Below, piece after piece: positions 1-64,000 of a DNA stretch of 64,000 nt (its first letter is position 1; each line of letters begins with the position of its first letter). A program made the position numbers and the translations under genes. The stretch covers positions 1-64,000 of the forward strand of contig CASDPF010000010.1 in the NCBI GenBank assembly GCA_949282215.1, read 5' to 3'. Below the pieces are notes generated by a model, which worked only from the letters and a program-made list of their open reading frames with translations, was not told where the DNA came from and did no database searches. This DNA is from an uncultured bacterium (lineage in GTDB: Bacteria > Cyanobacteriota > Vampirovibrionia > Gastranaerophilales > Gastranaerophilaceae).

Positions 1-1
1 T

Positions 2-202
2 ATTGAAGATGGTGATTTTAATTCTTTTTATCGTGCATTAGAAATTGCCATTAAATCAAGAAATTCAATTTCAGGTTTTGCAAAGAAAATTGGAATGTCC
101 AGAACTCATTTATACAGTTTATTCAAAAATGAAAAAGAACCTAAATTTTCAACCATTGTAAAGATATTCCATGAATTAGGTTATGAATTAGAAATTGCGT
201 AA
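2..202 (+). CDS. HigA-type addiction module antitoxin (3' part)
   Basis: The reading frame is open from the window edge to a TAA and gives 66 residues; the start lies outside the window. The visible part holds a helix-turn-helix of the XRE/HigA2-like addiction module antidote family, with the pattern GFAKKIGMSRTHLYSLFKN followed by an EPKFSTIVKIFHELG helix. Antitoxins of this family bind DNA and neutralise a RelE/HigB-like mRNA interferase, which would normally be encoded just upstream and is not visible here. The stop codon sits exactly where a long direct repeat begins (201), so the gene marks the left edge of an accessory island. Confidence 0.72.
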   Translation: MEDGDFNSFYRALEIAIKSRNSISGFAKKIGMSRTHLYSLFKNEKEPKFSTIVKIFHELGYELEIA

Positions 203-488
203 ATATCCAAATCTTATTGATAATTTAGGGTATCTCAATTTGCAAGCAAAAATAAAATTGCACTTTTTTGCACTTTCTTGCACTGGGTTTAACTTCAAAC
301 ACCAAGGCGATTTGAGCCTAATATGGTCTTAAAAATTTGTAAATGGAGTGCAAAAGAGTGCAAGAAAAGAGTACTTAAGTGCAAAAAAAGACCCATACAT
401 CTCAATACTAAAAAACAGCCTCAATCGTGCTGTCTGTTTGATTTTTTATTAAATTTTCTTTGTCTCAATGTCCCAGAAACCTATTATT
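201..488. repeat. Left copy of long direct repeat bounding the 0.5-6.9 kb island
   Basis: This stretch recurs at 6872-7122 with high identity, apart from about 37 extra bases here near 221-257. Both copies contain clustered TTGCACT heptamers on one side and the complementary GTGCAA clusters on the other, giving interrupted inverted repeats. Both end with an AAACAGC / GCTGTCTGTTT imperfect stem followed by a T-rich tract, and then a shared CTCAATGTCCCAGAAACC block. I see no ORF inside. The pair may be recombination ends of an inserted island or a duplicated regulatory region. After 488 the sequence to about 770 is AT-rich and holds nothing I recognise beyond a promoter for the next gene. Confidence 0.8.
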
Positions 489-774
489 AACCTGCAAAAA
501 TTTCGCATCCAATAAAGGTTCATAATATATAGATTTATATATTTATACATGCACTCAGTGGACTGGGACCATCAGCTCATATCTATTCAGTTAAAAATGT
601 AATTTATCTTAATTTGTTCTTTTTTAATACCTCTTTATAAACTTTTACATACACATTAATCGCTCTTGTAGCAATAAAAGTCAAGTCATTTGCTCAAAAC
701 TTTTTATTAAGAACTTATTAAAAATAAACACTTACAAAATTAACAATAATATGTTTTTAATATAAAATAATTTT

Positions 775-1242
775 ATGAAAATTATAATAGCAGGTCTTTT
801 TATAGTATTAGTAGGGATAGCTACAATAAGTAGTTGTAATGCATTTGAAATAAACAACTATACAAATAATCAAAATAATCAGAATATCATAATAGAAGTC
901 CTAGATCCCATAGATAAAATAGAGCAGGACTGCATATCAAAAACTGCAGATACTCAGGAAATTAACAAGTGTAGTCAAAAGGCTCAGGAATTATGGAAAA
1001 AGGATATAAATAAAAACTTAGCTGAATTAAAGAAAATTTTAAGTTCCGAAGATTATAAAAAATTACAACTTTCGCAAAGCTCATGGGAAAACTACATAGA
1101 TAAAGAATATGGATTTATAAATTCTCTAACTTCTTATACTCAAGGGACAATGCATTTTAATACTAGAGAAGGTTGGAGAACAGAAATTCTAAAACAAAGA
1201 GCTTTAATATTAAGAGAATACTTAAATATATTTAAAAGATAA
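775..1242 (+). CDS. LprI/DUF1311-family exported protein
   Basis: The 155-residue product begins with a signal-like segment (K2, then a hydrophobic stretch to about residue 18, then SSCNA), which could be a lipobox with Cys21 or a signal peptidase I site. The mature part fits the lysozyme-inhibitor LprI N-terminal family (DUF1311): two spaced cysteines, a KLQLSQSSWENYI block near residues 98-110 and a terminal R-x-L helix. Such proteins act in the periplasm or on the outer surface; inhibition of host lysozyme is known for LprI itself and is only a possibility here. There is no clear SD: a TAAAAT-like -10 box ends about six bases before the ATG, suggesting a leaderless start. It lies 60 bp upstream of an exported nuclease read in the same direction. 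Confidence 0.7.
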   Translation: MKIIIAGLFIVLVGIATISSCNAFEINNYTNNQNNQNIIIEVLDPIDKIEQDCISKTADTQEINKCSQKAQELWKKDINKNLAELKKILSSEDYKKLQLSQSSWENYIDKEYGFINSLTSYTQGTMHFNTREGWRTEILKQRALILREYLNIFKR

Positions 1243-1302
1243 TAAAAATTTTTTGAGATGAAAAATACTTGTAAAAGATATTTTTGTTCTATAATAACCG
1301 TA

Positions 1303-3300
1303 ATGAAAAAGATTTTAGCAATTGCGTTAATACTGACAACAGTGTCAATTATACCTGTATCTGCATCAGTTGAACATAAGATAATCAAGGTTATTGATGG
1401 CGATACTGTATATGTTGACTTTAACGATAACGGCATTGCAGAACAAGATGAAAAAGTCCGCATCAATGGTATTGATACGTTTGAAACTAAACTCAATGAC
1501 GGGCTTAATTGGCAAATGAAGCTTTATAACCTTACTCAAGATGAAGCTTTAGGACTTGGGTATTACGGGAAAGAATTTGCTGAAAAAGAGCTACTGAATA
1601 AACCTGTAAGAGCTGAATACACAGCAGAAGAAAAGTTTGATAAGAATAACAGACACCTGATGTCGCTTTACTATGATTGCAATAGACAAGGTAAATGCAA
1701 AAGCTATGAACAAGAAGTTTTGAAAGCAGGACTTGCGACAATTTATACAAAATCAAACCTTACAGATGAATTAAAAACTTATCAGAACTTAGATAAAATA
1801 AAAGCTAATGCAAAAAAATCACATAAGCTTGATTTGGTTGTATTGAATAAGAAAAACGGCAAATACCACAAAACAACTTGTGAATATGGTTGGATGGCAA
1901 GTAAAGCAGAATTAGTTCCGCAACCTAAATTTTGGAATAAAAAGTACAAACCTTCATGTTGTTGTTTTGCATGTAAGGATAGTGAAAAAGATGCTATTAG
2001 CCACGAACTTAAAGAAGATTTTGACATCTATCAGACTCCTTATAAGCATTCGGTAGAAATAGTTCCTAACATTGACGCAAATAAAAAACAAAAAATAAAG
2101 ACTAGTGTAATGTTGCTATTCAACAGCCCAATTCAATACAATATGTTCCCATCAGACAAAACCAGAACTATATCTGGTAGAGTTTTAATTGATGAATTGA
2201 ATAAATTGAAGGGCGAAGATATTTATCTTGCGACTTATGGTATAGCTGAACAACCAGAAATAGTTAATGCTTTCATAAAAGCTCAAAAACGTAAGAATAA
2301 AATTTTTGGTATTGCAGATGTTGATATCTACAATAGAAGTGTTTATAAAGATACCTTTTATGCAATGAGAGATTTTGGGAGTTGGAAAACTGATTACGCA
2401 GTAGATAGAGCTATTGCTGATAGAATTATTAAAGATACAGCAGAAGGGCGTAATGCTGAAAAGGGAACTTACAATGGTAATATAATGCACAATAAATTTG
2501 TTACTCTCGGTAAAAACAGAGTATGGACAGGATCTACAAATTTAAGCTCTTCTGGTACAGGCGGATTAAATTGTAACCTAAATGTCTTAATTGTTTCCCC
2601 TGAAATTACTTACGCATATATCCAAGAAGCAAAACAGATGTATTCAGGGAAATTTCATTACACAAAAGTTCCTTATCATATCAAAAATGTAAAATTGGAT
2701 GATGGATCAATTTTGTCTGTATATTTTTGTCCTAATCCTGATGTTATCGATGAGTTAGTAAGTAAGATTGATTCTGCTGAAAAGTATGTCTATGTGTCGA
2801 TGTTTTTCTTAACTCACGATAGAGTTATCGAAGCTCTTTCAAATGCAAAACAAAGGGGTGTAGATGTAAAAGTTATTACTTGTGCATCTGCTGCTAATGA
2901 GAAATACTCTAAACATACAAAGATACGAGAAAAGGGTATTCCTCTAAAAGTTGAGAATTGGACTGGTAAAATGCATATGAAAACAATTGTTATTGATGAT
3001 AAATTAGTAACCGTAGGATCAATGAATGCAACCAAGACAGCATCAGAAAAGAATGATGAGAATATCGTTTTTATAGAGAGTAACAAACACGCAGCACAAG
3101 CAAGAGGTATTTTTGAAACATTATGGAATGATATTCCTGATAAGTGGTTGGCAGGTACTCCAAAAGCAGAAAGTCCAGATTCAGGCAATTCTTGTAATGA
3201 TGGATTAGATAATGACCACGATTGGAAATACGATGCTCAAGATCCTGATTGTGCAGGGTTTGACTATTCTAAAGCTTATCGACTAAGATGGTCAGAATAA
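1303..3300 (+). CDS. Exported nuclease: SNase domain fused to tandem phospholipase D domains
   Basis: The frame is open from 1258, but ATG 1303 gives a textbook signal peptide (KK, hydrophobic core, cleavage after about residue 21), so I prefer it. Residues about 24-165 form a staphylococcal-nuclease/thermonuclease domain (DGDTVYVDFNDNG, then the RINGIDTFE strand and a YGKEFAEKELL helix). A cysteine patch follows (TTCEYGW, CCCFAC near residue 215), possibly metal-binding. Two PLD motifs complete the protein: HNKFVTLG with GSTNLSSSG near residue 396 and HMKTIVIDD with GSMNATK near residue 558. The C-terminus carries a DGLDNDHD calcium-loop-like segment. Known SNase domains hydrolyse DNA/RNA and HKD enzymes cleave phosphodiesters, so a secreted nucleic-acid degrading enzyme is likely. 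The last 25 bases overlap the convergent gene. Confidence 0.82.
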   Translation: MKKILAIALILTTVSIIPVSASVEHKIIKVIDGDTVYVDFNDNGIAEQDEKVRINGIDTFETKLNDGLNWQMKLYNLTQDEALGLGYYGKEFAEKELLNKPVRAEYTAEEKFDKNNRHLMSLYYDCNRQGKCKSYEQEVLKAGLATIYTKSNLTDELKTYQNLDKIKANAKKSHKLDLVVLNKKNGKYHKTTCEYGWMASKAELVPQPKFWNKKYKPSCCCFACKDSEKDAISHELKEDFDIYQTPYKHSVEIVPNIDANKKQKIKTSVMLLFNSPIQYNMFPSDKTRTISGRVLIDELNKLKGEDIYLATYGIAEQPEIVNAFIKAQKRKNKIFGIADVDIYNRSVYKDTFYAMRDFGSWKTDYAVDRAIADRIIKDTAEGRNAEKGTYNGNIMHNKFVTLGKNRVWTGSTNLSSSGTGGLNCNLNVLIVSPEITYAYIQEAKQMYSGKFHYTKVPYHIKNVKLDDGSILSVYFCPNPDVIDELVSKIDSAEKYVYVSMFFLTHDRVIEALSNAKQRGVDVKVITCASAANEKYSKHTKIREKGIPLKVENWTGKMHMKTIVIDDKLVTVGSMNATKTASEKNDENIVFIESNKHAAQARGIFETLWNDIPDKWLAGTPKAESPDSGNSCNDGLDNDHDWKYDAQDPDCAGFDYSKAYRLRWSE

Positions 3301-4073
3301 CACTGTATAAGATTGCAGTGACAGTCTTTTTTATTTTGTTTCTTGCTGCTATTTTTCAGGTAACTTGTTTTAATCTTTTCAATATTTTGAGGCAAAATGA
3401 GTTCTCTTAAAAGCATATCCATATTCCAACCAATTTTATTTACGCCATCATCTATTTCATATTCCATAGCTTTTTTAAATAGATCAGGATGCTTTTCATG
3501 CAGTTGAAGCCAACTTATTTTAGGTTGGTAAAAACAGAAATAGCAACCGGAACGACCACTCCAAGAATAATATGCAGGGAGTCCTATTCCTGATTTCTTT
3601 AAAATTTCTTCTACATCTTGTTTATTAATACTATATTCAATAAACGGATACAGTTGCTTGATATTGTTCCCTTGATAGTCTTCTGGTTTTGCTCTATGAG
3701 CTTCGTCTGCTCTAATACCTACATACAAATTTTTTACTGCAGCTGCATTAAGCGAATGGAGATATTTACTAAAAGGCTTAGTTTTCATTTCTACTGTACA
3801 CCATCGTCTATGTGGAGCAGGTAGATTTTTATATATCTGGATCAAGTGCTCAAAGTTTTTTTCTGCTCTTATTATTCTAATCTTTTTACCAAGAAAAATT
3901 TCAATTTTATTCAGATAGTCGTACGTTTCAGGAAGATCGCATTCTGTGTCCGAAAACACAAGCTCTAACTTTTCAAAGATTTCAGGCATATTCTCTTTCA
4001 TAAAGAAAGCAAGTGCTGTAGAATCTTTTCCGCCTGATAGTGATAAAATATGATATTCTTTTTTATTTTTCAT
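3276..4073 (-). CDS. PP-loop ATPase, PAPS reductase-like family (copy 1)
   Basis: Product of about 265 residues, starting from ATG 4073, which has a GTGGAG SD six bases upstream; a GTG at 4085 is the alternative. The N-terminal SGGKDSTAL motif is the PP-loop that binds ATP and adenylates substrate. The FSDTEC segment, RRWCTVEMKTKP and the C-terminal GRSGCYFCFYQPKISW give a three-cysteine arrangement (WCT plus CxxC) typical of the DndC-like/phage PAPS-reductase group rather than of true assimilatory CysH. Family members move sulfur or activate oxyanions; the substrate cannot be read from sequence. A close paralogue lies immediately upstream on the same strand (4130-4909). It overlaps the convergent nuclease gene by 25 bp. 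Confidence 0.78.
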   Translation of the reverse strand: MKNKKEYHILSLSGGKDSTALAFFMKENMPEIFEKLELVFSDTECDLPETYDYLNKIEIFLGKKIRIIRAEKNFEHLIQIYKNLPAPHRRWCTVEMKTKPFSKYLHSLNAAAVKNLYVGIRADEAHRAKPEDYQGNNIKQLYPFIEYSINKQDVEEILKKSGIGLPAYYSWSGRSGCYFCFYQPKISWLQLHEKHPDLFKKAMEYEIDDGVNKIGWNMDMLLRELILPQNIEKIKTSYLKNSSKKQNKKDCHCNLIQCYSDHLSR

Positions 4074-4129
4074 TTTATACTCCACGATTTCTAAAATTTA
4101 TAACATTAAAATTAAAAATTAACTTCAAA

Positions 4130-4909
4130 TTAAATTATCAAATGAAGATTTAAGTCTGTTTTTTCTTGATGTAGTCGATGTATTTTCCTGTATTTTTCTT
4201 TAATTTGATTTAATGTCTCAGGTTCAATCATTTTTGAGATTGGCATTTTATAATTCCAACCAAAGTAACCGTTTTGTTTAATTTTTTCGCTATACTTTTC
4301 CATAGAAACAGCTTTTTCAAAAAGTTTTGGATAATGCTCATACAAAGAAATCCAATCCATTTTGTTTTGAAAAAAGCAAAAATAACAACCTGAACGTCTT
4401 TTCCAGCTATAAAAACTTGCTAATCCTATTCCTGAATCATTTAGAATTTGAATAACTTCTTTTTTATTGATTGCATTTTCTACAAATGGGAATTTTTCAT
4501 GGATATATTTTATTTTACTGGTCGCAGTATCTACCCTGCTTGATTCATCAGCTCTGATACCAATATATAAGTTTATAATTCCATTAGAATAATTTTCTTT
4601 TAAATATTTTTGAAATGGTTTTGTTTTTAACTCAACTGTGCACCAACGATTTGCTGGGTGTGGTAAGAACCCATAGCAGGAGTGAATTTGATCAAAACTC
4701 ACAGGTGGTTTTATTCGAATAATTTTTTTATCCAAAAATATTTCAATCTTATTTAGATAATCATACAGTTCAGGCAATTCGCATTCTGTATCACAAAACA
4801 CAAGTTCTAGTTTCTCAAAAATTTCAGGTATATTCTCTTTCATAAAAAAAGCTAGTGCTGTAGAATCTTTCCCACCTGATAGAGATAAAATATGATATTC
4901 TTTTTCCAT
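4130..4909 (-). CDS. PP-loop ATPase, PAPS reductase-like family (copy 2)
   Basis: 259 residues with a clean AAGGAG SD eight bases before ATG 4909. It shares most N-terminal residues with the downstream copy: the SGGKDSTALAFFMKEN PP-loop, the FCDTECELPE strand and the ANRWCTVELKTKP block, and near the C-terminus RRSGCYFCFFQNKMDW with the CxxC pair. The two copies diverge mainly in the middle and the C-terminal tail, so this is an old tandem duplication rather than an assembly artefact. It is first in a probable two-gene operon (56 bp gap). Role: ATP-dependent sulfur transfer or nucleotide modification is inferred from the family only. Confidence 0.78.
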   Translation of the reverse strand: MEKEYHILSLSGGKDSTALAFFMKENIPEIFEKLELVFCDTECELPELYDYLNKIEIFLDKKIIRIKPPVSFDQIHSCYGFLPHPANRWCTVELKTKPFQKYLKENYSNGIINLYIGIRADESSRVDTATSKIKYIHEKFPFVENAINKKEVIQILNDSGIGLASFYSWKRRSGCYFCFFQNKMDWISLYEHYPKLFEKAVSMEKYSEKIKQNGYFGWNYKMPISKMIEPETLNQIKEKYRKIHRLHQEKTDLNLHLII

Positions 4910-5325
4910 TAGTTCTCCTTATAAAAAGCTACACAAAAGCACAGCAAAGCAGCTGCTTCACTGTGCTAAAAAACTTTCAGTTACTCCTTGCAAACACAAA
5001 AATCATCTGGGATTTTGCTTAACAAGAGGTGTATTACCTTTTATATTATTCACTATGATTAAGAATTTATGGAGGTTTTTAATGATTTTTTAATTATTAA
5101 AAGATTTTTGAGTAAGAAAATGGATTAGGTTTAAAGATCCCTGAAAGGCTTGTCTTATAAAAATTATAGCAGTATCCACCTAAAGGTAAAAAGTTATTAA
5201 ATAAGCTGTGTTTTTAAGTAGTTGGAGATATGTTACAGATTTCAGATCAACAGTATTTAGGAAGAGTTTTCTATAGTATATCAGGACCACTTACATTATT
5301 ACGTGTGAGGACAAAAAACAGAACA
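4910..5325. other. Intergenic region without a recognisable gene
   Basis: About 415 bases without a convincing ORF on either strand. The part near 4920-4975 holds short self-complementary AGCACAG / CTGTGCT-type stretches that may form a weak stem upstream of the PP-loop genes. Nothing else stands out before the promoter-like site at 5326. Confidence 0.4.
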
Positions 5326-5495
5326 TTGACGGATTCATGAACCGGATGATATAATGCTTTATCACCGCTCAAAATACCGAAATATAATCAGAAAATCAGA
5401 AAGGTATAAAAGTACCTTAATTTTGCAATGAAAACGAAAGGCGGTGATGCCTATGACAAATTAAATAGAGACCAATAATTTGTATTTAATTAAAT
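5326..5495 (+). ncRNA. Candidate small RNA or decayed type I toxin locus
   Basis: A near-consensus promoter is visible: TTGACG at 5326-5331, an 18 bp spacer and TATAAT at 5350-5355. The predicted RNA would begin with ATCACCGC, which is complementary to GCGGTGAT about 75 nt further on, inside GGCGGTGATGCCTATGAC. That second segment resembles the SD/start region of TxpA/BsrG-type toxins, but the ORF closes after three codons. An AATTAAATA / TATTTAATT inverted repeat follows near 5463-5495. The end points are estimates, and function is inference. Confidence 0.3.
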
Positions 5496-5852
5496 GATAA
5501 AATTTGCTTCAAGAATCAATATAGCAGCAAATAAAGCAGGCCCAATAGATAGCAAAAGCCCTGTAAAGAAAAGAATGTAATAAAGAATATCCAAAAAATT
5601 TGGCAACTTGATAGGAAAATTAAGTTTAAAATGAAAATATTTATTAATAACAAATTCTCTGATTAATATTTCAATTATGGCCAATCCATAAAAAAATAAA
5701 ACAGTAATTGCCCAGAGAAAGGTATTAGCAAAATCTACAAATTTTGGAGGATAGTCTGTCACAAAGCAAATATAAATAGACCTCCAGAAGAGAACACTAA
5801 TTGCTGCAGCCAAATTAAGGAAAAAATATTTTCTGATTTGTAAAAATTTCAT
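5490..5852 (-). CDS. Small polytopic membrane protein, possible immunity partner
   Basis: 120 residues with three or four hydrophobic segments (about 8-28, 43-65, 87-110), basic loops and no catalytic motif I recognise. The start has only a weak SD. It is divergent from the DUF6973 gene, with 45 bp between start codons, so the two may share a control region. Small membrane proteins next to DUF6973-type domains could be immunity proteins or transport partners, but nothing in the sequence proves that. It lies in the accessory island between the long direct repeats. Confidence 0.5.
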   Translation of the reverse strand: MKFLQIRKYFFLNLAAAISVLFWRSIYICFVTDYPPKFVDFANTFLWAITVLFFYGLAIIEILIREFVINKYFHFKLNFPIKLPNFLDILYYILFFTGLLLSIGPALFAAILILEANFII

Positions 5853-5897
5853 AACCGGATACTACTACAAATAAAAATCAAAGGAAAGGAGAACAAA

Positions 5898-6794
5898 ATG
5901 AAAAAATTATACGATGAAATTAAAAAATTTAAAGAAATGAAAAATAATCAACAAAAACAGGAAGATTTTAAAAATGAAATGATAAGAAAAACTTGGGAAT
6001 ATCAGAAGAAATTTGGGTTTGAAACAAGTCCAAGACAAGGACACGAATTTTGGAATAATGAAGCTGATGCATTTAAACATGTCTTTGGAAGTGCAAAAAT
6101 GGCTTTGAATATGGGGAACTGGGGGAGTATTATTGGAGATATACACCATGAACTAATAACTCCAAATAATCCAAAGAATGAATGGAACATGGATTCTTGG
6201 AATAACAATGAAGGAAGAAAAATTGCAGATGAAATAAAAAAAGAATATGGAAAAGATTTTGCCAAACTTTCAGATAAAGAAAAAGATGCCATTATTGCAA
6301 CAAAAGTAATAATGAAAATGCGAAATGGTGAATTGATAACCCATCCGTCTGATAAAAGGAAGTTTGAAGGTTTTTTAGAAAAGCTGTTTTATAAACCAGC
6401 GAAACCTACCGGAGGAGCAGCACCAATAACAGATGTACTTACCGCAAGGCAAATAGGCAATATGACTTCCGAAGAATTTATAAAACATGAACCAGCTATC
6501 ATGCAGCAATTAAAAGACGGATTAATAAAACGAGAAACACCAGCTGAGGATTACTCCGGTTATCTGAACCCCTTAAGCGGTAACGGAAAAATATTCTCAA
6601 GAGAAGCTATTTCCAAAATGACCGGTGATGAATACTTGGCAAATGAACCCGAAATTATGGCACAACTTCAAGCAATAGGAGTTCCAACAGAAAATGAACT
6701 CCGCACTGCAAGTTTGAAAGGTGGAGCGATTTATGTCAAACCGTATACGAGAAGTGATGGAACAGAAGTTTGTGGATATTATAGAGCAATCTAA
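5898..6794 (+). CDS. DUF6973-like domain protein with C-terminal repeats
   Basis: 298 residues after a strong AAAGGAG SD. A charged coiled N-terminus (1-45) precedes the conserved domain at about 48-130, with NNEADAFKHVFGSAKMA, a later HHELI and MDSWNNNEGRKIADE; this N-x-DA-x-x-H ... HE ... MD-x-NN-x-G layout is that of DUF6973 and related putative effector domains. Two related segments follow (MTSEEFIKHEPAIMQQL near 190 and MTGDEYLANEPEIMAQL near 250), then a terminal YVKPYTRSDGTEV motif seen at the ends of many bacterial proteins of unknown role. There is no signal peptide. A hydrolytic effector is possible but unproven. A hairpin follows at 6816-6851. Confidence 0.62.
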   Translation: MKKLYDEIKKFKEMKNNQQKQEDFKNEMIRKTWEYQKKFGFETSPRQGHEFWNNEADAFKHVFGSAKMALNMGNWGSIIGDIHHELITPNNPKNEWNMDSWNNNEGRKIADEIKKEYGKDFAKLSDKEKDAIIATKVIMKMRNGELITHPSDKRKFEGFLEKLFYKPAKPTGGAAPITDVLTARQIGNMTSEEFIKHEPAIMQQLKDGLIKRETPAEDYSGYLNPLSGNGKIFSREAISKMTGDEYLANEPEIMAQLQAIGVPTENELRTASLKGGAIYVKPYTRSDGTEVCGYYRAI

Positions 6795-6815
6795 AATAAT
6801 TTTAGATTTTTAATA

Positions 6816-6851
6816 TAAGAATAGAGCCTTTTTATAATGGCTCTATTCTTA
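6816..6851 (+). terminator. Hairpin after the DUF6973 gene
   Basis: A 13 bp perfect stem (TAAGAATAGAGCC / GGCTCTATTCTTA) with a ten-base AT loop lies 20 bp after the stop codon and is followed by an AT-rich tract with short T runs. It probably ends transcription, though the U tract is weaker than at other terminators in this window. Confidence 0.6.
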
Positions 6852-6871
6852 TTAATATTTTTAAATTATAT

Positions 6872-7122
6872 AAATATCTAAATCTCATTGATTGCACTTT
6901 TTTGCACTTTATTGCACTGGGCTTAACTTTAAACACCTTGCCGATTTTAGCCTAATGTGGTTTTAAAAATTTGCAAATGGAGTGCAAAAGAGTGCAAGAA
7001 ATGAGTAGTTAAGTGCAAGAAAAGACCCATACATTTCAATACTAAAAAACAGCCTCAATCGTGCTGTCTGTTTGATTTTTTATTAAAATTTCCCCGTCTC
7101 AATGTCCCAGAAACCTATTATT
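6872..7122. repeat. Right copy of long direct repeat, next to tRNA-Ile
   Basis: This matches 201-488 almost base for base once the 37-base insertion in the left copy is excluded; differences are scattered substitutions. It ends with the shared CCCAGAAACCTATTATT block, six bases before the terminator of the tRNA-Ile gene. The TTGCACT / AGTGCAA clusters are conserved in both copies, which suggests they matter, for instance as protein-binding sites. Confidence 0.8.
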
Positions 7123-7127
7123 TGCAT

Positions 7128-7158
7128 TAAAAAAGACCCCTTAAACTAGGAGTCTTCT
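7128..7158 (-). terminator. Terminator of tRNA-Ile
   Basis: Read on the minus strand, AAGACTCCT and AGGGGTCTT form a nine-pair stem with one G-U pair, followed by TTTTTTAAT. It begins six bases past the tRNA 3' end, as expected for a tRNA transcription unit. Confidence 0.8.
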
Positions 7159-7164
7159 TTAATC

Positions 7165-7238
<74 letters not shown>

Positions 7239-7387
7239 TTACTTTCGGCAATTTCTAATCTACCATGAACATTTTTTAAAATCAAGAACTTTTTTATCCT
7301 GAATTGTTAACAAGTGTTACAAAAATCTCTTTGCTTGAAATACGCTTGCTTGAAAAACGTTATTATATTTAAGAGAGGCTGTTTATA

Positions 7388-8293
7388 ATGATTGTTATTG
7401 ATACCGACTTAACCACATTAATGCAGAAATTAAATATTTCCCAAGCTCAAATGCAGCTTTATGCTACGATGACTATTGAGGAAATTGTTGAGGCTGAAGC
7501 TGAAAATGGAAATTCTCAAGCTGTTGATTATGCTGCTGAATTGTTCACTAATGTTGAAAAGTTGGTTAAAATTTTTAAACTGTCTGACCCTAACAATAAA
7601 TTAGAAATCTTAAGCGAAATGACTGCTCAGCAGTTATATCTTTTTCTGCCTGAAATGGATGAAACAGACTTATCTGAAGGCTTAAAATATTTTACCCAGG
7701 ACAAACTCCTTGCTATGCTTGAAAGAATTCCGCCTGAGCAGATTGTGAATACTGTCTTTGAGATGTTTTCCAAAGAAGAAATAATACAGTATCTGCCTGA
7801 GGAGCAATTAAATAAGTTTTTAACAAGTACGGATATTGAAAAAAATAAAGTTCTTGAACATATGAAAGAAATTCCGCCTGAATATATTGCTCAAATGATT
7901 GAGAATGTGACAGGTGAAGAAGTGAAAGATATGGATCAAAAAAAGATGCTCGCTCAAGTTAATGATTTCAATCCTTTGGAATTTAAAAATGCTCTATTAA
8001 GTCTTCAACCTATAGCTAAGCAGCAATTAACACTTGGTCTGGCTAAGGAACATACCGAATTATTCCAGCTTTTTGACCCGCATGCATATACTAAGATGAT
8101 TAATACTTACAAACAACAGCCTGAATTGGTTAAAGCTATGGCAGTTATTGAAGAAGATCAAAAAATTAAAATGCTTAAAGAGCTTCCTAATGACTTGTTA
8201 TCAATCGTTATTACTCAGATTGATGCAAGGGATTTTGCTGATATTTTAATTAATAAATGTCCTGATATTTTGGCTCAAATAGTTGCTAAATAA
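7388..8293 (+). CDS. Alpha-helical MgtE-N/FliG-like repeat protein
   Basis: 301 residues, acidic, with no signal peptide or membrane segment. The sequence is a run of short amphipathic helices with recurring motifs such as PPEQIVNTVFEMF, LPEEQLNKFL, IPPEYIAQMIENV and LPNDLLSIVITQI. This matches the superhelical MgtE N-terminal/FliG middle-domain type of fold, but the transporter part of MgtE is absent. It is probably a cytoplasmic scaffold or regulatory protein; I do not recognise a specific function. A GAGAGG SD lies nine bases upstream. Two tandem TTGCTTGAAA-x-ACG units (7331-7360) precede the gene and may be a regulatory site. It converges with the CinA-like gene, overlapping by 8 bp. Confidence 0.55.
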   Translation: MIVIDTDLTTLMQKLNISQAQMQLYATMTIEEIVEAEAENGNSQAVDYAAELFTNVEKLVKIFKLSDPNNKLEILSEMTAQQLYLFLPEMDETDLSEGLKYFTQDKLLAMLERIPPEQIVNTVFEMFSKEEIIQYLPEEQLNKFLTSTDIEKNKVLEHMKEIPPEYIAQMIENVTGEEVKDMDQKKMLAQVNDFNPLEFKNALLSLQPIAKQQLTLGLAKEHTELFQLFDPHAYTKMINTYKQQPELVKAMAVIEEDQKIKMLKELPNDLLSIVITQIDARDFADILINKCPDILAQIVAK

Positions 8294-8762
8294 CTTCCAG
8301 TGCTGTTTTAAGTGCCATTTCGGTGAACATAAATTTCATTAGTCTTCGTGGGAAAAATGTCGGCAAATGGAATTCTTTAACTAATAATTTGTCTTTGTAT
8401 AATGCTGATATAAATACTGTTCCAACTGGTTTTTGTTTGCTACCCCCTGTTGGACCTGCAATGCCTGTTGTACATAGTGCGATATCGCAATTGGTTCTTT
8501 TCTGTAAGCCTTCCGCCATTTCTTTTGCACATTCATAACTTACTGCAGAACAGTTTGTTAGGGTTTCATGCTTTACTCCGAGTATAGTTTCTTTTGATTC
8601 GTATGAGTATGTTACAAAGTTTAATTTGATAAACTCTGAACTTCCTGAAATATCTGTCAGTCTTGAACTTAGAAGTCCTCCAGTACAGGATTCTGCTGTT
8701 GCTATGGTTAAATTATTATCTTTTAAAAATTTTGTCAGTTTATTTAGTCGTCGATTTATCAT
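8286..8762 (-). CDS. pncC: Nicotinamide-nucleotide amidohydrolase (CinA C-terminal domain)
   Basis: 158 residues, the length of stand-alone PncC/YgaD proteins. The conserved TIATAESCTGGLLSSRLT block at residues 19-36 includes the catalytic-site serine and is followed by GS-x-x-F, then GIAGPTGGSKQKPVGTVFI near 99-117, diagnostic of the CinA C-terminal family. The enzyme deamidates nicotinamide mononucleotide to nicotinate mononucleotide, returning NMN from DNA ligase reactions to NAD synthesis. The N-terminal CinA domain is absent. No SD is visible; a TATATA box ends about eight bases before the start, a pattern seen at other genes here. Confidence 0.85.
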   Translation of the reverse strand: MINRRLNKLTKFLKDNNLTIATAESCTGGLLSSRLTDISGSSEFIKLNFVTYSYESKETILGVKHETLTNCSAVSYECAKEMAEGLQKRTNCDIALCTTGIAGPTGGSKQKPVGTVFISALYKDKLLVKEFHLPTFFPRRLMKFMFTEMALKTALEVI

Positions 8763-8821
8763 AAATTAAGTATATATCTAAATTACAAAAACAATAAATA
8801 CATTAATAATTCTTTAAAAAT

Positions 8822-9006
8822 AAACAGGTGCAGTCATTTTGACCGCACCTTGTTTTCTACCGGTATAATCGGCTTTTTCACCGGTTTCTCCGAACCTTAC
8901 CGCTCATTTTCAGTGAACCAAGGCCGATTTCGTTCACCACCGTATTATTTCGGATTTCCCTGAACATATCCCAGGTGGATTCGGCTTTTGGGTTCGAAGA
9001 AATCTT
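8822..9006 (-). ncRNA. Structured RNA or long structured 3' UTR after hsp20
   Basis: On the minus strand this stretch is richer in G+C than its surroundings and can fold well: CTTCGAACC near 9000 pairs with GGTTCGGAG near 8895, GTTCA pairs with TGAAC around 8935-8970, GCCGA with TCGGC, and ACCGGT occurs twice as pairing arms (near 8880 and 8862). It ends in a strong hairpin (AGGTGC-x-GTC / GAC-x-GCACCT, 8827-8851) followed by GTTTATTTTT, so a terminator closes the element. No ORF of note. It does not match 6S, SRP, RNase P or tmRNA signatures known to me. It may be a separate RNA or the 3' UTR of hsp20. Confidence 0.5.
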
Positions 9007-9009
9007 TAG

Positions 9010-9495
9010 TTATTCATCATCTTTGATTTCTATAATCTTTTTGGTATTTGTTTCAATTTCCTGTTTTGGAATTGTTACTGTGAGGATTCCGTCTTTATAT
9101 TTTGCTTTTGCTTCATCTGCTTTGACCGGTTGATCAAAGGATATTGTTCTCATGTATTTCCCGTAACGAAATTCACTTGTATGGTATTTTATATTTTTTT
9201 CTTCTTCTTTCTTTTCTTCTTTTTCTTCGTGGATTTCTGCACTAATTGTCATAAAATCATTGTCTAATTCGATATTTATATTATCTTTTTTTATTCCCGG
9301 TAATTGGACTTTTACTTTGTAATTTTTGTCATTTTGTTTTACTTCAATAGCCGGACGCCATATTGAGGTCTTTTTTATATTTAGCGGATTAGCGAAAGCA
9401 TTTGTCAGGAATGTATCTCGTAAAAAGTTATTTAATTCTTGATGGATGCTGTCGAAATATAATTCGGGTTCTCTAATCATTATTTCATTTTTCAT
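9010..9495 (-). CDS. Small heat shock protein, Hsp20 family
   Basis: 161 residues with a GGAG SD eight bases before ATG 9495. The alpha-crystallin domain spans about 48-150: RPAIEVKQNDKNYKVKV opens it, LPGIKKDNINIELDND is the characteristic strand pair, and KYKDGILTVTIPKQE near 130 is the conserved GxLxVxxP end. A lysine/glutamate-rich loop (EEKEEKKEEEK) lies in the middle. Members form oligomers in the cytoplasm and hold unfolded proteins in an ATP-independent way. I see no CIRCE element upstream, so heat regulation would have to be of another kind. The 3' side carries the structured element at 8822-9006. Confidence 0.9.
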   Translation of the reverse strand: MKNEIMIREPELYFDSIHQELNNFLRDTFLTNAFANPLNIKKTSIWRPAIEVKQNDKNYKVKVQLPGIKKDNINIELDNDFMTISAEIHEEKEEKKEEEKNIKYHTSEFRYGKYMRTISFDQPVKADEAKAKYKDGILTVTIPKQEIETNTKKIIEIKDDE

Positions 9496-9648
9496 TTAGG
9501 AAGCTCCTTTCATTCATATTAGTAGAATATATTTTTTTAGTGCTTATTTCATTGGCTTTAAGTGGGATTATTATAGATTTAAAAACTATACTTTTGTGTA
9601 ATAGAATTAATTTTTCAGCGGGAAATAATGTTTCAAAAGGAGAATTAT

Positions 9649-10677
9649 ATGTCTATAAATATGATTGTGTTTGAGTTCCGCGAAAATGAGAAGAAATTTT
9701 TTGAGGATAATAAGTTTGAAAATTTTAATATAATTTTTTACGAAGAATGTCTTAATGAGGATTTTATAAAGACTTTACCTCAGGATTTGAAAGATAGTGC
9801 AACTGTAATCAGTGTTTTTATTAATTCTGAAGTGACGACTGAGGTTATGAATGCTTTTAAAAATTTGCGGATTATTTCAACACGTTCTACGGGCTATGAT
9901 CATATAAACATCCAGAGTGCAAGAAATAGGAATATTGCGGTTATTAATGTTGAAAATTATGGTGCGACTTCTGTTGCTCAATATACTTTTGGACTAATAA
10001 TTGCTCTAATGCGGAAAATTATTCCTGCTGCTAATTATGTAAAAGAAGCAAAAAACTGTTATTACGATTTTACCGGGCGTGATATTTCAAAATTAACTAT
10101 CGGAGTTGTCGGTACAGGTGCTATAGGGGCTGCGGTGTGCAGGATTGCTAAATGCTTTAATATGGGGATAGTTGCTTATGATTTGAATGAACGAAAAGAG
10201 TTAATAGATGAGATTGGTGCTTGTTATATGGATTTGGAGTCATTATTAAAACAGTCTGACATTGTATCACTTCATCTTCCTTACACAGGGGATAATTATC
10301 ACATGTTCGGGGACGAGCAGTTCAAATTAATGAAGAAAAATGCGATTTTTATAAATACTTCTCGCGGTGAAATTGTTGATGTGATGGCTTTGCATCAGGT
10401 TATTTCGGATAAAAAGCTTGCAGGTGCTGCACTTGATGTGTTAGCTTGTGAGAGTATTAATTTCGGATGTAAGAATTTAATCCAAAAGTTAGATGCTGTA
10501 CCTAGGGATTGTTTTAATGAAGCATTATATGTAGAAAAACTTTCCAGATTGGATAATGTTATAATAACTCCGCATATTGCTTATGATACACAGGATTCCA
10601 TTGATTATATTCTTGAAAAGACAATGCTTGGAATTATTGATGTAATTCGGGGCGGTAAAATGAAACGTATTGTTTAA
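9649..10677 (+). CDS. D-isomer specific 2-hydroxyacid dehydrogenase (D-lactate dehydrogenase-like)
   Basis: The frame is open from 9628, but ATG 9649 has an AAAAGGAG SD six bases upstream and is preferred (342 residues). The NAD-binding motif GVVGTGAIGAAV lies near residues 146-157, followed by the acidic end of the second strand (VAYD). INTSRGEIVD near 240 supplies the substrate-binding arginine, DVLACE the glutamate and TPHIAYDT the catalytic histidine. Length and residues fit the LdhA-like D-lactate dehydrogenase branch, which reduces pyruvate to D-lactate to regenerate NAD during fermentation; other 2-oxoacid substrates cannot be excluded. The next gene starts 23 bp downstream. Confidence 0.85.
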   Translation: MSINMIVFEFRENEKKFFEDNKFENFNIIFYEECLNEDFIKTLPQDLKDSATVISVFINSEVTTEVMNAFKNLRIISTRSTGYDHINIQSARNRNIAVINVENYGATSVAQYTFGLIIALMRKIIPAANYVKEAKNCYYDFTGRDISKLTIGVVGTGAIGAAVCRIAKCFNMGIVAYDLNERKELIDEIGACYMDLESLLKQSDIVSLHLPYTGDNYHMFGDEQFKLMKKNAIFINTSRGEIVDVMALHQVISDKKLAGAALDVLACESINFGCKNLIQKLDAVPRDCFNEALYVEKLSRLDNVIITPHIAYDTQDSIDYILEKTMLGIIDVIRGGKMKRIV

Positions 10678-10700
10678 TTTTTTATGATATAATCAATTTT

Positions 10701-12038
10701 ATGAAGATAGGGTTTGTACCAATTGATAACAGGCCGGTTTGCTATACTTTGCCTGAACAAATTGTAAAAATTGATAGTGACATAGAATTCTTCATTCCTG
10801 ATAGGATTTTGCTGGGTGATTTGACTAAATATGCCGATATTGATGGAATATTTAACTGGCTGGAGGCACTTCCTAAAGTTGATGCTATTGTAATTTCACT
10901 TGATACGGTAGCTTATGGCGGACTTATATCTTCAAGAAGATGTCCTGAAACTTTTGAGCAAATAAAAGCTAGAATTCTAAGATTAAAGAGTCTTTTAGAA
11001 AAGAAAAATGCTAAAATCTATGCGTTTTCAAGTATTATGCGGATTTCCAACAACAATATTAATGAAGAAGAAAAAGAATATTGGAATCGCTGGGGGAAAA
11101 AGATTTTTGATTACTCTTACCAAACTCATAAACTCGGGTGCGAAAGCTGTATTACAAATATTATCCCTTCTGAAATTCTTGATGATTACTTGAATACAAG
11201 GAAAAGAAATTTTGAGATAAATAAAATTTATCTTGAATGGCAAAAAGAGGGGTTGTTTGATACTTTGGTATTTTCAAAGGATGATTGTGCGGAATACGGG
11301 TTTAATGTTCAGGAAGCTCAATTTTTAGAAAAGCTCGGCGGTTTTGTAAAAACAGGTGCGGATGAAATCCCGCTTACCCTTCTTGCTCGTGCTATACAGG
11401 GGAAAATGGAAGTTTCTCCAATATTTACCGAACCTGACAGTAAAGCCCTGATATCAAATTATGAGGATGTTTCCATCGAAAAATCTGTTTTGGGTCAATT
11501 AGAACTTGCAGATTGTCTTGTTTCTGAAAAATCAGATGTTTTCCTTGTTGTGAACAATTTCATTAATGCTCAGGGTGAAATCGTTATGAAACGCCCTACG
11601 GAGCCTTTTAAAGGAGAGTTTGTAAATCCCGACGGTAATTATATGGTAGCGGATGTAAGATTTGCTAATGGGGCGGATAATGCCTTTATGGAACAGTTTT
11701 TAAATTCTGGTTTTTCTGACAATAATTTTTATGGTTATTCTGCTTGGAATACTTCTGCAAATACCTTAGGAAGTTTGATTTGCGGAGCTAAAGTGAAATT
11801 CCTAGCAAAAAATTATGATGAATTAGCTTTTAAAAAGTTGCAAGCAGTTAGATTGCTTGATGACTGGGCGTATCAGGCAAATGTTCGTCAACAGCTTAGT
11901 TCACCTGATATCCAAGAAATTACAAATCTTATGAAGCCTTTTGAAAAAAAAGTTTCAGAGTTTTTAGGGATAAATATTAATGCAAAATATTCTTTCCCTT
12001 GGAACAGATTGTTCGAGGTGGAAGTTGAGCTTATTTGA
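10701..12038 (+). CDS. DUF4127 family protein
   Basis: 445 residues beginning with MKIGFVPIDNRPVCYTLP, the signature start of DUF4127. Other family blocks include VISLDTVAYGGLISSRRC near 64 and GADEIPLTLLAR near 220, and a GYSAWNTSANTLG block near 345. The family is cytoplasmic and has no assigned reaction; the conserved Asp, Arg and His-poor core suggest an enzyme, but I would not name one. There is no SD; a TATAAT box (10688-10693) ends seven bases before the ATG, so a leaderless mRNA is likely although the dehydrogenase gene is only 23 bp away. Its end overlaps the start of mntP by 14 bp. Confidence 0.8.
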   Translation: MKIGFVPIDNRPVCYTLPEQIVKIDSDIEFFIPDRILLGDLTKYADIDGIFNWLEALPKVDAIVISLDTVAYGGLISSRRCPETFEQIKARILRLKSLLEKKNAKIYAFSSIMRISNNNINEEEKEYWNRWGKKIFDYSYQTHKLGCESCITNIIPSEILDDYLNTRKRNFEINKIYLEWQKEGLFDTLVFSKDDCAEYGFNVQEAQFLEKLGGFVKTGADEIPLTLLARAIQGKMEVSPIFTEPDSKALISNYEDVSIEKSVLGQLELADCLVSEKSDVFLVVNNFINAQGEIVMKRPTEPFKGEFVNPDGNYMVADVRFANGADNAFMEQFLNSGFSDNNFYGYSAWNTSANTLGSLICGAKVKFLAKNYDELAFKKLQAVRLLDDWAYQANVRQQLSSPDIQEITNLMKPFEKKVSEFLGININAKYSFPWNRLFEVEVELI

Positions 12039-12564
12039 AATTTTATTGCTTTCAATTGCATTAGGAATTGATTGTCTTGTTGTATCTTTTTCTCAGGGGT
12101 TAATTTTTAATAGTAACAGAATTAGAAATTCTTTCTCTCTTGCTTTAACTATGGGGATTTTTCAAGGATTAATGCCTGTTTTTGGATATTTAGGCACAGG
12201 ATTAGTTAGTTCTTACGTAGAAAACTTTTCAAGCTTTTTGGTGTTTATAATATTTTTTATTCTAGGGGTAAAATTTATAAAAGAAGCTTTTGAGCAAAAA
12301 GAAGATACAATTTGCTGCATCGGGCTGAAATGTCTAATTTCGATGGGGATTGCGACAAGTATAGATGCTTTCGCTGCAGGAGTGAGTCTGAAATTATCAG
12401 ATACGGCGTTACTTTTGCCTGCTTTGGTTATAGGAGCAGCTTCTTTTTTGATGTCAGTAAGCGGGTTTTGGTTTGGAAACTGCTTTAAAAATTTTCCGTC
12501 ACGTGTTCTTGAAATTTCAGGAGGACTAATCCTAATCGGACTTGCGATTAAAGCTGTCATTTAA
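12025..12564 (+). CDS. mntP: Putative manganese efflux pump MntP
   Basis: The frame is open from 11980, but the likely start is TTG 12025 with an AGGTGG SD five bases upstream, giving 179 residues, the usual MntP size. Six hydrophobic segments are visible. The two halves carry the family aspartate motifs: ALGIDCLVVSFSQG in helix 1 and MGIATSIDAFAAGVSL in helix 4. MntP exports Mn(II) across the inner membrane to prevent toxicity. It overlaps the DUF4127 stop, so translation is probably coupled. I see no Mn riboswitch (yybP-ykoY) upstream. It overlaps the convergent ABC gene by 33 bp. Confidence 0.85.
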   Translation: MSLFEILLLSIALGIDCLVVSFSQGLIFNSNRIRNSFSLALTMGIFQGLMPVFGYLGTGLVSSYVENFSSFLVFIIFFILGVKFIKEAFEQKEDTICCIGLKCLISMGIATSIDAFAAGVSLKLSDTALLLPALVIGAASFLMSVSGFWFGNCFKNFPSRVLEISGGLILIGLAIKAVI

Positions 12565-13506
12565 AAAACAAGCCGAAATATGGTGTTCAGAAATTTTGTA
12601 CTCAGAAGGGACTTCTTTTTTGCAGATTTCCATACAATTTTTGCAGCGTGGGTGAAATTTACAGCCCTGTATTTTTTGCTGAATAGATGGGGGTTGTCCT
12701 TTGATTGTTTCTAAGGATTTGTCTCTGTTAGACGGTAATGAATTCAGTAATGCAATTGAATACGGATGGTTAGGATGTTCAAAAAATTCTTTAGCCGCTG
12801 CACTTTCTACAATTCTGCCTGCATACATAACAGCTATGTTATCGGCATGTTCTCTTACGAGTGCTAAATCATGTGTGATAAGCAATATCGCTGTGTTTCG
12901 TTCATTTTTAATTTTTTCAAGCAAATTCATAATTTGTGCTTGAATGGTTACATCAAGTGCTGTGGTTGGTTCATCTGCGATTAGAATTTCGGCTTCACAA
13001 GCAAGTGCCATTGCAATTATTGCTCTTTGTTTCATTCCGCCGGAAAATTCGTGGGGGTATGACTTTAATCTTTTTTCAGCACAAGGAATTTGGACAGCTT
13101 CAAAAGCTTTAATTGCTTTTTCCCAAGCTTCTTTTCCTCTTAAGTTTTGGTGAATGCGTATTACTTCTAATAGTTGCTCTCCAACAGTAAAAAGCGGGTT
13201 TAATGATGTCATGGGGTCTTGTGGAATTAAAGCTATTTTTGAACCTCTTATTTTTTGCATATTTTTAGGGGATTCACTCATTAAATCTATGCCTTCAAAG
13301 TTTATAGTTCCTGATGTAATTTTTGCGGTTTTAGGTAAAAGTTGCAAAATACTCATTGCACTGACTGACTTTCCGCATCCTGATTCTCCCACTAATGCAA
13401 GCATTTTACCTTTTTCTAGTGAGAATGATACATCCCATAATGCTTGATTGAATCCGTTTTCGCAGTCAAATCCCAAATTCAAATTTTCGACATCTAAAAC
13501 ATTCAT
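12532..13506 (-). CDS. Oligo/dipeptide ABC transporter ATP-binding protein (DppD/OppD type)
   Basis: 324 residues. Walker A GESGCGKS at about 41-48, Q-loop IPQDPMTSLNP near 98, signature FSGGMKQRAIIAMAL near 157, Walker B ILIADEPTTALD near 178 and the switch His in LLITHDLALV near 210. The C-terminal oligopeptide-transporter domain is present with its cysteine cluster (GCKFHPRC-x-x-C-x-x-x-C...C), which in OppD/DppD proteins can bind an iron-sulfur cluster. Partners (OppB/C permeases, OppF, binding protein) are not adjacent, so it is an orphan here and must work with subunits encoded elsewhere. Substrate could be peptides or nickel. Confidence 0.85.
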   Translation of the reverse strand: MNVLDVENLNLGFDCENGFNQALWDVSFSLEKGKMLALVGESGCGKSVSAMSILQLLPKTAKITSGTINFEGIDLMSESPKNMQKIRGSKIALIPQDPMTSLNPLFTVGEQLLEVIRIHQNLRGKEAWEKAIKAFEAVQIPCAEKRLKSYPHEFSGGMKQRAIIAMALACEAEILIADEPTTALDVTIQAQIMNLLEKIKNERNTAILLITHDLALVREHADNIAVMYAGRIVESAAAKEFFEHPNHPYSIALLNSLPSNRDKSLETIKGQPPSIQQKIQGCKFHPRCKNCMEICKKEVPSEYKISEHHISACFLNDSFNRKSD

Positions 13507-13727
13507 AAATGCATTATACTATACCAGTTATAAAAAATATAATCCCCTAAAAGAATAAATGTTAAATTATGTTAACACTTTTTGCAATGTCCTGTAATTG
13601 ACTATTATCAAGTAAAAGCGGGAATTTGTCTGAGGGAAATATATATTATATAAGCAATTTTTATATACAAAAATTGTTTATAAAAACATAAACATTATTA
13701 ATATAACAAACTTGAAAGGATATTACT

Positions 13728-14836
13728 ATGAGTGATGATTTGAAAGTGGGTGCTACCGGTAATACTGGCCAAGGTGTTGGTCAAGTTGATGGTGCTGCAA
13801 ATGAACAAAAGCGTACAGAACTTGAGCAAAAACAATTAACTGAAGGTCTTGCCGGCAAAAAAGAAAAATCGGCTGAACAAGAGGAAACACTTACTGTAAC
13901 TGTCGAAAATGGTGAATCTATTGCAAAACTTGCCAAAAAATATGGTGTGTCCGTAAAAGAGATTATGGATTTAAATGAAAAGCAGATTAAGTATTTCAAA
14001 AATGCAAAAGATTGCGATGATACAAAAAAATATGCAGGATTTTTAGTAGGTGCTAGAATTAAATTGCCTGCAAACGCTAATATGAAAGCTGTAGAAGAAA
14101 ACTTAAAAACTACAGTTGAAGCAGAGCGTAAAAAATACGAAGAATCAATGAAAAAGCTTGACAAAGAGCTATGCGATGATAGAACTCAATCATACCGTGT
14201 AATGGATGAAAATTTCCGTAAAGAACATAATATAAGAACTAAAAGTGAATACGAAGCAGGAAATACTGCACCTGAAGCTCCGGAAACACCAACAGATCCT
14301 AAAACTCCAAAAGAACCTGTGAAATCTGAAGATAAAGAGTTAAGTGATGAGGAATTCCGTGAAAAATATCCGTACATTGCACGTCCAAAGGAAGATACGC
14401 AAGCGTATGAGCCTCCAAAATTTGAGCCACCGAAATTCCCTGGTGCAGAATTACCAAAAGAAGAAGAAATTCAAGTGCCGTTGCGACCAAAAGATGAAGC
14501 AGAAACACCTGAATGCCGTTGCGACCAAAAGATGAAGCAGAAACACCTGAAGCTCCAAAAACACCAAAGGCACCTGAAACTCCTGCGGAAAAAGAGAAAC
14601 CTGCAGATTCAAAAGATAAATATAATGGAGTCCAAATTCCGCTACGTCCATCAGACGATACGCCGGCGTATGAACCGCCTAAGTTTGAGGTTGCACAGTT
14701 CCCTGGAAATTCAACTTCTCAAAAGTCAGACTCTACAGAAGTTAAAACTGAGGAAAGAATGCCATCTATCCAAGAAATATCTGACGAAGCAAAGAAAAAT
14801 CGTGAAGCTAACAAGCCTTGGTGGAAATTCTGGTAA
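13728..14836 (+). pseudogene. LysM-domain protein frameshifted by a 38 bp tandem duplication
   Basis: The reading frame begins with MSDDLKVGATGNTG after an AAAGGA SD. A LysM-like domain lies at about 48-115 (TVTVENGESIAKLAKKYGVSV, then LVGARIKLP), followed by a proline/glutamate-rich tail with repeated RPKxDxxAYEPPKFE units. At 14476-14551 a 38 bp unit occurs twice in tandem; because 38 is not a multiple of three, the frame is lost and reads out-of-frame to 14900. Removing one copy restores an uninterrupted protein of about 356 residues ending in KPWWKFW at 14836. No signal peptide is seen, so if LysM binds peptidoglycan, export must occur by another route. The change could be a recent mutation, a reversible slippage site or an assembly error. 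Confidence 0.75.
14476..14551. repeat. Exact 38 bp tandem duplication inside the LysM gene
   Basis: Copy 1 is 14476-14513 and copy 2 is 14514-14551; they are identical. Each starts TGCCGTTGCGACC and ends with CACCTGAA. The duplication causes the frameshift described for the LysM gene. Confidence 0.95.
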
Positions 14837-14849
14837 TAAATATAAAAAA

Positions 14850-14880
14850 ATCCCTCCATTCATTATTGGAGGGATTTTTT
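14850..14880. terminator. Bidirectional terminator between the LysM gene and ispE
   Basis: ATCCCTCCA and TTGGAGGGAT form a nine-pair stem around a seven-base loop, preceded by an A run and followed by TTTTTT. The convergent arrangement lets it stop transcription from both sides; the 3' T run overlaps the last codon of ispE. Confidence 0.9.
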
Positions 14881-15664
14881 ATACATCTTTTATTCCGTAA
14901 GGAATAGATTTTAAATTATTTTTTATCCAATAATTGTTTTTAGGTTTAAATTCTTTTGAAATAATATAGTAAGTCGATCCTGAGCCAGACATTATTGAAG
15001 TCGGATATTCAGATTTTATTTCTTGCAATTCTTTATAATCATCTATTACAGCCCATTCCAAATCATTTACAAAATTTTCTCGTCCGACTTTAGGTTTTTG
15101 TGCAAACTTGGTATATGCTTCTTTAGCACTTATTCCTAAATTTTCTGGTTTTATAAGTGAAAGTGAAAATTCTTCATAAGGCAATTCTTCAAGAATTTCG
15201 CCTCTGCCTGTTGTCATTTGTCTGCCGCCTTCCAAACAAAAATTTAAATCAGAGCCGAGTTTTGCACATAATTCATGTAATTCTTTTTTATTTAAAGGGT
15301 TATTAAAAATTTTGTTCAATCCGTACAAAGTTCCTGCTGCATCAGTACTCCCGCCTGCGAGTCCTGCTGCTATCGGAATATTTTTTTCTATAAAAATATC
15401 TATTTTGTGCGGTTGTAAGTTTGTCCTTTCAATAAACAGTAATGCAGCTTTATATACAAGATTTTTTTCATTATACGGAATTTCTGTACTTGTGCCGGAT
15501 AATACAATTTCAAATTTGTCAGAAACTTCTTTGGAAATTGTTAAATAATCAAAAAGATTTATTGTCTGCATTATACTTTCAATATTATGAAATCCGTCAT
15601 CTCTTTTACCTGTAATTTTTAGAGTCAGATTAATTTTTGCGGGGCATTGAATTTTAATTTCCAT
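14879..15664 (-). CDS. ispE: 4-diphosphocytidyl-2-C-methyl-D-erythritol kinase
   Basis: 261 residues, GHMP kinase fold. CPAKINLTLKITGKRDDGFH at the N-terminus contains the catalytic lysine and the RxDGxH substrate motif; PIAAGLAGGSTDAA near 92 is the glycine-rich ATP-binding loop; MSGSGSTYYII near 230 is motif 3. The enzyme phosphorylates CDP-methylerythritol in the MEP route to isopentenyl diphosphate. GAGGAATTAAAAA precedes ATG 15664. It overlaps rsmA by 11 bp and is probably co-transcribed with it, the common rsmA-ispE order in bacteria. Confidence 0.93.
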   Translation of the reverse strand: MEIKIQCPAKINLTLKITGKRDDGFHNIESIMQTINLFDYLTISKEVSDKFEIVLSGTSTEIPYNEKNLVYKAALLFIERTNLQPHKIDIFIEKNIPIAAGLAGGSTDAAGTLYGLNKIFNNPLNKKELHELCAKLGSDLNFCLEGGRQMTTGRGEILEELPYEEFSLSLIKPENLGISAKEAYTKFAQKPKVGRENFVNDLEWAVIDDYKELQEIKSEYPTSIMSGSGSTYYIISKEFKPKNNYWIKNNLKSIPYGIKDV

Positions 15665-16493
15665 TTTTTAATTCCTCGGAAAGTTTTCCAAAATCTTCTA
15701 TAGAAAGCTTTTCTCCACGTGTATTCTCATCAAGCCCTAATTTTGACATTGCATTTTGAATATTTTCTTTTGAAAATCCTCCGCTAAGAAGGCAATTTTT
15801 AATATTTTTTCTTCTTTGTGAAAATGCTGCTTTAACAGTTTTTCTAAAATGGGTGTAGTCAGATAGTTCAAGTTTTGGTTTTTCTCTTACCAAGAGTTTC
15901 ACAAGGGCAGAATTGACTTTTGGTGCAGGGAAAAATGAACGTCTTCCGACAAGTTCTTTAATTTCTACATCCGCCCAAAATTGTGATAAGATTGTCAAAA
16001 GTCCATACTGCTTGGATGGAGATTTTTCTGTCGCAACCATTCTTCTTGCAACCTCCTCTTGCACCATCAAAAGTATATCCGTTATTTTATTACGGTTTTT
16101 GTTGTCTAAGTCGTCAATCTCGCCCAGTAAATGTGCGATAATTGGACTTGTAATATAGTATGGAATATTTGCTACAATTTTTACTTTGCCATCGCATAAT
16201 TCAGATAAATCTGTTTTTAGGATATCTTGATGAATAATTTTTAAATTAGGGGCATTTAATTTTTCCAATTCCTTGATAGCTTCTTCGTCAAGTTCAATAG
16301 CTATGACCTGTTTGGCATGTTTTATAAGTTGTTCTGTGACAAAGCCCACTCCGGGACCTATTTCAATTACGGTATCTTCAGGAGAAATTTTTGCATAGTC
16401 AATAATGTTAGCTATTACTTCTCCATTAATAAGGAAGTTTTGTCCGAGTCTTTTTTTTGTTTTAAAATATTTTGCTCTGCTGTAGTAGTCCAT
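15654..16493 (-). CDS. rsmA: 16S rRNA adenine dimethyltransferase (KsgA)
   Basis: 279 residues. KKRLGQNFLINGEV near 12 and VIEIGPGVGFVTEQL near 42 (SAM-binding motif I), then ANIPYYITSPII near 110 is the NIPY catalytic motif IV. The C-terminal helical domain with FSQRRKNIKNCL is complete. The enzyme dimethylates two adjacent adenines (A1518/A1519 in E. coli) in helix 45 of 16S rRNA late in 30S assembly. It is upstream of ispE, with overlap of 11 bp; the 93 bp up to the divergent glutamate-cysteine ligase gene should hold promoters for both. Confidence 0.93.
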   Translation of the reverse strand: MDYYSRAKYFKTKKRLGQNFLINGEVIANIIDYAKISPEDTVIEIGPGVGFVTEQLIKHAKQVIAIELDEEAIKELEKLNAPNLKIIHQDILKTDLSELCDGKVKIVANIPYYITSPIIAHLLGEIDDLDNKNRNKITDILLMVQEEVARRMVATEKSPSKQYGLLTILSQFWADVEIKELVGRRSFFPAPKVNSALVKLLVREKPKLELSDYTHFRKTVKAAFSQRRKNIKNCLLSGGFSKENIQNAMSKLGLDENTRGEKLSIEDFGKLSEELKNGN

Positions 16494-16586
16494 CTTAACT
16501 ACTATAATACCACAAGCAGGTAAATGTTTTGTAAAATCTTCTTTGCTATTTTAAATAATGTTATAATAAAAATGCGGAGGTAAATT

Positions 16587-17912
16587 TTGAGTAGTCTAAA
16601 AACACAAGAACGTCTGGAATATCAGGATATATTAAATATTTATACTTCAGGCTGTAAAGAAAAATCATTGCATACTATCGGTCTTGAATATGAAAGACTT
16701 CCAATATCAATGGTTACAGGCAGAGCTGTTGATTATTCTTCCGAATTCGGTGTGTGTAATTTTTTGAGAGCTTTTGCTAAATCTGAAAATTGGGATTATA
16801 TCACTGATGATTACAATATAATCGGGCTTAAGCAGGAGCATGACACTATCACTCTTGAGCCGGGCTGCCAGATGGAACTTAGTGTTAAACCTGAAAAAAG
16901 TATTTCTGATTTAGAAAAAAAGATTAACTCACTTGATAAATTGATGGAGCCAATACTTGATAAGATGGGGATTACACTTTTAGGGTATGGCGTATCACCT
17001 TTATCTACTCATAAAAATATTAATCTTTTGCCAAAACGCAGATATGCATTGATGGCAAAATATTTATGGGGCATTCTCTCTGATGTTATGATGCGTGAAA
17101 CGGCAGGAATACAAGCTTGCTTTGATTTTGTCAATGAAGAGGATGCGGTGAGAAAATTTAAAATCACTAATAAATTAACTCCTTTTGTTACTGCAATGTT
17201 TGCAAATTCTCCAATCAGAGGAGGAGTTGATACAGGATATAAATCCTTTAGAGCATTAAGCTGGCTTAATACGGATAACGACAGGTGCGGTTTTACATAC
17301 AGGCTTGGTGATGAATATTCTTTTGAAGATTATATTGATTATGTAATGGAAACTCCTGTAATTTTTATTAATCGTGAAAATTTACCTATATATATTAATG
17401 GCAAAATTACTTTCAAAGATTTTATGAAACGGGGTTGGGAAGGGTTTGAACCTACTCTTGATGATTATTTATTGCAGGCTAATCTTTGTTTTCCTGAGGT
17501 CAGACTCCGTAACTTTATAGAAATTAGAAATCATGATTGCGGTAAAAAAGCTACTCCTTATGCAATTTTAGCCTTGTATAAAGGTATTTTGCAAAGTGAA
17601 TCTTCTATGGATGAAATCGAAGAACTTTTAAAACCCTATAGCTATAATGATTTCGCAGAATTACGTTATAATGTCCCGAAAAGCGGGTTAGCTGCTAAAA
17701 TTGCAGGTGTTCCTATAAAAGAAATCGTTAAAGAAATTCTTTATATCTCTGAAAAAGCTCTTATTAGCGAAAATTGTGGTGACGAAAGGTATCTTGACTT
17801 TATTAAAGAATATGCATTGCAAGGGATTACACCGGCTGATGTGATTATTCGTAATTGGAACGGGATTTGGGATAAGGATATTAAAAAGCTCTTAAAGTTT
17901 TTGACTGCTTAG
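16587..17912 (+). CDS. Glutamate-cysteine ligase, plant/cyanobacterial type (GCS2-related)
   Basis: 441 residues from TTG 16587, six bases after a GCGGAGG SD. The family signatures are visible: GLEYERLPI at about residue 32, DTITLEPGCQMELS near 91 (Mg/ATP and glutamate site), then LLPKRRYALMAKYL, QACFDF, ANSPIRGG and a RNFIEIRNHDCG segment near 310. This matches the group containing plant GSH1 and the related EgtA. The product joins glutamate and cysteine to gamma-glutamylcysteine, a thiol in itself and the precursor of glutathione. No glutathione synthetase lies in the window. Confidence 0.85.
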   Translation: MSSLKTQERLEYQDILNIYTSGCKEKSLHTIGLEYERLPISMVTGRAVDYSSEFGVCNFLRAFAKSENWDYITDDYNIIGLKQEHDTITLEPGCQMELSVKPEKSISDLEKKINSLDKLMEPILDKMGITLLGYGVSPLSTHKNINLLPKRRYALMAKYLWGILSDVMMRETAGIQACFDFVNEEDAVRKFKITNKLTPFVTAMFANSPIRGGVDTGYKSFRALSWLNTDNDRCGFTYRLGDEYSFEDYIDYVMETPVIFINRENLPIYINGKITFKDFMKRGWEGFEPTLDDYLLQANLCFPEVRLRNFIEIRNHDCGKKATPYAILALYKGILQSESSMDEIEELLKPYSYNDFAELRYNVPKSGLAAKIAGVPIKEIVKEILYISEKALISENCGDERYLDFIKEYALQGITPADVIIRNWNGIWDKDIKKLLKFLTA

Positions 17913-17970
17913 TTTTCAGACCATGCCTTCAGGTTATTCTTATTAAATATTTTACAAAACTTAATAATAA

Positions 17971-18060
17971 TTTAAACCATGAAAAAGCATGCAGTGAGCA
18001 TGATTTCATGGTTTAAATTTCTCAAACCATGTCATTGAGCATGATTTGACATGATTGACT
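17971..18060. repeat. Two related hairpins with 14 bp and 7 bp arms
   Basis: TTTAAACCATGAAA (17971-17984) pairs perfectly with TTTCATGGTTTAAA (18004-18017) around a loop with GAGCATGA. The next 40 bases repeat the layout: CATGTCA, a loop with GAGCATGATT, then TGACATG. Both loops share GAGCATGATTT. They lie after the ligase gene and may act in termination or protein binding, but neither is followed by a proper T run. Confidence 0.6.
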
Positions 18061-18131
18061 TTTGAAAACCCGCTGTATTGCTAGGTTTAAAACCTTTGTT
18101 ACAAATGTTCACATACTCATGTCCCTCTCTT

Positions 18132-18288
18132 GAAAATGCAGAGGGATTTTCTATAATGTAATTAAGGACAGGCGATATACCGCCGGGGATGGTAGTTCCA
18201 GCAGGTTTTTCTGTATGGGCTAGGTGCAGGCTCGTGATGATTAGGGTTTGCTTTTATGAGTAGATAGTTCAATTTGGAGATTATAAAA
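18132..18288 (+). promoter_or_regulatory. Strong promoter and structured 5' leader of the small Cys protein gene
   Basis: TTGAAA (about 18132) and TATAAT (about 18154) are 16 bp apart. A CCCTCT / AGAGGG stem with a T-rich tail (18123-18147) overlaps this promoter and may terminate upstream transcription. The predicted leader starts near 18165 and contains several short stems (GGCG...CGCC, GGGA...TTCC, GGGCTAGGTGCAGGCTC), with higher G+C than usual here. I cannot match it to a riboswitch class. A GGAG SD ends the leader nine bases before TTG 18289. Confidence 0.5.
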
Positions 18289-18510
18289 TTGTTTAGAAGT
18301 AGGGATATGGGTAGAGCAGTAGCTGTTAGAAGATGGACTCCGACCGCTCTTGAATGTTATAAACGTGGTTGTAATTGTGAAGGGTGCTTTTATAGAGATT
18401 TCTTTAGCGGCTCCTCTCAAAAATGTCAAATGAAAGCTTCTGTTCTTGAACTTGTTAGAGTTATAGGAACTCCTAATGTTGAATTACAACAATTTCTTAT
18501 AGAAGATTAA
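18289..18510 (+). CDS. Small cysteine-rich protein, possible metal binding
   Basis: About 73 residues from TTG 18289 (GGAG SD, nine-base spacing); another in-frame TTG at 18274 is less likely because it overlaps that SD. The centre has YKRGCNCEGCFYRDFF followed by QKCQMK, a C-x-C-x-x-C plus C arrangement that could hold zinc or an iron-sulfur cluster. The N-terminus is basic (RSRDMGRAVAVRRW), which would suit nucleic acid binding. I do not recognise the family. It lies 67 bp upstream of hpf with a separate promoter between them. Confidence 0.6.
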   Translation: MFRSRDMGRAVAVRRWTPTALECYKRGCNCEGCFYRDFFSGSSQKCQMKASVLELVRVIGTPNVELQQFLIED

Positions 18511-18529
18511 TTTGGGCTTTAAAATTTAT

Positions 18530-18568
18530 GTAACTTGTGCTATAATATATAGGCAGTATATTATATGG
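18530..18568 (+). promoter_or_regulatory. hpf promoter with overlapping palindrome
   Basis: TTTAAA and TATAAT (about 18541) are spaced 17 bp, with TG one base before the -10 (extended -10). The -10 is part of a TATAATATA / TATATTATA inverted repeat with a six- or seven-base centre, so a bound protein could block initiation. Which factor would bind is unknown. Confidence 0.5.
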
Positions 18569-18576
18569 AGGTAGAC

Positions 18577-18948
18577 ATGCACATTTACGTAAACGGAAGA
18601 AACATTGAAATTACTGACGCTATTAAAGCTTATGTAAAAGAGAAAATTGGAAAAGTCGCAAATCATTACGACCAAATCCAAGGTATTGATGTTGTATTAT
18701 CAGTTATTAAAAATCCGTCAGCTTCCGGTAAACATGTTGCTGAAGTTTCATGCAAAATGAATACTGGCGTTGTTCGTTGTGAAGAAGCAGCAGATTCTAT
18801 GTATGAGAGTATAGATTTACTTGCTGATAAGTTAGACAGACAGGTAAAAAAATTCAAAGATAAAGCACTAGGCTCAGATAAAGCTTCTATCAGAACTGAT
18901 AATAAAGAAGAAGTGGCTGAAGAAGCTGATGAGGCTGTAGAAGAATAA
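18577..18948 (+). CDS. hpf: Ribosome hibernation promoting factor
   Basis: Start ATG 18577 lies four bases after a GGAGGTAG SD; an upstream ATG at 18565 contains the SD itself and is rejected. The 123-residue protein has the beta-alpha-beta-beta-beta-alpha S30AE fold: MHIYVNGRNIEITDAIKAYV, then HVAEVSCKMNTGVVRCEE, and SMYESIDLLADKLDRQVKKFKDK. It binds the 30S decoding site in stationary phase and stops translation. It is the short form: the C-terminal dimerisation domain of long HPF is missing and is replaced by an acidic tail, so 100S formation by long-HPF dimerisation is not expected. Confidence 0.9.
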   Translation: MHIYVNGRNIEITDAIKAYVKEKIGKVANHYDQIQGIDVVLSVIKNPSASGKHVAEVSCKMNTGVVRCEEAADSMYESIDLLADKLDRQVKKFKDKALGSDKASIRTDNKEEVAEEADEAVEE

Positions 18949-18957
18949 TTAAAAAAA

Positions 18958-19743
18958 ATGATTAACGGGAAAAAAGTCGTCGTAATTATGCCCGCATACA
19001 ATGCGGAAAAAACTTTAAAACAAACCTACGATGAAATCTATAAAGATTTTGTTGACGAAGTTATTCTTGTGGATGATTATTCTCAGGACAATACAAAAGT
19101 TGTATCAAAACAGTTGAATATAAAAACTATTGTCCATAAAGAAAATAAAGGTTACGGTGCTAATCAAAAATCCTGTTATAAAGCGGCTTTGAAATCCGGA
19201 GCAGATATCGTGGTGATGCTGCATCCGGATTATCAATATACCCCGAAATTAATTCCAGCAATAGTTTGTATGATGGCTTTTGAACAGTATGATGCTGTTT
19301 TAGCTTCCCGTATGCTTGGAAATTCTGCTCTTAAAGGCGGTATGCCTTTTTATAAGTTTGTTGCAAACCATTTCCTTACTTGGTTTGAAAATTTATTTAC
19401 AGGAGAAAAATTGTCTGAGTATCATACGGGATTTAGAGGTTTTACCAAGGAAGTTTTGGAAAAGCTGCCTCTCGGAGAATGTGATGATGATTTCATTTTT
19501 GATAATGAAATGATTGCACTTCTTTTCTACCATAATTACAATATTGGGGAGTTATCCTGTCCGACAAAATATTTTAAGGAAGCATCATCAATTAATTTTG
19601 TTCGTTCTTGTAAGTATGGTCTCGGAGTTTTGGCTGTTAGTCTAAAATATAGACTTGCAAAGCTCGGAATAAAGTCGAAAATATTTAAGCCTGATGCTAA
19701 AAAACTTGATTTGGATACTGAGCTTGAATATTATTATCAGTAA
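18958..19743 (+). CDS. Family 2 glycosyltransferase (polyprenyl-phosphate sugar synthase-like)
   Basis: 261 residues. The GT-A start VVVIMPAYNAEKTLKQTYDE, the VDDYSQDNT motif near 40, HKENKGYGANQKSC near 60 and the metal-binding HPDY at about 91 (DxD-like) are clear, and a FRGFTKEVL segment near 160 is typical of dolichol-phosphate-mannose synthase-like enzymes. No C-terminal membrane domain is present. It probably transfers a sugar from a nucleotide donor to a lipid carrier or glycan. It starts nine bases after the hpf stop; only a poly-A tract precedes the ATG, so coupling to hpf is likely. Confidence 0.8.
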   Translation: MINGKKVVVIMPAYNAEKTLKQTYDEIYKDFVDEVILVDDYSQDNTKVVSKQLNIKTIVHKENKGYGANQKSCYKAALKSGADIVVMLHPDYQYTPKLIPAIVCMMAFEQYDAVLASRMLGNSALKGGMPFYKFVANHFLTWFENLFTGEKLSEYHTGFRGFTKEVLEKLPLGECDDDFIFDNEMIALLFYHNYNIGELSCPTKYFKEASSINFVRSCKYGLGVLAVSLKYRLAKLGIKSKIFKPDAKKLDLDTELEYYYQ

Positions 19744-19753
19744 TTACGAAAAT

Positions 19754-20500
19754 TTATTTACACTTTGTCTTGCCATCCCAGCTTAAATCACTGCAGTGAA
19801 GATAATCCATATTTTCATTTGAAATTATCCACCTTGTACAGGCATATCCGTTAACTTTATTTTCAGATGTATTTTGAATATTGCAATGAGTTTCCATTTC
19901 ATAATTGTTGAAATTTGTGGATATTGAACTTTGTAATATTGAAAAATAAAAAATATCTTTGCCTGTGCTGTTTGGTGGATTTTCAATTCCGTTAATATCG
20001 ACTGCAAAATCTCCGCAAATATCTTTTTTCTTACAGTTTATGTTTGAAATCCAACCTCCGATTACTGTCATACCATTTGCTAAATTGATTATTGAATATG
20101 ATTTTAGGTCAATATTTCGTATGTTTCCTGTTAGAGTGTATAAGTTATCAGGTTTTTTACATGAGCTTTCATTTGCTTTGCATCTTGTAGCTATTTTTAA
20201 ATATGGTGATAATTTGTCCCAAAAAATGTCTTGGTTTATTCTTCCCGAATCATTTTGAACAGCAGACCCATCCTCATTTGTTTCAAATGTAGAATTTTCT
20301 GTAAACCAGTAATTAATATCTCCGTTTTGATTTTTAGCTAACATATATGCTTGATTTAATAATGAATATGCTACTTTGACCTTATTAACTGTTACTTTTT
20401 CTTGATTTTTTTGTACTAAAGTCGGAAGTGTCATTGCAGCGACTACTCCGATAATGCCCAGTGTTATTAAAACTTCTGCAAGTGTAAAACCCTGTTTCAT
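19754..20500 (-). CDS. Type IV prepilin-like protein
   Basis: 248 residues. The N-terminus MKQGFTLAEVLITLGIIGVV is a class III signal: prepilin peptidase would cut after Gly4, leaving Phe1 and Glu5 of the mature pilin, followed by the hydrophobic N-terminal helix. The globular part has eight or more cysteines (for example RCKANESSCKK, NCKKKDICGD, YACTRW, HCSDLSW), suggesting disulfides after export. No pilus assembly gene is nearby. It may be a minor pilin or pseudopilin or an adhesin that uses a pilus system encoded elsewhere. An AAGGAA SD precedes the start. Confidence 0.8.
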   Translation of the reverse strand: MKQGFTLAEVLITLGIIGVVAAMTLPTLVQKNQEKVTVNKVKVAYSLLNQAYMLAKNQNGDINYWFTENSTFETNEDGSAVQNDSGRINQDIFWDKLSPYLKIATRCKANESSCKKPDNLYTLTGNIRNIDLKSYSIINLANGMTVIGGWISNINCKKKDICGDFAVDINGIENPPNSTGKDIFYFSILQSSISTNFNNYEMETHCNIQNTSENKVNGYACTRWIISNENMDYLHCSDLSWDGKTKCK

Positions 20501-20516
20501 ATAGCCTTCCTTTCCT

Positions 20517-20532
20517 ATTGAGAAATCTCAAT
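20517..20532. promoter_or_regulatory. Palindrome between prepilin and XRE genes, candidate operator
   Basis: ATTGAGA-AA-TCTCAAT is a perfect 7-2-7 palindrome 16 bp upstream of the prepilin start, and a further CTCAAT half-site lies at about 20560-20565 next to the XRE start. The divergent layout suggests that the XRE protein binds here and controls both genes. This is inference. Confidence 0.45.
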
Positions 20533-20567
20533 GATTTTAATAATATTATATTGCATAATCTCAATAA

Positions 20568-20807
20568 ATGCAATATTCAGAATTAGGGAAATTTATTAAA
20601 GATAAAAGAATAAATGCAGGGATTTCACTTAACAAGTTAGCTATGGATGCGGAGATTGACCCTGCCATTTTATGCAGAATAGAAAATTTAAAACAAGGTA
20701 TAAAGTTAAATATCTTAGAAAGTATTTCGTTTGCATTTAATATGAAAGTGTCTGAGTTTTTATCTGAATATGAAAAAATTTATGATATAAAAAAAGACCA
20801 CAAATAA
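20568..20807 (+). CDS. XRE-family transcriptional regulator
   Basis: 79 residues that are nearly all one helix-turn-helix domain: LGKFIKDKRINAGISLNKLA, then DPAILCRIENLKQG and the third helix LNILESISFAFNMKV. Single-domain XRE proteins of this size are usually repressors that bind a palindrome as dimers. No SD is visible; CATAAT ends about eight bases before the ATG. It is divergent from the prepilin gene (67 bp), with a palindrome between, and is followed by its own terminator. Confidence 0.8.
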   Translation: MQYSELGKFIKDKRINAGISLNKLAMDAEIDPAILCRIENLKQGIKLNILESISFAFNMKVSEFLSEYEKIYDIKKDHK

Positions 20808-20824
20808 ATTGTGGTCTTTTTTTA
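20793..20824 (+). terminator. Terminator after the XRE gene
   Basis: AAAGACCACAA and TTGTGGTCTTT form an 11 bp stem around a four-base loop, followed by a T run. The 5' A run makes it usable for the convergent HEAT-repeat gene as well. Confidence 0.92.
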
Positions 20825-20851
20825 TATATTAATTGGTTTTACTTTTATCAA

Positions 20852-21709
20852 TTAAAATGTTGCAGCAGGTTTCTTCTGTACTGAAGCTCCCGGAATTGAT
20901 TGCCAGTTAGCTGCCATAATTTTCTTGAAGGATTTCAATGCTGTATCTTCAAGTTCACCAAGTTCTTCTGCTTCCATAATTAATTCTCTTAATGGAAGTA
21001 AGGCTCTCTGGTCTCTAAGAACACCAAGTGCAGCAGCTGCACCGGCTCTTACTAATTCATTTTCGTTGCGGTTTTTCATAACGTCAATCAATGCCGGAAC
21101 TGCTTTTGTATCATTTAATTTACCAAGTGATGTTACAGCATAAATTCTAACGTTCACCCATTCGTCATATAACATATTAATGACTTTATCAACAGCTTTT
21201 TTGTTTCCGATTTCACCTAATGCTCTTGTTGCGTCGCAACGTACATTGACTTTTTCGTGGTCTAAAGAATCTATTAATGCGTCTGTTGCAACATCTCCGA
21301 TTTCAATTAAAGCATCTGTTGCTGTAATACAAACTTGAGGATTTTCATCGTTAAGAGCTTCTACCAAAGGCTCTACAACAATTTCGCCGCCTAAACGTCC
21401 TAATGCTCTAGCTGCACGAACACGTACATCAACATTGCGATCTTCTCTTAAAGATTCAATTAAGTGAGTTGTAGCTTTTGAATCTCCCAATTCTCCTAGA
21501 GCTCTTGCTGCATATAAACGAACAGAACCGTTTTTATCATGTTTTAATACTTCAATTAAAGGTTCTACAGCTTTGGAGTCGCCCATTTCTCCTAAAACAC
21601 GGGCTGCATTGTATCTGACTTTTTCGGAATTACTTGTTTTCAAATCCATTAGTAGTTCATCAAATGATTTTTTTACTTGTTTTTTCTTACTGTTCACACT
21701 AATTGTCAT
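20852..21709 (-). CDS. HEAT-repeat protein (PBS lyase HEAT-like)
   Basis: The frame starts at GTG 21730, but ATG 21709 has a GGAGG SD eight bases upstream and is preferred (285 residues). About seven repeats of roughly 31 residues are seen, with the consensus DxxVRxxAARALGxLGDxxAVxPLIxxL (for example VRLYAARALGELGDSKATTH). These repeats are the type found in phycocyanobilin lyases CpcE/F, but pigment genes are absent here and the protein probably serves as a protein-protein scaffold in the cytoplasm. The N-terminus has a basic KKKQVKK segment. A run of TG(T/C)-rich AT sequence lies upstream without other genes. Confidence 0.85.
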   Translation of the reverse strand: MTISVNSKKKQVKKSFDELLMDLKTSNSEKVRYNAARVLGEMGDSKAVEPLIEVLKHDKNGSVRLYAARALGELGDSKATTHLIESLREDRNVDVRVRAARALGRLGGEIVVEPLVEALNDENPQVCITATDALIEIGDVATDALIDSLDHEKVNVRCDATRALGEIGNKKAVDKVINMLYDEWVNVRIYAVTSLGKLNDTKAVPALIDVMKNRNENELVRAGAAAALGVLRDQRALLPLRELIMEAEELGELEDTALKSFKKIMAANWQSIPGASVQKKPAATF

Positions 21710-21730
21710 TAAATTTTCCTCCGACACCAC

Positions 21731-22075
21731 AAATAATATTCTACACTTACATTTTTATAAAAAACTTTTTGAGAATATTATTGCCTTTTTACCTTATTTA
21801 TATTAAATATTTGTAACAAATCTAACCTTTACTGTTGTCTTTTTACAGTCATTTGTCAACTGCTGTTTGCTTTTGGGGAGCAAGTGTAAATAAATATTTT
21901 CTATTTGATTAAGGGTATTACTTACACTTTATTGTTTATATTTGTATAATAACATATTTTTTATAAAATTTCTTAGTTTGAATGTATTATTTATACAAAT
22001 AATACGATTGTTTAATTAAAATTAGGTTTAATTCAACAATATTTAAGTAAAATACGTAACATAACTTAATAAACA
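21731..22075. other. AT-rich intergenic region, nothing recognised
   Basis: About 345 bases between two minus-strand genes. It is highly AT-rich with no ORF of note, no tRNA-like arm and no strong hairpin with a T run. It should contain the HEAT gene promoter and the 3' end of the sensor kinase transcript. Confidence 0.5.
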
Positions 22076-23734
22076 CTACTTACTATAGATAGTAATAACA
22101 AACTCACTACCTTTGCCAAGCTCACTGTTTACGCAGATTTTGCCGTTATGCTTTTCAATAATTTTTGCAGAAATTGCTAATCCAAGTCCTGTGCCGATTC
22201 CTACACCTTTTGTTGTATATCCGGCTGTAAAAATTTTGTCAATTTCATTTTTCGGAATACCTTTACCTGTGTCTTTTATGCTCACAGTCAAGGTTTCGCC
22301 CTCAAAATTTGTTGTGATTGTGATAGTACCTTTTCCTTCAATAGCTTGACAAGCATTGACTAAAATATTGGTGAATACTTGATTTAGTATATTAGGGTAG
22401 CAATTAATAAGAGGTAATTTTCCGTAGTTTTTGATTATTTCTATTCTGTTTTTTGTTTCATGACGTATCAATTCCAGTGTCAAATCAAGTTCTTTGTTGA
22501 TATCAGCCTCTTGAAGCTCGGCTTCATCAAGTCTTACGAACTTTTTTAGTGAGACCACAATATTGCTTATTCTTTGAATTGCTTCGCTGTCAATATGGTT
22601 GATTTCCTGCATTATATCTGCGATTTCGGTATCTTTAATTTGTGGAATAAATTTTGCTAAAAGTCCGTTATTTGATTTAATTGAGGCAACTGGAGTATTG
22701 ATTTCATGTGCTACTCCTGCTACCAGTTGTCCCAGAGATGCCATTTTTTCTGAATTTATCAGTTGTAATTGAGTTTCCTTAAGCTCTTTAAGTGCATTTT
22801 TTAATTCTTTGACTGTTTGAATATTCCTTTGATAGAGTTGTGCTCTTATTATTGCGTTGCCCAGTTGGAAAGAAATTGCTTCTAAAATTTCCAATTCTTC
22901 TGATAATTCTCGTTTGTGGTAACTTAGTAAAACTATTACACCGATTAGCTTTTGCAGATGGAATACCGGAACGACAACACGCATTACTGATTGTTTATAC
23001 GGTTCTGCATCCAGATATTCTTTAAGGCAGTGAACTACTGAAATTTTGTTATTGCAAATAGTATCAAAAGTTTCATTATCAAAGGATATTGAGCTTTTTT
23101 CTGATTGTTTTTTGCTGCCGTAAATTTCAATAATATTAAAAGTTTTATTTTTAGCTTCTGCGTAGTATGTTTTGAACGCTCCAAACATCAGTGCAAGTTC
23201 TGTTAATGCAGAATTAAGAATTTTTGAGATATCCGTAGATTCTCTTATTAGGTTTGAAACTTTGTTTATGAGGGCAATTCGGATGGCTTGTGATTGAGCT
23301 TTTTGTTTAATTTTTTGTAAATCTTCATTTTCTTCTTCAAGAGAATTATAGCTATGTTGTAATTTTTCGTATTGTTTTTGTTTTTTTAGTAATTCTGTTT
23401 GAGCACTTGTGTCAGAAAAAAAGAAAATTGCATATTTGCCTTTTTTAATTACCGACATATCATAGTAGGATATTTTTTCTCGATTATGCTGGTAGGAAAC
23501 AGAGGCAAAAAAGTTCTCTTCACAGTTTAGTGCATGATAGATAGGAGAATAGTTTTCGAGGTTTTCGCTTGTGAGCGGGCAGATATCAAAATTATAATTG
23601 TGGGAAAATTTTTTTAAGTTTGAAAAATCTGCAAACCAGCGTTTGAAGGTATAATTCTGATAAATTACTTCCCGCTTGTTGTTTACTATAATTACCGCAT
23701 CCCTAAACTGATTAAAGATATCAAACTTTTTCAT
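22076..23734 (-). CDS. Cytosolic sensor histidine kinase (PAS-GAF-HisKA-HATPase)
   Basis: 552 residues with no membrane segment. A PAS-like domain covers about 8-125, a coiled coil follows (QYEKLQHSYNSLEEENEDLQ near 140), then a GAF-like domain at about 165-300. The kinase core has the H-box LVAGVAHEINTPVASI near 340, N-box QVFTNILVNACQAI, G1 IKDTGKGIPKNE and G2 GIGTGLGLAIS at the C-terminus. The autophosphorylated residue would be the His in VAHEINTP. No response regulator is adjacent, so it is an orphan kinase. No SD: TATAAT ends seven bases before the ATG, so a leaderless mRNA is likely. Confidence 0.88.
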   Translation of the reverse strand: MKKFDIFNQFRDAVIIVNNKREVIYQNYTFKRWFADFSNLKKFSHNYNFDICPLTSENLENYSPIYHALNCEENFFASVSYQHNREKISYYDMSVIKKGKYAIFFFSDTSAQTELLKKQKQYEKLQHSYNSLEEENEDLQKIKQKAQSQAIRIALINKVSNLIRESTDISKILNSALTELALMFGAFKTYYAEAKNKTFNIIEIYGSKKQSEKSSISFDNETFDTICNNKISVVHCLKEYLDAEPYKQSVMRVVVPVFHLQKLIGVIVLLSYHKRELSEELEILEAISFQLGNAIIRAQLYQRNIQTVKELKNALKELKETQLQLINSEKMASLGQLVAGVAHEINTPVASIKSNNGLLAKFIPQIKDTEIADIMQEINHIDSEAIQRISNIVVSLKKFVRLDEAELQEADINKELDLTLELIRHETKNRIEIIKNYGKLPLINCYPNILNQVFTNILVNACQAIEGKGTITITTNFEGETLTVSIKDTGKGIPKNEIDKIFTAGYTTKGVGIGTGLGLAISAKIIEKHNGKICVNSELGKGSEFVITIYSK

Positions 23735-23774
23735 ATATAATATTATATTCTAACAAGTTTAGGCGGGCAATTTG

Positions 23775-24665
23775 TTAATCATTAAGTATTAGGTCAAAGC
23801 ATAGATTTTCTACTATTGTTTGAATATTCATGTTTAGTTGAAGTTCTTTTTTTGCTTTTTCGACGGAGTTGATATCTTTTAGAAGTTTTAGTTTTAGCAA
23901 TTTATTATGTACATTTGATTTTAAAAGTTCTGTCATAAAGTTTTGGATTTGGACTAAAACTTCCATGGGTTCATTGTCTTTTGTCAGGGTAAGAAGTTTG
24001 TCATTCAAATCAAGAACTTTGTTTCTTTCCAGTTCAAGGTAATTTTCTATTGAATCTTTCACCAGTGAAAAGTCACGAGAGTCTTCTTGCATTGATGGTA
24101 CGAAGAAACATTGAGCACGGGATATAATTGTTGAAATCATATCTGATTTGTCTTTTGTCAAAAAGAAAAATGTTGTATTTGACGGCGGTTCTTCAAAGGT
24201 TTTAAGTAATGCGTTAGCTGTCGGCTCTTGGAAGTTATTAGGATTTAGTCCGCATACATTCCCGTCTTTATCTTTGTCACAGAATATTAATACCCGATGA
24301 TATTCTGAAGTTACCAATAAATCGTTTTTTATCATTCTTGCTTGATCAATTGAGATTACGGTCTTTGATTCGTCGTTAGATGGTTTGTTATCAACCTTTG
24401 ATATTGTGAGAACTGCCGGATGTTGGTTTTCTCTAATCCAGTTACAGTTAAGACATTTGCATTCAGGAGTGTGATCTCCATTACAGTTAAGCATTCTTGC
24501 AATTTCTAATGCCAAGTCGTACTGTGCCTGAATATCTGTTCCGTAAAAAAGTATGCAGTGAGCAATATTTTTATTAGGTTTTTCTATTCCTTTTGTGAAA
24601 TATTTTATTAAAAAAGGATATTTTTCTCTTATATTTTCTGTTCCTAGGTTATTTAAAGAAGGCAT
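23775..24665 (-). CDS. holB: DNA polymerase III delta' subunit
   Basis: 296 residues. The clamp-loader AAA+ fold is recognisable: HCILFYGTDIQAQ near 37 occupies the Walker A position but lacks GKT, as usual for delta'; a zinc module CNGDHTPECKCLNC follows near 60; the TANALLKTFEEPPSNTTFFF block near 150 and SRAQCFFV (SRC motif) near 185 are diagnostic. It assists loading of the beta clamp. GGAGGTAGAAA gives a strong SD for ATG 24665, and the start overlaps holA by 17 bp, so the two clamp-loader subunits are co-translated. Confidence 0.88.
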   Translation of the reverse strand: MPSLNNLGTENIREKYPFLIKYFTKGIEKPNKNIAHCILFYGTDIQAQYDLALEIARMLNCNGDHTPECKCLNCNWIRENQHPAVLTISKVDNKPSNDESKTVISIDQARMIKNDLLVTSEYHRVLIFCDKDKDGNVCGLNPNNFQEPTANALLKTFEEPPSNTTFFFLTKDKSDMISTIISRAQCFFVPSMQEDSRDFSLVKDSIENYLELERNKVLDLNDKLLTLTKDNEPMEVLVQIQNFMTELLKSNVHNKLLKLKLLKDINSVEKAKKELQLNMNIQTIVENLCFDLILND

Positions 24666-25602
24666 TTTCTACCTCCGCTTCAGGATTTTGTGACAATCCT
24701 GATTTAATTTTATATTCTGCTTCTGTAATATTCTGTTTCAGTTTGACTAAATCTTTAAGGTTTGTTGGTTTCAGTTTTTGCAGAGTCAATTTTACAACGT
24801 ATTCATGCTGTCCTGTCAGACGAGATAATTCAGAGGGGGTGCATTCTGAATATTTAGCTTTTAAAATTATCCAGCGTCTGAGCATTGTTTGGAGGGTTGA
24901 AACTATCTCAAGACAATACTTTTTCTCCAATAATTTGCGATACTCTTTTAGTGCTAAATCTTTTTTGCCTTCCATCAAGTAATCTGAGAAGGCGAATAAA
25001 TCTTCATTGGAAATACAAATTTCTCTTACCATATCAACTGTTACTAAATCATTCGGATACGCCATTAACTTTAGTTTTTCAAGTTCGGTGTCAATTTGTC
25101 TTAGATTGTTACCGATTTGTGTAAGCATTGCAGTTGCAGCTTTTGGTTCAAGTTTTAACTTTTTCGATTTAGCCTGTTTGTTTATCCAATATTCAAGTTC
25201 TGCTGTTCTGTATGTCGGAATTGTCGGAAATTCTTTTGCATTATATTTGGATAAGGTTTTAAAAAACTTCTTTCTGCTGTCTAATTTTTTACCTTCATCT
25301 CTCGGTAGTTGTGCAACAAATACTATATCTAAATTTTCGTTGTTATTTTCCAATGCTTCAGAGATTTCTTTTATTTCTTTGTCATCAAACGTTTTTGAAA
25401 AATATTCAATGCAGTTTATTATAATAAGCATTTTTCCGAACATCATAGGTTGTGTTCTGAGAATGGAAATCAAATCCGGAAACTTAGGGTTATTGTAAGT
25501 CTTGAAACTCATTTCAAGAAAATTTTTATCGAGACCTTTTTTAAGTTTTTCGATTTCCTGTTCTATATTAAAATCTTCTTCACCATAGAAAAAATAAATC
25601 AT
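24649..25602 (-). CDS. holA: DNA polymerase III delta subunit
   Basis: About 317 residues from ATG 25602 (an in-frame TTG at 25620 is also possible). The start MIYFFYGEEDFNIEQEIEKL is the typical HolA N-terminus that contacts the beta clamp, and the C-terminal helical collar domain has ALKEYRKLLEKKYCLEIVSTLQTMLRRW. There is no P-loop, as expected for delta, which opens the sliding clamp. It sits just upstream of holB in an overlapping operon, an arrangement less common than separated holA and holB loci. SD is weak (ATAAAG). Confidence 0.85.
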   Translation of the reverse strand: MIYFFYGEEDFNIEQEIEKLKKGLDKNFLEMSFKTYNNPKFPDLISILRTQPMMFGKMLIIINCIEYFSKTFDDKEIKEISEALENNNENLDIVFVAQLPRDEGKKLDSRKKFFKTLSKYNAKEFPTIPTYRTAELEYWINKQAKSKKLKLEPKAATAMLTQIGNNLRQIDTELEKLKLMAYPNDLVTVDMVREICISNEDLFAFSDYLMEGKKDLALKEYRKLLEKKYCLEIVSTLQTMLRRWIILKAKYSECTPSELSRLTGQHEYVVKLTLQKLKPTNLKDLVKLKQNITEAEYKIKSGLSQNPEAEVENAFFK

Positions 25603-25703
25603 TAACTTTATTTTAATCAAAAATAAATTATTAGTAAAATTTTTCTAAGAAATAGCAAAATTTATTTTTACAATTTTTGTAGTAAAAGAAGGAGATATAA
25701 ATT

Positions 25704-26126
25704 ATGAGAATTTTACCTGTAATGCCAAATTATGTAAATCGTAATTGTAACAATAACAAAATGACAAATGTCAACAAAAAACAAAATACTTCTTTTCAAG
25801 GAGCTTTAAATAATAAAGAAGTTGTAAAAGTGGTTAATATGCTAGCAGAGAAAAATACTGAAGTCATTGATAACTGTAATATAGCAATGATGAAAAAAGT
25901 CATGAATTCATTATACGAAAAATGGCAGGATGTTACTAATGGCAGTATGGGGTTATATGTTTTAAATAAGGAAGATTTGGCAAAAATTTTAGGGGAAAAT
26001 GCTGCTAAATATGATACAAATTGTAAATACGGCGTATGCATCGGTATTGGTGATGTATATGGACCTGTTGAAAAATGGAATAAAGCCTATGAAGTAAAAA
26101 CTTTGTTGATGAATGAAAAATTATAA
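25704..26126 (+). CDS. Hypothetical protein with N-terminal SFQG motif
   Basis: 140 residues with a strong AAGGAG SD. An Asn-rich low-complexity N-terminus (NYVNRNCNNNKMTNVNKKQ) leads to NTSFQGAL, which resembles motifs near the starts of three other proteins in this window. The rest is a soluble alpha/beta domain with EVIDNCNIAMMKKVMNSLYEKW and GVCIGIGDVYGPVEKW; I do not recognise the family. It is flanked by its own promoter region and a strong terminator, so it is monocistronic. Confidence 0.65.
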   Translation: MRILPVMPNYVNRNCNNNKMTNVNKKQNTSFQGALNNKEVVKVVNMLAEKNTEVIDNCNIAMMKKVMNSLYEKWQDVTNGSMGLYVLNKEDLAKILGENAAKYDTNCKYGVCIGIGDVYGPVEKWNKAYEVKTLLMNEKL

Positions 26127-26149
26127 ATTACAAATTAATTAATCAATAA

Positions 26150-26177
26150 AAAAGGAGGCATTTGCCTCCTTTTTTTA
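26150..26177. terminator. Bidirectional terminator
   Basis: AAAAGGAGGCA and TGCCTCCTTTT form an 11 bp stem with a three-base loop, flanked by A and T runs. It separates the hypothetical gene from the convergent ROK kinase and overlaps the latter's stop codon. Confidence 0.93.
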
Positions 26178-27128
26178 ACTTTCTATAAGTAAGCTTGCTC
26201 CGATAACTCCTGCTGTATTTCCGAGTTGTGCCGGAACTACTTCTACTGTTTCTCCTGCAATTTTCATTGCTCGGTTTTTAATAGTTTCTTTTAAAGGATT
26301 TAACAAGATATCTCCTGCATCTGCAACGCCTCCCCCGATAATAATTTTTTCAGGGTTTAGAAGGTTTACTACACTTGCCATTCCGATACCAATATATTCA
26401 CCCATTCTTGTAAAGATTCTTTTTGCAACTGCATCTCCTGCTTTTGCAGCTTCTGCAACTATGAATGGTGTAATATCGTTTCCGTTTGCCATTTCACGAT
26501 ATTTTGTAGATTTTCCGCCCAAGATATATTCTTCAGCCATTGCAACTATTGCAGGGCCTGATGCAAAAGCTTCCAAACATCCTGTATCACCGCATCCGCA
26601 AATCGGACCGTCATGCATTTGTAGTTTGATATGTCCGATTTCTCCTGCAGCATTTGATGCTCCGCGAACAAGTTTTCCGTTAATAATTAAACCTGAACCG
26701 ATACCTGTGCCTACTGTAATACAAATTAAATTCTGACACCCTTTACCTGCTCCAAAATTCAATTCTCCTAGTGCTGCACATCTTACATCGTTATCTATGC
26801 GTGTCGGAATATGAAATTCATCTTCAATCATTTTTGCAAGAGGAATTTCAACCCATCCGGGAATGTTTGTAATCAATCTTACTATACCGGATTTGAAATC
26901 AACTTGTCCCGGTAGTCCAAAACCTATTCCTTCAATATCTTTTGCTGATAGTTTTGTTTCAGTCATCAAATCTTTAATTGCTTGTTTCATATTGTTGATT
27001 GTATATTCATAGCCCATTTCCGCACGTGTCGGAATCGTATTTGAATATCCGATTTTGCCATTTGAATCTACTAATGCTATTTTTACGTTAGTTCCGCCAA
27101 CATCAATACCAATTCTGTTTTTAACCAT
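26175..27128 (-). CDS. glk: ROK-family glucokinase
   Basis: 317 residues. RIGIDVGGTNVKIALVD near 5-20 is the phosphate-binding motif; IDNDVRCAALGE near 114 contains the catalytic-base aspartate; ITVGTGIGSGLIINGKLVRG near 140 and the zinc-binding CGCGDTGCLEAFASG near 178 complete the ROK signature. No helix-turn-helix precedes the kinase domain, so it is a sugar kinase and not a NagC/XylR repressor. Glucose phosphorylation is the most likely reaction and fits the nearby glucan-degrading GH57 and GH77 genes. GGGAG seven bases before the ATG. Confidence 0.88.
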   Translation of the reverse strand: MVKNRIGIDVGGTNVKIALVDSNGKIGYSNTIPTRAEMGYEYTINNMKQAIKDLMTETKLSAKDIEGIGFGLPGQVDFKSGIVRLITNIPGWVEIPLAKMIEDEFHIPTRIDNDVRCAALGELNFGAGKGCQNLICITVGTGIGSGLIINGKLVRGASNAAGEIGHIKLQMHDGPICGCGDTGCLEAFASGPAIVAMAEEYILGGKSTKYREMANGNDITPFIVAEAAKAGDAVAKRIFTRMGEYIGIGMASVVNLLNPEKIIIGGGVADAGDILLNPLKETIKNRAMKIAGETVEVVPAQLGNTAGVIGASLLIES

Positions 27129-27224
27129 TATATTACTCCCTTTTCTAAATAGTTATATTATTATCATAGGACAAAAATATATTTTTTAATAGCAAAAAAT
27201 ATTTTTATTGCTTTTACTACTAAT

Positions 27225-28325
27225 ATGAAGACGGATAAAATAAATTTTACAGGATTTGATGCACGTCCTATTAAAGCTTTAGTTTTAAGAGATATTGGAG
27301 CAGGAGAACCTTTTACTAAATTAGTAAATGAAATTACTAATATTGGTGAGAATTCAGGGTTTGACGTTTTTGTACAAAATGCGGAAAAAGTTATGAAAGG
27401 TAAGGATTATAAGTTTAACCCTTTTAAAGTTTTGCCTAATGAATTTTATTTTCCTTGGGCTCAAGATAATCTTACATTCCTGCCAAACGGAAAAATGCTC
27501 GCTACATATCTTTTAAGATCTATTAATCAGGTTGTGGAAAATTTTACTAAAAGACCGCTCGTTGATTTAAAGCATCACATTCAGGGCGGAAACTTTTTTA
27601 TTATAAAAAATAATGATAAAAATTCTTTGTTGATAGGTAAAGACGAACTTGAATATTATAAACTGGATACAATAAAAAAAGAATTAGATGTTAAAAATAT
27701 TTATCCTATATCTCAACCTGATTTTCATATAGACCTTGGAGTCAGACCATTAAAAGATAGTATTGTACTTGTAAATGATTATAATGTTCTTTCAGACGCT
27801 TTGCATAATGCAATTACAAATGCTAAAGATTTTGCATATAAGAATTATGATCCGGAAGTAAGAGAAGTACAACATATTCTTGAAGAAATGAAAGAAGTTT
27901 TTGAAATAGGCAGAGTTAGAAATCGTTATAAAAATAATGAAAAAATTATTAAAGAGCTGCAAGATTATGGATTCAAAACTGTAAGAGTTCCGGGGTGTTT
28001 CATTAGACCTTCTTTTCAAGGTGATGTAAATGATGAAAATCATTATATGGCAAATTTTATGAATGCTATTGTGCATGAAAAGTCTGACGGTTCACTTGTG
28101 TATATTACAAATAAATCTTTATTAGACGATATGGCTCATATTACACCGGATATTGAAAAGAAAATAGGATTTAGTTTTCATTCATTATTCAAAAATAGTA
28201 TCAAAGATTATGTAAGACCTGAGAATATTCATTTTGTATGCGGAGATGGTTATATTCCTGTCAGTCTTGAAAAATCTCAAGGCGGTATACATTGTTTATG
28301 TGCGGAAGTTCCCGTAATTGAATGA
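27225..28325 (+). CDS. Pentein-fold guanidine-modifying enzyme (deiminase-like)
   Basis: 366 residues. After MKTDKINFTGFDARP, which carries the N-terminal FTG motif, the landmarks of the pentein superfamily appear: FPWAQDN near 83, HHIQGGNFFII near 122, FHIDLGVRPL near 167 (His and Asp of the active site) and the C-terminal GGIHCLCAEVP with the nucleophilic Cys near 358. Agmatine and peptidylarginine deiminases share the W-x-x-D, GGN, H-x-D and GGxHC order. The exact substrate (arginine, agmatine or a protein) cannot be read. No SD is visible before ATG 27225. Confidence 0.68.
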   Translation: MKTDKINFTGFDARPIKALVLRDIGAGEPFTKLVNEITNIGENSGFDVFVQNAEKVMKGKDYKFNPFKVLPNEFYFPWAQDNLTFLPNGKMLATYLLRSINQVVENFTKRPLVDLKHHIQGGNFFIIKNNDKNSLLIGKDELEYYKLDTIKKELDVKNIYPISQPDFHIDLGVRPLKDSIVLVNDYNVLSDALHNAITNAKDFAYKNYDPEVREVQHILEEMKEVFEIGRVRNRYKNNEKIIKELQDYGFKTVRVPGCFIRPSFQGDVNDENHYMANFMNAIVHEKSDGSLVYITNKSLLDDMAHITPDIEKKIGFSFHSLFKNSIKDYVRPENIHFVCGDGYIPVSLEKSQGGIHCLCAEVPVIE

Positions 28326-28379
28326 TTTTAATTTTTCACGTTTGCATGATATAATTATCTCAAACGGAGTTAAGATCTT

Positions 28380-30614
28380 ATGATGAGTCAGAATAAAAAA
28401 TTATCCATAGCATTCTATTGGCATATGCACCAGCCTGTCTATCAACTTACTCCGGAAGGTGATTATTTAATGCCTTGGACAAGGTTGCATGCTGTAAAAG
28501 ATTATCTTGATATGGTAACTATTCTTGACCATTTTAAGGATATTAAATTAAATATTAATCTTGCGCCTGTCTTGCTTGATGCTTTTATTGATTATGGAGA
28601 AAAAGGGCTGCATGATCTTCATTCAAGATTAACCGTTACTGATATAAAAGATTTGACAAATGATGATAAAGAATTTATTTTAAATAACTTTTTTGATTCA
28701 AATTATCGTACAATGATTTTTCCTTATGAGGAGTATAACAGGCTTTTTCAAAAAAGACAAAATATGGCGGAAGCCGATATAAATGCTTTTACAGAGCAAG
28801 AGTATTCAGATTTAATGGCTTTGTTTAATCTCGCGTGGTTTGACCCTTCTTATAAAAATGAATATATTGAACTTAAAAAGTTGTTTAAAAAAGGAAAAGA
28901 TTATACTCTTGAAGATCGTCAAAAAATTATTGAAATTCAAAGAGATATTATAAGAAGAATTATTCCATCATATAGAAAGTATGTTGAGGATGGTAAAATT
29001 GAAGTGACAACAAGTCCTTATTACCATCCGATTTTACCGATTCTTTTAGATATAAACAGCATAAAAATAGCTAATAAAGAGGGGTTGCCCGTAGATTTGA
29101 AAATGCCTTTAGATGCCAAAATGCAAATGATATCAGCCTTGGATAGAATAGAAGAACTTATTGGTAAACGTCCGAAAGGTATTTGGCCTTCTGAACATTG
29201 CATTAGTAAAAAAGAATTGGACTTGTTTAAAGACGTTGGTGCGGAATGGTCGATTTCTGATGAGGGAATTCTTTCTGAATCAATAAATTTTGAGTTTGTT
29301 AGAGATTTTAAGGGATATTTAGAAGAACCATATCATCTTGTAAAGTCTTATGAGTATAAAAATGGTCTCAAGATGATTTTTCGAAACTCTCTTATTTCAA
29401 ATCTAATCGGGTTTGAATATCCGAATTATGACTCGATTGCTGCTGCAAATGATTTGTATGACAGAATTAAAATAATGCAAAGCAAACTTTTATCTTCTCC
29501 TGATGAAAATCATATTTTAACAGTTGCTATGGATGGAGAAAATTGCTGGGAAAACTATCCTAATGACGGGATTACTTTTTTAAAAACTCTATATGAGTTG
29601 ATTGAAAAAGATGATTCTCTTGAGACTGTTTTAATTAGTGATTACATAGAAAAAGAAAAGTTCCATAAACCATTAAAGAATATAGCTTCAGGGTCTTGGA
29701 TAAACAGAAATTTTAAGTTGTGGATAGATGAACCGTTAAAGAATATGGCTTGGAATTATTTGAAACAGGTTCGTGATGATTTTTGCAAGTATGTGAAAGA
29801 AAATCCTTATAATCCGAATATAGAACTTGCAAGAAGAGAATTGTTTATCGCAGAGGGAAGTGATTGGTTTTGGTGGTATGGAGAACCTAATGATTCAGGT
29901 CGAGATAACGTTTTCGATTACCTTTTTCGAGAACATTTAAAAAATATTTATGCATACTTGGGAATTGAAATTCCTGATTATTTGGATATGCCATTGTTAT
30001 CTGCAATGTCTAAGCCGTCAAGATATCCTAAAGGCGAAATAAACCCTATTATTGACGGAAAAGATGTTTTAGGCGATGAGTCTTGGCTAAATGCTGGTTG
30101 TATATCTATTCCTGATGGCCCTGTTTTAAAAGAAAATAAATTCTTTGACAAGATTTGTTTTGGATATGACAGGGATAATTTATATTTACGTTTTTATGTC
30201 AATGAATATATAAAAAATAATCCTGATTATTTAAAAAAAACTTATCAAATGTATATTTATACAAGGAATTCTAAACGTAAACATTCTCTTTCACCTATAC
30301 GTTTAATTAATAAAACGGAGAATATATTGCCTGTTTCCAAAGAAAAATTTCATAATGAAATTCAACTCTCAATTTATGAAGGCAAATTGAGGCTTTTGAG
30401 GCTAATAAAAGCAATTCCGAATAATCTTTGGGTAATGCAAAATCCTAGAGATATTGTAGCGGTATTTGATAAAGTTGTTGATTTAAAAATTCCGTTTAAT
30501 ATTTTGGATATAGCACATGGTGAGAGTTTGGAATTTGTTTTTGTTAACGCAAATATCGGAATAAATGATGTCTTTATTCCTAATGAAATGCTGTTAAATA
30601 TTAAAAGGGATTAG
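28380..30614 (+). CDS. Glycoside hydrolase family 57 (alpha-amylase/glucanotransferase type)
   Basis: 744 residues. GH57 conserved regions are visible: AFYWHMHQPVY at about 11-21 (region 1), GIWPSEHCIS near 270 with the catalytic nucleophile glutamate, AMDGENCWENY near 385 with the acid/base aspartate, and the helical ELFIAEGSDWFWWYG block near 485-500. About 220 C-terminal residues form an added beta-type domain of the sort seen in glucan-acting GH57 enzymes. It should act on alpha-1,4-glucan such as glycogen in the cytoplasm (no signal peptide). GGAG lies ten bases upstream, with a TGATATAAT -10 before it. Confidence 0.88.
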   Translation: MMSQNKKLSIAFYWHMHQPVYQLTPEGDYLMPWTRLHAVKDYLDMVTILDHFKDIKLNINLAPVLLDAFIDYGEKGLHDLHSRLTVTDIKDLTNDDKEFILNNFFDSNYRTMIFPYEEYNRLFQKRQNMAEADINAFTEQEYSDLMALFNLAWFDPSYKNEYIELKKLFKKGKDYTLEDRQKIIEIQRDIIRRIIPSYRKYVEDGKIEVTTSPYYHPILPILLDINSIKIANKEGLPVDLKMPLDAKMQMISALDRIEELIGKRPKGIWPSEHCISKKELDLFKDVGAEWSISDEGILSESINFEFVRDFKGYLEEPYHLVKSYEYKNGLKMIFRNSLISNLIGFEYPNYDSIAAANDLYDRIKIMQSKLLSSPDENHILTVAMDGENCWENYPNDGITFLKTLYELIEKDDSLETVLISDYIEKEKFHKPLKNIASGSWINRNFKLWIDEPLKNMAWNYLKQVRDDFCKYVKENPYNPNIELARRELFIAEGSDWFWWYGEPNDSGRDNVFDYLFREHLKNIYAYLGIEIPDYLDMPLLSAMSKPSRYPKGEINPIIDGKDVLGDESWLNAGCISIPDGPVLKENKFFDKICFGYDRDNLYLRFYVNEYIKNNPDYLKKTYQMYIYTRNSKRKHSLSPIRLINKTENILPVSKEKFHNEIQLSIYEGKLRLLRLIKAIPNNLWVMQNPRDIVAVFDKVVDLKIPFNILDIAHGESLEFVFVNANIGINDVFIPNEMLLNIKRD

Positions 30615-30704
30615 ATGTAAAAATTTGTAAAAAATAAGCTATCTAATTAAAGAAAATTTTTATCAGAGCCGTTATAGTACACATAAAAATAAGGAAATAC
30701 AGAT

Positions 30705-30887
30705 ATGGTTGAATTTAACAGTAATATGCCTGAACCGCAAGGCTTTCCACAGCTTGACAAGGATTATTGGAAAAACCAAAAGCAGGTAGAAAAGTCTGAA
30801 CCAAATTTGTTTGATAATTTAATAAAAACTAATTTTGATGTAGAAAATCTAAAAGGGATTTCAGTATTTACATCAAATAAAAAATAA
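30705..30887 (+). CDS. Small hypothetical protein
   Basis: 60 residues after an AAGGA SD (eight-base spacing). Hydrophilic, with EFNSNMPEPQGFPQLDKDYW at the start and no cysteine or membrane segment. It has its own upstream AT-rich promoter region and is followed 17 bp later by a strong terminator, which supports its being a real transcription unit. Function unknown. Confidence 0.55.
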   Translation: MVEFNSNMPEPQGFPQLDKDYWKNQKQVEKSEPNLFDNLIKTNFDVENLKGISVFTSNKK

Positions 30888-30904
30888 ATTTTCCTCCTTC
30901 TTAT

Positions 30905-30932
30905 AAAAAAAGCCTCATTATGAGGCTTTTTT
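30905..30932. terminator. Bidirectional terminator
   Basis: AAAAAGCCTCA and TGAGGCTTTTT form an 11 bp stem with a three-base loop and T run. It ends the small gene and overlaps the stop of the convergent TM2 gene. Confidence 0.93.
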
Positions 30933-31272
30933 TATTTGCTCGGTGACATAATTCCAATTATAATACCAACGACTAACAAGATTAAAAATATAAATCCGAC
31001 AGTTCCATTGTATTCACTAAGTTCATTCTCATCTTTGTCTCTATATTTGTTTAAAGCAATCATTATGTAATCAATTAGCATCCAAATACAACATCCGCCA
31101 AAGCTTAATAACTGAATAATTCCAATAATCGGATATCCGGTATAAAATCTGTGAATGCCCAATGGCCCTATGAATGCACATAATAGCATTGTTGCTAACC
31201 AATTTCTTTTTTTCCGTAAACAACAGGTTGTTCTTGCATTTGAGATGCTTGTGTGTCTCGATACATTGTCAT
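30932..31272 (-). pseudogene. TM2-domain protein, frameshifted at a poly-A tract
   Basis: The TM2 part (WLATMLLCAFIGPLGIHRFYTGY, then two more hydrophobic segments) reads to 30932. Its natural start seems to be ATG 31272, with an AAGGA SD: this gives MTMYRDTQASQMQEQPVVYG and then stops, because the run at 31207-31213 has seven A residues on the coding strand. Eight would join it in frame to KKRNWLATML. The frame that covers the whole TM2 domain otherwise opens at 31345 inside the upstream gene, with an unlikely leader sequence. So the gene is either broken, phase-variable, rescued by slippage, or carries a sequencing error. TM2 proteins are small membrane proteins of unknown role. Confidence 0.65.
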
Positions 31273-31320
31273 AATACTTAATTCCTTTCAATAATTTGTT
31301 AATTGAGTAATCGTTATTTT

Positions 31321-31647
31321 TTAATCTGCCAATATAATTATCCATATAGATATGATAAACACGATTAAAGAACCAATAGCTAAATTTTTATTATAGTCAG
31401 CTAAAGGTTGATCTTTACAATCTTTAAACTTATTTGATACAAGCATAACGTAATCTATTAAACTCCAAATACCACAACCGCCGAGTGTTAAAAGCTGGAT
31501 TACGCCAATAAGTGTATATCCTGTATAAAATCTGTGAATACCTAAAAACCCCAAGAAAAAGTTCAATAATAATGTTACCGTATAACTTTTTGGAGGTTTT
31601 TCTTCAATTACTTGTTCAGAATGCTCAATATTGTTGTTTTCTTCCAT
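31321..31647 (-). CDS. TM2-domain membrane protein
   Basis: 108 residues. A charged N-terminus (MEENNNIEHSEQ) precedes the TM2 domain: LLLNFFLGFLGIHRFYTGYT with the conserved G-x-x-G-x-H-R-F-Y-x-G, then GVIQLLTLGGCGIWSLIDYV, and a third hydrophobic segment at the end. It is a paralogue of the next gene downstream, 49 bp away. An AAAGGA SD lies 12 bases upstream. The family is inner-membrane and its biochemical role is unknown. Confidence 0.8.
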   Translation of the reverse strand: MEENNNIEHSEQVIEEKPPKSYTVTLLLNFFLGFLGIHRFYTGYTLIGVIQLLTLGGCGIWSLIDYVMLVSNKFKDCKDQPLADYNKNLAIGSLIVFIISIWIIILAD

Positions 31648-31715
31648 TACTTTAATTCTATCCTTTCTTGTGTAAATATACGGAACGATTTTAGCATTTT
31701 ATAGGCTTTTTATAG

Positions 31716-32015
31716 TCATTTATTTAGAGTATTTTTTATCAAAAGCTTAATCCATAAAACTACCATAAGCGGGGCTATGATAATTATGAGATGGTTATTT
31801 TCGTAAGCATTTTTGAAATTGCCTTGAAAAAGGCTGTAAAAAGCTCTGGTTATACCACAACCTAAACACTCATGCCCTGTAATCGTTTTCCAGACACAAT
31901 TTAATAAGTTATAATGGGATAAAACAATTACCGCTATATAAAATAATAGCGGCATTAAAATTATAAAAATAAGTTTGATTTTCTTATTTCCCTGTTGAGC
32001 CAAATCCGCCAGCAC
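31716..32015 (-). CDS. DUF2752 membrane protein
   Basis: 99 residues from GTG 32015 (GGAAGAG directly upstream), overlapping the end of dut by 32 bp. The DUF2752 signature [16 protein letters not shown] is at about residue 50-65, between hydrophobic segments (about 14-34 and 78-95). Proteins of this family are small membrane proteins of unknown function. The start inside dut implies translational coupling. An internal start near residue 21 (MPLLFYI) would delete the first membrane segment and is less likely. Confidence 0.75.
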
Positions 32016-32421
32016 CTCTTCCTGTTGCTGTTAATTCCGCAACTACTTCAATGTCAGCCTGCTCAACTTTTGCAATAATCATTTGTGCAACTCTCTCATC
32101 AGGTTGAATTGTATAAGTTTCATTAGAAAGATTTACGACAGGAATACATACTTCTCCCCGATAATCCTCATCAATAGTGCCTACGCAATTTATAAGAGTA
32201 ATCCCATGTTTTATAGAAAGTCCTGAACGAGGTCTTATTTGAGCTTCATATCCGTGTTCCAATTCTATTGTTAATCCTGTTGGTATAAGAGCTCTTTCTA
32301 AGGGCCTTAATGTTACAGGTTCTGAAATTGCTGCACATAAATCCATTCCTGCAGCACCTTCGGTTTTATATTCAGGTACAAATCTGTTATTTGATAAGCG
32401 TTTTATTTTTAGTGTTGTCAT
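31984..32421 (-). CDS. dut: Deoxyuridine 5'-triphosphate nucleotidohydrolase
   Basis: 145 residues from ATG 32421, seven bases after AAGGAG (the frame is open to 32439). All five dUTPase motifs are present: [28 protein letters not shown] with the catalytic aspartate, ERVAQMII and the flexible C-terminal [11 protein letters not shown]. The trimeric enzyme hydrolyses dUTP to dUMP, protecting DNA from uracil and supplying thymidylate synthesis. The SD is inside a perfect 16 bp hairpin arm (32422-32465), so expression may be controlled at translation initiation. It is probably the second gene after 32489-32740. Confidence 0.93.
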
Positions 32422-32465
32422 AAAAATCTCCTTATACATTCATAATAGAGTATAAGGAGATTTTT
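32422..32465 (-). promoter_or_regulatory. Perfect 16 bp hairpin covering the dut Shine-Dalgarno
   Basis: On the minus strand AAAAATCTCCTTATAC is followed by a 12-base loop and GTATAAGGAGATTTTT, which ends directly at the dut ATG. The 3' arm contains AAGGAG, so the SD is base-paired when the hairpin forms. The terminal U5 also makes it resemble an intrinsic terminator for the upstream gene. Either attenuation or SD masking is possible. Confidence 0.75.
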
Positions 32466-32488
32466 GTAAAATTATTAAATTATTTTTC

Positions 32489-32740
32489 CTAATTAGGAAG
32501 TCTGTCAAATATATCCGGAATGTCAGAAAATTTTTCATTTTCTTGAGAACTTTTTACCAAAACATCTGATTTAGGTGATTTTTCTAAATTATAATTGTAC
32601 ATTTTTTTATCAAAATATTTATTAAAATCATCAATACTTGTCATTTTAGCTGGTGTTGATGTCTTAACATGTTTTGCCCATTCAAGTGTTGGTTGTCCGA
32701 ATCTATTTAGTATATCAAAGTCCATAATTGATTTAATCAT
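32489..32740 (-). CDS. Small hypothetical protein
   Basis: 83 residues from ATG 32740, six bases after GGAG (the track of the frame to 32752 includes that SD). Hydrophilic, with WAKHVKTSTPAKMTSIDDF in the middle and DIPDIFDRLPN at the end; no signal peptide, membrane segment or recognisable domain. It is probably co-transcribed with dut, which follows after the hairpin at 32422-32465. Function unknown. Confidence 0.6.
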   Translation of the reverse strand: MIKSIMDFDILNRFGQPTLEWAKHVKTSTPAKMTSIDDFNKYFDKKMYNYNLEKSPKSDVLVKSSQENEKFSDIPDIFDRLPN

Positions 32741-32848
32741 TTTTTTCTCCATTTTGAGTATTTAGTTGCATTATAAATTCTTTATTTGTTAAAGAGTTTG
32801 AAAGAAAAATTTTGTCAGTTTATAAATAAAAATTTACAATTAAAATTA

Positions 32849-35455
32849 TTAAACTTTTACAGATTTCAAATCATCTTCAATTTTTGAAAGAATTTCATCT
32901 AATTTAGAAGCATCTTTGATACCGCCTTGAGCAAAGTTAGGTCTTCCCCCTCCGTTAGCTCCGGTAAAGCGAGCAATTTCTCCGACAATTTTGCCTGCAT
33001 TTACGCCTTTTTTAACGAAACTGTCTGATACTTTTACTGCAACTGTTTTTGTTGAAGCAAGTACGATAATACTTTCTCCAAGTTTTTGAGAAGCAAATTC
33101 TATACCGGTTTTTAAGGCATTTCCGTCGATATCTTCTACTTTTGTGATAAATAGTTTTCCGCCGTCAATATCCTCAGCTTTAGATAAGAATGTTGCAAAT
33201 CTGGCACGAGTATTTTCTTCTTTTGCTGCAGTTAGTTGTTTTTGTAATTCTTTATTTTCTTCCTGAAGTTTTTCTACACGTTCTACAATTTCATCATAGT
33301 GAGTTTTGAACATCAAAGAAAGTTTGTCCATTTCTTTTACTTTAGCATTCATAAAGTCAAATGCCGCTCTTGAAACTGCAAGTTCAATACGTCTTGTACC
33401 AGCTGCGATTGCCCCTTCTGATACAATTTTTACAAGTCTTAAATCTCGAGTGTTTCTGGCATGAGTTCCTGCACAAAATTCTTTTGATATGCAAGTTTCA
33501 TTTCCAATTGAAACGACTCTTACGACTTCATCATATTTTTCACCGAATAAAGCTGTAGCACCGGTGAGTTTTGCTTGTTCAATATCCATTACATCAGTAT
33601 GAACGTTCAATCCTTTTGCTACCCAGTTATTTAGAATTTCTTCGACTTTAACAAGTTCTTCAGGAGTCATTGCTCTTGAGAATGTAAAGTCAAAACGCAT
33701 TCTGTCAGGCTCAACCTGAGAACCTGCTTGATGAACTTCTTCACCTAAAACTTTTCTCAATGCTGATTGCAATAAGTGTGCTGATGTGTGGTGAAGTCTT
33801 ATCTGTTCACGACGAGGAACATCGATTTTAGCTTTTACAGTCTCACCGATTGTAATTTCACCGTTTATTACTTCTGAACGATGTACAAACAAGTTGTTAA
33901 CTTTGAATGTTGTAAGCACTTCAGCTTTAAGGTTTTCATTTTCAATAAATCCGCAATCACCTATTTGACCACCGCATTCTGCATAGAACGGAGTTTTATC
34001 AAGTACGATATCAACATATCCATCCCCTTCTATTGTTGCAAGAATTTTTGCATCGCATTCATTTTCTTCATATCCGACAAATTCGGTAGAACCGACTTCA
34101 TCTTCAAGTTTTGCGTACTTCATATCACCTGTTACGCTGATTTTTGCAGTTGCAGCTTTTGCCCTGTCTTTTTGTTCTTGCATTGCTGTTTTATAGCCTG
34201 CTTCATCAACTTTTAATCCGTTTTCTTCCGCAATTTCTTTTGTTAATTCAAGAGGGAATCCGAATGTATCGTATAGTTTGAATGCACTTTCCCCATCAAT
34301 ATCTTTTTTATCTGCTATAAATTCATCAAGCAATTTGTAGCCTCTATCAAGGGTTTTAGCAAATCTTTCTTCTTCTTTTTTGATTGTGTCAATGATTTTT
34401 TGTTTATTCTTAACCAAATCAGGATAAGCTTCGCCGTAGTTTTCAACCACGACATCAACAAGTTTGTACAAGAATGGTAAATCCATACCAAGAATTTTTC
34501 CGTGGCGAAGTGCACGACGTAAAATCATTCTCAATACATAACTTCTACCTTCGTTTCCAGGGATTACACCGTCAGAAATCAAGAAAGAAACACATCTTGC
34601 GTGGTCTGTGATAATTCTCAATGATACATCGGTTTTTTCAGATTTTTTATATGGAACTCCGCTCATTTCAGAAACTTTATCCAATATTGGTTTTAAAAGG
34701 TCAGTTTCAAAAGTTGAAGCAACGCCCTGACATACCATTGTAATTCTTTCCAAGCCCATTCCTGTATCGACGTTTTTGCTTTCTAACGGAGATTGGTTTC
34801 CTTCTTCATCCTGATATAATTCAGTGAATACCAAGTTCCAAATTTCAACCCATCTATCACATTCGCAGGTATCTATTCCGCAATTAGGGTCATCACATTT
34901 GTATTGTTCGCCTAAATCGTAGTGAATTTCCGAGCAAGGACCGCAAGAACCTGATGCTCCAGGAGGCCCCCAGAAATTATCTTTTTTCCCTTTTCTTTTA
35001 ATTCTTTCAGCAGGTACTCCAACGCTTCTCCAAATTTCATAAGCTTCGTCATCTGTTTCAAAAATAGTAATCCATAATCTGTCTTTATCAAGCTTTAAGA
35101 CTTCTGTTACAAATTCCCACGCCCAAGGGATAATTTCTTTTTTATAATAATCTCCGAAAGAGAAATTACCTAACATTTCAAAGAAAGTATGATGTCTTGG
35201 AGTACGTCCTACATTTTCAATGTCACTGTCTTTTCCGCCTGCTCTTGCACATTTTTGACAAGATGTTGCACGGGCTGGGTCATAAGGTGATTTAACAATT
35301 CCTAAAAATATAGGCAAAAATTGCAACATACCAGCTGTAGTTAATAACACTGTAGGGTTGTCAGGCACAAGGCTTGAGCTTTCAACTACGGTATGTTGGT
35401 GTTTGTTTTTAAAATAATCTAAATATAACTTTCTTATTTCGTTTCCGGTTAGCAT
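32849..35455 (-). CDS. alaS: Alanine-tRNA ligase
   Basis: 868 residues, normal length. The catalytic core starts with EIRKLYLDYFKNKHQHTVVES; TTAGMLQFLPIFLG and GRTPRHHTFFEMLGNFSFGD are class II motif regions. The editing domain carries HHTSAHLL near 565 and CAGTHARNT near 665, the zinc ligands that clear mischarged Ser- and Gly-tRNA. The DHHA1 C-terminal domain ends with GANGGGRPNFAQGG. A CECD / CNIDTC-like cysteine patch lies near 185. AAGGA SD upstream. Confidence 0.95.
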   Translation of the reverse strand: MLTGNEIRKLYLDYFKNKHQHTVVESSSLVPDNPTVLLTTAGMLQFLPIFLGIVKSPYDPARATSCQKCARAGGKDSDIENVGRTPRHHTFFEMLGNFSFGDYYKKEIIPWAWEFVTEVLKLDKDRLWITIFETDDEAYEIWRSVGVPAERIKRKGKKDNFWGPPGASGSCGPCSEIHYDLGEQYKCDDPNCGIDTCECDRWVEIWNLVFTELYQDEEGNQSPLESKNVDTGMGLERITMVCQGVASTFETDLLKPILDKVSEMSGVPYKKSEKTDVSLRIITDHARCVSFLISDGVIPGNEGRSYVLRMILRRALRHGKILGMDLPFLYKLVDVVVENYGEAYPDLVKNKQKIIDTIKKEEERFAKTLDRGYKLLDEFIADKKDIDGESAFKLYDTFGFPLELTKEIAEENGLKVDEAGYKTAMQEQKDRAKAATAKISVTGDMKYAKLEDEVGSTEFVGYEENECDAKILATIEGDGYVDIVLDKTPFYAECGGQIGDCGFIENENLKAEVLTTFKVNNLFVHRSEVINGEITIGETVKAKIDVPRREQIRLHHTSAHLLQSALRKVLGEEVHQAGSQVEPDRMRFDFTFSRAMTPEELVKVEEILNNWVAKGLNVHTDVMDIEQAKLTGATALFGEKYDEVVRVVSIGNETCISKEFCAGTHARNTRDLRLVKIVSEGAIAAGTRRIELAVSRAAFDFMNAKVKEMDKLSLMFKTHYDEIVERVEKLQEENKELQKQLTAAKEENTRARFATFLSKAEDIDGGKLFITKVEDIDGNALKTGIEFASQKLGESIIVLASTKTVAVKVSDSFVKKGVNAGKIVGEIARFTGANGGGRPNFAQGGIKDASKLDEILSKIEDDLKSVKV

Positions 35456-35600
35456 AATTTCTTATTCCTTTTTTTATTGAGTAATCTATGTTTTGATTGT
35501 AACGAAAACATAACAAAATTACCAATAAATTTAATTGAAAATAACATTAATCTTAACTAAATTATTCGGAGAAATTTTGAAATTATCCAAATTATTGGTG

Positions 35601-37541
35601 TTATGGATTGTATAGTTCATCCATCATTTTCACATAATTGTCAGCCAAATCTTTATATCCTGGATTTATTCCGCTTTTATCGGTACGAGTCAAGAAATCT
35701 TTTGGAAATACTCTGCTCCAGAAAGGTAGGAGTGCTTCTGCAGTTGTTTTCATTTTATATTTATCTTCCATCCCGTTCCAAAATCCTGGGATATTTGGCC
35801 TGAAATATAATCCCAAGGCATCTTGAAGTGTTGTTTGAACTTGTTTTACATTTCTTGTATAGTGCCATTTCATTAGTTCTTTTAGGACTAAATCTCTATC
35901 TGCCATTTCATTTTTTGTCAGGTGTAATTCATCTTTGCAAAATTCTCTAAATAGTGCTGGAGAATTTTTTCCATTGATATCTTTTGGTTTATTATCCAAA
36001 AGCAGATCTACATATTCTCTAAGTGGTGGTAGATCATGATTGCCCGTTAATATTGCAATATTCTTTTGTTTTTCAATATTTTCAGGGTTAGATATATTAT
36101 TTTTGTCTTGAGCTTTGTTTATATTTTCTCCAATACCCATTGCGATAGGAATTCTTTGGCTTACAAAATCTTCTGCAAAATTGGTTTTAAATTCTTTATA
36201 TGCTTTTGTTTCTGCCAGTGGCCCAAAGTCTTCTAATATATAACAATCGGAAGGCTTTAGACCTTGTTCTTTTGCAACACGTTTGAATAGTTCAAACATA
36301 TTTTCGCCTTGTGAGTTTGTTTTTTTATCAATTCTTACAATCCAGTCTTCTTCAAAAAAGTCTTTGCCCATTCCACCTTTATCTTTTGGTGCAAATATTT
36401 CACTGTCTTTTAGAATTTTTCCATCTGAAGTTTGGTAAGTTGTTGGAATTTCAGCTCTGTTTATGTATCCTACAAAGTGATCAAGCCTTAGATCACCTTC
36501 TTTTAAAAGTTTTTTTAATGAGTTTTCCTGATATGTCCAAAAATCAGGCGAATCGTAGTTATACAATGCATGTCCCCAGACTTGTGTATAAGGATAGGCC
36601 GCTTCTGGAGGGCAACCGCTTACTTTTGTCGGGTTGTAGTTTTCGTCAAGAAGAAATATGTTTTTATTTGCCCAAGTGTCAACTCCATTTGGATCAACCC
36701 CTATTGCTAAGTCGAGTATAAGTCTTATTCCTTTTGATTTTAATTGGTTATTAAATTCATTGAATTGTTTATCATAAATAAATTGTTCAAACTTGTATTG
36801 ATTAAACTTATCTAGTTCATCATCATTCAAAGCTTTTTCAAAGGAAAGATTTTCCTCTTTTATATTTTCAGGAAGATTTTTTAAATATTCAGGCCAATTC
36901 TTCCAGTTTGTTCCGTATTTTACGGATAAAGTATCATAAGCGGCATAAGTGTCTAACCATAAATCATTATTTTCTTTTTCAAATTTATTGTATTCAATTT
37001 TTAAAGGATGATTGTTATCAAGTTCTTTAAAACGCTCATAAGCTTTTGTAAAACGTGGGTCTTTTTGCTTTTTCAACATATCCATAGTAAACACTGGTGA
37101 AGTAATGTCATCAGGAAGTTCTGATTGTTTTAATAAATTTCCATATTTATTTTTTGTTAGTTCATTTAGGTTAACAAGATATTTATTTTTGCTAAAACGA
37201 CCGGAAGCGTTATATGGGCATAAGTCGTTTCCCAATGCAAAAAGCGGGTTCATAATCCAGTGTGTCTGATGTGATTTTTCTAAAAAATCAATAAACTGGT
37301 TTGTTTGTGGATCTAAGAATTGCCCGCAATAAGAACGTGTTGCAGGAAGGCTTGAAATATGAAAAAGCATTCCTCTTTGTTTTACTTTTCCTTTGCCGTC
37401 GACTCCAGTAAATGGAATTGCATTATATATATTTTGTCTTTCAAAATAATCACTTTGATTTTGATATCTCTGAGTTTCGGATGCTTTTGAATTTTTAATT
37501 GCAGAAACATAATTTAATGCATTAATTTTTGAAATTTTCAT
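35601..37541 (-). CDS. malQ: 4-alpha-glucanotransferase (amylomaltase, GH77) with N-terminal extension
   Basis: 646 residues, longer than the usual 500 because about 50 residues with low-complexity Asn/Ser/Gln and the motif AIPFTGVDGKG precede the enzyme. GH77 begins with RGMLFHISSLPATRSYCGQF. The nucleophile lies in LRLDHFVGYINRAE near 350, the acid/base in YILEDFGPL near 440, and the third carboxylate in ILTGNHDLPPLREY near 500, where the usual GTHD is GNHD. The enzyme transfers maltooligosaccharides between alpha-1,4-glucans, in step with the GH57 enzyme and glucokinase encoded upstream. AAGGGG SD. Confidence 0.9.
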   Translation of the reverse strand: MKISKINALNYVSAIKNSKASETQRYQNQSDYFERQNIYNAIPFTGVDGKGKVKQRGMLFHISSLPATRSYCGQFLDPQTNQFIDFLEKSHQTHWIMNPLFALGNDLCPYNASGRFSKNKYLVNLNELTKNKYGNLLKQSELPDDITSPVFTMDMLKKQKDPRFTKAYERFKELDNNHPLKIEYNKFEKENNDLWLDTYAAYDTLSVKYGTNWKNWPEYLKNLPENIKEENLSFEKALNDDELDKFNQYKFEQFIYDKQFNEFNNQLKSKGIRLILDLAIGVDPNGVDTWANKNIFLLDENYNPTKVSGCPPEAAYPYTQVWGHALYNYDSPDFWTYQENSLKKLLKEGDLRLDHFVGYINRAEIPTTYQTSDGKILKDSEIFAPKDKGGMGKDFFEEDWIVRIDKKTNSQGENMFELFKRVAKEQGLKPSDCYILEDFGPLAETKAYKEFKTNFAEDFVSQRIPIAMGIGENINKAQDKNNISNPENIEKQKNIAILTGNHDLPPLREYVDLLLDNKPKDINGKNSPALFREFCKDELHLTKNEMADRDLVLKELMKWHYTRNVKQVQTTLQDALGLYFRPNIPGFWNGMEDKYKMKTTAEALLPFWSRVFPKDFLTRTDKSGINPGYKDLADNYVKMMDELYNP

Positions 37542-37681
37542 TCTTTATACCCCTTGATATTATTTATTTAATATTAAAGCTAAAGTTGAAAAATTTTGCT
37601 TATTATTAAATTTTTTTTACATAAATCAAGTCGATAGTTAAAGTTGACATTATATCAGGACTCTAATATTATGAGGATGTT

Positions 37682-38662
37682 ATGCCTAAGGTATCAATAA
37701 TAGTTCCTGTTTATAATGTTGAGAAGTATTTGACAAAATGTCTTGATAGTTTGATTAATCAAACTTTTCAGGATATCGAAATCGTTTGTGTAAACGATGG
37801 TTCTACTGATAATTCGTTAGAAATTTTAAATTCTTTTGCGGAAAAAGATTCTCGTGTGAAAATTGTTAACAAACAAAATGGCGGATTGTTTTCGGCTCGA
37901 CATGAGGGAATGAAGTATATAAACGGAGAATATTTAATTTTTGTTGATTCTGATGATTGGGTTAGTGAAAATTTGGTGGAAAAATGTTTGACTGCTGCAG
38001 GTTCTGATATTCCTGATATTGTCGTGTTCGGAGCATTTTCTGTAAGAGAGAAAAACGGAAAGCCTGTCATAAAAAGAGGCGGATATGATTATTCAAAAAT
38101 TCCTTTAAAATTTCAGAAAAAAATGTTCGGATGCAAGGATTTGCATAAAGATTTATTTAAATTTCCTCCTACAGCTTGGAGTAAGATGTATCGTGTGGAT
38201 TTTATCCAAAGACATAATATAAGATTTCAAGAAATAAAGAATGGAGAAGATCAATTATTTTTTATTCATTCAATGTTATGTGCTGATAAAATTAAAGTTG
38301 TCAGTGATAATTTGTATTATTATATAAAAAGTCGAGCAGGGGCTATTACTGCGGTTAATAAAAAAACGAGCTTATCACCTATTTATAATGTTTATGAAAT
38401 TGAAGCTTTGTTAAATGGTTTAAATATAGATGATAATTATAAGAAATTTATATTAGGAAAATATTTTGAAAAATCGCTTTCTTGGTATACTAAATCCAGT
38501 GAAGAGATTGCAGATGAGTTTTTTGAGGCTGTTTTAAAGTTACAACGCCACTTAAACGATAACTATCCAAAATGTTGGTGGACTAGGTTAAAAATTCAAA
38601 AGGGAATTTCTTATTTTGAATTGAAATTAAAAATTATTTTTGCAAAATATAGTTGGAGATAA
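37682..38662 (+). CDS. Family 2 glycosyltransferase (EpsJ/WaaB-type)
   Basis: 326 residues. PKVSIIVPVYNVEKYLTKCLDSL at the start, then VNDGSTDNS near 38 (nucleotide binding), FVDSDDWV near 95 (the metal-binding DxD) and a later ENGEDQLF-like NGEDQLFFIHSM segment near 196 that includes the catalytic-base ED pair. No transmembrane segment. It probably adds a hexose or hexosamine to a surface glycan at the cytoplasmic side of the membrane. It overlaps the SD of the following, related glycosyltransferase, so the two form an operon. Confidence 0.87.
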   Translation: MPKVSIIVPVYNVEKYLTKCLDSLINQTFQDIEIVCVNDGSTDNSLEILNSFAEKDSRVKIVNKQNGGLFSARHEGMKYINGEYLIFVDSDDWVSENLVEKCLTAAGSDIPDIVVFGAFSVREKNGKPVIKRGGYDYSKIPLKFQKKMFGCKDLHKDLFKFPPTAWSKMYRVDFIQRHNIRFQEIKNGEDQLFFIHSMLCADKIKVVSDNLYYYIKSRAGAITAVNKKTSLSPIYNVYEIEALLNGLNIDDNYKKFILGKYFEKSLSWYTKSSEEIADEFFEAVLKLQRHLNDNYPKCWWTRLKIQKGISYFELKLKIIFAKYSWR

Positions 38663-38664
38663 AA

Positions 38665-39552
38665 ATGAGTGAAAATATAAAAGTTTCAGTTGTTATTCCT
38701 GTGTATAATGTTGAAAAATATATAAGACAATGTCTTGATTCTGTTGTCAATCAAACTCTTAGAGAAATAGAGATAATTTGTATAAATGATGGTTCAAAAG
38801 ATAATACACTAGATATATTAAAAGAATTTGCACAAAAAGATTCCCGCATAGTTTTGGTAGACAAAGAAAATGAAGGCTTATCTATAGCAAGAAATCAAGG
38901 TACGGAAATTGCTTGCGGGGAGTATATCAGTTATATTGATTCTGATGACTGGGTTGATATTCATTATTTAGAAGAGCTTTATAATGCTGCAAAAAAATAT
39001 AATAGTGATGTTGCTTGCAGTAGTATAATAAGAGTTACCGGAGGAAGAAGAAGAAATAAACTTATTTATAAAAAAGAAGAATTTACTAGAGATATAGATA
39101 AGAAAAATGAGTTAACTAATGTACCTATTTATAGTTATGTATGGAATAAAATATACAAACGGGATAAATTAATTCAATCCGGAGTAAAATTTCCGATAGG
39201 CAGAGTATATGAAGATATAATATGGTCTATTCAAGCTATATATTATTTGGATGGTGTAGTTACGGTTCCATCTGCAATATATTATTATCGTAAAAACCCA
39301 ACGTCTGTAATGTCCAGTAAAGCTAAACAAAATGCAATAGATTGTGCTACATCTGAAAAAGAAATGTTAGAGTTCGCGAAAGAAAAGGGTCTAAAATTAT
39401 TAGACGGTTATAAATATGCAAAAAGAGATCGTTATCGATTTTTAGGTATAACCTTATTGAAACGTTTTTATTATTATCCTGATATTATAGAGTATTGTTT
39501 ATTAGGTTTTATACCGATATATCGTGGGAAAATAAAAGAAAAAAATAAATAA
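38665..39552 (+). CDS. Family 2 glycosyltransferase
   Basis: About 295 residues from ATG 38665, with GGAG seven bases upstream overlapping the previous stop region; the in-frame TTG 38653 is rejected. KVSVVIPVYNVEKYIRQCLDS, NDGSKDNT, YIDSDDWVD and GRVYEDIIWS (base region) match GT2 enzymes. The first 110 residues resemble the preceding gene closely, which suggests tandem duplication with changed acceptor specificity. Together they could extend a capsule, LPS or O-antigen type chain; no other glycan genes are adjacent. Confidence 0.87.
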   Translation: MSENIKVSVVIPVYNVEKYIRQCLDSVVNQTLREIEIICINDGSKDNTLDILKEFAQKDSRIVLVDKENEGLSIARNQGTEIACGEYISYIDSDDWVDIHYLEELYNAAKKYNSDVACSSIIRVTGGRRRNKLIYKKEEFTRDIDKKNELTNVPIYSYVWNKIYKRDKLIQSGVKFPIGRVYEDIIWSIQAIYYLDGVVTVPSAIYYYRKNPTSVMSSKAKQNAIDCATSEKEMLEFAKEKGLKLLDGYKYAKRDRYRFLGITLLKRFYYYPDIIEYCLLGFIPIYRGKIKEKNK

Positions 39553-39649
39553 ATATTGCAAAAGAAAATGTTTATGTTAATATAAAATCAATGAGGGATG
39601 AATACAGATACCCCACAGAAACCAAACGTCTGGAAAGTTCCTCTGACAA

Positions 39650-39696
<47 letters not shown>

Positions 39697-39723
<27 letters not shown>

Positions 39724-41181
39724 AATATTTTCAAAAACAGCCTTTTTTGCAATGTAGCAGAAGGGCTTTTTATATGTCCAGCTTAATTTTCCGTCTTTTA
39801 GTGTACAGTTCGAAAGCAGAGTTTTGAGTAGATTAACCTTGTTTTCATCTGAAACCTGTAAATACTTGCTATACATATCATTTAGAAGTTCGAGGATAGA
39901 ATTTACATCATCCATGAATTTTTGATTTGTTTCATCAAAAGCTTCAATTCTTGCTCTAATAGAGATTAACCGTTGTTGTCGGAGTTCGTTTTCAGCTTGC
40001 CACTGGTCTATTGTAATTAAGCCATCAAGTTTGTCTTGATAAGTTGCGTGAATTTCTTTTCTGACTTTTTCCGCTTCAGCGTTTAGTCTTTTCAGGCTTT
40101 CTTGTTGAAAATTCTGTTCCTGATTATTAAGTTCGATAATTGCGTCTAATAGTTTTTTACGGCAGGCATTGTCTAATTGAACAGCCTTTACAGCGTTGCC
40201 AAGTTGGTCTAACAGTTCCTTTTCATTGTAATATTTATGATTTTTACATTTGTCTTTTCCATAAGCCCAGGTGCAATGATAATAAATATATTTTTGCTTT
40301 TTTATTTCTGCAACAATAGAACATCCGCAATCTCCGCAGGTGATAAAATTGCCTAATAGAAAGGTATGCTTTCTGTAAAGCGGTTTGTTATCTTTACCGA
40401 ATGCCCGTTGTACTTGAAGGAAAAGATTGTTAGACACAAGAGGAGTATGAATACCCTGCATTAATTGCCCTCTGAATCTGAACATGCCTGTATAAAACGG
40501 GTTTTTTAATATATCTTCCAAAGCTCCTGGTGAAATTTTAGGAGAGTAGGAACGGTAGAAGAATCCTTCTTTAACAAGCTGGTTAGCAGTGTCTTTAATA
40601 GAAATGTTTCCGCGTGAATATATTTCAAAAGCTCTTTTAATAAATGGTGCGGTCGCGGGATTAATTTCAATGATACTTTTGCCGCGTTCATTTCTTACAT
40701 TTTTGTAACCATAAGGTGCTCGGTTCGGGAAAATTCCTTCCTCGGCTTTTTCTTTTAGCCCTTTTCTAGTTTCTTCACGCAAGTTATCTATGAAATTTTT
40801 TGCCATTAAGACTTTTAAACCGTGAATAAATTTTTGGTGAGATGATGCTTCATCATTAATAATTTCGTGTTCTTTAACAAAATGTAGTTCAAATTTTCCT
40901 TCATCAATAAGCCCGTAGTCTGACGGGTTACGATAAAGTCTGTCGGTTTTTTCAACAAGGATGGTATTTACTTCTTTTGAGGCTTTAAGATATTTCACCA
41001 TAGCATTAAATTCTTTTCGTCCAGATTTTTTAGCGGTTTCAGCTTCGGTGAACTCTTTTACTATTTGAATATTATTATGACGAGCATAATCTTTGAGTAG
41101 TTTAATCTGTGCCGGTATAGAGAATCCCTGCCGTTCCTGTTCATCGGATGAAACTCTGGCATATATTACAGCTTTTTTCAA
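39697..41181 (-). CDS. Large serine recombinase (integrase)
   Basis: 494 residues. The resolvase domain starts KKAVIYARVSSDEQERQGFS, with the nucleophilic serine near residue 10 and VEKTDRLYRNPSDY near 88. A recombinase domain follows (NRAPYGYKN near 150, then KNPFYTGMFRFRGQ), then a zinc ribbon (ITCGDCGC and HCTWAYGKDKCKNH near 280-310) and a long coiled coil at about 345-430, as in phage and ICE integrases. Its last codons (YPGCDSNA and stop) are supplied by the tRNA-Arg 3' end, showing integration there. It should catalyse insertion and excision of the 39.7-51.5 kb region. Confidence 0.92.
39722..39802. repeat. Recombinase 3' end repeated at 53416
   Basis: About 82 bases starting TAAATATTTT and including AACAGCC and AGAAGGGCTTTTTATATGTCC recur in the same orientation at 53416-53497 with about eight mismatches. 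This copy is the intact C-terminal coding part of the serine recombinase. Confidence 0.85.
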
Positions 41182-41284
41182 ATTTTTTACTCCTTTTTGT
41201 TTATAATATAATTTTACATAAAATTTGTATCTGCATAAATATAATATTGCAGGAATTTCATGAAGTTAAGTAAAGGATTTAAAC

Positions 41285-42277
41285 ATGCCGGACACCTTGA
41301 AAAGAATTGATGACCGAACATTTTTTATTATGTATGCACTGACGAAACAGCCGTGGCTTTATGTACCGATACTTTCAATACTTTATGGAGAAATGCCATT
41401 TAAAGAAATTTGTATAGAAGTTGACAATCTGAAAAAATTTGGGATTGAAACAATGCTGACATATCTTCCAAGCGAAAATATCGATATTAAAACACTGGAG
41501 AAAATTAAAGAATATGAAATTGAGATTAAAGAATTTCTAAATGGAGAAAGGGGTGTGCAACAAACCTCTATTGTTGCAAGAAAATTAGTACCTTATGCTG
41601 CTAAAGCTCAATTTACCTGCAGGTCACCGGAAAGATTACAAGAAAAAATTGATGAATATTTTACAAATTCAGAATCAAGCCGGAAATTATACTTTTACAA
41701 CTATGAAAAACATATAAAAATCTTTAAGAAGTTAAAAGAATGGGCGATTACCGGCATGACAGCACCGTATAAAATAGGTTTTGACAGATTCTCTCAATTT
41801 ATTCAGGAAGAGAATATAAGTAAATATGCATTTTTTCATTTTTTATATCAGCTTGAAAAGTCAGGAAGTATTAAAATATCAGAATTATCCGTTCAGGGAG
41901 GCTTCCCGCTTATAATATTTGAAACTTTGAATCAAAAAATCCATGAACCTGTGAAAAAAGAAGCACCGTCGGGTAGAGAATTAGCCAATTTTATAACTCT
42001 TCATTTATATGAAAACGGAATAATTGATACTGCACAAGAAGGGAAATTCTTCCGGTGCGATAATATAGAAGTCAGTTTATTTGAGATGTTTTTTAAACAG
42101 CCATATAAGAATTATTCATACAGCTCGATTGAATCTAGGATAGGTGTTGACAAAGAGATGCCTAAAAGAATTTCAAAAGCACGAACAAAACTTCAAAGAA
42201 TTTTGAAAAATAATAACAAAAAATATTTTATCAATAATCAAAAAAATAAAACCTACAAATTTACAGAGCCTGATTAG
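41285..42277 (+). CDS. Hypothetical protein of mobile element, possible winged-helix regulator
   Basis: 330 residues, divergent from the recombinase (103 bp). I do not recognise a named family. The N-terminus (DRTFFIMYALTKQPWLYVPI) and middle are helical; the C-terminal 90 residues resemble a winged-helix effector domain: GREL-x-NFITLHLYENG, then SIESRIGVDKEMPKRISKARTKLQRIL, ending with a wing-like YFINNQKNKTYKF. That layout suggests DNA binding, for example control of excision or replication. An AAGGATTT SD is ten bases upstream. A clear terminator follows. Confidence 0.5.
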   Translation: MPDTLKRIDDRTFFIMYALTKQPWLYVPILSILYGEMPFKEICIEVDNLKKFGIETMLTYLPSENIDIKTLEKIKEYEIEIKEFLNGERGVQQTSIVARKLVPYAAKAQFTCRSPERLQEKIDEYFTNSESSRKLYFYNYEKHIKIFKKLKEWAITGMTAPYKIGFDRFSQFIQEENISKYAFFHFLYQLEKSGSIKISELSVQGGFPLIIFETLNQKIHEPVKKEAPSGRELANFITLHLYENGIIDTAQEGKFFRCDNIEVSLFEMFFKQPYKNYSYSSIESRIGVDKEMPKRISKARTKLQRILKNNNKKYFINNQKNKTYKFTEPD

Positions 42278-42307
42278 AAAGTAATTAAAAATCTTCACAC
42301 TAAAATA

Positions 42308-42337
42308 AAATCTTCACTTTTTGTGAAGATTTTTTAT
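42308..42337 (+). terminator. Terminator after 41285-42277
   Basis: AAAATCTTCAC and GTGAAGATTTT form an 11 bp stem with a five-base T loop, followed by TTATTT. It lies 31 bp after the stop codon. Confidence 0.88.
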
Positions 42338-42435
42338 TTAGCAACCACCCCGATTTGTTTGATGTGACGGAAAAAATATTCACAAATTTTCTGCAAATCA
42401 TTTTTAGATTTTTAAGTGAACCATACACTTAAAGT

Positions 42436-42588
42436 ATGTATAAAAATTTTCAAAATGAAAAAGACTTCTGGCAGAAGTACACAGACCACGACCTCTCGGA
42501 AGAAGATATTTTCGAGATTAACTATAATCTGCAAAATTTTGCCAAGACTCTTTCGATAATTTACAAAGAAATACAAGAAAAGGAGTAA
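42436..42588 (+). CDS. Small ORF of 50 residues ahead of the primase operon
   Basis: ATG 42436 to TAA 42588 gives a hydrophilic, acidic and aromatic helix-rich peptide (NEKDFWQKYTDHDLSEEDIF, later FAKTLSIIYKEIQEKE). The stop region provides the AAGGAG SD of the next gene, so the spacing is that of a real operon, and codon use is like its neighbours. It has no good SD of its own. Function unknown; possibly an accessory of the replication module. Confidence 0.5.
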   Translation: MYKNFQNEKDFWQKYTDHDLSEEDIFEINYNLQNFAKTLSIIYKEIQEKE

Positions 42589-42590
42589 AG

Positions 42591-42806
42591 ATGTCTGAAA
42601 AACAAAATAAAAAATCACAGCCATATTTAATTTTTGAGGATATGAGCAGCGGAAAAATGATAGTTTTACCCGCATATGATTTTGATGACGCAACTATTGA
42701 ATGGATTGAAAATAATCCTGATAGGTTTAACGAAGTCCTTCAAATTGCACAACAACAGTATAAGCAAAAGAATGCTGAGAAAGAAAATGATGTAATAGAC
42801 TTATGA
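42591..42806 (+). CDS. Small hypothetical protein of the replication operon
   Basis: 71 residues after AAGGAG. LIFEDMSSGKMIVLPAYDFDD suggests a small beta structure, followed by an acidic helix ending KENDVIDL. No known family. It is placed between the 50-residue ORF and the primase-helicase gene, 16 bp before the latter, so the three are probably one operon. Confidence 0.6.
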   Translation: MSEKQNKKSQPYLIFEDMSSGKMIVLPAYDFDDATIEWIENNPDRFNEVLQIAQQQYKQKNAEKENDVIDL

Positions 42807-42822
42807 AAAATGGAGGTTTTTA

Positions 42823-45138
42823 ATGAATACTTTTGAAACTGACAATTTAATTAAAATGTACAGAGCCGGTTATAAGCTTGTACCGGTTCCTTATAAAAGT
42901 AAACATCCGATTTTAAAAGATTGGAGAAACGCTTATTTTAGAACGGAAGTGGCCTTAAGAGAATATCTTCACGCAACGCCTAAAACCAATATGGCTATTA
43001 TACCTCTTGACGACTGGATTGTTTTAGATATTGACCGGCATAATGGTGATGAGGATTACAGTGAAATTCAAAAATATTTTATTCCGACATTTACAGTTAA
43101 AAGTGGCGGAAACGGGCAACATTACTACTACAAATGTCCGAAAAATTTTAATCAAAAGCTAAGACGAAAGATAAAAGGTTATAATACTATAGAAATACAA
43201 ACATCTTCAATGTGTCTTATTGCCCCCGGAAGTACTCATCCAAACGGAAATAAGTATGTTATTGCAGAGGGAAGTATAGATGAGATAGTAGAAATTCCGC
43301 CAATATTGTTAAAGCTGTGTATCGATGATGGAACGGCTGACGAAAACCCATCTCGAGGATTTTTGACATCAACAACAACCTTTATTCCGACTGGTTCGCG
43401 TAATATAACATTAACATCTGTCGCGGGCAAGTTTTTTGCAATGGGTTTAAACAAAGAGCAGGTACTTACTTTAATAAAAAAAGTGAATGAGGAACAATGT
43501 GACGTTCCTTTACCTGAAAAAGAAATCGACGCTATAGTTAACAGTGTTAGCCGTTACGATAATTATAATCAAAAAATACTGCAGAATAAAAATAAGATGA
43601 ATATTACAGAGCAAATAGACAGTATCCTCAATTTCCCAAAAATAAAACCAGAGGTTAAGAAACGACGGATATGTGTTACAATTATTAAATATCTTATTAA
43701 TGAAGGATACGTTTTTTATAAGGCAAACGATAATTTTTATATATTAGATAGCAAAACGAAAAAATTAATCTGGTTGGATAGAGGTAATAGAAATTTTAAA
43801 AGACTTATATATTCTTGTGGTATAAATCCAGCGAGTGATATGTATAATCATATATTTGAGGCATTGTGTGCACACTGTGATATTAATGGTGATGAAACAG
43901 AAGTATATAAGTTTGCACATGTTGATACTATAAATTTTAATCTATATATTAAAACAGGTATTAAAATACTTAAAATTAGCCCAGATAGTGTGCAACTTTG
44001 TGATAATGGTACGGATAAGGTGATGTTTGCAGATGATGTACTTGTTGAATCTTTTGAATATATTCCGAATCTTTCAGAGGATTATATGGATAAATATTTA
44101 TTTAACAAGCCTAATTATAATGCAACATCTTATCTTAGCCCTGAGGAATTAAAGACGCTATGTAAGATATATTTCTTAGCAATGTTTATGCCGGACTTTC
44201 TTAGAACTAAACCAATAATTTCAACTGTAGGTGCTAAAGGAAGCGGCAAAACTTCCCTGTTACGTATGATGATTAAATGTCTTTATGGCAGGTTGCCTGA
44301 TGTGTTGTCGATGACAAATAAGTTAGAAGATTTAGATACTATTGCCGCGAAACGGCATGTCGTTTTTATTGATAATCTTGACACATACAAGGATACTATT
44401 AATGACAAATTAGCAACCTATGCAACAGGCATAACCAATGAAAAGCGAAGGTTATATTCAAATGGAGAGGTATATCGTGAAAAAATTGATGCCTTTATTG
44501 GAATTTCAACAAGAAATCCTGTTTTTCGCAGGGATGATGTTGCACAGAGAGTTTTGATAATTTATCTTGATACGCTAAAAGAATATAAAAATGAAGCAGC
44601 AATCATTGAACCAATAATAAAGCACCGGAATGAAATACTATCACAGGTTATTGATATGCTTCAAATAATCTTGAAAAGAATGAAAGAGGAGGGAAGTGAT
44701 GTTGAATACACCTCAGCGTTACGTATGTCAGACTTCGCACATTTTACGGCATTATACTTCGGAAATAAAGAGCAAGCGGAAACTCTGCTCAAAAAAGTTT
44801 CTAAAAATCAAAAAGCTCTTGCTACAGAGGGAGATATTCTATTTACATATCTTACAAAATTTGTGTCCGAGGTACAGGATGATGGTTGGTATAATGCCAA
44901 AACTCTTTACCGAAAACTTGATGGACTTGCAGCTGTGGAAGTAGTTGATACTTTATTGAAAAACGATTTTAGAGCAAAATATGATAATCCAGTCAGCCTT
45001 GCAAAACGGCTCCAGAATATTAAAGAAGATGTTGCAGAGTTTATAAAAATAGATACTCAGAAACGCCGTGGGAATATAACATTTTACCGAATCACAGCCG
45101 GAGAAAACTTTAAAGACTGGGAATTTTCTTTACTGTAA
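42823..45138 (+). CDS. Primase-polymerase/helicase replication protein
   Basis: 771 residues with a GGAGG SD. The N-terminal prim-pol domain (AEP type, about 10-165) has LDIDRHNGDED near 67 with the DxD catalytic pair and SGGNGQHYYYK near 90. A PriCT-like segment (GSRNITLTSVAGKFFAMGLN) lies at about 190-250. The C-terminal part is an ATPase/helicase with Walker A GAKGSGKTSLLRM near 469 and Walker B HVVFIDNLD near 510, then RDDVAQRVL-like arginine-finger region. Such bifunctional proteins start replication of plasmids, phages and mobile elements by themselves, which suggests that this element can replicate after excision. Confidence 0.83.
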   Translation: MNTFETDNLIKMYRAGYKLVPVPYKSKHPILKDWRNAYFRTEVALREYLHATPKTNMAIIPLDDWIVLDIDRHNGDEDYSEIQKYFIPTFTVKSGGNGQHYYYKCPKNFNQKLRRKIKGYNTIEIQTSSMCLIAPGSTHPNGNKYVIAEGSIDEIVEIPPILLKLCIDDGTADENPSRGFLTSTTTFIPTGSRNITLTSVAGKFFAMGLNKEQVLTLIKKVNEEQCDVPLPEKEIDAIVNSVSRYDNYNQKILQNKNKMNITEQIDSILNFPKIKPEVKKRRICVTIIKYLINEGYVFYKANDNFYILDSKTKKLIWLDRGNRNFKRLIYSCGINPASDMYNHIFEALCAHCDINGDETEVYKFAHVDTINFNLYIKTGIKILKISPDSVQLCDNGTDKVMFADDVLVESFEYIPNLSEDYMDKYLFNKPNYNATSYLSPEELKTLCKIYFLAMFMPDFLRTKPIISTVGAKGSGKTSLLRMMIKCLYGRLPDVLSMTNKLEDLDTIAAKRHVVFIDNLDTYKDTINDKLATYATGITNEKRRLYSNGEVYREKIDAFIGISTRNPVFRRDDVAQRVLIIYLDTLKEYKNEAAIIEPIIKHRNEILSQVIDMLQIILKRMKEEGSDVEYTSALRMSDFAHFTALYFGNKEQAETLLKKVSKNQKALATEGDILFTYLTKFVSEVQDDGWYNAKTLYRKLDGLAAVEVVDTLLKNDFRAKYDNPVSLAKRLQNIKEDVAEFIKIDTQKRRGNITFYRITAGENFKDWEFSLL

Positions 45139-45549
45139 ATACAAAAATGAGTGAGGTGGTTAAGGTTTTTAGCTGCCTTTTTTCTTTAAATCTTTTTTTT
45201 TACACATATTATTTTTATTTTAAGATGTATAAAATACCTTAACCACCCTAATCAGAGTGCATACTTACAAATTCCTGAACAACAAACATACCCTTGCTTT
45301 GTTCGTTCCCTATCCCAAACCCACCCCGCCACCCTTTAGGGCGGAAGAGTGTATTGTAATTTTTTTTTATTTATAATCACAAGTTGGGGAAAAGTCTCGG
45401 TGAATAAAAATATCTAACTTTCTTATACCTGTCCCTGTCTCAATAATTTATTAACACATATTATTATAAAAACAATCAATAAGCGTTTAGATGTTTTATA
45501 TGTATGAATTATAACTAATTCACAGTAAAGCCTTTTTAATCCGGTATTT
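45139..45549. other. Intergenic region of the element with a GC-rich hairpin
   Basis: No ORF is convincing here. A G+C-rich hairpin near 45325-45345 (CCG-CCA-CCCT-TT-AGGG-CGG) stands out in very AT-rich surroundings and lies downstream of the replication gene; it could be a nick site, origin or terminator. CCTTAACCACCCTAA-type C-rich blocks (45173 and 45238, complementary GTGGTTAAGG and CCTTAACCAC) form a further distant inverted pair. Confidence 0.4.
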
Positions 45550-45722
45550 ACAGGCATAAAACCCTCATTGATTCTGACAACTCATGGCTTATATTAGCAG
45601 ACAAATTCAACTATTCAAGGCACGTTATACCTGCCGGAGGTTCCGCCTTGAATAGTTTTTAATTGCCTGCTTTTGCTGTAGCACATAAGTTTTACAGAAT
45701 AAAATGAGGGTTTTATGCCTGT
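45550..45722. repeat. 173 bp nested palindrome
   Basis: The outer arms are a perfect 20 bp inverted repeat: ACAGGCATAAAACCCTCATT (45550-45569) and its complement at 45703-45722. The pairing continues with ATTCTG / CAGAAT. An inner perfect 13 bp pair, AACTATTCAAGGC (45609-45621) and GCCTTGAATAGTT (45645-45657), flanks a CCGG-containing loop. The right outer arm contains the GAGGG SD and ATG of the next gene. It could be an origin or transfer structure, a folded RNA masking translation, a miniature element, or an invertible segment. Confidence 0.85.
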
Positions 45723-45987
45723 AGAGAAAAGTTTTAATTTGTTACGTTATGTTTATGGTGAATTATTTTTAAATTCATTAAACAAAACGGCTGCTAGTAT
45801 CACTGTTGAGAAGTGGAAGGCCTATGCTTGGCGAAATATTTTACTTTGGCTGAATGAACGTCAGCATATAATGTGTATGCAAATAGAATATGTTAGTCCG
45901 ACACACCAACGTATCAGTTATATGTTTAACGACAGTAACTTATTATATCCCCAATACATATTATATTTAAAGCGATTAGCGGAATAG
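45715..45987 (+). CDS. Small hypothetical protein of mobile element
   Basis: 90 residues, starting inside the right arm of the nested palindrome (TGAGGG SD, ATG 45715). Aromatic and basic, with VEKWKAYAWRNILLWLNERQ as a long amphipathic helix and a terminal YPQYILYLKRLAE. No cysteine pattern, no signal peptide. I do not recognise it. The overlap of its start with the palindrome suggests translational control by RNA folding. Confidence 0.6.
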   Translation: MPVEKSFNLLRYVYGELFLNSLNKTAASITVEKWKAYAWRNILLWLNERQHIMCMQIEYVSPTHQRISYMFNDSNLLYPQYILYLKRLAE

Positions 45988-46120
45988 GCATACTTACATT
46001 GGAATGTCAAATTACTTTTTAAGCCGTGCTTATTTTATTCGGGTCTATTTTACTAATGGAATATTTTTCTACACAGTTTAATCAGCTTTTAAAAGTTCAC
46101 AGAACAGAAAGGATTATATT

Positions 46121-46933
46121 ATGAAACAAGCTTATAAAGAAAAAATTACTAACCAGATTATTAAAGCACTTGAACAAGATAAAATTCCTTGGGTTTCTCC
46201 ATTTGAACAACAACTTATCTCCATTAATTACCTGACCAAAAGACCATACAATGGTGTAAATCTATTGTCATTGTGGGTTACAGGTATGGTGCGGGGCTAT
46301 ACCGGAAATTACTGGATAGGGTTTAGGCAGGCTAATCAGATTGGTGGAAGGGTTAGAAAAGGTGAAAAGGGGACACCTATAACTGTATGTTGTCCGTTAA
46401 GGATTGAAAAAACAGAGGATGATAAAGATGTTCAAAGATATTATTATAAAACTGATTATGTATTTAATCTATATTCCCAGATTGAGGGTGTAGATTTTGA
46501 TACAGAATTGCATGCGTACAGACCGATAAAAGAATTGGATAACCTGGTAATCCATACCGGCATGAGGGTAAGATATCAGGGTGAGCGAGCTTATTATTCA
46601 GCTAAAGGCGATTTTATAAATATGCCATTTAAATCAAAATTTAAAACACAGACTGCATATTACCAAACGTTAGCACATGAGCTAATCCATTCTACAATGA
46701 AAGACTGCAGATGTAACTGGGAGAATGATAATAGAGCATTAGAAGAATTAATTGCAGAAATAGGAGCTGCATATTTGTTTGCAGAGTATGGAGTAAAGGC
46801 TGACTTGCATACCGCCGCTTATATACAAAGCTGGATAAAAGAATTAAAAAACGATACAGATTATATTTTTAAGGCTTCAAAATCTGCAAAATACGCTGTA
46901 AAGTTTCTGCTTAGTTCTAACGTAAAGATTTAA
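46121..46933 (+). CDS. ArdC-like antirestriction protein
   Basis: 270 residues after an AAAGGA SD. The N-terminal ArdC ssDNA-binding domain (DUF1738) is visible: KITNQIIKALEQDKIPWVSPF, RPYNGVNLLSLW, RVRKGEKGTPI and DYVFNLYSQIEGVD. The C-terminal half is a zincin-like metallopeptidase with HELIHST near residue 188 and a downstream ELIAEIGAAYL glutamate helix. ArdC proteins travel with transferred single-stranded DNA on conjugative elements and protect it from restriction. It overlaps the convergent XRE gene by 17 bp. It supports a conjugative or mobilisable history of the region. Confidence 0.85.
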   Translation: MKQAYKEKITNQIIKALEQDKIPWVSPFEQQLISINYLTKRPYNGVNLLSLWVTGMVRGYTGNYWIGFRQANQIGGRVRKGEKGTPITVCCPLRIEKTEDDKDVQRYYYKTDYVFNLYSQIEGVDFDTELHAYRPIKELDNLVIHTGMRVRYQGERAYYSAKGDFINMPFKSKFKTQTAYYQTLAHELIHSTMKDCRCNWENDNRALEELIAEIGAAYLFAEYGVKADLHTAAYIQSWIKELKNDTDYIFKASKSAKYAVKFLLSSNVKI

Positions 46934-47234
46934 CCATTCTATATACAGCGGTTAAATCTTCCGGAGTAAGATACTCAATGTTTGTTTTGATATAATCTGC
47001 CATATTTTGTTGATTCATATCCAAATGTTGAAAGTCGAAAAGAGCTTGTAAATCAATATTTAAAGCTGTTGCAATTTCTAATAAAGCCTTAGACGGAAAT
47101 GTGTCGCCGCATTCAATATGACTTAAATTTCTCTGGTCAATATTAGCAAGCTCAGCAAGCTGCTGTTGAGAAATTCCCTGAGCTTTACGAAGTTCTTTAA
47201 TTCGTTTACCTAAAAGTTTTTTAATATCATTCAT
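46917..47234 (-). CDS. XRE-family transcriptional regulator
   Basis: 105 residues. The HTH is complete: GKRIKELRKAQGISQQQLAELANIDQRNLSHIECGDTFPS, with LEIATALNIDLQALF as the last helix. The C-terminal tail (DYIKTNIEYLTPEDLTAVYRMVKSL) resembles that of the XRE protein at 49719. It is divergent from the 47386 exported-protein gene; the 150 bp between contains AT-rich inverted stretches likely to be operator sites. Probably a repressor of the element's cargo or transfer genes. Confidence 0.85.
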   Translation of the reverse strand: MNDIKKLLGKRIKELRKAQGISQQQLAELANIDQRNLSHIECGDTFPSKALLEIATALNIDLQALFDFQHLDMNQQNMADYIKTNIEYLTPEDLTAVYRMVKSLR

Positions 47235-47385
47235 AACCTTACCTCAAGAATAACTGTTCTTTTCCATTATTTGAACGATATTATTTGAATAAATATTGAC
47301 ATTAAGACAATTTATATAGTAATTTACAATATATATTGGTATAATATTTAATTTTTAGAAAGTTTATTATGTAGAAAGGACATGT

Positions 47386-47673
47386 ATGAAAATTTTTACT
47401 ATTGTTATTTCGTTATTAGTTTTTTCTGTTTCTCCATTATTGGCCGCACAGATTAATTATGATAGTTACCCATCGGGTTTTAATGGTGAAAGGACTGGAA
47501 CTGTATGGCTTAATCATGAAAAATATGATGTTACTGAAAGACCTACTTTTGGAGGACAAACTGAAGTGGAAATAAAAAATTTCAATAATACATTTAGAGG
47601 CACTGTTGATTCTTTCGGATATGGAACTTTAAGAGATTTTAACGGTAATACAGTAAAAATAAAACCGTATTAA
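47386..47673 (+). CDS. Small exported protein
   Basis: 95 residues with a clear signal peptide (MKIFTIVISLLVFSVSPLLA, cleavage before AQINYD). The mature part is beta-rich, with YPSGFNGERTGTVWLNHEKY, GGQTEVEIKNFNNTFRGT and a final GYGTLRDFNGNTVKIKPY. No cysteine or known domain. AGAAAGGA lies eight bases before the ATG. It heads a likely operon with two exported TPR proteins. Confidence 0.7.
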   Translation: MKIFTIVISLLVFSVSPLLAAQINYDSYPSGFNGERTGTVWLNHEKYDVTERPTFGGQTEVEIKNFNNTFRGTVDSFGYGTLRDFNGNTVKIKPY

Positions 47674-47690
47674 ATGAAAGGTAGGATATT

Positions 47691-48479
47691 TTGAAAAGAA
47701 AATTTTGTGTGACTTTATTAATAATTTGTGGTTTGGGCTTTCAATTTTTTTTAATATCTAGTGCTGGAAATGATACTATTAATATATATGATTTGAATGA
47801 GCAGCAGACTGCAATACAAGCAATAAATGAGTTATATTCCGGAAATCCTGAAAAAGCGTATATTTTAATTAATGAAGCTATTAAAGTAGAGCCAAATGCT
47901 CCCCAGCTATATAACACAAGAGCTCTAGTCCGAGGTGCATTACATGATTATTACGGAGCTTTTGACGATTATGCTCATGCAATATTCTTAGCTACGGATT
48001 ATCCTACACCATATTATAATAGGGCTAATCTATTAAGAGATTTAGGGCAGTATCAAAAAGCACTTTCTGATTATAATGCCGCAATAGCTTTTAATTTTAA
48101 AGGTGGTGGTGCTTATATTAATAGAGGGTATGTAAAACTGGAGCAATTACAGGATATTGAAGGGGCTTTTTCTGATTTTGATACTGCAATTAAAAGCGGT
48201 GATGAAAGTGAAGGGGCGTATTATGGTCGAGCCGTGTGCAATTACCATAAAGGGTATTATGAGAAAACAATAAGTGACGCAACTAAAGCTATTCTTTTAA
48301 ATTATAAAAATCCGGATGCTTATCTCATACGTGGTCAGGCAAAGATAAAATTAAAGCAAATACAATCAGGTTTACAGGATTTGCAGTGGGCAGAGCAGCA
48401 GTACAATCAGCTATTAGATACTAGTGGTGCTAAAAAAGCGAAAGACTTGTATATTTATTATTCTAGAAAAGGTTCTTAA
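47691..48479 (+). CDS. Exported tetratricopeptide-repeat protein
   Basis: 262 residues from TTG 47691 (AGGTAGGA SD). A signal peptide or N-terminal anchor covers residues 1-27. Five or more TPR-like units follow: NPEKAYILINEAIKVEPNAPQLYNTRALVRG, DYYGAFDDYAHAIFLATDYPTPYYNRANL, QYQKALSDYNAAI, DIEGAFSDFDTAI and YYEKTISDATKAIL. TPR proteins bind partner proteins. It lies 17 bp after the small exported-protein gene and 20 bp before another TPR protein, so the three are probably co-expressed cell-envelope proteins carried by the element. Confidence 0.78.
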   Translation: MKRKFCVTLLIICGLGFQFFLISSAGNDTINIYDLNEQQTAIQAINELYSGNPEKAYILINEAIKVEPNAPQLYNTRALVRGALHDYYGAFDDYAHAIFLATDYPTPYYNRANLLRDLGQYQKALSDYNAAIAFNFKGGGAYINRGYVKLEQLQDIEGAFSDFDTAIKSGDESEGAYYGRAVCNYHKGYYEKTISDATKAILLNYKNPDAYLIRGQAKIKLKQIQSGLQDLQWAEQQYNQLLDTSGAKKAKDLYIYYSRKGS

Positions 48480-48499
48480 TCGTGGTAAGTAGGTGTTAT

Positions 48500-48871
48500 A
48501 TGAAAAAATCATTACTTTGTTTTTTATTTGTTCTTATTTTTAATATTACATTTAGTTATGCCGGAACAGTTAAGGATTTACCTAAAAATAATCCGCTGCG
48601 TTATTATGCAGAGAAAGCTAGTGCTGCATACTATTCAAAGAATTATTATGTCGCAATAGAAAATTATTCCAAAGCTTTAGAGATACATAAAGTTCCGGAC
48701 GGGTATCTTTATAGAGGATATTCCTATTTATATACGAAGCAATATGAGTTAGCCAAAAAAGACTTTATCACGGTAATAGCACTATGTCAGTACTATAATG
48801 ATGAGCGTTGTAAAGAATATTCATATTATGCCGCTGATTTGTTAAACCTGTTAGATAATATTAAGTACTAA
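48500..48871 (+). CDS. Small exported TPR protein
   Basis: About 123 residues from ATG 48500; the frame is open to 48482 but the signal peptide MKKSLLCFLFVLIFNITFSYA begins at 48500. One or two TPR units follow (SKNYYVAIENYSKALEIHKVP and KQYELAKKDFITVIALCQ). It resembles a shortened version of the upstream TPR protein and may arise from the same ancestor. Periplasmic or envelope location is likely. Its partner and role are unknown. Confidence 0.7.
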   Translation: MKKSLLCFLFVLIFNITFSYAGTVKDLPKNNPLRYYAEKASAAYYSKNYYVAIENYSKALEIHKVPDGYLYRGYSYLYTKQYELAKKDFITVIALCQYYNDERCKEYSYYAADLLNLLDNIKY

Positions 48872-48989
48872 CTTGTGTTATCCGACTGGCATGGGGATTT
48901 TTATAAGGATATATAATATCTAAAATACATGTGCTACATGAATTTGAACCTGTGCATACCTACATTTATAATAAGGATTTTTGCAAACA

Positions 48990-49514
48990 ATGAACAGGCA
49001 TATAAGAAAATATTATGAACAATTAATCTCCAAAGAAGAATCGATTACTATAATAGGAAGTCAGGTGGAATTGTTAAAAGTTCTTGCTAAGGGTTATACC
49101 CTAAAAGTTACGGCAGAAAAGCTAAACACTTCATATAACAACATACAAAAACGAACCCAGCTTTTATATAAAAAGTTCAATGTGAATAATAGACAGAACT
49201 TAATCTCTGTGGCATTGAAATTTAATATAATTCCATATTCCGCGGTTACAAACAAATTTCGTGAGCGTTTCTGTAAAAAATCAAGGCTATACGAATATGC
49301 AGAACCTGTCCTAAAAGAACCCCTTACAGAAATGGAAATTGAATACTTAAAGTTATCGTCACAGGGTAAACGCAAGAATGAGATAATAGAAGAACTTAAT
49401 CTTTTGAATATGAATTACTGTAATTATGTTTTATCGCAGGTATGCCGTAAACTAAATTCCAAAAATATAACGCAGGCGGTATCAAATGCGTTTCGTTTAA
49501 ATATTATTGAGTAA
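48990..49514 (+). CDS. Protein with two LuxR-type helix-turn-helix domains
   Basis: 174 residues from ATG 48990 (AAGGA 12 bases upstream; a TTG at 48981 is the alternative). Two HTH units of the LuxR/GerE type are arranged in tandem: ELLKVLAKGYTLKVTAEKLN with NIQKRTQLLYKKFNVNNRQNL, and EIEYLKLSSQGKRKNEIIEEL with NYVLSQVCRKLNSKNITQAV. There is no receiver or ligand-binding domain. A single chain with two DNA-binding units could bind a half-site pair as a monomer. It follows the TPR genes after 118 bp and may control them. Confidence 0.65.
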   Translation: MNRHIRKYYEQLISKEESITIIGSQVELLKVLAKGYTLKVTAEKLNTSYNNIQKRTQLLYKKFNVNNRQNLISVALKFNIIPYSAVTNKFRERFCKKSRLYEYAEPVLKEPLTEMEIEYLKLSSQGKRKNEIIEELNLLNMNYCNYVLSQVCRKLNSKNITQAVSNAFRLNIIE

Positions 49515-49651
49515 GTTTTTATGAAGTTTAAAATATTACTATATTTTAGTGGAAGATAAACTTCTAAAACCATAATCCTGATTCAATTTTACGGAAATAT
49601 TATTTAAAAACTATAGACAAAAATTGTCCCTAATATTTTATATACAAGTTT

Positions 49652-49675
49652 AATTTGTATTAATATATACAAATT
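49652..49675. promoter_or_regulatory. AT-rich palindrome upstream of XRE gene, candidate operator
   Basis: AATTTGTAT and ATACAAATT are perfect nine-base arms with a six-base centre, 44 bp before the XRE start at 49719. A second TACAA half-site lies nearby at about 49641. Autoregulation by the XRE protein is a reasonable guess. Confidence 0.45.
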
Positions 49676-49718
49676 GTATTATATAGAAAGAACCTGAAAA
49701 CTAATATATTCTTTTATT

Positions 49719-50042
49719 ATGGATGAATTTTTAGAGAAGTTTGGAGAAAAAGTCAAAGGATATAGGGAGTTATGTGGTTATAGCCAGGAGAGATTAGCGG
49801 AATTATCTGAGGTTTCTACTAATACAATCAATTCTATTGAGAACGGAAAGACTTTTTTAACATACCAGACTTTAAAAAATATATGTTCTGCTCTTAATGT
49901 AACAGCACCGGATTTATTTAATATAGAGGTCAAAAACTATAGTGTTGAGGATAAACTGTTACATCAAATAATTGTCCGAGCAAAATCCCTAACCCCTGCA
50001 CAACAAAAACAAGTTATTGAAATCCTAAAAACATTTGAGTAA
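49719..50042 (+). CDS. XRE-family transcriptional regulator
   Basis: 107 residues. HTH: FGEKVKGYRELCGYSQERLAELSEVSTNTINSIENGKTF, then YQTLKNICSALNVTAPDLF. The tail (LLHQIIVRAKSLTPAQQKQVIEILKTF) is like that of the XRE protein at 46917-47234, though the proteins are otherwise different. It lies eight bases before a membrane-protein gene with which it is probably co-transcribed. A 24 bp palindrome precedes it. Confidence 0.85.
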   Translation: MDEFLEKFGEKVKGYRELCGYSQERLAELSEVSTNTINSIENGKTFLTYQTLKNICSALNVTAPDLFNIEVKNYSVEDKLLHQIIVRAKSLTPAQQKQVIEILKTFE

Positions 50043-50050
50043 TATATTAT

Positions 50051-50773
50051 ATGCTATCAGAACTCAATCAATTTGCAAAAGATTATGAATATTTAATAAA
50101 AGCCATTGGAACGTTACTACCATTTTTAGTTACATTATTTATGGCTATTATAGCTTATCAGCAATGGCTTATTAATAAACGAAATGAGTATATTTCATAC
50201 TCCGAAAAAATGCTTAACAAAATCTATAAGCCATTAAAAAGTTGTACAGAAGAATTTAATAAAATACTGTTGAATAGTGAAGATAAGGTTAATCTTATAA
50301 ACAGTGTCTTGAAATATGTAAATGTAATAAAAGATATAATAAAAGAAAATTCTTATTTAATTTGTCATTCCGATTATGAAATGATTCTATGTTCTTTAAA
50401 ACACTTTATAAACAATCTGGAACAATTAAAAAATCAGGATAAGAATATAAAGAAAAGATTGATAATTGTTTATAAACTCTTATGTTCTGGAGCAAATTCG
50501 TTTTTTGCCTTAAGAGAGTTAGACAGTTATAGATTTGATAGAAATTTAACTATATATGAAGTTATATTTAATTTTATAATAGCTATTTATAGATTTTTTG
50601 TTCCTAAGTTTATACAAAAATTTATAAGAAAAATTCTAATCCCATTGATTTTATTGCTTTATATTATATATACTTTAATAAAATTACTTCCACGATTTTT
50701 ATTTCAAATCTTAAAAATTATATTTAAGATGTCTCTTTTAAATATTAAGAAACTAGTTAAAAAAAATATTTAA
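50051..50773 (+). CDS. Membrane protein with coiled cytoplasmic region
   Basis: 240 residues. One membrane segment near residues 18-40 (TLLPFLVTLFMAIIAYQQWL), a long hydrophilic helical middle (about 45-165) with LKSCTEEFNKILLNSEDKVN, and a second strongly hydrophobic region near 195-225 with repeated Ile/Leu, followed by a lysine-rich end. No enzyme motif. It follows an XRE regulator directly (eight bases), a layout seen for exclusion, immunity or membrane-toxin functions on mobile elements, but the role is not proven. Confidence 0.55.
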   Translation: MLSELNQFAKDYEYLIKAIGTLLPFLVTLFMAIIAYQQWLINKRNEYISYSEKMLNKIYKPLKSCTEEFNKILLNSEDKVNLINSVLKYVNVIKDIIKENSYLICHSDYEMILCSLKHFINNLEQLKNQDKNIKKRLIIVYKLLCSGANSFFALRELDSYRFDRNLTIYEVIFNFIIAIYRFFVPKFIQKFIRKILIPLILLLYIIYTLIKLLPRFLFQILKIIFKMSLLNIKKLVKKNI

Positions 50774-50808
50774 TGGACTATGCCGGACAAAAGAATATAA
50801 AATAGAGT

Positions 50809-51090
50809 TTACATAAACTTCTTTTCATCTCTATCCATAGCTTGTTTTAGGGTGGATTTAATGTATGTTTGATAAGGCATACCAAGTTTTTGTGCGATTT
50901 TTTTTGCTCTTTTAATCTCAAATTCGGACCAGCGGAAATTAACGTTGGCAGTTTGTTTCATTTCCGCAATATCAGAATCAGCCTGAGCTTCAAAATCCTG
51001 AATAAGTTGTTCTTCTGCTGGTGACGGAGTGTAGTCACAAACTTCTGCCATGCCAACAGTAGGAATATGTTCAATTCTATTTTTATCCAT
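50809..51090 (-). CDS. CopG-family (ribbon-helix-helix) antitoxin
   Basis: 93 residues. The C-terminal half has VNFRWSEFEIKRAKKIAQKLGMPYQTYIKSTLKQAM, the beta strand and two helices of the CopG antitoxin family; the N-terminus (HIPTVGMAEVCDYTPSPAEE) should wrap the toxin. An AGGAGG SD is present upstream of ATG 51090, inside the toxin gene end (8 bp overlap). Order toxin-antitoxin is the reverse of the classic order. The dimer is likely to repress the shared promoter. Confidence 0.78.
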   Translation of the reverse strand: MDKNRIEHIPTVGMAEVCDYTPSPAEEQLIQDFEAQADSDIAEMKQTANVNFRWSEFEIKRAKKIAQKLGMPYQTYIKSTLKQAMDRDEKKFM

Positions 51091-51373
51091 CTTGACCTCC
51101 TTGGTGAAAAGCTGTTATTAACAATATATCTTGTTCTTTAAGGTAAGTATAAAAAACAGTTATATCTAAACTGCTGCTGTATAATTCATATCGTTTGCGT
51201 TCTTCATTGTAGATTTCAGATGTTTTAGAAAAGTAAGCCGCGATAGCCTGTTGCGGGGTAACTAAATGTCTGATGTACATATGATATTCAAACTCATTTG
51301 TCAAAGGGTTTAAATCCATTTTTACAACGAATTTTTGTCCTTTAATTTTGAACATTTTATATTTGTACTGCAT
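51083..51373 (-). CDS. Putative toxin of CopG-type toxin-antitoxin pair
   Basis: About 96 residues from ATG 51373; the open frame reaches 51424 but TTGACA - 16 bp - TAATAA on the minus strand lies within that stretch, so a leaderless start at 51373 (or ATG 51355) is likely. The sequence KFVVKMDLNPLTNEFEYHMYIRHLVTPQQAI, then RYELYSSSLDITVFYTYLKEQDILLITAF, is a compact alpha/beta protein of the kind paired with CopG antitoxins; an RNase fold of the RelE/BrnT type is possible. It overlaps the antitoxin by 8 bp. Confidence 0.62.
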   Translation of the reverse strand: MQYKYKMFKIKGQKFVVKMDLNPLTNEFEYHMYIRHLVTPQQAIAAYFSKTSEIYNEERKRYELYSSSLDITVFYTYLKEQDILLITAFHQGGQDG

Positions 51374-51464
51374 ATTAATATTATTACATATTGTGTTGTA
51401 AATGTCAATACATTGTAAAGACATTCATATAAGTGAGATATTTTTAAGCAACATCTTTAAGTAT

Positions 51465-51492
51465 CGCCCAAGTTCGAATCTTGCGTGCCAGA
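51465..51492 (+). other. tRNA-like 3' fragment, candidate far attachment site
   Basis: CCCAAGTTCGAATCTTGCGTGCCAG-like sequence forms a T-arm (CAAG, loop TTCGAAT, CTTG) and continues to a CCAGAGGGTA end. It shares GTTCGAATC with the tRNA-Arg T-arm (39703-39711) and a CCA-GGGTA end. No 5' half of a tRNA is present. It may be the right-hand attachment remnant of the element or a relic of another tRNA. Confidence 0.4.
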
Positions 51493-51507
51493 GGGTAGAC
51501 TTAAAAA

Positions 51508-51534
51508 AGACTAGTTTAAACTAGTCTTTTTTTA
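51508..51534. terminator. Palindromic terminator
   Basis: AAGACTAGTTT and AAACTAGTCTT form an 11 bp perfect palindrome flanked by an A run and TTTTTTTATT. It follows the tRNA-like fragment and precedes the methyltransferase gene. Confidence 0.9.
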
Positions 51535-51627
51535 TTTACTATATTCAGGCAATATATAATAATTTATTACTAATTAATAAGTTAATCTAACATATTTATG
51601 CTAATATTTATAATAGGACTTTAATTT

Positions 51628-52635
51628 ATGCAAAAAGCAATAAAAAAATTAAAATTTATAGATTTTTGCTCAGGTATTGGTGGAGGACGACTAGGGCTTG
51701 AATTATTAGGCTTGATTTGTGTTGCACATAGTGAAATTAATATTGATTCTGACTATACTTACCAAAAATTTTTTAATGATAATAAAAATATAGGAGATTT
51801 AACTCTTCTTGATTATGACAGTATTCCTGAATGTGATATATTAATAGCAGGCTTTCCCTGTCAAACATTCTCAATTGTTGGGAAAAGGGCTGGCTTTGAG
51901 GATAAACGAGGACAAATAATATATTATTTAAAGGATATACTAAAACACAAAAGCATACCTTATTTTATACTTGAAAATGTCAAAGGTTTAGTTAATCATA
52001 ATAGAGGGCAAACATTAAATTCTATTATCAAGTTGTTAAATCAAGCAGGATATAATATATCATATAAAGTTTTAAATAGCATTGATTATGGTGTTCCTCA
52101 ATTAAGAGAACGGATTTATATTGTAGGGATAAGGAAAGATTTATATACGAAACCTTTTGAATTTCCAACACCTGTTAAGCATAAAAGTATAAAGGATTTT
52201 TTGTTATCAAATAATAATGACATATTAGATTTAAATAATCCAACATTCCAAAAGTATTTGTCTAATAAATACAATAAGGATAGAATTAATATTAATGAAC
52301 TTTTAAAACAAGATTATACAATTATTGATACAAGGCAATCTGATTTAAGAGTTTATATTGATAAATGTCCAACATTAAGAACAGGGCGACATGGAATATT
52401 GTATGTGCGTAATAAAAAATTACATAAATTATCAGGCCTAGAATCTTTGTTATTACAGGGTTTTCCTAAGGAATATGTTATGAAAGCAATTGACATAACA
52501 AATTCTAAATTATTGGCTCAAACAGGTAATGCAATGACGGTTAATGTAATAAGTGCAATAGGAAAAAATTTGCTTAATTATGTAGAAGGGAATTCTATAG
52601 ATGAATTTAGTACAAAGAGGCTCACAAACTGCTAG
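51628..52635 (+). CDS. DNA (cytosine-5) methyltransferase of a type II R-M system
   Basis: 335 residues. Motif I DFCSGIGGGRLGLEL, motif IV IAGFPCQTFSIVGKRAGFEDKRGQ with the catalytic cysteine near residue 79, motif VI FILENVKGLVNH, motif VIII QLRERIYIVGI and motif X QTGNAMTVNVISAIG are all in the usual order. The target recognition region (about 195-265) is short. It should methylate the same site as the endonuclease encoded next, with which it overlaps by 35 bp. If that enzyme is HinP1I-like, the site is GCGC. No C protein gene is visible. Confidence 0.92.
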   Translation: MQKAIKKLKFIDFCSGIGGGRLGLELLGLICVAHSEINIDSDYTYQKFFNDNKNIGDLTLLDYDSIPECDILIAGFPCQTFSIVGKRAGFEDKRGQIIYYLKDILKHKSIPYFILENVKGLVNHNRGQTLNSIIKLLNQAGYNISYKVLNSIDYGVPQLRERIYIVGIRKDLYTKPFEFPTPVKHKSIKDFLLSNNNDILDLNNPTFQKYLSNKYNKDRININELLKQDYTIIDTRQSDLRVYIDKCPTLRTGRHGILYVRNKKLHKLSGLESLLLQGFPKEYVMKAIDITNSKLLAQTGNAMTVNVISAIGKNLLNYVEGNSIDEFSTKRLTNC

Positions 52636-53344
52636 AGATGGATTTCATAACGAGCAAAATATATGTGACAAGTTTAACAATTGGCAATTTGACAATGAAG
52701 CTCAGCAATGGCTGACCATTATGCAATATGATTTAAGTAAAATTGAATACGTAAGAGCAGTTGTTTTACATGGTTATAAAGCTGATGTCAATGTACAGGT
52801 GCAAATAAGATTAAAATCCGCAATTGATTCGGAAAATATACAGGTAAAATTAGTATCAAATCGAAAAGGGTTTAATCAAGTAGATAAACGTTGGTTATTG
52901 CACTATAAAGAAATGTGGAATATGCCTGATAATATTTATAGTTTGTTAAAATATTATACTGGAGAAGACAAGCCATATAAAACAGGTGTAAGAGATTCTC
53001 GTAGAATGTTTATGGATGAATTCACAAATGAAGAACAAGAGTTATTATTGGATTGGTTTTCTAATAATAAAACATTAATATTAAGTGATATTATTAAGGG
53101 GAGAGGTCAATTCAGTGCGGAATGGATTTTAGTGGTTCAAAAGATAAATAATAATGCTCGTTGGATGTTAGTTAATATTAATCAAGCATTACAACATTAT
53201 TCTTCAGGAGATGTAAAAATTAGTCCAAAAGGCTCAATGCATATAGGACATGTGACTATGCAAAGAAAAGGTGGAGATGGTGGTCGAAATACTTCTAAAA
53301 TGTTGCAATTCAAATTAGATCCTACACAATTATTTGATATATAA
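52601..53344 (+). CDS. HinP1I-like type II restriction endonuclease
   Basis: 247 residues, the same length as R.HinP1I as I remember it, with matching start (MNLVQRGSQTARDGFHNE) and end (MLQFKLDPTQLFDI), and internal blocks AVVLHGYKADVNVQV, IQVKLVSNRKGFNQVDKRW, RRMFMDEFTNEEQ and GRGQFSAEWILVVQKINNNARW. HinP1I is a monomeric enzyme cutting G/CGC with a D-x-n-QxK catalytic centre; here D near 62 and QVK near 81-83 are present. The start overlaps the methyltransferase end, so the two are co-translated. Recognition of GCGC is a prediction from homology recalled from memory. Confidence 0.85.
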   Translation: MNLVQRGSQTARDGFHNEQNICDKFNNWQFDNEAQQWLTIMQYDLSKIEYVRAVVLHGYKADVNVQVQIRLKSAIDSENIQVKLVSNRKGFNQVDKRWLLHYKEMWNMPDNIYSLLKYYTGEDKPYKTGVRDSRRMFMDEFTNEEQELLLDWFSNNKTLILSDIIKGRGQFSAEWILVVQKINNNARWMLVNINQALQHYSSGDVKISPKGSMHIGHVTMQRKGGDGGRNTSKMLQFKLDPTQLFDI

Positions 53345-53415
53345 ATCTAAATAAAAAATCCCCAGATTTGATTACGCCACATTTTCAACCAACCAAGTTC
53401 TGAACTCGACTCTAT

Positions 53416-53528
53416 TAAATATTTTGAGAAACAGCCTTTTTGGCAATGTAACAGAAGGGCTTTTTATATGTCCAATTTAATTTTTCGTCTTTTAATGCTT
53501 ATTTTGAGATAGAATTTTAACAGATTTA
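53416..53528 (-). pseudogene. Remnant of a serine recombinase 3' end
   Basis: Read on the minus strand the sequence encodes KLNWTYKKPFCYIAKKAV followed by a different ending and two stop codons, closely matching the C-terminus of the recombinase at 39697 (KLSWTYKKPFCYIAKKAV). Similarity extends upstream to about 53528 but with a two-base deletion that breaks the frame. The rest of the gene is gone. It is a scar of a related element or a duplicated end. The remaining gap from 53345 to 53653 holds nothing else I recognise. Confidence 0.8.
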
Positions 53529-53653
53529 TATGGACTCTAATGGTTGTCGCTTATTTTGGTTTATTTTTGTTATTAAAATTTACAAGTTGCAAACTTTTAC
53601 TTGACATTACAGGTCGTAAAATGAGAAAATTGCTTAATAAGATTGGAGGGTAT

Positions 53654-53932
53654 ATGTTAAAAAAATTACTCGGAATAATAATTTGTATTACGTTAGTATC
53701 ATCTTTTTCGGCAGTATATGCACATGACGGCTCTTTTACTTGGTTTGGGTTAAGGCGTAATAATACTGAAATTGAATTCCGCAGCGGTGATGCTCATCAT
53801 GATAACGGTCGTCATTTAGGGCATTGTGAACCTAAGCATAAATGCCATCATAAAAAACCTCCAAAGCCACCAAAGCCACATAAACATAAAAAAGATCCTA
53901 AACATCATAGATTTTTTAAATTTTGGGATTAA
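53654..53932 (+). CDS. Small exported His/Lys/Pro-rich protein
   Basis: 92 residues from ATG 53654 with a GGAGGG SD; the frame is open to 53540 but the signal peptide (MLKKLLGIIICITLVSSFSAVYA) starts here. The mature part is short: a TWFGLRRNNTEIEFRSG region and then a very basic His-rich tail with HCEPKHKCHHKKPPKPPKPH. About a quarter of the mature residues are His or Lys and there are two cysteines, which suggests binding of Ni, Zn or Cu or of polyanions in the periplasm or outside the cell. It lies just beyond the element remnant. Confidence 0.7.
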   Translation: MLKKLLGIIICITLVSSFSAVYAHDGSFTWFGLRRNNTEIEFRSGDAHHDNGRHLGHCEPKHKCHHKKPPKPPKPHKHKKDPKHHRFFKFWD

Positions 53933-53938
53933 TGTTTG

Positions 53939-54475
53939 ATGTTGTATTCATCTTGTTATTTTAGTCCGTTGGGAAAGTTGCTTATACTAAGTGATGAAAA
54001 TTCTATTTATGGAATTGGACTTGATGGACAAGAAATTTTTGCTAAAATTTTTTCACAAGAAGAAATTGTTGAAAAACCGGATTTGGATATTCAAAAGCAT
54101 GCAAGAAAATGGTTTGAGAATTATTTTTCAGCGAAAAATCCTAGTTTAGAGGAAATTAGTTTAGCTCCTCAAGGCAGTGATTTTCGTAAAAATGTATGGA
54201 AAATTTTAACCGAAATTCCGTATGGTGAAGTTATGACCTACGGAGAAATTGCAAAAAAGCTTGCAGTAAAATTAAATAAAGAAAAAATGTCCTCTCAAGC
54301 TGTAGGGAATGCTATTGCTAATAATCCTATTTTGATTATGATTCCATGTCATAGAGTTATTGGTGCAAATGGAAATTTAACAGGATTTTCCGCGGGAATT
54401 AACAATAAAGCCAGACTACTTGAATTTGAAGGACATAAAATTCAAGTATATAATCAAAAATTTTATGTCAGGTAA
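53939..54475 (+). CDS. ogt: Methylated-DNA-protein-cysteine S-methyltransferase
   Basis: 178 residues from ATG 53939 (or TTG 53936), four to seven bases after the previous stop. GSDFRKNVWKILTEIPYGEVMTYGEIA and IMIPCHRVIGANG with the acceptor cysteine in PCHR near residue 140 are diagnostic. It has the N-terminal domain of Ogt/Ada-C but no Ada metal-binding or AraC part. The protein moves methyl groups from O6-methylguanine to itself, once per molecule. Probably co-transcribed with the His-rich protein gene. Confidence 0.93.
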   Translation: MLYSSCYFSPLGKLLILSDENSIYGIGLDGQEIFAKIFSQEEIVEKPDLDIQKHARKWFENYFSAKNPSLEEISLAPQGSDFRKNVWKILTEIPYGEVMTYGEIAKKLAVKLNKEKMSSQAVGNAIANNPILIMIPCHRVIGANGNLTGFSAGINNKARLLEFEGHKIQVYNQKFYVR

Positions 54476-54518
54476 ATTTGTTTTGAGAGAAGGAGAATTT
54501 TTAGTTGATACGGATAAT

Positions 54519-55232
54519 TTACTGACATTGTTTTTTTATACATAAGTCTTCGCAAAGCATTATTATAATAGATTCTCCGGCTTTTGCATGATATTTTAAT
54601 CCGGGAGTTATAAGTCCTGTTATCAAGCCGACAGTTGTACCTACTGGAATACCTATAGCATAACCGACACCAAGTTTTGCAGGATTTGGAATGAATGCAA
54701 AGCCTGTACCTGCTCCTGCACCGACTATCCCAAGTCCAAGAGTCCATGATGCAAGTTTGCCTGCCGTATGCCAAGGACCCTCTTTTAGGGAAGAATCTTT
54801 TGTGCATGGTTTTGCATTCATAGCTATTGCTGTACCGTCCGGTAATAATAAACAGTCAAATGTCATGTAAACACGTGCATTTTTATTAGGAACTCTTTGT
54901 TTTTCAATTCTTATTACGGTTGCTACTATTTTGGAACCTGCAGGAATTAACAATGTTCCTTCTTGAGTATAAATTGCTTCCGGTACACTGAAATTTACTT
55001 TGTCCCCTGCTTTCGAACATTCTGACCAGAATTTGCAATCAAAAACAATTTTAAATGCATTGCCTTTGCAAATTACATTCTCCAAATTTTTAATCAATAC
55101 CTGATTGCATTCTGCACATTTTTCGCAAAACATGTGTTCTCGTGCAATAATTCCATCTTCACAATTACAAGTTTCTGCATAAGCACTTATTCCTAGCATA
55201 ATTATTAAAAGTGTTGCAATAAATTTTTTCAT
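54519..55232 (-). CDS. Exported cysteine-rich protein of unknown function
   Basis: About 237 residues from ATG 55232. Signal peptide KKFIATLLIIMLGISAYA, then a cysteine-rich part (ETCNCEDGIIAREHMFCEKCAEC, later VFDCKFWSEC), a beta-rich middle with EGTLLIPAGSKIVATVIRIEKQRVPNKNARVYMTFD, which resembles the outer beta-barrel of TrbI/VirB10-like proteins, and a glycine-rich hydrophobic stretch (LGLGIVGAGAGTGFAFIP) at about 165-215. The glycine-rich region could insert into a membrane. I would not assign a function. Confidence 0.6.
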   Translation of the reverse strand: MKKFIATLLIIMLGISAYAETCNCEDGIIAREHMFCEKCAECNQVLIKNLENVICKGNAFKIVFDCKFWSECSKAGDKVNFSVPEAIYTQEGTLLIPAGSKIVATVIRIEKQRVPNKNARVYMTFDCLLLPDGTAIAMNAKPCTKDSSLKEGPWHTAGKLASWTLGLGIVGAGAGTGFAFIPNPAKLGVGYAIGIPVGTTVGLITGLITPGLKYHAKAGESIIIMLCEDLCIKKQCQ

Positions 55233-55280
55233 ATACAAACTATGTGTCGATATATGAAAAATTTCTATTGCTCGACTGGG

Positions 55281-56321
55281 TTAGTTTTTATTATAAATAG
55301 CAATTTTCAAGCAATTATCCTGTTTTTCTTCAAACATTTTATATGCTTTTATAATTTTTTCCAGTGGAAGTTTTTTTGAAATTAAAAAGTCTGTATTAAT
55401 TTTTCCATCAGAAATCATTTTTAAAAGTTTTTCGCAATGGATAGCATCAACGCCGCCTGTTTTGAAAATTAAATTTTTTCCATACATTTCAGGTAAAGGG
55501 AGTTTTTGAGTTTTTTCATACATTGCAACTATTGCCACTACAGAATTTGGTCTTGCAATTTTCCAAGCCATTTCAAGTGTATTCTCTCCCCCTGCACATT
55601 CTATTACGCCATCTGCTCCGTGATTGTTTGTTATTTCTTTAACTGTTTTTTCCGTATTTTCAATTTTTGAATTTATTATGAAATCTGCAAGATTAAGTTT
55701 TTTTGCAAATTCAAGGCGAGTTTTATCAATATCTATTGCAATTATTTTAGATGCCCCAAGAATTTTAGCACACATCATTGCACATAATCCTACAGGTCCG
55801 CAGCCGATTACAGCTATTATATCTCCTTTTTGAATTTCGCATAATTCAGCTCCGAAATAGCCGCTTGATAAAATATCTCCTGTAAATAATGCATTTTCAT
55901 CGCTTACATTATCAGGAATTTTAGAAAGTCCTGTATCTGCAAAAGGGACTCTTATGTATTCAGCTTGGCAGCCGTCAATTTTGCATCCTATTTCCCATCC
56001 TCCGTTTTCGCAATTATTTATAAATCCTTTTTTACAAAAGAAGCATTCTCCGCAAAATGTTATACAGTTTGCTGCAACCCTATCTCCTTTTTTTAAATTT
56101 ATGATACCATTCCCAACTTCAACTATTTCACCTACAAATTCATGTCCTAAAGTAGTTTCGGGAATTGCAGAAGGTACAGCACCATGCATTATATGTAAGT
56201 CGCTTGTGCATATCGTGGATAATGTTACTTTTACTATAGCATCTTTTTCATTTTCGAGTTTTGGAATAGGTTTTTCGGTTAATTCTATAGACCCGTCTTT
56301 ATGCCATATAAGTGCTTTCAT
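55281..56321 (-). CDS. Zinc-dependent medium-chain alcohol dehydrogenase
   Basis: 346 residues from ATG 56321 (GGGAG upstream; the in-frame ATG 56333 contains it). Catalytic zinc ligands: CTSDLH near 33-38 and GHEFVGE near 59; structural zinc loop CGECFFCKKGFINNC near 90-105; Rossmann motif VIGCGPVGLCAMM near 170 followed by AIDID, suggesting NAD specificity. It oxidises a secondary or primary alcohol or reduces the corresponding carbonyl; the branch (isopropanol/butanediol/threonine type) cannot be chosen from sequence alone. Confidence 0.88.
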   Translation of the reverse strand: MKALIWHKDGSIELTEKPIPKLENEKDAIVKVTLSTICTSDLHIMHGAVPSAIPETTLGHEFVGEIVEVGNGIINLKKGDRVAANCITFCGECFFCKKGFINNCENGGWEIGCKIDGCQAEYIRVPFADTGLSKIPDNVSDENALFTGDILSSGYFGAELCEIQKGDIIAVIGCGPVGLCAMMCAKILGASKIIAIDIDKTRLEFAKKLNLADFIINSKIENTEKTVKEITNNHGADGVIECAGGENTLEMAWKIARPNSVVAIVAMYEKTQKLPLPEMYGKNLIFKTGGVDAIHCEKLLKMISDGKINTDFLISKKLPLEKIIKAYKMFEEKQDNCLKIAIYNKN

Positions 56322-56386
56322 TTTTTCTCCCATTTTATGCTCCTTTTGTTTTTATTGAGTATAGCATAAACAGTTTTTTCAAAATT

Positions 56387-57235
56387 TTAGAAAATAATGA
56401 GAATTGTAGCTCCGATTACCATTATGCAAGAACCTATTAATTTTTTTAGTAAATCTTTTTCTTTAAATATTTTCCAGCCCAAAATTACATTCAACAATGC
56501 AGATAGTTGAAATAATGCAAGTGCGTAACTTACGTTCATTTTTTCAAATACAAAATTCGTGCTAAACTGCATTATCCCTGCTGTTGCAATTAGGCCTATA
56601 ATATAAATAATTTTTGTTGTGTTGATTTTTACTAATTTGATTTTATGTATAAGTATCAATAAATATGCAAATATTGCACCAAAAATGCACCATAGTATAA
56701 ATGACGTCAAAATATCCGAGTTGTTTATTACGTTTTTTATGAAAACGGCTTCTATTGCTGTGAAAATTAGTGCATAAATCCTGTATTTTATATCTTTGCG
56801 TTTTAAAAGTTCAATTGAAAACCCTTCTTTTGTTCCGTTGAAAATGATATAGCTTCCGAAAATTAATAATCCAATTCCAAAAATTCCGATAATTGACGGA
56901 ATTTCTCCAGCTAAGAAGATTGCAAAAATCATTGCAACTAAAGCTTTATAAGCATTTATCGGCCCAAGAATTGATAATTCCCCCTTGCTTAATGCTTTTA
57001 TTAAATAGTAGTTGCCTAAGGATCCGAATATTCCGCCGATTAATGCATTGGTTAATACTGCTGGTGTAAGTGGAGTTATATTTTTTATTAGAGGAATTGA
57101 AAGAATACTTAGTCCTGTGTATGTATAAAAATTTATCGCAAACGAATTTAATCCGCTTTTTGTGAGCCGTTTTTGAAAAACATTTGATAATGAATTAGAA
57201 CATATTCTTATTATTACTGCGAGTATTGTGAGCAT
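56387..57235 (-). CDS. EamA-family (DMT) transporter
   Basis: 282 residues with ten hydrophobic segments and two related halves, each like an EamA domain (GGIFGSLGNYYLIKALSKGELSILGPINAYKALVAMIF and AGIMQFSTNFVFEKMNVSYALALFQLSALLNVILGW). Drug/metabolite transporters of this group move amino acids, nucleosides or other small metabolites across the inner membrane. It begins one base after the stop codon of the GNAT gene, so translation is coupled. Confidence 0.85.
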   Translation of the reverse strand: MLTILAVIIRICSNSLSNVFQKRLTKSGLNSFAINFYTYTGLSILSIPLIKNITPLTPAVLTNALIGGIFGSLGNYYLIKALSKGELSILGPINAYKALVAMIFAIFLAGEIPSIIGIFGIGLLIFGSYIIFNGTKEGFSIELLKRKDIKYRIYALIFTAIEAVFIKNVINNSDILTSFILWCIFGAIFAYLLILIHKIKLVKINTTKIIYIIGLIATAGIMQFSTNFVFEKMNVSYALALFQLSALLNVILGWKIFKEKDLLKKLIGSCIMVIGATILIIF

Positions 57236-57236
57236 T

Positions 57237-57809
57237 TTAGTTATTTGATTTTATTAATTCCAAGGTTTGATTTTTTGATTTTACATCAGAATGTAAATTT
57301 TCAAATACAAATAATATTTGGTTTATAATTTCATTTTTTTTCGGTAAGTTTTCTTGTAATGGTTTGAATAAAAGTTCCATTTTTAGTTTTTTAATATCAT
57401 TTGGAAAGTAATAATTAAAATTTAAATTTTTACATCCTAATTTTTTATAAAAATTCATTCTTTTTATTGTTTGAATGTTCTCTTGATTTTCAGGTTCGAC
57501 TTCAAAAAAAACACCTTTAAGATGTGAATATTTTTGAAAAAGGCTTTCAAGGATTTTACTCCCGTATCCTTTTGAATGGTATTCACGAAAAATTGCAACG
57601 TAATCTACCCAAATATATTCATTTTCTAAATATAAAATATAACCTACAGGCGTTTTTTCATCAAAGAGAATTTCACATTTGTAATGTGTTTTTTCAAAAA
57701 GTTTATTAAAATTTTCAAAGGATTTTATTTCTTCAGGCGGAAATTGTTTTTCCATATCCTGAAAGATTTCTGCAGACAGCTTATTTTTAATTTCAAGATG
57801 TAAATTCAT
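57237..57809 (-). CDS. GNAT-family N-acetyltransferase
   Basis: 190 residues. YILYLENEYIWVDYVAIFREYHSKGYGSKILESLF near 75-110 includes the acetyl-CoA binding R/Q-x-x-G-x-G/A-type motif (here YHSKGYGSK). GVFFEVEPENQENIQTIKRMNFYKKLG follows as the usual late part. The substrate may be a small amine or a peptide. No SD: TATAAT ends six bases before the ATG, a likely leaderless mRNA. Coupled with the downstream EamA transporter. Confidence 0.83.
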   Translation of the reverse strand: MNLHLEIKNKLSAEIFQDMEKQFPPEEIKSFENFNKLFEKTHYKCEILFDEKTPVGYILYLENEYIWVDYVAIFREYHSKGYGSKILESLFQKYSHLKGVFFEVEPENQENIQTIKRMNFYKKLGCKNLNFNYYFPNDIKKLKMELLFKPLQENLPKKNEIINQILFVFENLHSDVKSKNQTLELIKSNN

Positions 57810-57831
57810 AAACAGATTATATCAGAAATAT

Positions 57832-59130
57832 TTATGCAATAGCCGGAATTTTTTCTGCAGCTCGAGGTATTTTAAATCCTAAAATATTTTTATTTGAAGG
57901 ATCACTTGTGATAAAAACTTTACCATTATGAGCTCTGATAATCTGGCTTGAGTAATATAATTTCAGACAGAATCCTATTTTATTGTAAGTTTTAGTCTGA
58001 CCTAAATATTGGTCAAATATATATCGAATATCTTTTGGTGGAATATATGGACCTTCAGTATTTACGGTCAATGAAATTTCGTCATTTTCTTCATAGAGAT
58101 TTATTATTACTTTTGTATTTTCATAGGCATGAGATATACTATTTTCTATAAAATATAGTATTGCATCTTTTAAAAATTTTTCATCTGCATTTATATTATT
58201 TTGAAGTAATTCATGATTGATAATTATTTCAATATTTCTCTCTTTTGCAAGGCTGGATACTTCAACGCAACAATCTAATAACAAATCTGTCATATTAATT
58301 TCAGTTGAATTTAGTTTAATTTCATTATTGTCAAATTTATATGAAAACAATGTCGCAGATACAAGAGAATACATGCTTTTACAAGATTCTAGAGTTAGTT
58401 GTAATAAGTCTTGCTGAGTATTATTTATTTGACCGAAACATCCCTTTAAAATAAGTTCCAATGACCTTATTTGAGCAATGATAGGGGTCTTTAAGTCATG
58501 GCTTAATGTAGCTATGTAGTGCTCCTTTTGTCTTTTAACGAGTTTTGCAGCACCTATATCTTCTATAAATACTGCGATTTGATTTATTCCTCCATTTATG
58601 TCAACTATTGGAGATTTACATATCCGATACCAAGATGGATTATGATTAGAAAATTTATAATAATGTTCAAGCAATATATTTTGTTTACTTGTTAATATGA
58701 AAGCAATTTCTTCTTTTATTTTTTTACAAGTTTGTCCGAAATATTTTGTGCAAATATTTTTTTTGTTTAATTCTGATTCTTTTACTCCGATTAACTCTTT
58801 TAGTTTGCTATTTCCTGTTATATATTTACCGTCTAAATCAATTATGAATGCCGGTATAGGAATATTATTTAAAATAGAAGTTTGCGGAATTTCATTTTCC
58901 ACATTTTTAATTATAGGTTTATGACAAATTTTTATGTTTTTATATTCATTTTTTAATTTTTTCAAGTGTTCATTTTTATCAAGATATGCATTCATCATAA
59001 ATGCAAGGATAAACATATTTACAAGGCTTCTTGGTGATGATTTTATTGCGTCATCGTATATGCACAGACCTAAAAGGAGTGCAAAAAGAGCCAAAAATAT
59101 AATTTTTGCTTTTAAAGGATTTTTTTTCAT
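57832..59130 (-). CDS. Membrane sensor histidine kinase (PAS-HisKA-HATPase)
   Basis: 432 residues. Two membrane segments at about 10-26 and 32-48; a PAS domain at about 90-205 (IPAFIIDLDGKYITGNSKLKELIG); H-box ATLSHDLKTPIIAQI with the phosphorylated His near 215; the ATPase region has KDAILYFIENSISHAY (N-box), but the G-boxes are degenerate (NTEGPYIPPKDI). The pairing with a NarL-type regulator 11 bp upstream is unusual, as these more often pair with HisKA_3 kinases. Confidence 0.87.
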   Translation of the reverse strand: MKKNPLKAKIIFLALFALLLGLCIYDDAIKSSPRSLVNMFILAFMMNAYLDKNEHLKKLKNEYKNIKICHKPIIKNVENEIPQTSILNNIPIPAFIIDLDGKYITGNSKLKELIGVKESELNKKNICTKYFGQTCKKIKEEIAFILTSKQNILLEHYYKFSNHNPSWYRICKSPIVDINGGINQIAVFIEDIGAAKLVKRQKEHYIATLSHDLKTPIIAQIRSLELILKGCFGQINNTQQDLLQLTLESCKSMYSLVSATLFSYKFDNNEIKLNSTEINMTDLLLDCCVEVSSLAKERNIEIIINHELLQNNINADEKFLKDAILYFIENSISHAYENTKVIINLYEENDEISLTVNTEGPYIPPKDIRYIFDQYLGQTKTYNKIGFCLKLYYSSQIIRAHNGKVFITSDPSNKNILGFKIPRAAEKIPAIA

Positions 59131-59141
59131 AGAAATTTTCT

Positions 59142-59822
59142 CTAAAATAAATTGTATTCTTTTGCCTTTATGGCAGCTTCAAGTCTTGCCTTGACCGATA
59201 ATTTGCGGAGAATTTTCGATACATGAGATTTTGCGGTATGTCGACTGATATGGAGGGTCTCTCCTATTTGTCTGTTAGTTTTTGCATCATGGATGAGTTT
59301 CAAGATTTCAATATCTTGATCTGAAAACTTAATATTAGGTTTTTTCTTTGGTTTATTTTTTACGTATAAATTATCCAAATCCGTAGATTCAGGTTTTGGT
59401 AAAAGATCCACAACAATATCTGCAATTCTCGGATCAAACCATACTACACCGTTTGTGGCTGACTTGATTGCCGTAATAAGTGTAGGGAATGGAATATCTT
59501 TTATTGCGTAAGCATTTGCACCTATTGTAATTGAGGCACATATTTCATCACTTCTTTCATGAGATGTAAGCATTAAGACTTTTGTCTTTGGGAATTGTTT
59601 TTTTATAAGTTTTGTTGCTTCTATTCCGTTCATGTGGGGTAAACCTATATCCATAAGTACTATATCCGCCGGTTGTTTTTCCAGTTCAGCTAAACATTCT
59701 TCAGCTGTTTCAAAGCATTCAAGCAGATTAATCTCATCTGATACTTGATTAAATAAATGCTTATAAGTTGTTCTTGCTAATTTGTCATCTTCCACTATAT
59801 ATACAGATATTACTTCTTCCAT
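59142..59822 (-). CDS. NarL/FixJ-family response regulator
   Basis: 226 residues. Receiver domain 1-125: VEDDKLARTTYKHLF with the acidic pair, phosphoacceptor Asp in IVLMDIGLPHMNG near 57, and LMLTSHERSD with the conserved Ser/Thr. The C-terminal LuxR HTH is FSDQDIEILKLIHDAKTNRQIGETLHISRHTAKSHVSKIL, and a linker of about 50 residues lies between. Phosphorylation probably comes from the histidine kinase encoded 11 bp downstream. GGAAG is the likely SD. Confidence 0.9.
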   Translation of the reverse strand: MEEVISVYIVEDDKLARTTYKHLFNQVSDEINLLECFETAEECLAELEKQPADIVLMDIGLPHMNGIEATKLIKKQFPKTKVLMLTSHERSDEICASITIGANAYAIKDIPFPTLITAIKSATNGVVWFDPRIADIVVDLLPKPESTDLDNLYVKNKPKKKPNIKFSDQDIEILKLIHDAKTNRQIGETLHISRHTAKSHVSKILRKLSVKARLEAAIKAKEYNLF

Positions 59823-59928
59823 AACAAAACTTCCGTTCCTGTTTAACTGAGATTATCCTATTTTAACCTCATAAATGGAAAAAGAGAATTACCCGACTGG
59901 GTATAATTATTTTAGGGCTATAATCCTT

Positions 59929-60597
59929 TTATAATATGGTCTTTACATTATTTCTGCCGTTATTTTTCGCTAGATAAAGTGCTTTATCCGCACCATCTAA
60001 AAATTCTCCTGCTGTCTCAACTCCTGATTCTGTTGAATTGACACCTATACTTATTGTAACTTGAAATTTATTATCATTGTATTCAAACGGATATTTTTCA
60101 ATTCTTTTTCTTAATCTTTCGAGTGGAATAAGTGCTTTTTCTAAAGGTGTTTCAGTCAGTAATGCAACGAATTCTTCTCCTCCGTATCGAAATACCATGT
60201 CAGTTTTTCTTAACGTATCCAAAATCATATATGCGACTTCTTTTAATACATAATCTCCGCATAAATGTCCATAAGTGTCATTTACTTTTTTGAAAAAATC
60301 TATATCAATAACAGCAATACTTAAATTATTGTGATATCTTTTTGACCGCAAAAACTCACGTTCTAAATTTGCATCCAAATGTCTGCGGTTGTAAAGCCCT
60401 GTGAGAGCATCAGTTAAGGAAAGATACCTTGTATGAGAGTACATGAAATTAATTTTTTTTATAACATCAAGTTTGTTTGTTTCAGGTACAGGAAAATTCC
60501 TAATAATTTCTTCAATGTTTTGCTGAATTTCATCAAGAACTTCCGGCGGAAGGTCAAAATTCATATTTTCAAAATCGTTGTTATCAATTTCAGCCAT
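59929..60597 (-). CDS. Diguanylate cyclase (GGDEF domain)
   Basis: 222 residues after GGGAGAG. A short acidic N-terminus of about 50 residues precedes SLTDALTGLYNRRHLDANLE, the start of the GGDEF domain; the active site reads RYGGEEFVALL (GGEEF) near 140 and is intact. An RxxD inhibitory site is not seen in the expected place before GGEEF. No membrane or sensor domain, so it is cytoplasmic and its input is unknown. It makes c-di-GMP from two GTP. Confidence 0.9.
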   Translation of the reverse strand: MAEIDNNDFENMNFDLPPEVLDEIQQNIEEIIRNFPVPETNKLDVIKKINFMYSHTRYLSLTDALTGLYNRRHLDANLEREFLRSKRYHNNLSIAVIDIDFFKKVNDTYGHLCGDYVLKEVAYMILDTLRKTDMVFRYGGEEFVALLTETPLEKALIPLERLRKRIEKYPFEYNDNKFQVTISIGVNSTESGVETAGEFLDGADKALYLAKNNGRNNVKTIL

Positions 60598-60672
60598 AAT
60601 CTCTCCCTATACAAATTTAATTATACCATAAAAATTGCATAGAAAAAATTTTTTTGATAAAGTTTACACATA

Positions 60673-61263
60673 ATGAGATTGAATGCAGAAAGTATGTTAT
60701 CAAAATTTGCAAACAGCTCTTCACATCCGACAGAAGTGAGGCGTTTGAGCATGATGATTTTTGATGAAATGAATGAAAAAGTATGCGAAATGTCTAATCG
60801 TGAAAGAAAAATTCTTGAGTCTGCAGCACTCTTACATGATATCGGATATTACGTCGATTCAAAATCACATAATAAACATTCCAGAGATATGATAATTGAG
60901 CATGGTCTGGAAGGCTTCAGTGATAAAGAAACCCTTATGACTGCATCAATTTGCCGTTATCATAGAGGAAATTTACCTGATAAAAATAAACATGAACTCT
61001 ATGGAGGATTTGAGAAAAAAGAACGTAAAATTGTTAAAAAGCTCGGTGGTATTTTAAGAATAGCTGATGGTCTTGATAGAGCACATCTTTCATTAATAAA
61101 AAAAATTAAAATAAATTACGATGATGAGAATAACATTGTAGAATTTATTCTTACTCCGAATACTCCGGAGTTCCGTCCTGATATTACTTCTGCAATTAGA
61201 AAACGTGATTTGTTTGAAATAGGTTTTAAATGTCAGTCTGTAATTAAGTTTTCAGATATTTAA
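60673..61263 (+). CDS. HD-domain phosphohydrolase (Ppx/GppA C-terminal-like)
   Basis: 196 residues. SAALLHDIGYYVDSKSHNKHS near 48-68 supplies the HD pair and the later histidines, then RYHRG near 96 and LGGILRIADGLDRAH near 128 with another Asp. This matches the HD domain found at the C-terminus of exopolyphosphatase/GppA proteins but here it stands alone. Possible substrates include (p)ppGpp and other nucleotides. It is divergent from the GGDEF gene with 75 bp between. Confidence 0.8.
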   Translation: MRLNAESMLSKFANSSSHPTEVRRLSMMIFDEMNEKVCEMSNRERKILESAALLHDIGYYVDSKSHNKHSRDMIIEHGLEGFSDKETLMTASICRYHRGNLPDKNKHELYGGFEKKERKIVKKLGGILRIADGLDRAHLSLIKKIKINYDDENNIVEFILTPNTPEFRPDITSAIRKRDLFEIGFKCQSVIKFSDI

Positions 61264-61379
61264 TTGTAAAATATTGTAAAAATTTTCCTAAAAATTGTAA
61301 CATTTCTTTATGAAGAATACTTTATATATATAGGGAAAAATATGAAAGGCAATTGGGTTAAGCCCCGATTGATACGGTA

Positions 61380-61670
61380 ATGAGTGGTTTCGACGTAAAT
61401 GTTTTGAGCACAAAGCCAATTATTCGGGAAGCCGCAAATATGCAAAACGACGGCGGCGGTGGAAATCTTGGCTATATGCAGCAAGGTGAAAACCGAGAAG
61501 ATGAAAAAAGAAAACAGGTGTTTGACGAAAGTATCTTCTCGAAAAAAAATGAATTTGATTGTTTCGTGTTTGAAAAAGATTTAGAAGGTTTTAAAGATGA
61601 TGGGTTCTCTATTGCAAAATTTATAGCAAATTGTATTTTATCAATTAAAAAGCTATTGAAAATCAAGTAG
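61380..61670 (+). CDS. Hypothetical protein with a hairpin leader
   Basis: 96 residues starting MSGFDVNVLSTKPIIREAAN, with a Gly/Asn patch (NDGGGGNLGYMQQGENRE) and a C-terminal helix ending LKKLLKIK-like LSIKKLLKIK. No known family. The 5' leader from about 61340 contains CAAT-x-GGG...CCC-xx-ATTG as a hairpin and lacks a good SD for ATG 61380, so the start is uncertain. A phenylalanine-rich acidic region lies at about 55-75. Confidence 0.45.
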   Translation: MSGFDVNVLSTKPIIREAANMQNDGGGGNLGYMQQGENREDEKRKQVFDESIFSKKNEFDCFVFEKDLEGFKDDGFSIAKFIANCILSIKKLLKIK

Positions 61671-61744
61671 AACCTATTTACAATCGAAAAACTTCGTATT
61701 ATATTATTAGTGTATGATTTACACTAATAAAAAAGGACGAAGTT

Positions 61745-62086
61745 ATGAAGATTAATTTTAAACCCCAAAGATTATTATCAAGTTTAGTTACAGAAGAGAA
61801 AATTCCAAATGGAATAAGACGTATTATCCAAACGGAAGGTCAAAAAGCAAGAACAATTGATATGGAATTAAGCCATTTAGATTCTCTTGGAAATGTTTAT
61901 CCTAAGGAATATTATGTTTCTTCTGTTAAAGTTTATGATACAAAAAGCAGTAACTTATTAAAAATGATGCAAAGAGAAGTGACAGGAACTACTAATAGTG
62001 TAACTAACCTTGTTACCAGAAATTACGACGGTAAATATGATAAATCTTTGATAGTTAGAAATAACGGTTCTATAATAAAGCAATAG
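61745..62086 (+). CDS. Hypothetical protein with N-terminal INFKP motif
   Basis: 113 residues. An AAAGGA SD is nine bases upstream of ATG 61745. The protein begins MKINFKPQRLLSS, similar in position to the FTG/FQG motifs of others in the window, and continues with a beta-rich domain (RRIIQTEGQKARTIDMELSHLDSLG, VYPKEYYVSSVKVYD). No known family. A strong terminator follows directly. Confidence 0.6.
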   Translation: MKINFKPQRLLSSLVTEEKIPNGIRRIIQTEGQKARTIDMELSHLDSLGNVYPKEYYVSSVKVYDTKSSNLLKMMQREVTGTTNSVTNLVTRNYDGKYDKSLIVRNNGSIIKQ

Positions 62087-62100
62087 GTTTGACAAAATAA

Positions 62101-62136
62101 AAAAACAGCCTAAAATTATTTTAGGCTGTTTTTTTT
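62101..62136 (+). terminator. Terminator
   Basis: AAAACAGCCTAAAA and TTTTAGGCTGTTTT form a 14 bp stem with a three-base loop, followed by TTTT. Its final T run touches the start codon of the alpha/beta hydrolase gene at 62137. Confidence 0.94.
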
Positions 62137-62853
62137 ATGCAAGAAAAATTTTTATATACAAACGACAATATTAAAATTGCCATAAATCATTATGATAAAG
62201 GAAAAGAAAGTGTATTAATCATAATTCCGGGATGGTTTATGACAAAAGATAGCAAGGCTTTTTTAAAAATTTCAAAAGCTTTTGCTCAAGAGATGGATGT
62301 AATTTGTATGGACTGCCGGGGGCATGGAAAAAGTAGCGGATTCTATACATTTACAGCAAAAGAGACTGCGGATATTAAAAAAATTGTGGACTTTGCAAAA
62401 TCAAAATATAAAAAAGTTTATCTTGCGGGGTTTTCTTTAGGTGGTGCATTAGCTGTAATTCATGGGGGAATTAATCAAAATGTGGATAAAATTATAGCTG
62501 TTTCTGCTCCTTCCAGTTTTAGAAAAATAGAAAATCAAATGTGGCATTATAATGCCTGGATTCCTACAATGAAGAAATTTGAGTTTTCCCGTTGGGTTTC
62601 AGTTCGACCCTTGATAATTCCGTTAAAAAAAATTAAACCTATAGATGTTATTAAAAAAGTTGATGTACCAACCCTTTTTATTGCAGGCGGGAAGGATGTT
62701 ACCGTGAAAAAATGGCATACAGAAAAACTTTTTGATTTGGCTGTTTGTAAGAAAAAATATGTACTGTTTGAGAATTGTATCCATGCAGAAGATATATTTT
62801 TGCAGGAAAAAGATAAATTTATACAAACCTGCCTTGATTGGTTAAAAGAATAG
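62137..62853 (+). CDS. Alpha/beta hydrolase
   Basis: 238 residues. IIIPGWFMTKDSKAF is the oxyanion strand, DCRGHGKSSG lies near 66, the nucleophile elbow GFSLGGALAV is near 100, GGKDVTV near 188 carries the acid and NCIHAEDIF near 218 the histidine. The lid region around residue 130-155 is small. Substrate unknown (a carboxylic ester or thioester is usual). The ATG lies within a terminator T run, with no SD, so an additional promoter or an alternative start is possible. Confidence 0.8.
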   Translation: MQEKFLYTNDNIKIAINHYDKGKESVLIIIPGWFMTKDSKAFLKISKAFAQEMDVICMDCRGHGKSSGFYTFTAKETADIKKIVDFAKSKYKKVYLAGFSLGGALAVIHGGINQNVDKIIAVSAPSSFRKIENQMWHYNAWIPTMKKFEFSRWVSVRPLIIPLKKIKPIDVIKKVDVPTLFIAGGKDVTVKKWHTEKLFDLAVCKKKYVLFENCIHAEDIFLQEKDKFIQTCLDWLKE

Positions 62854-62901
62854 ACTTTATCAAATTTAGTAAGTTTTTTGTGTTTGTGTTAAGCTTGTTC
62901 T

Positions 62902-64000
62902 ATGGAAAATATAAATAAGAAAATTAAAATCGGTTTAATTGGTCTTGGTACCGTGGGTTCTGGTGTTTTTAAAACCCTAAAATCATTTGACCATGTTGAA
63001 GTTACTAAAATTGCGGTTAAAAATATTAACAAACCTCGAAATATTGAAGGACTTAATCGTTCAATTATGACCGATAATCCTTTTGAAGTGGTGGATGACC
63101 CTGAAATTGATATAGTAGTGGAACTTATCGGGGGACTTAATCCTGCTTTTGATTTGATAAAAACTGCAATCAAAAACGGTAAACATATTGTTACTGCAAA
63201 TAAAGAACTCTTAGCAAAAGAGGGCGAGGAATTATTTAACTTTGCAGAAGCAAATAACAAAGTTATTCTCTATGAAGCAGCGATAGCAGGCGGTATTCCT
63301 ATCATTATGCCTATCAAAACTATTCTTGCAGGGAATAAGATTACAAGAATTGAAGCAATTTTGAACGGTACAACTAACTACATATTAACTAAGATGGATG
63401 TACAGGGTGCATCTTATGAGAATGTATTAAAAGAAGCTCAAGATTTAGGATACGCAGAAGCTGATCCTACAGGTGATGTTGAAGGGTTTGATGCTGCATA
63501 CAAAATTACAACTCTTGCAACTTTGGCATTTAAAAAACGTATAAAAATTGAGAATGTTTACCGCGAGGGAATAACAAAAATCCGTGCTCAGGACATGCAT
63601 GCTGCAAATGATTTAGGATACAAAATTAAACTTATCGCATCTGCATATTTAGATGAAAATAATAGAGCTGATGTAAGGGTTCATCCTATGTTAGTGTCAA
63701 AAAAATCTACACTTGCACATATTGATTATGTAACAAATGCTGTTTCATTAACCGGACATCCTGTAGGTTCAATTACACTTTCAGGTCCCGGAGCAGGAGA
63801 ATTTCCTACCGCAAGTTCTGTTGTCGGGGATATTTTAGCGATTGCAGCAGAGGTCGGGACAACTGATTATCTTCTTCCTATGATGAGATGTAATCATAGT
63901 GAAGCTGCTATTCCTGTAAATATACTTGATACTCAAAATAAATATTATCTTTCGATTAATGCAAAAAACAGCAAAGGTGTTATCGGTAAGATCGGGAAAA
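62902..64000 (+). CDS. hom: Homoserine dehydrogenase (partial, runs off the window)
   Basis: The frame from ATG 62902 is open to the end of the window (366 residues visible). IKIGLIGLGTVGSGVF is the NAD(P)-binding motif; VTANKELLAKEGEEL near 96, AAIAGGIPII near 132 and ILNGTTNYILTKMD near 155 are diagnostic; GYAEADPTGDVEGFDAAYK near 190 contains the catalytic lysine/aspartate region. The C-terminal part seen here begins an ACT domain (ARSNSKGVIGKIGK-like end). The enzyme reduces aspartate semialdehyde to homoserine on the route to threonine and methionine. Confidence 0.93.
   Translation, partial: MENINKKIKIGLIGLGTVGSGVFKTLKSFDHVEVTKIAVKNINKPRNIEGLNRSIMTDNPFEVVDDPEIDIVVELIGGLNPAFDLIKTAIKNGKHIVTANKELLAKEGEELFNFAEANNKVILYEAAIAGGIPIIMPIKTILAGNKITRIEAILNGTTNYILTKMDVQGASYENVLKEAQDLGYAEADPTGDVEGFDAAYKITTLATLAFKKRIKIENVYREGITKIRAQDMHAANDLGYKIKLIASAYLDENNRADVRVHPMLVSKKSTLAHIDYVTNAVSLTGHPVGSITLSGPGAGEFPTASSVVGDILAIAAEVGTTDYLLPMMRCNHSEAAIPVNILDTQNKYYLSINAKNSKGVIGKIGK

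Follow-up and report, generated by a model that had tools for sequence, protein, structure and literature searches.

Phage satellites carry an integrase and replication genes, have no structural genes and require a helper phage. Frpo/ssi promoters of conjugative plasmids are long stem-loops that precede early-expressed genes in the leading region: −35 and −10 boxes are reconstituted in a stem of single-strand DNA. Hairpins also act on phage mRNAs. For example, a hairpin buries the ribosome-binding site in the early transcripts of T4 gene e and I-TevI, and the 5′ strand of that hairpin is missing from the later ones (PMC3014915).

The locus described here lies in the window, the whole 64-kb stretch of bacterial DNA that was analysed, and consists of a long palindrome over the start of a small gene, orf90. 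By gene content alone, the ∼14 kb element that carries it resembles phage satellites (PICI, P4-like): it sits at a tRNA gene, encodes an integrase, a Prim-Pol protein and regulators, and gave no phage structural match among the subset of its ORFs that was scanned. Unlike in PICI or P4-like satellites, the integrase is a large serine recombinase. As in the T4 gene e and I-TevI leaders (PMC3014915), where a phage gene is concerned, a hairpin in longer transcripts would conceal a ribosome-binding site. The stems here differ from those leaders in their 60–125 Watson-Crick pairs, in their conservation by covariation and in occurring in satellite-like elements too, and a sigma-70-like scan found no counterpart of the internal late promoter. 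Like Frpo/ssi, the locus has a long, imperfect hairpin immediately 5′ of small genes, antirestriction functions among them, with a comparable score and contact bias and a template strand computed to be the more stable one, a bias that flank composition accounts for in group A; the differences are the lack of conjugation genes in the families tested, the occurrence in prophages and the covering of both Shine-Dalgarno sequence (SD) and ATG. Literature searches returned no hairpin–orf90 module of this kind.

A nested palindrome over the start of orf90

The long, imperfect palindrome spans 45549–45723, as delimited by repeats, folding, a stem scan and covariation. Its left outer arm (45549–45569, plus strand) is a perfect 21-nt complement of the right outer arm (45703–45723, plus strand), which contains an SD-like GAGGG (45706–45710) and the ATG of orf90 (45715–45717). 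The inner arms (45609–45621 and 45645–45657) are likewise perfect over 13 nt each, with 23 nt between them. The initial annotation, made from the letters of the window, had proposed a nested palindrome at 45550–45722 with perfect 20 bp outer arms, an independent 13 bp inner stem and a right arm holding the SD and ATG of the next gene. The palindrome is confirmed by the repeat search, the fold and the stem scan, and the repeat search adds one pair at the outer end. The inner stem with its conserved apical loop occupies 45609–45657 (plus strand; repeat search and alignment of the related group-A hairpins described below). On the plus strand, this part reads ..AAGGCAC..CCTGCCGGAGGTNCCGCC.. in six of the seven group-A rows; the remaining row, L017, has diverged with its pairing kept.

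Folded as RNA, 45550–45722 reaches −76.6 kcal/mol, compared with −34.7 ± 4.1 for shuffled sequences (z −10.3), and none of 200 shuffles folded as well. When the entire window was scanned for stems with Watson-Crick-only scoring, the palindrome ranked first with a score of 39. The runner-up scored 25, and the same scan gave hairpin maxima of 21–25 in eight simulated first-order Markov sequences of 64 kb. Further copies, a prospect raised by the initial annotation, did not turn up: a search with the arm at ≤3 mismatches found no second copy in the window, and the whole palindrome is single-copy in its own 2.19-Mb genome, where the sole second match was its own complement. Only tRNAs exceeded the gathering score in an Rfam 15 scan of the window, and the best weak matches near the hairpin were microRNA models, far under their cut-off.

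The integrated element and the phage loci

The element probably extends from about 39724 to 53430, as judged from a right end that resembles the left. Its order, over ∼39.7–53.4 kb, begins with the large serine recombinase (39697–41181, minus strand), which runs into a tRNA-Arg gene (39650–39723), followed by orf330, a Prim-Pol/PriCT_1 replication protein (42823–45138, plus strand; domain search), the hairpin, orf90 (45715–45987, plus strand; 90 aa) and an ArdC-type antirestriction gene (46121–46933, plus strand; domain search). Regulators come next, and then a cytosine methylase gene and a 247-aa ORF. The Prim-Pol gene is the replicase region that had been noted directly upstream. At the right end, 53397–53526 resembles the left-end sequence, including the 3′ part of the integrase, as would be expected if another, related element had once occupied the site. 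Two further gene pairs lie in this half of the element. On the minus strand, 50809–51424 encodes a CopG-like antitoxin (under the Pfam cut-off) behind a 113-aa ORF, a unit ∼90% identical in L016 and L020. The cytosine-5 DNA methylase gene and the overlapping 247-aa ORF that follows it (51628–53344), the latter with no PHROG or NCBIfam match, are possibly a restriction-modification pair.

Two sequence features adjoin the hairpin. A C-rich block (45308–45344), conserved in group A, L018 included, lies ∼200 nt upstream; its minus strand has five G-runs that could form a G-quadruplex, and it is a possible origin or transfer signal. In addition, the word GCATACTTACA occurs at 45259–45269 and 45988–45998, on either side of the hairpin–orf90 unit, and similar words stand at one or both flanking positions in relatives.

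A transfer origin had been among the initial proposals for the palindrome. This candidate is not supported, and neither is a place in the leading region of a conjugatively transferred element: the T4SS coupling protein (PF02534) and MobA/MobL relaxase (PF03389) were found in none of the 11 module-bearing genomes, and PF03432 relaxase was absent from the window's own genome, the one genome checked for it. We infer that the element resembles a phage satellite more than a conjugative element.

A second set of orf90 loci lies in prophages of tailed phages. The one scanned for domains, L022, encodes an SU10-type portal, an S24 repressor, YqaJ and RecT, and the related phage loci have the same genes within the stretches compared. 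Here, the hairpin stands between the late genes and the orf90 homologue. When 20 ORFs of the window element were compared with the phage loci, orf90 was the only protein in common. In one of the phages (L024, upstream of 2520), the apical loop is ∼100 nt larger than in a close phage relative, and the arms are paired. An N4-type hairpin promoter for a virion RNA polymerase was considered and rejected, as no giant polymerase was seen in the G108 prophage flanks compared; the longest ORF there (1271 aa) is separated from the prophage by an ORF resembling, by eye, the phage's tyrosine integrase.

One gene family, three hairpin sequences

Fifteen distinct orf90-family loci were compared (the window, L016–L024 and L034–L038), leaving aside L025 and L026 as near copies of L022. 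A long hairpin lies immediately 5′ of orf90 at 14 of them. The exception, L037, encodes the most distant protein (19% identity) and has no long hairpin upstream. The 14 hairpins fall into three groups whose arm sequences are unrelated to one another. Group A comprises the window and L016–L021, which have the conserved apical loop in common. Group B comprises the prophage loci L022–L024, L035, L036 and L038, with longer hairpins of another sequence. The third hairpin, at −128 kcal/mol over a 350-nt stretch, belongs to an element (L034/L109, genome G207) from a different family of the order. By eye, its ORFs run serine-recombinase-like, unknown, primase-like and helicase-like, followed by the hairpin and the orf90 homologue.

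By DNA search, the hairpin occurs in 6 of 191 genomes of the family, the window's own among them. The orf90 gene was found in 8 of 191 genomes of the family, in 12 of 286 genomes of the order (13 places) and in 8 of 386 of the phylum, these samples overlapping. GTDB contigs gave nine orf90 loci, seven of them named Candidatus Gastranaerophilales bacterium, and IMG/VR gave two. When the group-A core was searched for with a covariance model, 7 of 383 genomes of the family matched, always immediately 5′ of orf90 and in one orientation; an eighth, weak match was the complement of the copy in G182. Plasmid and phage collections searched with the hairpin region and orf90 gave no match. In viral contigs, the group-A loop motif occurred 57 times in 55 stretches, three times with GGCAC within the preceding 25 bases, and none of these matches resembled the hairpin by eye. 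In G050 (L007), an ORF of a different kind contains a 23-nt match to the arm but no such hairpin; this match was discarded as probably due to chance.

The pairing is conserved

The group-A consensus has 51 pairs, 20 of which show pair-preserving changes on both sides. None of 500 shuffles equalled the alignment in any of five covariation measures, and sliding the partner by 1–3 columns left just 2–8 both-sided pairs. Seven of the 20 fall in helices 1 and 2 (two and five, respectively), which contain the SD and start-codon columns. In group B, both sides have changed in 24 of 87 pairs, with an unfavourable covariation term (+5.6), and the SD, AGAAAG, is paired in the consensus. A comparison of the closely related phages L023 and L024 shows one double change that preserves a pair, two single changes that restore pairing and nine changes that destroy a Watson-Crick pair. 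The conservation of pairing and the compensatory changes that the initial annotation had named as a check are thus present in group A. The hairpin is a real, conserved regulatory structure that has no Rfam family and is linked to a small gene family of mobile elements, both satellite-like elements and phages, in the gut bacteria of the order Gastranaerophilales. Because the fold is kept while its letters change, it is probably a switch for orf90.

Access to the start site and the orf90 protein

Each of the 11 non-redundant loci has a Watson-Crick stem, of 60–125 pairs, that spans the SD and ATG, although stem alignments of this kind can lengthen by chance at the outermost end. (Pooled stem counts omit L020 and L021, near copies of L019, and L024, whose stretch is cut short; the shuffles for these alignments were mononucleotide, 10 per locus.) In the window, the computed unpaired probability of SD and ATG is 0.00 in the full leader, and that of the SD is 0.52 in a 60-nt leader. 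Across the 11 loci, the SD is almost fully hidden at six (≤0.08) and partly hidden at the other five (0.26–0.52). Pairing of the start site in a longer transcript thus holds for the window and only in part for the family, and the SD region is equally hidden in two of six other genes of the window. Promoter scans, all for the sigma-70 type, found nothing above chance upstream of orf90 or in the right arm; the right arms of the 11 loci have no sigma-70-like site, with 1.9 expected.

The orf90 protein has no match in Pfam, PHROG or NCBIfam. Its predicted structure is confident (pLDDT 91.7), with elements in the order H-E-H-E-E-H, and retrieved nothing at E ≤ 0.001 among PDB and BFVD structures; a profile search of PDB sequences had a best E of 0.054. 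VIA-align rows with Z of 5.0–6.3 are a mixture of ribosomal S8, Alba and winged-helix proteins, so no family is assigned. A nucleic-acid-binding role with putative autogenous control is plausible.

Strand bias and competing explanations

The strongest competitor to control at the RNA level is a hairpin of DNA. The minus (template) strand, single-stranded or extruded, would fold into a duplex-like hairpin at which RNA polymerase starts orf90–ardC transcription, or a primer, in the manner of Frpo. We regard this as the less probable mechanism, yet the strand bias keeps a template-strand promoter or primer site a live reading. The minus strand is the more stable one at all 14 hairpin loci with both RNA and DNA parameters, and also in the alignments A6, A7 and A8. 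Counted with a scoring that gives G·U no advantage, the plus strands of the 11 non-redundant hairpins make 945 Watson-Crick, 23 G·T and 51 A·C contacts; C·T likewise outnumbers A·G. In group B the bias opposes flank composition (unpaired C:G 73:44, flanks 273:342, p 0.0004), but in group A it equals flank composition (p 0.64), and there A·C against G·T is by itself not significant (p 0.16); the loci in all these tests are related. Fourteen other hairpins of the window lean no single way (nine plus, five minus). The F plasmid (L107) served as a yardstick. Two of its hairpins, one 5′ of ssb and one 5′ of the ORF at 16033, were taken from their position to be Frpo1 and Frpo2 (PMC9849209); they score 30 and 33 with the same contact bias. 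A third long hairpin lies before an F antirestriction gene (L107:8481–8719), and the template strand is the better folder in all three. The antirestriction gene next to orf90 also recalls plasmid leading regions (PMC11541004). Against a DNA promoter stand the missing conjugation genes described above and the residence of group B in tailed-phage prophages. No −35 and −10 boxes were found, by a scan that misses the F hairpins too. Finally, the F hairpins stop 37–47 nt before the ATG, whereas the hairpins here cover it, a difference that favours control of orf90 translation. A wider version of the DNA reading, in which hairpin and orf90 form a mobile module among satellite-like elements and tailed phages and transcription or priming starts at the template-strand hairpin itself, is unlikely.

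The remaining explanations fare worse. A replication signal, acting in second-strand initiation or within the element's origin, was one of the initial suggestions and fits the position of the Prim-Pol gene upstream of the hairpin in the window, L016, L017 and L019–L021, the primase and helicase genes of L109 and the adjoining conserved C-rich block. That association breaks in L018, in which the same hairpin precedes orf90 and ArdC with no Prim-Pol gene in front, and in the phages, where late genes lie upstream; nor would an origin have to coincide with the start codon of the same gene family in all groups. We therefore consider a replication signal improbable. The bias of stability toward the minus strand would also suit an antisense or structured non-coding RNA that controls orf90 from that strand, but minus-strand promoter-like sites within orf90 number seven across 11 loci, with 9.9 expected, and no Rfam family matches; the odds on this explanation are poorer still. 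A miniature transposable element or an invertible switch, which had likewise been proposed, would account for the 21 bp terminal inverted repeats. The palindrome is nevertheless single-copy, shows no flanking target duplication and stands directly before orf90 in one orientation at seven of seven group-A loci, which leaves this idea barely credible.

A proposed control leader for orf90

Translational control by an RNA fold is the option we favour among those first proposed for the palindrome, as the SD and start of one gene family are covered in three groups of unrelated sequence. In its specific form, the palindrome would be a control leader conserved in structure that hides the orf90 SD. We advance this tentatively as the most likely mechanism. 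If transcription began upstream, the mRNA would have its SD and start codon, both in the right arm, locked in a very long hairpin, and orf90 would therefore be silent by default. The lock could open through a transcript that starts within the hairpin, through cutting by an RNase, or through the binding or release of the hairpin by a trans-acting factor, for which the orf90 protein is a plausible candidate. Such control would probably extend to the orf90–ardC pair; the ArdC-type gene follows orf90 in six of six group-A relatives.

The case for this leader draws on the hairpin at 14 of 15 loci, the stem over SD and ATG, the covariation and the T4 precedent. Several observations weigh against it. 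G·T contacts, tolerable in an RNA leader, are rarer than A·C, and the minus strand is the stabler one; a stem of 60–125 pairs far exceeds the length needed for hiding an SD. The five partly hidden SDs, the two other window genes with an equally hidden SD region and the lack of a promoter above chance count on the same side, as do the changes between L023 and L024, which mostly lose pairs. The action as RNA, the repression of translation and the identity of the releasing factor are put forward as parts of a model, next to a hairpin, a covariation and a fixed position on the orf90 start that are directly observed.

The locus offers a clean natural case of a very long fold that compensatory changes preserve even as the underlying sequence turns over. 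In phages and satellite-like elements alike, which have no other detected protein in common, the fold always covers the start of a single gene family. If the DNA reading proved true, it would be a promoter of single-strand or cruciform type in a setting other than conjugation, and three unrelated hairpin sequences would embody it. The choice between an RNA lock and a single-strand DNA promoter becomes a decidable question, and the previously uncharacterised orf90 family gains a testable role.
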